Source: Flavobacteriaceae bacterium (lineage in GTDB: Bacteria > Bacteroidota > Bacteroidia > Flavobacteriales > Flavobacteriaceae). From it: a stretch of DNA of 32,038 nucleotides. Below the pieces are notes generated by a model, which was given only the letters and a program-made list of their open reading frames with translations, was not told where the DNA came from and made no database searches. Positions 1 through 32,038 of this stretch are shown here, in pieces (within the stretch, counting starts at the first letter, position 1; every line of letters begins with the position of its first letter). The position numbers were made by a program, and so were the translations under genes. The stretch lies in NCBI GenBank assembly GCA_009886265.1, contig QXZR01000080.1, positions 1 to 32,038 of the forward strand, read 5' to 3'.

Positions 1-41
1 TAACTATTCACCATTAACTAATAACTATTGCCTAATAACTA
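1..41 (-). repeat. Heptamer tandem array (GTTATTA-type), truncated by window edge
   Basis: Minus strand from the stop codon of the M61 gene reads GTTATTA GGCAATA GTTATTA GTTAATG GTGAATA GTTA. Confidence 0.8.
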
Positions 42-1937
42 CTCATACAACCACGCATTTCGCAGTGCAATTTGTGCGGGTGTGGCATCATCCATAGCTG
101 CAATGCCTTTGGCCGGTGCTACGGCTATTCCAACGGTTCCACTAAGGGTTAAGCGTTCACCATCGCGGTCTACTTCAAAAGTCACTTCTTGGTCTGGCGT
201 CCAGCTAAAAGATGTACCAAACAACATGTTTAGGGCGCCCATATTTTCTTTTGAAAGTTCGGGAATCTCAGTTCCGTTAAACACACGTAACAAGTCTCCT
301 TCTTGAAAACCGATTTCTGCCAAGCGGTTGTTAAGACCCATAACGGCCAAGTCAACATTGCCTTCTTCGGAGGTTTTACTGCTAATAAAAGGGGTTCGGC
401 TATCTAGCAAGATGATGCTTTGTAGTTTTTTGTCGGAATTGGAAATGGTAACGCCTGCCTTTTCCAAAAAACTTTTATACGGAATGGGTGTATTCCCTTG
501 CACATAGGTTTTGATAAAGTCACCCACTTCTGGATAGGTCATGGCAACAATTTCATCAAAGAGTTGGTTGTCAGTGAAGGGGGTGTCTACGCCATATTTT
601 TTGGCCAATGCCTGCATAACAGCTAAAAAGCCACGTGCGCCCCCACTCTGCTCTCTAATGATGATGTCCAAACACATATTAATCAAGGCACCTTTGTAGT
701 ATACGTTTTGGTAGTTGGATTGGTAAGGCTCGTCAACGATTTTGGTGCTCATTTCCGTAAACGGCATGGTGTCGTCATAGCGGCTGGCACTTGAAATCTT
801 ATCTGACATACGTCCATAAAAATTGTCTTCGTCTATAAGCTTTTGTTGCACTTGGAAAAGGTTGGCAAAATATTCTGTGGTGCCCTCATACATCCAAAGG
901 TGTTCTGACATCACGCCTTCGTTATAGTTGAAATAATGCACTTGCTCTGAGTGTACGTTCAAGGGCGTTAGCGTGTGGAAAAACTCATGTGAAACCACGT
1001 CAGTCAAATACTCTTTCAGCGATGCTGTGTCCAGTCCTTCATAGAATACCACGGTTGTGGAAGTGTGGTGCTCCAATGCCCCTTGCACGCCACCGTAGTG
1101 TTGCAATTCTTCCATGCTCATCAACAACAAGAGGATGTCATAGCTTTTGGTGGTATTGGCATCGCCCAAGAAGCGTTTTTGCGCTCGCATCATCTTCTCT
1201 AGGGTATCCTTAAAATCAGCGGCTTTATGCGCTCCTGTTGGTGAATAAACCGCTAGGCTTACTTCGATATCTTCTAAGGTGAAAGAAATGCTGTCGTCGT
1301 TGGTGTAGAGAATGGGGTCATCGATAATGTTAAAGTAGCGACCTGCTAGAAAAACGTCTTTTGTAGCGGTATGACTTACCGATTCCATTGAAGAAAACGG
1401 GACCAAATCTGCTGGTGAGTCTATGGTCACACGATAGGACCATTCTTTGCCTCCTTTAAAGTAGCCCACCATGGCGTGAAGGTTTAGTAAATAGACTTCG
1501 TCTTTTTCAATTTTGGTTCCACCCATCGGGTATACTTCTTTGCCGTCTTCGCTGTCAAAGGTGTCATCAACCAAATAGGTGATGCGATCTAGTTGTTTGC
1601 CGTTGGCGATTTTCCAAATGTTGGTATCTTCTTTAACGACTTCTAAGGGCTGGTTTTTTTTATCAAATGCTTTTACATCAGAAATAAAACGGCCAAAATC
1701 GGAATATTCATAAGTGCCAGGAATAACGCTTGGCATATAAAAAGTTACTTCACCTGCCGGGAAGGGTCCGGGGTCTAGGGTAACCAAAAGTTGGTCGTTC
1801 TCGACAGCATTCAGGTCAATATGGGTTTCAATGGTGTTGCTTTTTTTGGAGGTCAAGCCAAGAGTGGCACATCCCTGTAGGATTACAATTAAAAGTAATA
1901 AGACAAGGTTGGTTCGGGTAGTAAATAATCGTTTCAT
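39..1937 (-). CDS. M61 family (glycyl aminopeptidase-like) metallopeptidase lipoprotein with C-terminal PDZ-like region
   Basis: Lipoprotein signal (LLLLLIVILQGC), HEFFHTLTPLNVH zinc motif, M61-like architecture, C-terminal PDZ-like segment (IGFQEGDLLRVFNGTEI). Confidence 0.85.
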   Translation of the reverse strand: MKRLFTTRTNLVLLLLIVILQGCATLGLTSKKSNTIETHIDLNAVENDQLLVTLDPGPFPAGEVTFYMPSVIPGTYEYSDFGRFISDVKAFDKKNQPLEVVKEDTNIWKIANGKQLDRITYLVDDTFDSEDGKEVYPMGGTKIEKDEVYLLNLHAMVGYFKGGKEWSYRVTIDSPADLVPFSSMESVSHTATKDVFLAGRYFNIIDDPILYTNDDSISFTLEDIEVSLAVYSPTGAHKAADFKDTLEKMMRAQKRFLGDANTTKSYDILLLLMSMEELQHYGGVQGALEHHTSTTVVFYEGLDTASLKEYLTDVVSHEFFHTLTPLNVHSEQVHYFNYNEGVMSEHLWMYEGTTEYFANLFQVQQKLIDEDNFYGRMSDKISSASRYDDTMPFTEMSTKIVDEPYQSNYQNVYYKGALINMCLDIIIREQSGGARGFLAVMQALAKKYGVDTPFTDNQLFDEIVAMTYPEVGDFIKTYVQGNTPIPYKSFLEKAGVTISNSDKKLQSIILLDSRTPFISSKTSEEGNVDLAVMGLNNRLAEIGFQEGDLLRVFNGTEIPELSKENMGALNMLFGTSFSWTPDQEVTFEVDRDGERLTLSGTVGIAVAPAKGIAAMDDATPAQIALRNAWLYE

Positions 1938-2067
1938 AAAAGGTAAGTAAATTAAATTTGAGCAAACAAGCTAATAGGTATATTAACGATATCCGTATAA
2001 AATTGTTACAGCATAAAAATATAAAAAAAAGGACGTTTGTATTTTATTGATATTAAAAACCACTCAA

Positions 2068-2130
2068 CAATTCCTATTGCCTAATAACTATTAACCAATC
2101 ACTAATAACTAATAACTAATCACTATTCCC
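2068..2130 (-). repeat. Heptamer tandem array (GTTATTA-type), 9 units
   Basis: Minus strand reads GGGAATA GTGATTA GTTATTA GTTATTA GTGATTG GTTAATA GTTATTA GGCAATA GGAATTG; overlaps the hisIE stop codon. Confidence 0.85.
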
Positions 2131-2716
2131 TACTCTCCAACACATCCACCACATCTTGCAGTGCATATCCTTTGGCTTGCAGTAAAATCAACAGGTGAAA
2201 GAGTAAATCGGCACTTTCGTTTAGGAATAAGCCTTTGTCATTGTCTTTGGCCTCAATAACCGTTTCCACCGCTTCCTCGCCTACTTTTTGTGCAATCTTA
2301 TTAATGCCTTTGGCGAACAAACTCGCTACATAACTTTTGTCAGTTGGGTTGTTTTTGCGGTCAGCAATGGTGTCTTCCAACCCCGATAGAAACCCATAAG
2401 AAGGGCTGTTTTTTTCGTTCCAGCAGGTATCGCTACCTGTGTGGCAGGTGGGTCCTTTGGGTGTAGCTTTAACAAGCAGTGCGTCCATATCGCAATCCAC
2501 GGCCAAGGATACCAATTCCAATACATTCCCGCTTTCCTCACCTTTGGTCCACAGGCGGTTTTTACTTCTGCTGTAGAAGGTAACTTGTTGGGTAGCTTCG
2601 GTTTTGGCAACGGCTTCGGCATTCATGTAGCCCAGCATCAGCACGGTTTTTGTCTGTGCGTCTTGTACTATGGCAGGTACAAGTCCGTCTGGGTATTTGC
2701 TAAAATCTATGTTCAT
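2123..2716 (-). CDS. hisIE: Bifunctional phosphoribosyl-AMP cyclohydrolase / phosphoribosyl-ATP pyrophosphohydrolase
   Basis: HisI motif ([25 protein letters not shown]) fused to HisE ([15 protein letters not shown]...[12 protein letters not shown]). Confidence 0.97.
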
Positions 2717-3465
2717 CGTACGGGTATTTGATGTTGATCTAAATATGTTTTGAGTTCGGGTATGCCGATTTCTTTAAAGTGAAACACACTTGCTGCCAAA
2801 GCGGCATCTGCATTTCCTTGTACAAAGGTATCAACAAAATGGGTCATCTCCCCTGCTCCACCAGAAGCAATTACAGGAACGCTTACCGTTTCACTTAATT
2901 TTTTTAATGCTGCATTGGCAAAGCCTTGCTTGGTACCATCGTGATCCATAGAAGTAAAGAGCAGTTCGCCAGCGCCTCGTTCCACGGCTTCAGTCGCCCA
3001 TTCAAACAGCCGTCTTTCCGTGGGTACTTTACCGCCTACCAAGTGTACCACCCATTCGTCTTCAATTTGTTTGGCATCGATGGCTACGACGATACATTGG
3101 GTGCCAAAACGCTGTGCCAGTTCACTTATGAGTTCTGGGCGGCGTACCGCTGCCGAGTTGATGGAAACCTTGTCTGCGCCGTTGTCTAGTAAGACACCTA
3201 CGTCTTCAACGGAACTTATGCCACCACCCACCGTAAAGGGGATGTCTATGGCCTGTGCTACATGACGCACCAGTTGTGCCAAGGTCTTGCGTTTTTCTTC
3301 AGATGCGGAAATGTCCAAAAAGACCAATTCGTCTGCGCCTTCCTGCGCATAACGTTGCGCCAGTTCAACGGGGTCGCCCGCATCACGCAAAGAGACAAAG
3401 TTGACACCCTTTACAGTACGTCCGTCTTTGACATCCAAACAAGGAATAATTCTTTTGGTCAGCAT
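2713..3465 (-). CDS. hisF: Imidazole glycerol phosphate synthase cyclase subunit
   Basis: [23 protein letters not shown]...[11 protein letters not shown]; operon position. Confidence 0.98.
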
Positions 3466-3466
3466 C

Positions 3467-4195
3467 TTATGATTGTTCTAATTGATAGTTTTCCAATTCT
3501 TTTAAGGATATTTTCCCTTCGTATATCGCCTTTCCAATGATGGCTGCCGTACAACCCAATTCTTCCAGTTGATACAAATCGTCCATACTGCTTACCCCAC
3601 CCGAAGCAATCAGCGAAATCTTTTTTACTTTCTCGAGCAGCTCATAGTAAAGCTCCAACGATGGACCTGCCAGCATGCCGTCTTTGGCAACATCAGTACA
3701 GAGTACATGCCTAAAACCTTTTGCGGTGTAGTCTTTGACAAAATCCAACACGTCTATCCCAGAGTCTTTTTCCCATCCGTGCGTGGCAATACGTCTGTCT
3801 TTGGCATCTGCGCCCAATATGAGTTTGTCTGTCCCAAATTGTTGTAGCCACTCCAAGACCAATTCTGGTGCATCTACGGCAATACTGCCTAAGGTAACCT
3901 GTGCAGCACCACAATCAAAGGCGGTTTGCAAATCAACAGCCGACTTAATACCACCCCCAAAATCTACCGTCAGTGCTGTTTTGGTTGCAATGGCTTCCAG
4001 TACTTTGGTGTTGACGATATGTTTTGCTCGTGCGCCGTCCAAATCAACTACGTGCAGGTGCGTCAATCCAGCACCCTCAAAAGCCTTGGCTACTTCGAGT
4101 GGCGAATCGCTATAGACTTTTTTGGTGTCGTAATCTCCTTTGGTGAGACGTACACATTGTCCGTTGATGATATCTATGGCAGGAACTAAAATCAT
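3467..4195 (-). CDS. hisA: ProFAR isomerase
   Basis: [22 protein letters not shown]...VDFGGGIKS...SGGVSS. Confidence 0.98.
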
Positions 4196-4770
4196 AAGGC
4201 TAGAAAGTTTTGTAGTAAGCGTGCGCCCACGGCTCCGCTTTTTTCTGGGTGAAACTGCGTACCGTAAAAATTGTCTTTCGCCAAGGCTGCAGCAAATGGA
4301 ACGTCATACGTACAAGCACCAACCACATTGTCGTTTGGTACCGCATAGAAGCTGTGTACCATATAAAAATGGCTGTTTGCATCGATATCCTTAAAGAGCA
4401 ATCCTTTGCCTTCAACCGTATTCCAACCCATATGGGGAACATTTAAATTGGTTTTAAAGCGTACAACAGCGGTATCGAAAATACCAAGCCCTGTTGTGTC
4501 GCCTTCTTCGGTATGGTTACACATCAGTTGCATCCCCAAACAGATGCCCAATACGGGTTGTGTTAGTGTAGGAAGGAGTTTGTCAAGTCCCGTTGCACGG
4601 AGTTTTTCCATAGCAGAACTTGCCTCGCCAACGCCAGGGAATATCACATGCGAAGCATTTTTGATGGTAGTCGCATCGTCGCTCAACGTGGCTGTGATGT
4701 CCAAACGCGCCAATGCAAAGCGAATGCTTTGAATATTGCCCGCCCCATAATCAATGATGACTACATTCAT
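4192..4770 (-). CDS. hisH: Imidazole glycerol phosphate synthase glutamine amidotransferase subunit
   Basis: [13 protein letters not shown]...GICLGMQLM...[11 protein letters not shown]. Confidence 0.98.
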
Positions 4771-5891
4771 AACTGTCCTTTGGTAGAGGGTAATACCAGT
4801 TTTTCTGCATCCCTTTTAATGGCTGCACGAATGGCCTTGGCAAAAGCCTTAAAAATGGCTTCAATCTTGTGGTGTTCATTGTGTCCTTCTGCTTTGATGT
4901 TCAGGTTAGCCTTGGCACCATCTGCAAAAGATTTAAAGAAGTGAAAGAACATTTCTGTTGGCATTTTACCAATGAGTTCTCTTTTGAATTTCGCATTCCA
5001 CATCAACCATGCACGACCCCCAAAATCAAGGGAAACTTGCGCCAAACAATCGTCCATAGGCAAGCAAAAGCCATAGCGTTCAATGCCCAGCTTATCGCCC
5101 AATGCTTTTCCAAAGGCTTCGCCCAAGGCAATGGCCGTATCTTCAATGGTGTGGTGTTCGTCTATTTCCAAATCCCCTTTGGTGGTCAGCTTTAGGTCTA
5201 CGCCTCCGTGACGTGCCAATTGGTCTAGCATGTGATCAAAAAAGGCAATGCCCGTATCAATACTGCTTTCGCCTGTTCCATCGAGGTTTAGGTCGATTTC
5301 AATGGCTGTTTCTTTTGTTTTGCGCTCGTGGCTGATGCGTCTTCCACCAGCCTTTAACAAGGTATATACCTCGCTCCAAGCGGTTGTTTTCAGTGCAATG
5401 GCATTCGTTAATGCTTCTGGGATTGCTGCTGCCATACGCGCATCGTTTTGCAACAAGATGCCCTTTGCGCCTAGGTTTACTGCCAGTTCCATATCTGTTA
5501 ATCTATCGCCAATGACATATGAGCTTCCAAGGTCGTAGTCTGCATTGTCAAGGTAAGCGGAAAGCATGCCCGTTTTGGGTTTGCGTGTAGGTGCATTGTC
5601 GGCTGGCAGGCTTTTATCGATAAGCACTTCGCTAAAGTTTATGCCTTCATTTTTTAAGGCAGTCATCATAAAATCGTGTGTGGACCAAAAGGTGTCTTCT
5701 GGAAAGCTATCCGTTCCTAAACCGTCTTGGTTGGTTACCATAACCAATTCATAATCTAACTCCTTGGCGATACGTCCCAAATACTGAAACACACCGGGAT
5801 AAAAAACGAGTTTATCCAATGCATCGAGTTGGTAGTTTTCAGGCTCCAGTGCTAGGGTGCCGTCTCGGTCAATAAACAATACTTTTTTCAT
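4767..5891 (-). CDS. hisB: Bifunctional histidinol-phosphatase / imidazoleglycerol-phosphate dehydratase
   Basis: N-terminal HAD ([12 protein letters not shown]) plus C-terminal IGPD ([43 protein letters not shown]). Confidence 0.97.
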
Positions 5892-6940
5892 AATGATATG
5901 GTATTACAAGCTTCCATAAGTTCGTTATTTTCGTCTGGTGTGCCTATGCTGATACGAAGGGTGTTTTCACAATTTGTCTGCGTAGATCGGTTGCGTACCA
6001 CCACTTTTTGCGCAAGCAATGCGTCATAGCGTTTGTTTGCATCATCAACGCGCATTAATAAAAAATTGGCATCTGATGGAAATACAGTTTTTACCCAATC
6101 CAGTTCATTTAAATAAGCCGCTACCCTACTGCGTTCGGCTAGCAATTCTGCTATTTGCTTGTTTACTTTTTCGATATCCGATAAGACTTCAATCGCTTGT
6201 TGTTGACTGAGGGTATTGATGTTGTAAGGCGGTTTAATGTTGTGCAGCAGCTTGATGACATTGGGTTGAGCGATGGCAATGCCTAAGCGTAATCCCGCCA
6301 GTCCAAAGGCCTTGGAAAGGGTCTGCGTAACCACAAGGTTGTGATAGTTGTCTAATTGAGATAGCCAACTTGGCCCATCCGTAAAATCGATATACGCCTC
6401 GTCTATAACCACCAACCCATCAAAGCCGTTGAGCAATGCTGTTATGTCTGAGGTTTTAAACAAGTTTCCACTTGGATTGTTGGGGCTACAAAAGAAAATA
6501 GCCTTGGTGTTTGGATCAACAGCTGCTAGGATTTCATCAGTCTTCAATTGAAAATCAGCCGTAAGCGGTACTTCTTTAATGCCCACACCATTGATGTTTG
6601 CCAACACGGCATACATACCATAAGTGGGTGGCATAAGAATTATGTTGTCTTTATTGGGTGTGCAAAACGCTCGGAATAGTAAATCCAAGATTTCATCACT
6701 GCCATTTCCAATCAAAAGTTGATTGATCGCACAGCCGCGAAGTGCAGCTATTTCTTTCTTCAATGCCAATTGATTTGGATCTGGATACCTGTTGACCGAA
6801 GACGGATTGGGATTCTCGTTGGCATCCAAAAAGGTATACTTCCCTTCTGTTGCGGTAAAGGTATCCCTAGCCGAAGTATAGGGCGCAAGCGCCAACATTT
6901 CGGGTCTAGCCCACTGCGTTAAATCAAATGCCTTAGCCAT
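5888..6940 (-). CDS. hisC: Histidinol-phosphate aminotransferase
   Basis: PLP aminotransferase motifs ([23 protein letters not shown]), operon position. Confidence 0.96.
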
Positions 6941-8219
6941 TGTTCAAATCTTTTAATCGCAAGCTTACTGCGTTCTTGTGGGCATCAAGCCCCTCTGCTG
7001 CAGCCATAGCCTCAATGTGTGGGCCTAAAGACTGTATACCTTGCGCACTGATGCGCTGATAGGTTATCGCCTTTAAAAAGGCATCTAAATTAACCCCACT
7101 GTATTGTTTGGTGTATCCATTGGTAGGCAACGTGTGATTGGTACCAGAAGCATAGTCACCAGCACTTTCAGGCGTATAATTGCCAATAAACACAGAACCT
7201 GCGTTGATAATCCCATCTATAAATAGGGTTTCGTTCTCCACACAAGCGATGTAGTGCTCAGGACCGTATTCGTTGATAAAATCAAGTGCAACTTGTTCGT
7301 TGTCAAAATATACAGCCAATGAGTTTTCCAATGCTGCAGCAGCGATTTCTTTTCGTGGCAGCGCAAGCAATTGTTTGTCGAGTTCAGCTTTTACCAACTC
7401 CCCCATTTCTTTGGTCGTTGTAACCAATATCACCTGACTGTCTTTGCCGTGCTCGGCTTGGGACAACAGGTCTGCAGCCACATAAGCGGAGGTTGCCGTG
7501 CTGTCTGCAACTACCAAGAGTTCAGATGGGCCTGCGGGCATATCAATGGCGGTTTGGTATTGGGTTGCCTTTTGCTTGGCTACCGTTACAAACTGATTTC
7601 CAGGACCAAATATCTTATAAACTTTAGGAATGCTTTCAGTGCCAAACGTAAGGGCAGCTATGGCCTGTATGCCGCCAATTTGTGCTACGAGCGTCACGCC
7701 ACATTTTTGTGCTGCATAGCGGATGGCAGCAGGAATACCTGCTTTGTTTGGTGGTGTACACAATACTATTTGACTACAGCCTGCCAGTTGCGCAGGAATG
7801 GCCAGCATCAAGACGGTTGAAAACAACGGTGCGGTTCCGCCGGGTATATAAATCCCTACTTTCTCAATGGGTTTTTTCTCTTGCCAGCAGCTAACCCCTT
7901 CTTGGGTATCCAAACGAACGGGTGCTGTTTTTTGTGCTTTGTGAAAGCGGTAAATGTTTTCATAGGCCACGTCAATAGCAGCGACCAGTTCCGCAGACAA
8001 TTCACTTTTGGCATTTGCCAATGCTTGCGCATCCACCATCAGTTGATCAGGAGTATATGCGTCAAACTTTTGGCTGTACTCCCGAACGGCTGCATCGCCA
8101 TTGCTACGCACGGCAGCAAAGACTTCATCCACTATGGGTTCAATAGAAGAGAAATCAGCAGTTGGACGCTGGGTAAGCGCCTGCCACGTACTTCGATCAG
8201 GATTGGATATAAATTTCAT
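6933..8219 (-). CDS. hisD: Histidinol dehydrogenase
   Basis: IYIPGGTAPLFSTVLM, GPGNQFVTVAKQ, DMPAGPSELLVVAD, ASGTNHTLPTNGY. Confidence 0.98.
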   Translation of the reverse strand: MKFISNPDRSTWQALTQRPTADFSSIEPIVDEVFAAVRSNGDAAVREYSQKFDAYTPDQLMVDAQALANAKSELSAELVAAIDVAYENIYRFHKAQKTAPVRLDTQEGVSCWQEKKPIEKVGIYIPGGTAPLFSTVLMLAIPAQLAGCSQIVLCTPPNKAGIPAAIRYAAQKCGVTLVAQIGGIQAIAALTFGTESIPKVYKIFGPGNQFVTVAKQKATQYQTAIDMPAGPSELLVVADSTATSAYVAADLLSQAEHGKDSQVILVTTTKEMGELVKAELDKQLLALPRKEIAAAALENSLAVYFDNEQVALDFINEYGPEHYIACVENETLFIDGIINAGSVFIGNYTPESAGDYASGTNHTLPTNGYTKQYSGVNLDAFLKAITYQRISAQGIQSLGPHIEAMAAAEGLDAHKNAVSLRLKDLNNG

Positions 8220-9079
8220 TATTGAATGATTCGTTCAATGGGACATACCAATATATCTCGGGCACCGGCCGCTTTTAGAGCATCTACCATTTCCCAGAAG
8301 GTGTTTTTGTCTATGGCAGAGTGTAACGAACTCCAACCTTCTTCAACCAAGGGCATAACCGTAGGGCTTTTTAGTACCGGCAGCATTTTAGATATGGTAT
8401 CGATGGCGTCGTTTGGCACATTCATGATGATGTATCTGGAATTTTTTCCTGCGTTTACAGCACGAATACGGAACAAAAGCGTATCGAGAATTTCTTGTTT
8501 GGCAGCTGACAATCCCATACCACCAACCAAAACGGCTTGTGACTTGAACAACACTTTAACTTCTTTAAGGTTGTTCTTAAATAGCGTAGATCCACTGGAA
8601 ACGATGTCGCAAATGGCATCTGATAGGCCAATATTGGGTGCTATCTCCACCGAGCCGTTAATGATGTGTAAATCAGCTTTAATATTCCATTCCGACAGGT
8701 ATTTCTGAACTGTTTTTGGATAAGATGTAGCGATGCGCTTGCCTGCTAAATCGGCAACGCTGCTATATGTACTCCCTTTTGGAACAGCTATGGACACCCG
8801 ACATTTTGAAAAGCCCAGTGGCTCAAGGATGGGAATATCCTCTCCTTTTTCAACGATTAGATTTTCACCAATGATGGCCAAATCCACTACCCCATCTCTG
8901 AGGTATTGCGGAATATCTCCGTTGCGTAGGTAATAAACCTCTATGGGGAAATTAGATGACGATGTCTTAAGCTGGTCTTTGCCATTGTTGATGGCAATGC
9001 CACAGCTCTTGAGCAGTTTTAATGATTCTTCGTTAAGTCTTCCTGACTTCTGAATCGCGATACGTATATTTTCTTTCAT
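8219..9079 (-). CDS. hisG: ATP phosphoribosyltransferase (long form); start moved from the ORF-track position 9112 to ATG at 9079
   Basis: MKENIRIAIQKSGRLNEESLKLL...VDLAIIGENLI. The upstream TTG-initiated extension (MLKRVFCYNKV) reads through the terminator 3' arm, so ATG 9079 is preferred. Confidence 0.96.
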   Translation of the reverse strand: MKENIRIAIQKSGRLNEESLKLLKSCGIAINNGKDQLKTSSSNFPIEVYYLRNGDIPQYLRDGVVDLAIIGENLIVEKGEDIPILEPLGFSKCRVSIAVPKGSTYSSVADLAGKRIATSYPKTVQKYLSEWNIKADLHIINGSVEIAPNIGLSDAICDIVSSGSTLFKNNLKEVKVLFKSQAVLVGGMGLSAAKQEILDTLLFRIRAVNAGKNSRYIIMNVPNDAIDTISKMLPVLKSPTVMPLVEEGWSSLHSAIDKNTFWEMVDALKAAGARDILVCPIERIIQ

Positions 9080-9093
9080 GACTTTATTATAAC

Positions 9094-9124
9094 AAAAAAC
9101 CCGTTTGAGCAATACAAACGGGTT
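9094..9124 (-). terminator. Intrinsic terminator of the his attenuator
   Basis: Minus strand AACCCGTTTG-TATTGCT-CAAACGGGTT followed by TTTT: 10-bp perfect stem (9115-9124 / 9098-9107), 7-nt loop, U tract, about 15 nt before the hisG ATG. Confidence 0.93.
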
Positions 9125-9147
9125 AGACGGTTATTGACATACTCCAC

Positions 9148-9201
9148 CTAGCACGTTTGAAACGCAATATTGTTGTGGTGGAAAAAATGTGTTTTACTCA
9201 T
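9148..9201 (-). CDS. hisL: his operon leader peptide MSKTHFFHHNNIAFQTC* (17 aa)
   Basis: Short ORF just upstream of the attenuator terminator; His at codons 5, 8 and 9 (CAT, CAC, CAC); stop followed by region able to pair with His-codon region. Confidence 0.88.
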   Translation of the reverse strand: MSKTHFFHHNNIAFQTC

Positions 9202-9234
9202 TACAATGCAAATATCGAAAATTTTTTGAAAACC

Positions 9235-10053
9235 TTACTGATTTCCTAAAATAAGTGGCAGCCCATCTTCACCACCACCAACAACAATAATTTTGGTGTT
9301 AGGTGATTCTGCTAACATAAGAGTCGCCTCAATTCCCTTATCTCTTAAGATATTTGGTGTTAGCGATGCTGCTAACAGCCTGTTGGCTACAGCTTTACCC
9401 TCTGCTTCAATACGTACTTTTTCTGCTTCCTGACGTGCTTTTTCTAACCTAAACTCATATTCCAAGGCTTCTTGCTCTTGGGTAAGTTTACGTTGAATAG
9501 CCTCTTTAATAGACGTTGGAAGGGTTACATCACGTACCAATACTGCATTGAGCTGTACATGTTGTCCTTCTACCTTGCGCATGGTTTCTTCATAAATTTC
9601 ATTTTGAATGGCGTCACGCTTTGAGGAGTACAATTGCTCGGGCGTGTAACGTCCAATTACAGATCGGGCAACTGCACGAATTTCCGGAACAATAACGATG
9701 TTCAGGTAATTCTCTCCTTTGGTTTTGTGCAACATGCCCAGCTCGTCAATCTTTGGTTGGTATAAAACCGATACGTCTAGGGAAATTTCAAGTCCGTTTG
9801 AAGAAAGCACTCGCATGCCGCTCTCAAACTCTTCTTGTTGTTTGATGTTATACGTATAGACACGGTTCCAAGGTGCAATAAAACGAAACCCTTCGCCTAA
9901 GGGTGGTTCATCAACTACGGTTCCGCCTCCAAAGCGTTTCCATACTACACCAGCTTCACCATAAGGGATGTTGATGTATGATTTTGAAATAAAAATAACA
10001 CCTACGATTATAAGTATTATTAGGGGTAATCCAAGTTTTGGTAATTTTTCCAT
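9235..10053 (-). CDS. SPFH/prohibitin-family protein
   Basis: N-terminal TM helix, SPFH domain (IPYGEAGVVWKRFGG...), long EALEYEFRLEKARQEAEKVRIEAEGKA coiled segment. Confidence 0.9.
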   Translation of the reverse strand: MEKLPKLGLPLIILIIVGVIFISKSYINIPYGEAGVVWKRFGGGTVVDEPPLGEGFRFIAPWNRVYTYNIKQQEEFESGMRVLSSNGLEISLDVSVLYQPKIDELGMLHKTKGENYLNIVIVPEIRAVARSVIGRYTPEQLYSSKRDAIQNEIYEETMRKVEGQHVQLNAVLVRDVTLPTSIKEAIQRKLTQEQEALEYEFRLEKARQEAEKVRIEAEGKAVANRLLAASLTPNILRDKGIEATLMLAESPNTKIIVVGGGEDGLPLILGNQ

Positions 10054-10063
10054 GATATAAATT

Positions 10064-10810
10064 TTAGGTTAACATACCGCCATCTACGTGCAATACCTGT
10101 CCTGTTATGTATGCAGATAAATCAGCGGCTAAAAAAAGGCAAGCGTTGGCTACATCTTCTGTGGAGCCGCCGCGTTTTAGTGGAATGCCCGCCCGCCATT
10201 GGGCTACGACATCTTCGGGGAGTTTATCGGTCATTTCTGTTTCGATAAATCCGGGTGCGATCACATTTGATCTTATATTTCTTGAGCCCAATTCAAGTGC
10301 TATTGATTTTGAAAAACCAATAATACCTGCTTTGGATGCGGCGTAATTTGACTGGCCCGCATTTCCTTTAACGCCAACAACAGAACTCATATGAATTAGG
10401 CTTCCGTGTCGTTGCTTGAGCATGGTGCGTTGCACCGCCTTGGTCATGTTAAAAACAGATTTTAAGTTGACTTCTATGACCTTATCAAAATCTTCTTCAG
10501 AAATACGCATCAACAGATTGTCTTTGGTAATGCCTGCATTATTGATGAGTACATCAATAGAATCAAATATTTCCAAAACGTCAGCGACAAGTTGCTGTGC
10601 AGCATCAAAGTCAGCAGCGTTTGATTTAAAAGCCTTGGCGGTTATACCAAATGTGCATAGTTCTGCCTCCAATTCCTCGGCTGGGCCTTCGGAGGAGCTG
10701 TATGTAAAAGCTACATTGGCACCTTGCTTGGCAAATGCTATGGCTATGCCGCGGCCTATGCCCCTACTAGCGCCTGTAATGATGATATTTTTTCCTTTTA
10801 CTAAATCCAT
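10064..10810 (-). CDS. fabG: 3-oxoacyl-[acyl-carrier-protein] reductase
   Basis: SDR motifs TGASRGIGRGIA, NNAGITKDNLLMRI, YAASKAGIIGFSKSIA. Confidence 0.95.
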   Translation of the reverse strand: MDLVKGKNIIITGASRGIGRGIAIAFAKQGANVAFTYSSSEGPAEELEAELCTFGITAKAFKSNAADFDAAQQLVADVLEIFDSIDVLINNAGITKDNLLMRISEEDFDKVIEVNLKSVFNMTKAVQRTMLKQRHGSLIHMSSVVGVKGNAGQSNYAASKAGIIGFSKSIALELGSRNIRSNVIAPGFIETEMTDKLPEDVVAQWRAGIPLKRGGSTEDVANACLFLAADLSAYITGQVLHVDGGMLT

Positions 10811-10814
10811 GATA

Positions 10815-11687
10815 TTATGCTAAAACTTGTGCTACGGTCTTTCCAATGGCTGCTGGTGAATCTACAACGTGTATGCCACACGATTTCATGATGGCTTTTT
10901 TGGCTTCAGCGGTGTCTTCTGCACCACCTACTATTGCCCCTGCATGTCCCATGGTACGGCCTTTAGGTGCTGTTTCCCCAGCAATAAAACCTACTACGGG
11001 TTTTGGATTGCCTTGAGATTTTATCCAATTAGCAGCGTCTGCTTCTAATTGTCCGCCTATTTCGCCTATCATGACAATACATTCGGTTTCATCGTCTTCC
11101 ATAAGCAGTTGTACTGCATCTTTGGTTGTTGTTCCTATGATGGGATCCCCGCCAATCCCAATTGCGGTTGTTATACCATATCCTTCTTTCACTACTTGAT
11201 CAGCAGCTTCATAGGTGAGCGTTCCTGATTTGGACACGATACCTACGTTTCCTTTTTTAAAGACAAAGCCGGGCATAATACCCACTTTGGCTTCATCTGG
11301 AGAAATAACACCTGGGCAGTTTGGACCTACCACACGGCAGTCTTTACCGTTAACATATTCCATGGCTTTTGCCATGTCGTTCACGGGAATTCCTTCTGTA
11401 ATGGTAATGATAACCTTTATTCCAGCTTCAGCGGCTTCCATAATGGCATCAGCAGCAAAGGCTGGTGGTACAAAAATGATGGAAGTGTCTGCGTTGACTT
11501 CTTTAACAGCTTCTGCAACGGTATTAAAAACAGGTTTACCTAAATGCGTTTGTCCGCCTTTTCCGGGGGTTACACCTCCAACGACATTGGTGCCATAAGC
11601 AATCATTTGGCTAGCATGAAAAGTGCCTTCACTTCCTGTAAAGCCTTGTACGATAATGTTTGAATCTTTGGTTACTAATACGCTCAT
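10815..11687 (-). CDS. sucD: Succinate-CoA ligase alpha subunit
   Basis: VQGFTGSEGTFHASQMIAYGTNVVGGVTPGKGG; GPNCPGVI; MGHAGAIV. Confidence 0.97.
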   Translation of the reverse strand: MSVLVTKDSNIIVQGFTGSEGTFHASQMIAYGTNVVGGVTPGKGGQTHLGKPVFNTVAEAVKEVNADTSIIFVPPAFAADAIMEAAEAGIKVIITITEGIPVNDMAKAMEYVNGKDCRVVGPNCPGVISPDEAKVGIMPGFVFKKGNVGIVSKSGTLTYEAADQVVKEGYGITTAIGIGGDPIIGTTTKDAVQLLMEDDETECIVMIGEIGGQLEADAANWIKSQGNPKPVVGFIAGETAPKGRTMGHAGAIVGGAEDTAEAKKAIMKSCGIHVVDSPAAIGKTVAQVLA

Positions 11688-11688
11688 A

Positions 11689-12255
11689 TTATTCTTTTAC
11701 GCGTTCGATGTAGCTGCCTTTTTCGGTATCTACTTTTATTTTATCTCCTTCGTTAATAAACAGAGGAACATTGATTTTTGCACCTGTTTCGGCAGTTGCG
11801 GGTTTTGTGGCGTTTGTAGCCGTATTGCCCTTCACACCAGGTTCGGTATGCGTAATTTCTAGAATTACACTAGCAGGCATATCAACACAAAGCGGACTGT
11901 CATTTTCGGTATTTGTCATCACCGTGACTATCTCCCCTTCTTTCATCAATTTTGGATGATCAAGGATGCTTTCTTGCAGTTCAATTTGATTGTAGTCTTC
12001 TGTGTTCATAAAATGGTACACATCGCCAACTGCGTATAAAAACTGATACTTACGTGTTTCCACACGTACATCTTCAATTTTATGTCCAGCAGAAAAAGTA
12101 TTGTCAATCACCTTACCTGAGGTTACACTTTTGAGCTTGGTGCGTACAAACGCGGGGCCTTTCCCAGGTTTGACGTGTAAAAACTCTATTACTTTATAAA
12201 TGTCATTGTTATAATGAATACAAAGACCTTTTCGAATATCTGAAGTTGATGCCAT
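11689..12255 (-). CDS. efp: Translation elongation factor P
   Basis: MASTSDIRKGLCIHYNNDIYKVIEFLHVKPGKGPAFVRTKLKSV. Confidence 0.97.
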   Translation of the reverse strand: MASTSDIRKGLCIHYNNDIYKVIEFLHVKPGKGPAFVRTKLKSVTSGKVIDNTFSAGHKIEDVRVETRKYQFLYAVGDVYHFMNTEDYNQIELQESILDHPKLMKEGEIVTVMTNTENDSPLCVDMPASVILEITHTEPGVKGNTATNATKPATAETGAKINVPLFINEGDKIKVDTEKGSYIERVKE

Positions 12256-12258
12256 AAA

Positions 12259-13041
12259 TTAGTTTTGAATATATCCTTTCATAATACCGCGTTGTGATTG
12301 TCTGATGAACTGAAGGATATCATCTCTTTCTGTAGATGCTTCCATTTCGGCCTCAATAATCTGTGTTGCCTGAGTATTATTAAAGTTCTTTTGGTAGAGG
12401 ATGCGATAAATGCTCTGAATTTCTTTGATTTTATCTGAATCAAAGCCCCTACGTCTTAAACCAACAGAATTAACACCCGCATAGGAAAGCGGCTCACGAG
12501 CTGCTTTTACAAATGGTGGGATATCCTTACGGACCAATGAACCACCTGCAACAAAAGCGTGATCGCCAATGGAACAAAACTGGTGTACGGCCGTCATTCC
12601 AGCCAGAATAACGTGACTGCCTACAGAAATATGCCCTGCAAGCGTGCTATTGTTTGAGAAAATACAATGGTCACCAACAATACAATCGTGAGCAATGTGA
12701 GAATAAGCCATAATGAGGCAGTGCTTCCCAATTTTAGTCTTTGCTCTTGAAGTAGTACCACGGTTAATGGTAACACATTCCCTAATGGTAGTGTTGTCAC
12801 CTATTTCAGCGGTTGTTTTTTCTCCGTTAAACTTAAGGTCTTGAGGAACAGCACTGATTACAGCGCCAGAAAAAATATTGCAGTTTTTCCCTATTCGTGC
12901 ACCTTCCATGATGGTTACGTTTGGACCTATCCAGGTTCCCTCGCCTATCACCACGTTTTTATCAATTGTGGTAAATGGCTCTATCACGACATTCTTTGCA
13001 ATTTTCGCATCTGAATGTACGTATGCTAATGGTTGATTCAT
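12259..13041 (-). CDS. lpxA: UDP-N-acetylglucosamine acyltransferase
   Basis: Left-handed beta-helix hexapeptides, HDCIVGDHCIFSNNSTLAGH, GGSLVRKDIPPFV. Confidence 0.96.
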   Translation of the reverse strand: MNQPLAYVHSDAKIAKNVVIEPFTTIDKNVVIGEGTWIGPNVTIMEGARIGKNCNIFSGAVISAVPQDLKFNGEKTTAEIGDNTTIRECVTINRGTTSRAKTKIGKHCLIMAYSHIAHDCIVGDHCIFSNNSTLAGHISVGSHVILAGMTAVHQFCSIGDHAFVAGGSLVRKDIPPFVKAAREPLSYAGVNSVGLRRRGFDSDKIKEIQSIYRILYQKNFNNTQATQIIEAEMEASTERDDILQFIRQSQRGIMKGYIQN

Positions 13042-14438
13042 ACTTTGACTTGATCTTTTCGTACAATTTGAGCCATCATTTCAGCCTCTGTTGTAACCCT
13101 GCCTCTTGAATACGCTACGGCTTGCATATGGCAAATACCCCTGCGTATGGGCGATAATAATTCCATTTTGAAAATGAGTGTATCTCCAGGAACAACGGGG
13201 TTCTTGAATTTGGCATTTTCAATTTTCATAAAAAATGTGAGGTAGTTTTCTGGATCTGGAACGGTATTCAATACCAATACACCACCTGCTTGTGCCATGG
13301 CCTCTATCTGAAGTACGCCGGGCATAACAGGCTGTCCAGGAAAGTGTCCTGCAAAGTAGGGTTCGTTCATCGTGATGCTCTTCATACCTACGATATGTGT
13401 GTCACTCAATTCCAAAATCTTGTCTACCAATAAGAATGGAGGGCGGTGTGGTAATACTTTCATAATGGCATTTACGTCCATTACTGGTTCAGCGTTCAAA
13501 TCAAACTCAGGTACGCGATTGCGTCTTTCTTGTTTGATGATTTTAGCGAGTTTTTTGGCAAAGCTAGTATTGGTACCGTGTCCTGGTTTGTTTGCAATTA
13601 CCTTTCCCTTAATACGGCAGCCCACTAGCGCCAAATCACCAATTACGTCTAGCAATTTGTGACGAGCAGCTTCGTTGGGATATTTTAATGTCAAATTATC
13701 TAAAATACCATTGGGTTTAACCGAAATACTATCTCTGTTAAAAGCCTTGCAGAGTTTGCTCATGGTAGCTTCAGAAAGCTCTTTGTCTACATATACAATG
13801 GCGTTATTGAGATCGCCACCTTTGATAAGCCCGTGTTCAAGAAGGGATTCTATTTCGTGCAAAAAGCTAAAGGTACGTGCGTTGGCAAATTGATCCTCGA
13901 AATCACTGAGGTTTTTTAGGTTTGCGTTTTGTGTTCCAAGAACTTTGGTGCCAAAGTCGACCATGGTGGTAACTTGATAATTATCCGCTGGAATAACGGT
14001 TATTTCACTACCCGTTTCTTCATCAGCAAAAGTGATGTTTTCACGAACCACATATTCATACCTTTCAGCATCTTGTTCTTCAATACCTGCCTTCAGCAAA
14101 GCTTCAACAAAATGAATAGAAGAACCATCCATAATGGGAGGTTCAGATGCATTTAGCTCTATTAAAACATTGTCTATTTCCAGTCCAACAAGTGCAGCTA
14201 GAACATGCTCTGATGTTTGTATGCTGACACCGTTCTTTTCTAGATTTGTACCTCTAGTTGTATTTACCACCAAGTTGGCATCTGCCTTAATGATGGGGTT
14301 TCCTTCTAAATCAACACGAGAAAAGGCATAGCCATGATTAACTGGTGCTGGTTTGAATGAAAGTTTAACTTTTTTTCCTGTGTGAATACCAACGCCGCTT
14401 AACGAAACAGCCTTGGAGATTGTTGTTTGCTTAGTCAT
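13038..14438 (-). CDS. lpxC-fabZ: Bifunctional UDP-3-O-acyl-GlcNAc deacetylase / 3-hydroxyacyl-ACP dehydratase
   Basis: N-terminal LpxC ([32 protein letters not shown]) fused to FabZ ([32 protein letters not shown]). Confidence 0.97.
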
Positions 14439-15459
14439 GGTTAAGCTTCTTTTTTAGGGATTGCAAATCTGTAATGTGCGTATGTAAATTTCTAAAATGA
14501 ACATACGATTTGTTGAATGCTTTATAGTCAAAGGCTGGATACCCCATGATTTTTGAGTCGTCTTTAATGTTTTTCAAAATACCAGATTTGGCTTGAATGC
14601 CAACACGGTTTCCAATGGTCAAATGTCCACTAATACCAACCTGTCCACCAATTTGGCAGTGTGTACCAACCTTGGTAGATCCTGCTATTCCTGATTGTGC
14701 TGCAATAACAGTATGCGCGCCAATTTCTACATTATGTCCAATTTGGATAAGGTTGTCAAGCTTGACCCCTTCTCCAATGCGCGTTGACCCAAGTGTAGCA
14801 CGGTCAATTGTAGTGTTTGCCCCTACGTCGACGTGGTCGCCAAGAACTACATTACCCGTCTGTGGGACCTTATCGTAAGAACCGCTATCATTGGGTGCCC
14901 ATCCAAAACCATCAGCTCCAATAACGGCGTTATTTTGAATAACACAATCATTTCCGATAATGGTGTCGTCAAGAATCCGAGCACCAACATGAATGATGGT
15001 GTTATCTCCTATGCTGACGTTTTCGCCAATAAATACTTGCGGCTGAATCACACAATTTTTACCAATAGTCGTATGTGCACCAATGTGGGCATAATCTCCA
15101 ATAGATATACCATCTGAACAGGAAGCATCATCTGAAACAAATGCCTTGTCAGAAACGCTGGGCGTAGGCATATGCTTGATATCGTTATAATGATTTAACA
15201 ACTTAGAAAAGGCATCATAAGGGTCGGTAACACGTATAAGGGTTGTTTTGTAATCTTTTTCAGCCACAAAGTCATCGCTGACCAAAGTAATGGTAGCAGC
15301 TGTACTGTATAAAAAAGGGGTATATTTAGGATTCGCTAGAAAAGACAAACTCCCTTTTGTTCCTTCTTCAATTTTAGACAGTTTAGAAACCTCTGCTTTA
15401 GGGTCACCATCAACAGTGCCAGAAACCAGTTCCGCTATTTGTGTGGCATTAAATTTCAT
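14431..15459 (-). CDS. lpxD: UDP-3-O-(3-hydroxymyristoyl)glucosamine N-acyltransferase (start corrected to ATG 15459)
   Basis: [20 protein letters not shown] start typical of LpxD; hexapeptide repeats; ADGFGWAP motif. Upstream 36 aa of the ORF overlap the HD gene. Confidence 0.95.
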
Positions 15460-15464
15460 AGGTG

Positions 15465-15472
15465 CAAAATTA
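15465..15472 (-). promoter_or_regulatory. TAnnTTTG box (TAATTTTG) 5 nt upstream of lpxD ATG
   Basis: Exact match to the Bacteroidota -7 consensus; overlaps the HD gene stop codon; no clear -33 box. Confidence 0.4.
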
Positions 15473-16687
15473 CGAAAAATATCCGTCTTGTTTTGGGAAT
15501 GCCAAGAAGTACTTATAATCCTTTCTCGTGAGTATGGGGAAATGCGCATTTTCAGATGACGCATCAAATAAAGTTAGTGCTCCATCGAGAGAACACAATT
15601 TGATGGGTTGTTCGTCTAAATTATAGCCCTGCGTGCTTAGGCTCCCAGAAAAAACAAAGTAGTCAATGGCCGTTGCCGACAAACCTAGTTTTTCCATAAA
15701 AAATTGTTGTTTGTCTGCCAGCTTAGTTTTATCAATGGGTTGGTTGTCAATTTGAATTTTAAGTAAATCACGGTTTAAAATCATATTTGCAAGTGCGACT
15801 AAAATGGCATCGTCACAGCTACTAGCAGCCTTAAGCGTAACCCAAATATCGTTGTCGTCTAATTGTGTGAAATGATTGATTTTATCTTCCAATTCTGCTG
15901 TCTTATTGTTAGTAAGACCTGCCAAGGCAACTGTGCCCAAAGAACTCTTAGTTGCCTTGTCCAACTGGTCAAAACGTTTAAAAAAGCGAATCAACAACTC
16001 TTCTGCAACAAAGCTTGTTTTGTGTAAATAAACCGACCAATACATCATGCGTCGGGCGAGTAAAAACTTTTCAATGGAGTGAATGGCCTTGGTAAAAAAG
16101 ACTAGCATATCCTCCTTAACCGTCATCATGGTAATCAAGCGCTCAGAGTTGATATTACCTTCTGTAACCCCAGAATAAAAACTGTCTCGCTTTAAATAGT
16201 CCAATCTGTCCAAGTCAATATGTGAGGAAATAAGTTGGTTAAAAAAACCACGTGCGTATGTATTGGTAAACATTTGAATGGTTAAATCAAGCTTACCTCC
16301 AAATTCACGATTCATGTCATGCATCAGTGCCAAAGACATTTTTTCATGTGCTGTGTCAGGTAAGAAGGTATGCTCAAGGGCATGTGAAAACGGACCGTGG
16401 CCAAGGTCGTGTAGAAGCAGCGCTGCGTAAAGCGCCTCGGCTTCGCTGTCATTTATCTGAACGCCTTGCTTACGAAGGCTTGCAACTGCTTTGGTGGCCA
16501 AATGCATGGCGCCCAAAGCGTGTTGAAAACGGGTGTGCTCTGTTGAGGGGAATACCAAAAATGATAAGCCCATCTGTTTTATCCTGCGCAAGCGTTGCAC
16601 ATATGGATGATTGATAAGTTTGCCAATAAACGGAGTTGGGATTGTAATAAAACCGTAAATTGGGTCGTTGTATTGAGTGAGTTTCAC
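15470..16687 (-). CDS. HD-domain phosphohydrolase (start likely GTG 16687)
   Basis: HD motifs [30 protein letters not shown]; upstream N-terminal 30 aa of the ORF overlap divergent porX and look non-coding. Confidence 0.88.
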
Positions 16688-16705
16688 TTTAGAAAAAATT
16701 ACGTA

Positions 16706-16713
16706 CAAAGATA
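16706..16713 (-). promoter_or_regulatory. TAnnTTTG box (TATCTTTG) upstream of the HD gene
   Basis: Exact match on minus strand in the short divergent HD/porX gap. Confidence 0.35.
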
Positions 16714-16718
16714 CATAT

Positions 16719-18266
16719 ATGCAGCCGATTGAACTTTTGTGGATTGACGATGAGATAGATTTGTTAGAAGCCCACATTCTTTTCCTTAGCCAAAAGGGCT
16801 ATAATATTACAAAAGCACACAGTGGTCAAGACGCCATAGCTCTCTTAAAAGACACAAATTTTAACATCGTTTTATTGGACGAAAACATGCCTGGCATGTC
16901 TGGCATTGAGGTGTTGAGTGAAATTAAGCAAGATCAACCTAGGCTACCTGTCATCATGATTACCAAAAGTGAAGAAGAGAACATCATGGAGGAAGCTATT
17001 GGTGCTAAAATAGCCGACTACCTTATTAAGCCTGTAAATCCAAATCAAATTTTACTTTCACTGAAAAAGAATTTGGACGCCAGTAAACTAGTGACCGAAA
17101 AAACAATTACCACTTATCAGCAATCGTTTAGGCAATTAAGCACAGATCTAATGCAAGCGGAATCGCTTAACAGTTGGAGTGATGTGTATCAAAAAATCTT
17201 GTATTGGGAAATGGAAATCGACAGTATTGATTCACCAGAACTCAAAGAAATATTTACCTATCAAAAAACAGAAGCTAACATTGCTTTCTCACGCTTTGTT
17301 GAGAAGCATTATGCCGATTTGCTGTTTGATGACAATGAAGAAAAGCTTTTTTCAAATCAAGTATTTAAAAAACTGGTTGCACCCAAGCTAAAGAACACGC
17401 CTACGCTATTGCTTATGATTGATAACCTGCGATACGATCAGTTTATTTCCATATCCCCCATTATTGCGCCATACTACAAAACAGAAATGGAAACCTCATA
17501 TTTCAGCATACTCCCTACCGCTACTCAGTATGCACGCAATGCTTTTTTTGCTGGACTATTGCCTGCTGAAATGGAAACAAAATATCCACAATGGTGGAAA
17601 AATGACATCGATGAAGGGGGTAAAAACATGCATGAGCACGAATTTTTGGGTGCTCAATTGGATCGTTTAGGGGTAAATATTAAACACGCCTACACCAAAA
17701 TAAACAAACCCCATGAAGCCCGTAAGTTTTTAGATACGCTTAAGGCAGATCCCGCAGATGGTCTTCAAGTAGTTGTTTATAATTTTGTTGACATGATTTC
17801 ACACGCCAAAACGGAGATGGATGTAATTAAAGAACTGGCAAATTCCGATAAGGCGTATCGTTCGCTTACTAAGAGCTGGTTTCAAAACAGCCTGTTGCTA
17901 GACATCATTAAAACAGCACAGCAAAAAGGCTATCAACTTATTATTACCACAGATCACGGCACCATAAATGTGGAGCAGCCTGCTAAAATTATTGGCGATC
18001 GTGAATCCAGTACAAATATTCGCTATAAAACAGGACGACGTCTTAAAACAGATGATAAGCATGTAATGATGGTTTCTGACCCCAAAAGTTTTGGCCTGCC
18101 TTCCATCAACATGAGTAGTTCTTTTGCGTTTGCCAAAGAACACTACTACCTGATTTATCCTACTCGCTACCATCACTTTGTAAAACATTTTCGCAACACC
18201 TACCAACACGGCGGAATTTCTCTTGAAGAGATGTGCATTCCTTTTGCGGTGTTTTCTCCCAAGTAG
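16719..18266 (+). CDS. porX: PorX-like two-domain protein: response-regulator receiver plus PglZ/alkaline phosphatase-superfamily domain
   Basis: MQPIELLWIDDEIDLLEAHILFL...LLDENMPGMSGIEVL...MITKSEEE...IKPVNP, then PglZ-like region (LLMIDNLRYDQF, ITTDHGTINVEQP). Confidence 0.92.
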   Translation: MQPIELLWIDDEIDLLEAHILFLSQKGYNITKAHSGQDAIALLKDTNFNIVLLDENMPGMSGIEVLSEIKQDQPRLPVIMITKSEEENIMEEAIGAKIADYLIKPVNPNQILLSLKKNLDASKLVTEKTITTYQQSFRQLSTDLMQAESLNSWSDVYQKILYWEMEIDSIDSPELKEIFTYQKTEANIAFSRFVEKHYADLLFDDNEEKLFSNQVFKKLVAPKLKNTPTLLLMIDNLRYDQFISISPIIAPYYKTEMETSYFSILPTATQYARNAFFAGLLPAEMETKYPQWWKNDIDEGGKNMHEHEFLGAQLDRLGVNIKHAYTKINKPHEARKFLDTLKADPADGLQVVVYNFVDMISHAKTEMDVIKELANSDKAYRSLTKSWFQNSLLLDIIKTAQQKGYQLIITTDHGTINVEQPAKIIGDRESSTNIRYKTGRRLKTDDKHVMMVSDPKSFGLPSINMSSSFAFAKEHYYLIYPTRYHHFVKHFRNTYQHGGISLEEMCIPFAVFSPK

Positions 18267-18268
18267 TT

Positions 18269-18276
18269 TACTTTTG
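18269..18276 (+). promoter_or_regulatory. TAnnTTTG box (TACTTTTG) 4 nt upstream of tsaE ATG
   Basis: Exact consensus; TTTG at 18243-18246 is a possible -33 element (22-nt spacing). Confidence 0.45.
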
Positions 18277-18280
18277 CTTT

Positions 18281-18685
18281 ATGGTAAAAGATTATAATTT
18301 AAATCAAATAGATGCAATCGCTGAATCGCTTGTTGCTGCATTTGAGTATAAAATTATTTTACTCAAAGGAGATTTGGGTGCAGGCAAAACAACGCTCGTA
18401 AAGGCAATAGTCAAACAATTGGGAAGCAATGAAGAAGTTTCAAGCCCTACTTTCGGAATAGTAAACGAGCTCAACATAGCAAATGCTAAAGCCTTCCATT
18501 TGGATTTATATCGCATTGAAAATTCAGAGGAATTGCAACAATTCGGATTTGAAGAATACCTGCACAGCGGAGATTACTGCTTTATCGAATGGCCAGAAAT
18601 AGCCACGACACTCATAACACAGCCGCATCACACCATAACATTGAATAATTTAAACGACAGTACTAGAAAAATTTCATTCATATGA
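18281..18685 (+). CDS. tsaE: tRNA threonylcarbamoyladenosine biosynthesis ATPase (start at ATG 18281)
   Basis: Walker A LKGDLGAGKTTLVKAI, SSPTFGIVNEL, CFIEWPEIA. Confidence 0.95.
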   Translation: MVKDYNLNQIDAIAESLVAAFEYKIILLKGDLGAGKTTLVKAIVKQLGSNEEVSSPTFGIVNELNIANAKAFHLDLYRIENSEELQQFGFEEYLHSGDYCFIEWPEIATTLITQPHHTITLNNLNDSTRKISFI

Positions 18686-19005
18686 GCTTTATAAAGAGAT
18701 TGGGTTATTATTTGGGCGGCTTTTCAGTTGGACTCATATTTTTGTTTTTCTTTTTTAATGGAAAAAGAACACAGTGTAACTACAGTCCATCAGCACGGGT
18801 TAAAAGTGATATTCAAAAGAAGGAATGGGTGTTTGAAAACGACTTCTACCTCATCCAAGACACCTTGCAATGGTTTGCTCGAACAACCGTGGATTTTAGC
18901 GAGAGTAACATTGGCAAAGATTCTTGCAATGTTTATATCATGGAAATTGATGACAAGGTATTTTCAATCAAAAAATGTACAGATACGGCCTACTTTAGCC
19001 GTTGA
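18682..19005 (+). CDS. Small membrane-anchored hypothetical protein (possibly DUF4258-type)
   Basis: N-terminal TM helix (LGGFSVGLIFLFFFF) and conserved-looking Cys; 4-nt overlap with tsaE. Family name from memory only. Confidence 0.6.
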   Translation: MSFIKRLGYYLGGFSVGLIFLFFFFNGKRTQCNYSPSARVKSDIQKKEWVFENDFYLIQDTLQWFARTTVDFSESNIGKDSCNVYIMEIDDKVFSIKKCTDTAYFSR

Positions 19006-20155
19006 TTTTTCTGCGCTGCAGTTCTTTTTTTAACATCATACATTCTTGTAGTGTCTGCGATTTCATAGCGCTGTTCTCTAGAGCGCGTCTAATCAAATAT
19101 GGTACGGCCTGCTCCAAAGGTCCAAAGGGCACATATTTAAAGACATTGGCGCCTTGTTCTGCAAGAGAAAAGGAAATATAATCTCGCATGCCATACAGTT
19201 GACTAAACCATAGATTGGCATTCCCTAATGGAATATTGTTTTTAAAACAGTAGTCAACCACCCAATTGATATCCGATTGGTTGTGTGTAGCCACGATGCA
19301 GAAATGCCTGTTTAAGACTTGCATGGCGTTTTGCAAGGCATCTCTGTATTGAACATCCGTTGCATCTTTGGTTTCGCAGACGGGGGCACTTATTTTTAAT
19401 GCTGCAGCCCTGCTGCGTTCTTTTTCCATATAAGCACCTCTGACGAGTTTTACACCCAACACATATCCCTTTTCATCAGCATCTTTCAAAAGGCGTTTAA
19501 AAACGAGGTTTCTGTCTTTTAAATACAATTGAATGGTTAAGGCAACAACAATTTTATCGCAGTTATATTTCACAAGCAAAGGCAATACCAATAGGTCCAC
19601 GCCATCTTGTATCCAGCTTTCTTCCGCATCAATCATCAATACAACAGCTGCTTGAGCTGCTGCAGCTGCCAATTGCTCAAAACGCTGTTGCATGGCAGTC
19701 CAAATAAGCTGTTCACTTGTTGTAAGCTTATGCCCCGCCCCCATTTTTTGGTATAATTTAAAGAAGCCTATGGCACTGGGCTTGACTACTGCAAACGGGT
19801 ATGCACTATTATTTTTAGCCGCTTCTATGGTTTCTAAGACAACTGCGGCATTGTGGTCGTAATCGATTGCTGATGTTGCGTGTTCGTTGGCGTAGTCCAA
19901 TACGCTGTAGACCTTGTATTGCGCAAGTTTTTCTGTCATGGATGCACAAGAAGTAACATCTTGTCCTGCACAAAACTGCTCATAACCTGTAAAACCAATA
20001 AGGTGTTTCATAGGGAAGCGAATGCTTTGTAAAAAGCGCCATACGTATAGAGAAGTGCGCACAACAAAACGCCTCGAAAGTAAACGGAACAAAAAGAGCG
20101 AAGCCCTTAACTCTCGGGTAGATTTGTGCGGATATTGAGGTAATATATGGTGCAA
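18995..20155 (-). CDS. Proline dehydrogenase
   Basis: YSVLDYANEH, LMIDAEESWIQDGVD, GVKLVRGAYMEKER, VATHNQSDI; TTG start in ORF track, exact start uncertain. Confidence 0.92.
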   Translation of the reverse strand: MHHILPQYPHKSTRELRASLFLFRLLSRRFVVRTSLYVWRFLQSIRFPMKHLIGFTGYEQFCAGQDVTSCASMTEKLAQYKVYSVLDYANEHATSAIDYDHNAAVVLETIEAAKNNSAYPFAVVKPSAIGFFKLYQKMGAGHKLTTSEQLIWTAMQQRFEQLAAAAAQAAVVLMIDAEESWIQDGVDLLVLPLLVKYNCDKIVVALTIQLYLKDRNLVFKRLLKDADEKGYVLGVKLVRGAYMEKERSRAAALKISAPVCETKDATDVQYRDALQNAMQVLNRHFCIVATHNQSDINWVVDYCFKNNIPLGNANLWFSQLYGMRDYISFSLAEQGANVFKYVPFGPLEQAVPYLIRRALENSAMKSQTLQECMMLKKELQRRKING

Positions 20156-20233
20156 ATAATGATTATTTAAAACATCAAGTACTTCTCAAAATTAGGAAAA
20201 TAAACCAAAAAGGCAGTACTTTCGCCAACTGAT

Positions 20234-21286
20234 ATGGTTGTCAAGACAAAACATAGTGAAGTTATTTTTGGATCGGATTGTTGGGATGCACTCAATAGTT
20301 GTGTTAATGCCAATGCTTACTCCGATGTTTTTGTGTTGACAGACAACAATACCAGCTTGCATTGTTTGCCATACGCCAACACCAAGATTCAATTCGAATA
20401 CAAGACGCTTGAAATGCAAGCAGGTGAAGAAAACAAACACATTCAAAGCTGCGTTTCGCTTTGGGATAGCCTATCTGAAATGGGGGCCGATCGAAAAAGC
20501 TTACTTATCAACATTGGTGGTGGTGTAGTTACCGATTTAGGGGGGTTTGTCGCATGTACCTTTAAACGTGGCATTGACTTTATCAATATCCCTACTTCAT
20601 TGCTAGCGATGGTAGATGCTTCTGTTGGCGGTAAAACGGGAATTGACTTGGGTGCACTTAAAAATCAAGTGGGTATTATTAGAGAGCCTAAAATGGTACT
20701 TGTTGATACCGATTTCTTGGGAACCTTACCCGATTCAGAATACCGAAGTGGCTATGCCGAAATGCTCAAACATGGACTTATTCAAGAGCCTGCTTATTTT
20801 GAAGCACTAAGTTGTTTTTTAGACAAAGAGGCGATACTACCGCACATACATCACTCTGTTGGGGTTAAGGCTAAAGTAGTCTCTGAGGATATTGACGAGC
20901 AAGGATTACGTAAGATTTTAAACTTTGGTCATACCCTCGGTCATGCTGTAGAATCCCATTTTTTAACAGCTCAGAACAAAACCAGATTGCTGCACGGCGA
21001 AGCCATTGCAATTGGGATGATATTGGAAGCTTTTCTCTCTGTTAAGGTATCAGGGCTGTCACTAGATGAGGCACGTAAAATTAAACGTGTTTTTAATGGT
21101 ATTTACCCTAAGGTTTCTTTTGACAATGAAACAATTACAGAAGTAATAAAAATGCTTACACACGATAAGAAAAACGAAAATGGCAATGTGCTATTTGTGC
21201 TTTTGAAATCTATAGGTGAACCTGTTTGGAACCAATCAGCTTCAGAGGAACTTATCCTTGAAGCTTTTGATTTCTATCAGAATTAG
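20234..21286 (+). CDS. aroB: 3-dehydroquinate synthase
   Basis: NIGGGVVTDLGGFVACTFKRGIDFINIPTSLLAMVDASVGGKTGIDLG; NFGHTLGHAVE; HGEAIAIGM. Confidence 0.98.
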   Translation: MVVKTKHSEVIFGSDCWDALNSCVNANAYSDVFVLTDNNTSLHCLPYANTKIQFEYKTLEMQAGEENKHIQSCVSLWDSLSEMGADRKSLLINIGGGVVTDLGGFVACTFKRGIDFINIPTSLLAMVDASVGGKTGIDLGALKNQVGIIREPKMVLVDTDFLGTLPDSEYRSGYAEMLKHGLIQEPAYFEALSCFLDKEAILPHIHHSVGVKAKVVSEDIDEQGLRKILNFGHTLGHAVESHFLTAQNKTRLLHGEAIAIGMILEAFLSVKVSGLSLDEARKIKRVFNGIYPKVSFDNETITEVIKMLTHDKKNENGNVLFVLLKSIGEPVWNQSASEELILEAFDFYQN

Positions 21287-23856
21287 GCAGAATTTCTACT
21301 TGCGTTGATATTTCCAAACAACGAACGCGTAACCATTTTCTCCATTACATCACGCTCTATTGCACTCAGTTTACTGTTTTGAATGGTCAACAAGGCATAC
21401 TGTTGAATGGTTAGCAAGGGTTGTACAATCTCCTCACGTATGTGAATAGAAGCCTTTCCTTCCGGCTGATCCTCCATGAGACTGTCCATTTCTGTTAGTT
21501 TGAGGATGTAGTCCTTTGAACGCAGATATTCCTCATAAATCAATTTCCAAAAGGCGCCGTATTCAGGATCTTTCTCCATATAAGCCGTTAATTTGAAAAA
21601 GGATTTTTGCAAACTCATCATGGAATTTGATATCAAGGTTCTAAAGAAGGCATTGTTGTTATACAATTGCTTTGCTTTATCAAAATCTCCTACATTATCT
21701 AGGCTTTCCAAGGCAGTACCCACACCAAAAAATCCAGGTACATTTTGCTTCAACTGGCTCCAGCTGCCCACAAAGGGTATGGCGCGCAATGCAGAAAAAT
21801 CCAATGATTTGCTAGATTTACGCTTAGATGGACGTGACCCAATATTAGTTTTGGCGTAGTATTGAAGTGTACTCATGTGCTCCAAGTAAGACAAAAACTT
21901 AGGATGTGCTTTAAAATTCTTGTAGGCCTCGTAACTAACTTCAGCAAGTTGTGTCATGGTTTTTCTGTCTTCGTCGTTTAAAACGGATGAATCCGATGCA
22001 AACAAGCGATTGGAAATACCAGAGCTTAAGAGTTGTTCTAGGTTATAGCGACAGGTATCAAAAGTGCCAAAATTGGAACTGATGGTTTGTCCTTGTACGG
22101 TGAGTTGTATTTCATCTGCTTCAACGCTATTGCCCATAGATGCGTAGAACTGGTGTGTATTACCACCGCCACGTGCCGGTGGGCCACCACGACCATCAAA
22201 AAAGGCAACATTGATACCGTATTTACGAGAAATAGCTGTCAGCTCTTCTTTGGCTTTAAAAATACTCCAGTTGGCCATCAAGTAGCCTCCATCTTTGGTT
22301 CCATCAGAGAAACCAAGCATGATGGTTTGTTTGTCTCCCCTTCTAGTCAAATGCTCGCGATATACGGGGTTTCCGTATACCTTATCCATAACAGAAACAG
22401 CTACTTCCAAATCAGGTATGGTTTCAAACAATGGAACTACATCGACACTAGGTGTTTCCCAATCACTCAAACGAATCATGGCAAAAACCTCAAATATGTT
22501 TTGTGCGGTTTGGTTGTTACTGATAATATAGCGGTTACAGCCAGCCTCACCGTTGGTTTGTTGAATTTCACGCATGGCACGAATAGATCCTAAGGCTTTG
22601 CGTACGGTTTCGTCTTCAAAGCTATCTGGATCTACATCGCCGGTTAATGAAGTAAGGAAATCAATACGCGCATCTTCTGTAGCGTTTGCATAATCAAAAC
22701 CAGCATTTGTAACACCAGTTTTATTTGTTTGCTCTAAAAGCGTTAAAAAGGCATCGTGATGAACACGAGAGTCTTGTCTAATGTCTAAGCTGGCAAAGTG
22801 ATAACCAAACACATTGACCTTTGCAATGAAATCACGTAATTCATTGGCAAACAAACCGTGATATTCCTCTTCAATCGTAACAAGTATGGATTCTAGGCTT
22901 GCTTTTAGGTCTTCAAGACTTATGGCTGGTGCCTTATCTAGTGCAAAAATGCTATCGTATAGTTTTTTCTCAACTTCTAAAACGGCCTCTTCTACTCCGG
23001 CAAAAGTTAATCTTCTGCGTAGTGTGCGAACGTCTCGGTAATAGTTCCGAATAATGCTACTACGAAGTAATTGCGCTGTCTTACGGGTAATTTTAGTGGT
23101 TACAAATGGATTTCCATCGCGGTCACCGCCAGGCCAAAAACCAAGCTTAACGGTTTGTCCCGTCAATGGCTCGTCTTTGAAAATATGACGTTGCACATAG
23201 GCCTGAATTTCGCCAATAGCAGGATAGAATACATTTGAGAGATACCATATCAAGCTTCGGGCTTCGTCTAGTGGGGTTGGTTTTTTCTTTTTAAAGAAAG
23301 GCGTTCGTCCCAATTGCGCCAACAAAAGTTTGATTTCTTGCGAATCGTTCTCTTGGATGCATTTGCCTAAATCTGTAATAATACCCAATACAGCGCCAGG
23401 ATAGAACTGTGTGGGGTGTGCTGTAAGCACTGGACGCACATTAATGTCCTGAAGCAGCGCCTTAAGTTCTTTTGATTTCTGCTTTGATTGCGCTTCTTCC
23501 TTAAGGTTACGAATTGTACCTACACCACTCATGTTGTTGACATGCGCAAAAGCAGCATCTTCAACAGCGTCAAAAAGCACTACACGTCTTTCAATAAATT
23601 GAATAAAACGGAAGAGCAAATCTATTTGCGCCTTATCTGAATAATCAGGAAAATAACGATCAAAGAAGCCTTCAACAATAGCCTTGGGGTCAAGCCCCTG
23701 CTCATAGCCTTCAACACAAGAATCGGCAAACAGCGGTAAAAGCGTTGCCGTGTTGGTTATTTTAGAATAGGGTAAGGTAGAAAATATACTGTCGTATAGT
23801 TTGAATTTGGAGAGCACGTTTTGTTCGTAACGCTCAAGTTTTGTGCGTGGGTTCAC
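21283..23856 (-). CDS. ppc: Phosphoenolpyruvate carboxylase (GTG start)
   Basis: VLTAHPTQ, GFWPGGDRDGNPFVT, DIRQDSRVH, MLGFSDGTKDGGYLMANW, FDGRGGPPARGGG. Confidence 0.97.
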   Translation of the reverse strand: MNPRTKLERYEQNVLSKFKLYDSIFSTLPYSKITNTATLLPLFADSCVEGYEQGLDPKAIVEGFFDRYFPDYSDKAQIDLLFRFIQFIERRVVLFDAVEDAAFAHVNNMSGVGTIRNLKEEAQSKQKSKELKALLQDINVRPVLTAHPTQFYPGAVLGIITDLGKCIQENDSQEIKLLLAQLGRTPFFKKKKPTPLDEARSLIWYLSNVFYPAIGEIQAYVQRHIFKDEPLTGQTVKLGFWPGGDRDGNPFVTTKITRKTAQLLRSSIIRNYYRDVRTLRRRLTFAGVEEAVLEVEKKLYDSIFALDKAPAISLEDLKASLESILVTIEEEYHGLFANELRDFIAKVNVFGYHFASLDIRQDSRVHHDAFLTLLEQTNKTGVTNAGFDYANATEDARIDFLTSLTGDVDPDSFEDETVRKALGSIRAMREIQQTNGEAGCNRYIISNNQTAQNIFEVFAMIRLSDWETPSVDVVPLFETIPDLEVAVSVMDKVYGNPVYREHLTRRGDKQTIMLGFSDGTKDGGYLMANWSIFKAKEELTAISRKYGINVAFFDGRGGPPARGGGNTHQFYASMGNSVEADEIQLTVQGQTISSNFGTFDTCRYNLEQLLSSGISNRLFASDSSVLNDEDRKTMTQLAEVSYEAYKNFKAHPKFLSYLEHMSTLQYYAKTNIGSRPSKRKSSKSLDFSALRAIPFVGSWSQLKQNVPGFFGVGTALESLDNVGDFDKAKQLYNNNAFFRTLISNSMMSLQKSFFKLTAYMEKDPEYGAFWKLIYEEYLRSKDYILKLTEMDSLMEDQPEGKASIHIREEIVQPLLTIQQYALLTIQNSKLSAIERDVMEKMVTRSLFGNINASRNSA

Positions 23857-23865
23857 AAGTTGATT

Positions 23866-24345
23866 TTAAAGGTCATTAAAAATAGTATGCATCAATCTCT
23901 TTTTGTCGTTGATGCTCTCTTCAAGAGAAATCATGGTCTCTGTACGTAGGATACCATCTATATCATCAATTTTAAAAATAATCTCTTTGGCGTGTTCTGT
24001 ACTGCGCGCACGAACCTTACAGTAAATGTTGAACTTACCTGTTGTGATGTGTGCAACTGTTACAAAAGGAATTTCGTGCAATCGCTCCAATACGTATTTC
24101 GTTTGGTGCGTCTTCTCAAGATAAATACCAACATAAGCTATAAAAGAATAGCCCATTTTGTTATAATCTAGTGTCAGCGAAGATCCTTTAATTATTCCAG
24201 CCTCTTCCATTTTGCGAACACGAACATGAACTGTACCAGCAGAGATTAACAGTCTTTTGGCAATGTCAGTGAAAGGCGTACGCATATTGTCAATTAAAAT
24301 ATCAAGTATTTGATGATCAATTTCGTCTAGTTTAAATTTCAGCAT
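23866..24345 (-). CDS. Lrp/AsnC-family transcriptional regulator
   Basis: LDEIDHQILDILIDNMRTPFTDIAKRLLISAGTVHVRVRKMEEAGIIKG plus RAM-like ligand domain. Confidence 0.95.
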   Translation of the reverse strand: MLKFKLDEIDHQILDILIDNMRTPFTDIAKRLLISAGTVHVRVRKMEEAGIIKGSSLTLDYNKMGYSFIAYVGIYLEKTHQTKYVLERLHEIPFVTVAHITTGKFNIYCKVRARSTEHAKEIIFKIDDIDGILRTETMISLEESINDKKRLMHTIFNDL

Positions 24346-24406
24346 GATTGTTTTTTTTGCAAAGAAAACAAAAAAACATTGAATATTGTGTTGTTATTTC
24401 GATAAA

Positions 24407-25498
24407 TCAATGTGAATAATGTGTTAAATCTAACAATTTTAACAGTTTTCTTACGGCAGCAGTATCATCTGAAGTATCAAAATTAACGGTTTTATATTTG
24501 TTTAAGTCAATGATTTTGTGTGCGTTAAGCTGTGATAAATCACCCTTGCTGTGCAGGGTGGGCTCAAAAGTTATCTTTTCTGAAATTAATTTTTCTTGAT
24601 ACTGTACCGCCAAACTTATTTGGGTGACTTGGTATGGCACATGATGTATTAAAATATCGACATATGACTTTTCAACTTCTGGAATGCTGTCATAAGCCTT
24701 AGGTTTAAATACGTTGTTTGCAATGCAATTTAAAGCCGCTACAACAGAAAAGCCAAACCACTTTCGTGTTGTTGCCCTTGCGTAATCTTGTCCAGAATGC
24801 CCACACTCAAACAAAATGGTAGGCGTTCCTTTTGCTTGAAAACAATCGCCAACGCAGTTGGGATTGTAGGTATCGTCATAACGCCCAACCTGATTAGGTA
24901 TGTGTTGCTGTAGTTGTTCGTTCATGTGGCCAATAATCCCCATCGCCTGTTCACGTGCTTTGGTTATTGATTTGTCTGCATCGGCAGCTGGAGACAAATA
25001 AGACAACATGCATGGATTATCGTCAACCCCAAATATGGTACGTTGATCATGCAGATTAAAGCAATAATCAGGTTGAAAAGCGTCGTATACCTTAAACAAA
25101 GTAAGGGTTTCGGGCTGGGATTGTTGCTGCGCATCCCTGTTTAAGTCAATAGCGTTGGCATTAACCCGAGTATAAGCTGCTGCTCCATCAGGATTAAGCA
25201 TTGGAATCAATTGTATGGTAAAGGGTGTTAAAAGCCTTGGATTGGCTTTAAGAAAATACAGCACATCCATAATCCCTTTGGTACTGGTAGATTCATTTCC
25301 GTGCATTTGCGACCACATCAGCACCTTGATAGGGCCATTTCCCATTGTAAGTACATGTACAGGCAGTCCTTTTGCGCTAGTGCCAACTTGCTTGTGATTA
25401 AAATCGTTAAGCAAGCTTTCAATTTTTGGATACGTAATGTAGCGCCCCTCCAAAATTTGGCTTTTTAGTTCAGACTGTTGTGTTAGAAATGAAATCAT
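24407..25498 (-). CDS. M14-family zinc carboxypeptidase
   Basis: WSQMHGNESTSTKG, MLNPDGAAAYTRVNANAIDLNRDA, NLHDQRTIF, LFECGHSGQDYARA. Confidence 0.9.
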   Translation of the reverse strand: MISFLTQQSELKSQILEGRYITYPKIESLLNDFNHKQVGTSAKGLPVHVLTMGNGPIKVLMWSQMHGNESTSTKGIMDVLYFLKANPRLLTPFTIQLIPMLNPDGAAAYTRVNANAIDLNRDAQQQSQPETLTLFKVYDAFQPDYCFNLHDQRTIFGVDDNPCMLSYLSPAADADKSITKAREQAMGIIGHMNEQLQQHIPNQVGRYDDTYNPNCVGDCFQAKGTPTILFECGHSGQDYARATTRKWFGFSVVAALNCIANNVFKPKAYDSIPEVEKSYVDILIHHVPYQVTQISLAVQYQEKLISEKITFEPTLHSKGDLSQLNAHKIIDLNKYKTVNFDTSDDTAAVRKLLKLLDLTHYSH

Positions 25499-25514
25499 GT
25501 TTGCAAATGTAAAC
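25499..25514. promoter_or_regulatory. Palindromic operator A GTTTGCAAATGTAAAC
   Basis: Matches GTTTnCAwwTGnAAAC at 12/12 fixed positions; abuts the M14 ATG and contains its -7 box. Confidence 0.65.
25504..25511 (-). promoter_or_regulatory. TAnnTTTG box (TACATTTG) 5 nt upstream of M14 gene ATG
   Basis: Exact consensus embedded in a palindromic operator; possible TTG -33 with 16-nt spacing. Confidence 0.5.
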
Positions 25515-25520
25515 GCTTAT

Positions 25521-25540
25521 TAGTTTCCAATTGTAAACTA
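25521..25540. promoter_or_regulatory. Palindromic operator B TAGTTTCCAATTGTAAACTA
   Basis: 20-bp inverted repeat with one mismatched pair; core 25523-25538 matches GTTTnCAwwTGnAAAC, 24 bp from operator A. Confidence 0.7.
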
Positions 25541-25699
25541 GATTAATTTATTATTGTAAACAAAATAGCTGCTAAAACCCTTTAAATTGTTACAAAAGTA
25601 ATTCAATATATATAAATACTATTTAAATCACTGTAAATAAGTAGGTTGAAACAATAATATAAAGTAACACTTCGGTTTTTGTGTAGCCATATTATTTTA

Positions 25700-25707
25700 T
25701 ATATTTG
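25700..25707 (+). promoter_or_regulatory. TAnnTTTG box (TATATTTG) for the XRE gene
   Basis: Exact consensus with TTTTTG (25676-25681) 18 nt upstream as -33. Confidence 0.6.
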
Positions 25708-25733
25708 ATGATATCATTAGATTAATATTAATA

Positions 25734-25749
25734 TTTTACAATTGTAACC
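25734..25749. promoter_or_regulatory. Operator-like site TTTTACAATTGTAACC at the XRE gene start
   Basis: Contains perfect 12-bp palindrome TTACAATTGTAA (25736-25747), 10/12 match to the same consensus, 2 bp before ATG. Confidence 0.55.
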
Positions 25750-26157
25750 ATGGGTATTGTTGAACGAATTAAACAACTGATGCACGACAATGAGTTGAGC
25801 GCAGCCGCTTTTGCCGACACTATTGGTGTACAGCGTTCTTCCATTTCACACATCCTTTCTGAACGCAATAAGCCTAGCTTAGACTTTATTCTTAAAATAC
25901 TCCACGCCTACCCTAGCGTTTCGGTTGAATGGCTCCTCAAGGGTATTAAATCCAAAAATGCAGTTGTCACGCCGGTAAGAAATTATGAAGACATCGCTAC
26001 AGATCTTCAAGAGGAGGTGAAACCTGCTGAAATTCCAGTACCAAAAAGTACTCCCTCAGAAGATATAATTCATAAATCAACCACCTCAAAGCAGGTTGAG
26101 CGTATAATTGTGTGTTATAACGACGGTACTTCCAGTACCTACCTCAATAAAAATTGA
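25750..26157 (+). CDS. XRE-family helix-turn-helix regulator
   Basis: HTH: MGIVERIKQLMHDNELSAAAFADTIGVQRSSISHILSERNKPSLDFILKIL; C-terminal VERIIVCYNDGTSSTY tail. Confidence 0.92.
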   Translation: MGIVERIKQLMHDNELSAAAFADTIGVQRSSISHILSERNKPSLDFILKILHAYPSVSVEWLLKGIKSKNAVVTPVRNYEDIATDLQEEVKPAEIPVPKSTPSEDIIHKSTTSKQVERIIVCYNDGTSSTYLNKN

Positions 26158-26165
26158 TATTTTTG
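26158..26165 (+). promoter_or_regulatory. TAnnTTTG box (TATTTTTG) 4 nt upstream of ATG 26170
   Basis: Exact consensus immediately after the XRE stop codon; no clear -33. Confidence 0.35.
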
Positions 26166-26169
26166 AAGC

Positions 26170-26547
26170 ATGAGGAATGTTTTTGTCACTACCCTATTGC
26201 TTTTCTGTGTTTCTTGTTTCAGTCCTGAGCGTAATTGTACTGAATTTAAAATAGGAAAATTCCGTTTTACTTCGATAGTTCTCGGAGATACGCTTACCAC
26301 GCAGTTTGTCAGAACAGACAGTATAGAAGTAGATTATTACCTCAATCGTGTGGACAGCTCCAGTGTACGTTGGCTAAATGACTGCGAATGCATCGTAAAA
26401 AAGCTACGTCCCCTCTCCTACCAAGACTCAAAATCTGTGCATATGAAGATTTTAACCACTACGTCAAACACCTATACGTTTGAGTATAACCTGGTTGGAG
26501 ACACCAAAAACAAACAACGTGGTACTGTTACCAAAATAAGCGACTAA
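26170..26547 (+). CDS. Small hypothetical lipoprotein
   Basis: Lipobox-like FCVSC; coupled (TAATG) to the downstream TerC gene. Confidence 0.75.
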   Translation: MRNVFVTTLLLFCVSCFSPERNCTEFKIGKFRFTSIVLGDTLTTQFVRTDSIEVDYYLNRVDSSSVRWLNDCECIVKKLRPLSYQDSKSVHMKILTTTSNTYTFEYNLVGDTKNKQRGTVTKISD

Positions 26548-27320
26548 TGGACTTTCTTTTCACCCCAGAGGCCTTATCGGCATTGCTTACCCTGACATTT
26601 CTCGAAATTATCTTGGGAATTGATAATATCGTATTCATTTCCATCGTAGTTGGCAAGCTACCAGAAGGAAAGCGCGCAAGAGCAACCAATATTGGACTCG
26701 TGTTGGCCCTAGTGCTTCGTATTATCCTACTGTTTACCATCACTTGGGTCATTGCCATGAAAAATAGCCTTTTCTCGATAGACACAACCCAATTAAGTGC
26801 TGAAATCAATGGGCAATCGCTGGTGTTATTTGCAGGAGGTTTGTTCTTACTCTACAAAAGTACCAAGGAGATACATGAAAAAATTGATCACGCTGGAGAA
26901 AAAGACAAAGAAGTAGCAAATAAAGCAGCCAATACCATGGGGCGCATATTGCTTCAAATCATTCTTATTGATGCTGTTTTCTCTGTAGATTCTATATTAA
27001 CGGCTGTTGGTATGACAAGCGGCATTAACGGTGCACTTTGGATTATGATTATTGCGGTTGTGATTTCCATATTAGCGATGATGATATTTGCACATCCCGT
27101 CACCCGTTTTGTGCACAAACATCCGTCTTTACAGATTTTAGCCCTTTCGTTCCTTATTTTGATTGGCTTTATGCTTATTGCAGAAGGCGCGCATTTGGCC
27201 GATATGCAAGTTATGGGGCAAAACATTGGAAATATTCCCAAAGGCTATCTGTACTTTGCCATTGCTTTTTCGTTGGTAGTGGAGTTTTTAAACATGCGCT
27301 TTCGCAAGAAGAAAGACTAG
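26547..27320 (+). CDS. TerC-family integral membrane protein
   Basis: LEIILGIDNIVFISIVVGKLP, IDAVFSVDSILTAVGM, multiple TM helices. Confidence 0.93.
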   Translation: MDFLFTPEALSALLTLTFLEIILGIDNIVFISIVVGKLPEGKRARATNIGLVLALVLRIILLFTITWVIAMKNSLFSIDTTQLSAEINGQSLVLFAGGLFLLYKSTKEIHEKIDHAGEKDKEVANKAANTMGRILLQIILIDAVFSVDSILTAVGMTSGINGALWIMIIAVVISILAMMIFAHPVTRFVHKHPSLQILALSFLILIGFMLIAEGAHLADMQVMGQNIGNIPKGYLYFAIAFSLVVEFLNMRFRKKKD

Positions 27321-27322
27321 TG

Positions 27323-29905
27323 CTACAGGTCTAGAGTAATTTGACCTTCATCGTCATCTGTTGGCGGTTCCACCTCTTCTACTACTGTTTCAATTTCTGC
27401 AGTTTCAACTTCGGGTTCTGGCGTATACGGCAATGGATCGTTCGCTTCGATGCGTTTTAATTTTTCAGTTGTCAACTGGTTGCCCATGGCCTTGATTCCT
27501 TTAGGCGATATAAAATCTTCAAACGATACTTGTTGTGGTGGTTTGGCCTCGCCACCTCTTGGCTTAATAAACTGAAGGGTACATACGGGTCGCCAATATG
27601 TTGAAAACCATATTAGTTCGATCTTATTGCCTTCTTTAATAAATACTTCTTCTTTGTCTGCTGCTTCTATCAAAAAACGCTTACCAAAATATTTGTCTTT
27701 GATACCATCGTGATAAACCGCTGACAGCGGTTTTTTAGGCGCCCATTTTTCTAATACCAACATATCGGGTGGGAAATGCATACCCAAATCTGGAATTTGT
27801 GTTTTTACCTTCCCTGATTTTGTCACAATTAGTAGGCGGTCTTCGCCTCTGAATGCGCCGAGTAAACGCCCGCGTTCGTCGGCATTGAGTCGTTGTACGG
27901 TTTCGTCAAACCAGATATCACGGGGTTTGAGGGTTGACACCCCTTCTTCTTTGAGGTCTACACGTTTTAAAGCATATTTGGTCACCGTGTTACCACGTAC
28001 TCCTCTGCCCTTTACGACAAGGTCTGCAAAGTCCAGATCCCATTTTAGTTTTTTGATTGAACCGCTGTGTCGCAAGTGAATGGTAACAATCTCTGCTTCG
28101 CCATTTGGATTGGCAGAGAAGTAATGCACCTTTGACTGCGGACTTCCGTTGGTAAGATCGTAGTGTTTATCTCTGGTTACGCCAGTAACCGCAAAACGTT
28201 TGATATAGGAAGTACCCCCTTTACCATCTTGGTAAATCATGTTGTAGATGGTGCGTTTGTCTTTCTTTTTGAAAACAGCCACGTGGATGATGTTTTTGCC
28301 AACAAAAGTCTTGCTTTCCACCTTGGTAACCATCATTTTTCCATCTGCCGTAAAGACAATAACATCATCGATATCGGCACAATCCGTTACGTATTCTTCA
28401 CGACGCAAGGAAGTGCCCACAAAACCTTCTTCCCGGCTTACATAGAGCTTGGTATTGCGCATAACGACCTTACGTGCATCTACATCGGCAAATACACTTA
28501 GTTCTGTTTTTCTTTCTTTACCAGCCCCGTAAGTCTTTTTAAGCCTTTTGAAGTAATCAATGGCAAATTCAACAATATGAGCCAAATGGTAGCGCACTTC
28601 GTCTAGTTCTGCTTCAAGAGCTTCTATTTTTTGTTGCGCCTTATCCAAATCAAATTTTGAGATACGCTTGATGCGTATTTCGGTAAGTCGCACCACATCA
28701 TCATCGGTAACGGCACGTTTTAGGTTTACGGCATAAGGTGCTAGTCCACTGTGAATGGCAGTAAGAACGCCTTCCCATGTCTCCACTTCCTCAATATCAC
28801 GGTAGATGCGCTTTTCTATAAAAATACGCTCTAGGGATGCAAAATGCCATTGTGCTTCAAGTTCGTCTTGCTTTACTTCAAGTTCTGCTCTCAACAAGTC
28901 TAAAGTGTGATCGGTGGAGCGGCGTAGCATTTCCGAAACCCCAATAAAATTGGGTTTGTTGTTTTCAATCACGCAGCCCAAAGGCGATATAGACGTTTCA
29001 CAAGCCGTAAAGGCAAACAATGCATCTATGGTTTTGTCAGGCGACACATTGGGGGGTAGTTGTATTTTTATTTCAACATCCGCCGCTGTGTTGTCTTCAA
29101 TCTTTTTGATTTTGATTTTCCCTTTCTCATTTGCCTTTAGAATGGAATCAATAAGCGAAGATGTGGTTGTAGAAAATGGAATCTCGTTAATGATAAGGGT
29201 TTGCTTGTCAACTTGCGCAATGCGTGCACGTACACGTATTTTACCGCCCCTAAGACCGTCGTTATAGTTGTCTGCATCCATCACGCCTCCCGTAGGGAAA
29301 TCAGGCACGATAGTGAACCTTTTGCCTTGTAGGTGTTTTACAGAGGCATCTATAAGCTCGTTAAAGTTGTGTGGCAGTATTTTGGTTGACAATCCAACGG
29401 CAATCCCTTCGCCCCCTTGCGCCAAGAGCATTGGAAACTTCACTGGCAGTGAAATGGGTTCCTTTTTACGGCCATCATACGAGAGTTGCCATTGGGTAAC
29501 CTTTGGGCTATAGACCACTTCCAAAGCAAATTTTGATAGTCTTGCTTCAATATATCGCGAAGCTGCTGCAGAATCTCCAGTGAGGATATTTCCCCAGTTT
29601 CCTTGCATGTCAATCAACAGGTCTTTCTGACCAATTTGTACCATGGCATCTGCAATAGACGCATCACCGTGTGGGTGGTATTGCATGGTATGTCCAACAA
29701 TGTTAGCTACTTTGTTGTAGCGCCCATCGTCTAGGTCCTTCATGGAATGCAGAATACGACGTTGAACGGGCTTAAACCCATCTTCAATCGCAGGAACGGC
29801 ACGCTCCAAAATCACATAAGAAGCATAGTCAAGGAACCAGTCCTTGTACATACCCGTTACCCGAATAAGCTGATCGTCGGGATTATGTTCTAATTCCTCG
29901 TTCAT
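27323..29905 (-). CDS. parC: Type IIA DNA topoisomerase subunit A (topoisomerase IV-like)
   Basis: [58 protein letters not shown]. Confidence 0.92.
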
Positions 29906-31752
29906 GATTCTACTTTATCTAGCTCCACTTTAAGGTTATCGATGATAAACTCCTGTCTTTTGGGTGTATTCTTACCCATATAGAACGATAACAATTCGTC
30001 TATGGTCATGTTTTTGTCTAACATAACGGGGTCTAGGCGGATATCATCACCGATAAAGTGTTTAAATTCATCTGGAGAAATCTCCCCCAATCCCTTAAAT
30101 CGAGTAATCTCTGCTTGTTTGCCCAATTCTTCAAGTGCATTTACACGCTCTTGCTCGGAATAACAGTAGATGGTTTTCTTTTTGTTACGCACCCTAAAAA
30201 GAGGTGTTTGTAAAATATACAGATGACCATCTTTGATGAGCTCTGGGAAAAATTGCAAAAAGAACGTTATCAATAATAGCCTAATGTGCATACCATCAAC
30301 ATCGGCATCGGTGGCAATTACGATATTGTTATAGCGCAAATCTTCCATGCTTTCCTCAATGTTGAGTGCTGCTTGTAAGAGGTTAAACTCCTCATTTTCG
30401 TAAACAATTTTCTTGGACATCCCATAGGAGTTCAAGGGTTTCCCACGAAGACTAAATACCGCCTGTGTGTTAACATCCCTAGATTTGGTAATGGAACCAC
30501 TCGCCGAATCTCCTTCTGTAATAAACAAGGTGGAATCCAAACGTCTATCCTTTTTGATATCGCCCAAATGCACACGGCAATCTCTAAGTTTTTTGTTGTG
30601 AAGGCTGGCTTTTTTAGCTCGATCACGCGCCAACTTACGAATACCAGACAACTCTTTTCGCTCTTTTTCGGCTTGCAGTATTTTGCGTTGTAGTGCCTCG
30701 GCAGTAGGTGGATTTTTGTGTAAGAAATTATCCAATTGTTTGCCGACAAAATCATTGATATAAGTACGTACCGTAGGCAAGTTGCCCCCCATTTCCGTTG
30801 AGCCCAACTTGGTTTTGGTTTGAGATTCAAACACAGGTTCCATTACCTTAATACTGATGGCAGATATGATGGATTTACGAATGTCAGACGCGTCGTACTG
30901 CTTGCCGTAATACTCTCTGATGGTTTTGACCAAAGCCTCTCTAAAAGCGGTTTGGTGGGTTCCTCCTTGAGTGGTGTGCTGCCCGTTTACAAAAGAATGG
31001 TATTCTTCGTTGTATTGGGTTTTGCTGTGCGTAATGGCCACTTCAATATCGTCTCCTTTGAGATGCACAACTGGATAGAGAAAGTCCTCGGTGTTGTTGT
31101 TGTCTTCAAGTAAGTCTTTTAGTCCGTTTTGTGAAACAAACTTTTCACCATTGAATACGATGGTCAAGCCCGGATTTAGGTAAACATAGTATTTGAGCAT
31201 CTTAGCTACGTACTCATGGCGGTAGCGGTATTTTTTAAAGATGCTGTCGTCTGGAATAAAGTAAACTTGGGTTCCATTGCGCTTTGAAGACGAAAGAACC
31301 TCAGTTTCTTCTTCAAGATTACCTTGGTTGAAGCGTGCTTGCTTCATCTGACCTTCACGGATGGAATAAACCGTAAACTCATTGGAGAGTGCGTTAACTG
31401 CCTTTGTTCCTACGCCGTTTAGTCCAACAGATTTTTTAAAGGCGCGACTATCGTACTTACCTCCCGTGTTCATTTTGGAAACCACATCTACGACCTTACC
31501 TAGCGGTATGCCACGTCCGTAATCACGCACGCCTACCTTGCCGTCCTTAATGGTGATTTCAATGGTTTTTCCAGCGCCCATCACAAACTCATCTATGCTG
31601 TTGTCGAGTACTTCTTTAAGTAAAATATAGATGCCGTCATCTGGTGAGGAGCCATCACCAAGCTTTCCAATATACATCCCAGGACGCATACGGATATGCT
31701 CCTTCCAATCGAGGGATCGTATATTATCTTCGTTGTATTGGGTTTGGGCCAT
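29902..31752 (-). CDS. parE: Type IIA DNA topoisomerase subunit B (topoisomerase IV-like)
   Basis: [64 protein letters not shown]. Confidence 0.93.
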
Positions 31753-31907
31753 GGTTTGCTAATTTAAAGCATCAACCTATAAAATTAAAGCACGACCAAA
31801 CAAAGAAATTAACAATTAAGAAGGGGAATTGTTGAAACATCCTAATCGTGGATATTCTAAATATTTTTGGTTTTGTTTCGAACAAATGCTTAAATATAAA
31901 AGCACCT

Positions 31908-31950
31908 CCCCCCCATTCGACAAGCTCAGGGGGCGTTCGACATGCTCAGG
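31908..31950. repeat. REP-like element with two TTCGACAWGCTCAGG copies
   Basis: TTCGACAAGCTCAGG (31916-31930) and TTCGACATGCTCAGG (31936-31950), 20-bp period; C7 and G5 runs flank copy 1 and can form a stem. Confidence 0.7.
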
Positions 31951-32038
31951 TACTGGTTATTTTTAATAAAGACTTGTTGGCCTGCCCGAAGTTTAGGCGC
32001 CTACCGGCAAGTAATATGCCAATTTTTATTAACTTTAC

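Follow-up and report, generated by a model that had tools for sequence, protein, structure and literature searches.

The window, by which we mean the whole stretch of DNA analyzed (32,038 nt, from a member of the Flavobacteriaceae), carries a complete eight-gene histidine operon, hisG-D-C-B-H-A-F-IE, with hisG as its first gene. Elsewhere in the window (13038-14438, minus strand) is a gene for a fused protein of the LpxC-FabZ type, with LpxC and FabA-like domains, after which come an lpxA-like gene and genes for elongation factor P and a CoA ligase. Between hisG and the preceding gene, the initial annotation had described an unannotated 17-aa leader peptide with histidines at codons 5, 8 and 9, followed by the alternative hairpins of an attenuator. 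The leader was found as described, a short ORF bearing codons for the product of the operon, three His (CAT, CAC and CAC) among 17 codons. By position the element precedes its cognate biosynthetic operon (Table 1).

Table 1. Coordinates of the leader region and his operon in the window, and of two further leaders in the same genome
Feature	Position	Strand	Basis
Candidate sigma-A -7 box GATATTTG, 5/6 match to TAnnTTTG	9209..9216	minus	sequence; consensus position from PMC9723704
Leader ORF MSKTHFFHHNNIAFQTC and stop, 17 aa	9201-9148	minus	sequence; His leader in 103/103 family hisG upstreams
His codon 5 (CAT)	9187..9189	minus	sequence
His codons 8 and 9 (CAC CAC), presumed stall site	9175..9180	minus	sequence
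Segment 1, UUCCACC, overlapping the His codons	9177..9183	minus	fold and species-matched pairing
Partner of segment 1 in 1:2 hairpin, GGUGGAG, from last base of stop codon	9142..9148	minus	fold, species-matched pairing
Segment 2, antiterminator 5' arm CAAACGTGCTAGGT (CAAACGUGCUAGGU), stop codon inside	9146..9159	minus	pairing, conservation in more than one reading frame across family
Segment 3, antiterminator 3' arm GTCTAACCCGTTTG (GUCUAACCCGUUUG), overlapping terminator 5' arm	9115..9128	minus	pairing, ribosome-blocking folds
3:4 intrinsic terminator: perfect 10-bp stem 9124-9115 / 9107-9098, 7-nt loop, U tract to 9094	9094..9124	minus	fold, family alignment
hisG, ATP phosphoribosyltransferase, long form with C-terminal regulatory domain	8219..9079	minus	Pfam PF01634 and PF08029
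Remaining his operon: hisD, hisC, hisB (with HAD domain), hisH, hisA, hisF, hisIE	2123..8219	minus	Pfam, contiguous same-strand ORFs
trpE leader (Trp) MKKRIFNTLWWNS and stop, with terminator AAGGCTTGTC/GACAGGCCTT	L203:1690-1500 (G000:C2)	minus	same genome; trpE by Pfam
pheA leader MKTNTYYSSFYYFYNGR and stop, then terminator	L143 (G000:C29:29402-29518)	minus	same genome; pheA by Pfam

The three helices likewise lie where they had been proposed. In the 1:2 hairpin all 7 of 7 positions pair, one of them as G-U. Antiterminator 2:3 pairs at 12 of 14 positions, with two internal mismatches and two wobbles, and because it shares an arm with terminator 3:4 the two are mutually exclusive. The terminator, a perfect stem with its U tract, sits between the leader and the first structural gene, its U tract ending 14 nt before the hisG ATG. 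Folding of the window leader, a check that had been suggested, gave a minimum free energy of -28.5 kcal/mol (z -2.05 against dinucleotide shuffles) and a structure containing helices 1:2 and 3:4.

Taken by itself the window leader is only mildly improbable as a chance occurrence: when the 300-nt upstream region was shuffled by dinucleotides, 2.6% of the shuffles contained an ATG-started ORF of 8-30 aa with at least three His (P=0.026), so one copy is no more than suggestive. It is conservation in relatives that makes the leader certain. We collected hisG loci of the family and removed identical upstream regions, leaving 103. All 103 non-redundant upstreams showed a His-bearing short ORF, then an intrinsic terminator, then hisG; absence of leader or helices from close relatives, which the initial annotation had named as grounds for abandoning the idea, was looked for and was not what we found. 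By a strict count (ATG start, 8-30 aa, at least three His), 89/103 qualified; among dinucleotide shuffles the rate was 4.2%, and among reverse complements 0%. Typical leaders of the family are MKRTALHHHHFYSRTQAR, MRNRTTHHHFHTHAQAR and MNNTHTHHHSKSSFQTS. The histidine leader is thus confirmed as real and conserved.

The manner of conservation differs along the leader. His residues are kept with either codon across the family (313 CAT, 50 CAC), whereas the C-terminal part is conserved as nucleotides (UCAARCGAG..) and not as peptide, reading QAR, QTS or, in another frame, SNEL. Segment 2 falls in reading frame 2, 0 or 1 in 83, 15 and 3 leaders, respectively. An amino acid kept at the His run together with RNA kept at segment 2 is the pattern that attenuation predicts. 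In two Maribacter-like loci (L023, L092) the conserved CAG of segment 2 has become TAG; the peptide is three codons shorter, and segment 2 is kept.

The window copy is a weak version of the element, with three His codons, two Phe between them, and a 2:3 helix of -8.3 kcal/mol that ranks sixth from the weakest among the 103. Its His run and those of its two nearest relatives (L032, L033) read HFFHH, HVFHH and HFFHY (the last within MNKIHFFHYNN of L033); HTHHH or IHHH is found in sister species of the same genus. The initial annotation was right to call the His run weak: the sub-clade of the window has 2-3 His codons and a weak 2:3 helix. The attenuator of this species may respond less steeply.

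Pairing was compared across 52 non-redundant leaders (alignment A1) by joining each arm to its own partner or to that of another species. In permutation tests, in which shared ancestry remains, own partners were better for all three helices: -12.4 versus -9.3 kcal/mol for 1:2 (0/2000 permutations as good), -11.9 versus -11.5 for 2:3 (8/2000) and -17.4 versus -16.6 for 3:4 (0/2000), and at class level -12.6 versus -10.5 for 2:3 (0/5000). Changes on both sides were seen in at least one sequence for 5 of 11 pairs of the 3:4 stem, with 99.7% of cells paired. Covariation of 2:3 inside the family is modest because parts of arm 3 are nearly invariant. In one clade (L013, L026, L061) the terminator stem has been replaced by CCUUCCUGA / UCAGGAGGG; for pairing with this new segment 3, the clade's own segment 2, AUCGGGUGAG, still gives -8.1 kcal/mol and the segment 2 of other species -5.4 kcal/mol. 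An alignment of related hisG upstreams had been put forward as a check, and it bears out the proposal both in the pairing of the helices and in the retention of CAT/CAC.

Ribosome blocking was simulated by removing the covered stretch, with a footprint assumed to extend 10 nt beyond the A site and the transcript ended after segment 3. With the simulated ribosome at the last His codon, 2:3 formed in 50/52 leaders; with it at the stop codon, in 0/52. When no ribosome was placed on the full leaders, 1:2 formed beside 3:4 in 51/52. In silico, then, ribosome position selects the fold, in agreement with the initial annotation, which had a ribosome stalled at codons 8-9 freeing the antiterminator arm and one at the stop codon covering it. 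At equilibrium over the full length 3:4 always beats 2:3, so the decision must be made co-transcriptionally, as in attenuators generally. Spacing within the leaders fits the dimensions of a ribosome: the His run lies a median 14 nt from segment 2, and the start of segment 2 lies 13 nt from the end of the stop codon (5-95% range 13-15).

We interpret the element as a ribosome-mediated transcription attenuator that couples expression of the his operon to histidyl-tRNA charging, and place the probability of this reading at roughly 0.94. RNA polymerase would start just 5' of the leader, and a ribosome would load on the leader AUG. When charged tRNA-His is scarce, this ribosome should stall at codons 8-9, covering segment 1 and leaving segment 2 free to form 2:3 once segment 3 is made; 3:4 would then be blocked and the polymerase would proceed into hisG. 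When tRNA-His is charged, the ribosome would instead reach the stop codon within segment 2 and cover that segment, and 3:4 would terminate transcription before hisG. If the leader were not translated at all, 1:2 would form and 3:4 would terminate again. Leader-ORF conservation, pairing that tracks species, ribosome geometry and the his operon downstream all argue for this classic form of attenuation, the reading first offered for the locus; the leader translation, stalling, termination and histidine response that it entails are predicted from sequence and simulation.

Other explanations were considered. The hairpin could be the plain terminator of the preceding same-strand SPFH/Band_7 gene, whose end is at 9235 and which 84/103 relatives retain; the His-rich ORF would then be a by-product, a possibility for which the single-copy chance of 2.6% leaves some room. 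However, the 19 relatives without the SPFH gene still keep leader and terminator before hisG, and a plain terminator gives no role to the leader, to segments 1 and 2 or to species-matched pairing; furthermore, the leaders before pheA and trpE change to Phe/Tyr and Trp. We consider such a by-product extremely unlikely. Control by the leader might act mainly through Rho, or on hisG translation, rather than through intrinsic termination, and three lineages (f55, f30 and f93, described below) do have His leaders with no obvious G+C-rich terminator. The window and all family members nevertheless have a strong stem and U tract after the leader, which makes this option very unlikely for them. Finally, sub-threshold weak matches to PyrR and Trp_leader might hint at an RNA that senses tRNA or a metabolite (T-box, riboswitch), or at a PyrR-type leader bound by a protein. 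These matches rest largely on the terminator hairpin, no Rfam family reached its gathering score, and the T-box covariance model gave no match in the window in the Rfam scan; the chance of a sensor of this kind is close to nil.

Leaders were found before two further biosynthetic genes in the same genome, trpE and pheA (Table 1). Across the family, Phe/Tyr-rich leaders precede pheA in 30/30 loci opened, and leaders with 2-3 tandem Trp precede trpE in 28/30. A locus-by-locus check of the same genome saw no leader before ilvD or before the fused aspartokinase-homoserine dehydrogenase gene (thrA).

The main text of a study of Flavobacterium psychrophilum places the sigma-A box TAnnTTTG at -12 to -5, and gives the proportion of leaderless mRNAs as only 5.5% (PMC9723704). 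The candidate box in the window lies 7 nt from the leader AUG, for a predicted start at ~9204, 3 nt before the AUG. Of the family's his leaders, 79/103 have a box matching at 5-6 of 6 positions no more than 11 nt from the leader AUG, compared with 19% in shuffles. The spacings from box to AUG cluster sharply at 7-8 nt (62/103), for a predicted 5' end 3-4 nt upstream of the AUG. Among trpE leaders 27/28 have the full box, 15 of these within 11 nt; in the genome of the window, 5 nt separate the end of the trpE box, TATATTTG, from the leader AUG, for a predicted 5' UTR of 1 nt. At pheA, a -7-like box was within 11 nt in only 8/30, near the shuffled rate of 18% and so no excess. The pheA result rules out universal near-leaderless starts, and we limit the claim to his and trp; many leader AUGs appear, by prediction, to be only 3-4 nt from the transcription start.

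A wider proposition is tentative, and we think it rather improbable as a whole: that His, Trp and Phe/Tyr attenuators occur throughout the Bacteroidota, that their leader AUGs are very often a few nucleotides from the transcription start, and that near-leaderless loading keeps the first ribosome in step with the polymerase. If true, it would imply a tight coupling of translation to transcription at these Bacteroidota operons. The phylum does not rely on Shine-Dalgarno initiation. Attenuation works only if the first ribosome follows closely behind the polymerase, so these leaders could serve directly to test how transcription and translation are coupled, and likewise to test initiation without Shine-Dalgarno sequences in Bacteroidota.

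To survey the element beyond the family, covariance model R1 was run on 298 genomes of the order. The element is present in several other Flavobacteriales families, with leaders such as MFNQLHHHHFHTCTHAS. Strong hits that were opened in these families (E below 1e-5) lay directly before hisG, with the exception of L160 (E 7.6e-6, borderline), for which no ORF was found downstream. In the order search, hits with E above about 1e-4 were weak and proved to be unrelated terminators. A plus-strand R1 hit at 9009-9124 of the window was discarded as the reverse complement of the terminator stem. At class level, 56/67 hisG loci had a leader with at least three His, compared with 4.9% of shuffles, and 50/67 had, in addition, a downstream hairpin resembling a terminator, though one or two of these calls (e.g. 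L221, L238) look doubtful. At phylum level the element recurs in some further Bacteroidota lineages, for example MKNIPATYHLHHHHFNSKRAG with a CCCCGGC terminator. A limit of its distribution is marked by f87, where the four genomes opened (L330-L333) had no His leader before hisG. One element very like that of Flavobacteriales (MNLLQLHHHRHHHTCSQARW, with a CCCGTCTGAG stem) was seen at L338 in a genome placed outside the class (G887, f104), possibly the result of his operon transfer or of a mis-binned contig.

Three lineages departed from the family pattern. In f93 (L244, L249, L251-L254, L257-L259, L261, L264) the hisG leaders follow a pattern of their own, with 7-11 His codons (e.g. MKELLLHIHHLSGDVHHAHRGHHHIHVH) and no obvious intrinsic terminator before hisG; they possibly use a different mode of control. 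In loci of f55 (L221, L223, L225, L233, L242) and f30 (L184, L206), a strong hairpin spans the His codons and the stop codon of the His leader. None of these f55 and f30 loci has a G+C-rich terminator; L221 and L223 have only an A+T-rich hairpin (GTTTTG/CAAAAC) and a U run.

The initial annotation had taken the locus for a rarely annotated case rather than a new mechanism. Known in mechanism and under-annotated it is, but it is not rare, being standard in Flavobacteriaceae and widespread in Bacteroidota. Lopatovskaya's broad comparative study of attenuation (2010) may reportedly already mention Bacteroidetes, and partly for this reason we claim no new kind of element. For a large phylum that is poorly understood, the present work puts a name to the control of histidine synthesis, which goes unrecognized there by every Rfam model, and it provides a covariance model and coordinates for annotation.

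The Rfam family His_leader (RF00514, gathering score 49) had no match in the window, even at E up to 10; in the positive control it scored E. coli hisL at 131.6 bits. The hisL leaders of E. coli and Salmonella resemble the present element in having a leader peptide with His codons (MTRVQFKHHHHHHHPD in E. coli), alternative hairpins, and a terminator before hisG of the same operon. There is, however, no detectable sequence relation, since RF00514 misses the window and model R1 scores hisL at only E=0.2; furthermore, hisL has seven His in a row, whereas the window leader has three interrupted His codons and a predicted very short 5' end. Attenuation of his genes had been described as known mainly from Gammaproteobacteria, a view that can be refined: it has already been reported in Firmicutes (PMC9413887, 2022; for hisS/hisZ, PMC2965389, 2010), and the F. 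psychrophilum main text holds clues to it (PMC9723704). The Firmicutes attenuators have three to five His codons, a terminator and an antiterminator, and no RF00514 match, much like the window element, but belong to another phylum. For the leader AUG near the 5' end of the RNA the closest likeness is the leaderless trpL attenuator of Sinorhizobium meliloti (PMC7298713), which serves Trp, has been studied experimentally and has an RNA that starts at the AUG; the corresponding distance for the window element is about 3 nt and predicted only.

The nearest known system is in the same family. The main text of the 2021 F. psychrophilum study reports structured 5' elements before pheA and hisG, found also in other Flavobacteriaceae genera and without Rfam hits, as well as strong clues that amino-acid operons are preceded by leader-peptide attenuators (PMC9723704); given that report, the mechanism is not new. 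Its hisG 5' element shares with ours the family, the gene, presence in other genera and the lack of an Rfam hit, and is transcribed; the two are very probably the same element. For hisG, that main text describes no leader peptide and no helices; nor does it give covariation or any occurrence outside the family. The mechanism is therefore ordinary, and the element was already seen in the family while under-annotated in databases; to this our analysis adds the identity of the element, statistical support for its helices, the geometry relative to the ribosome, the distribution across Bacteroidota and a likely near-leaderless start.
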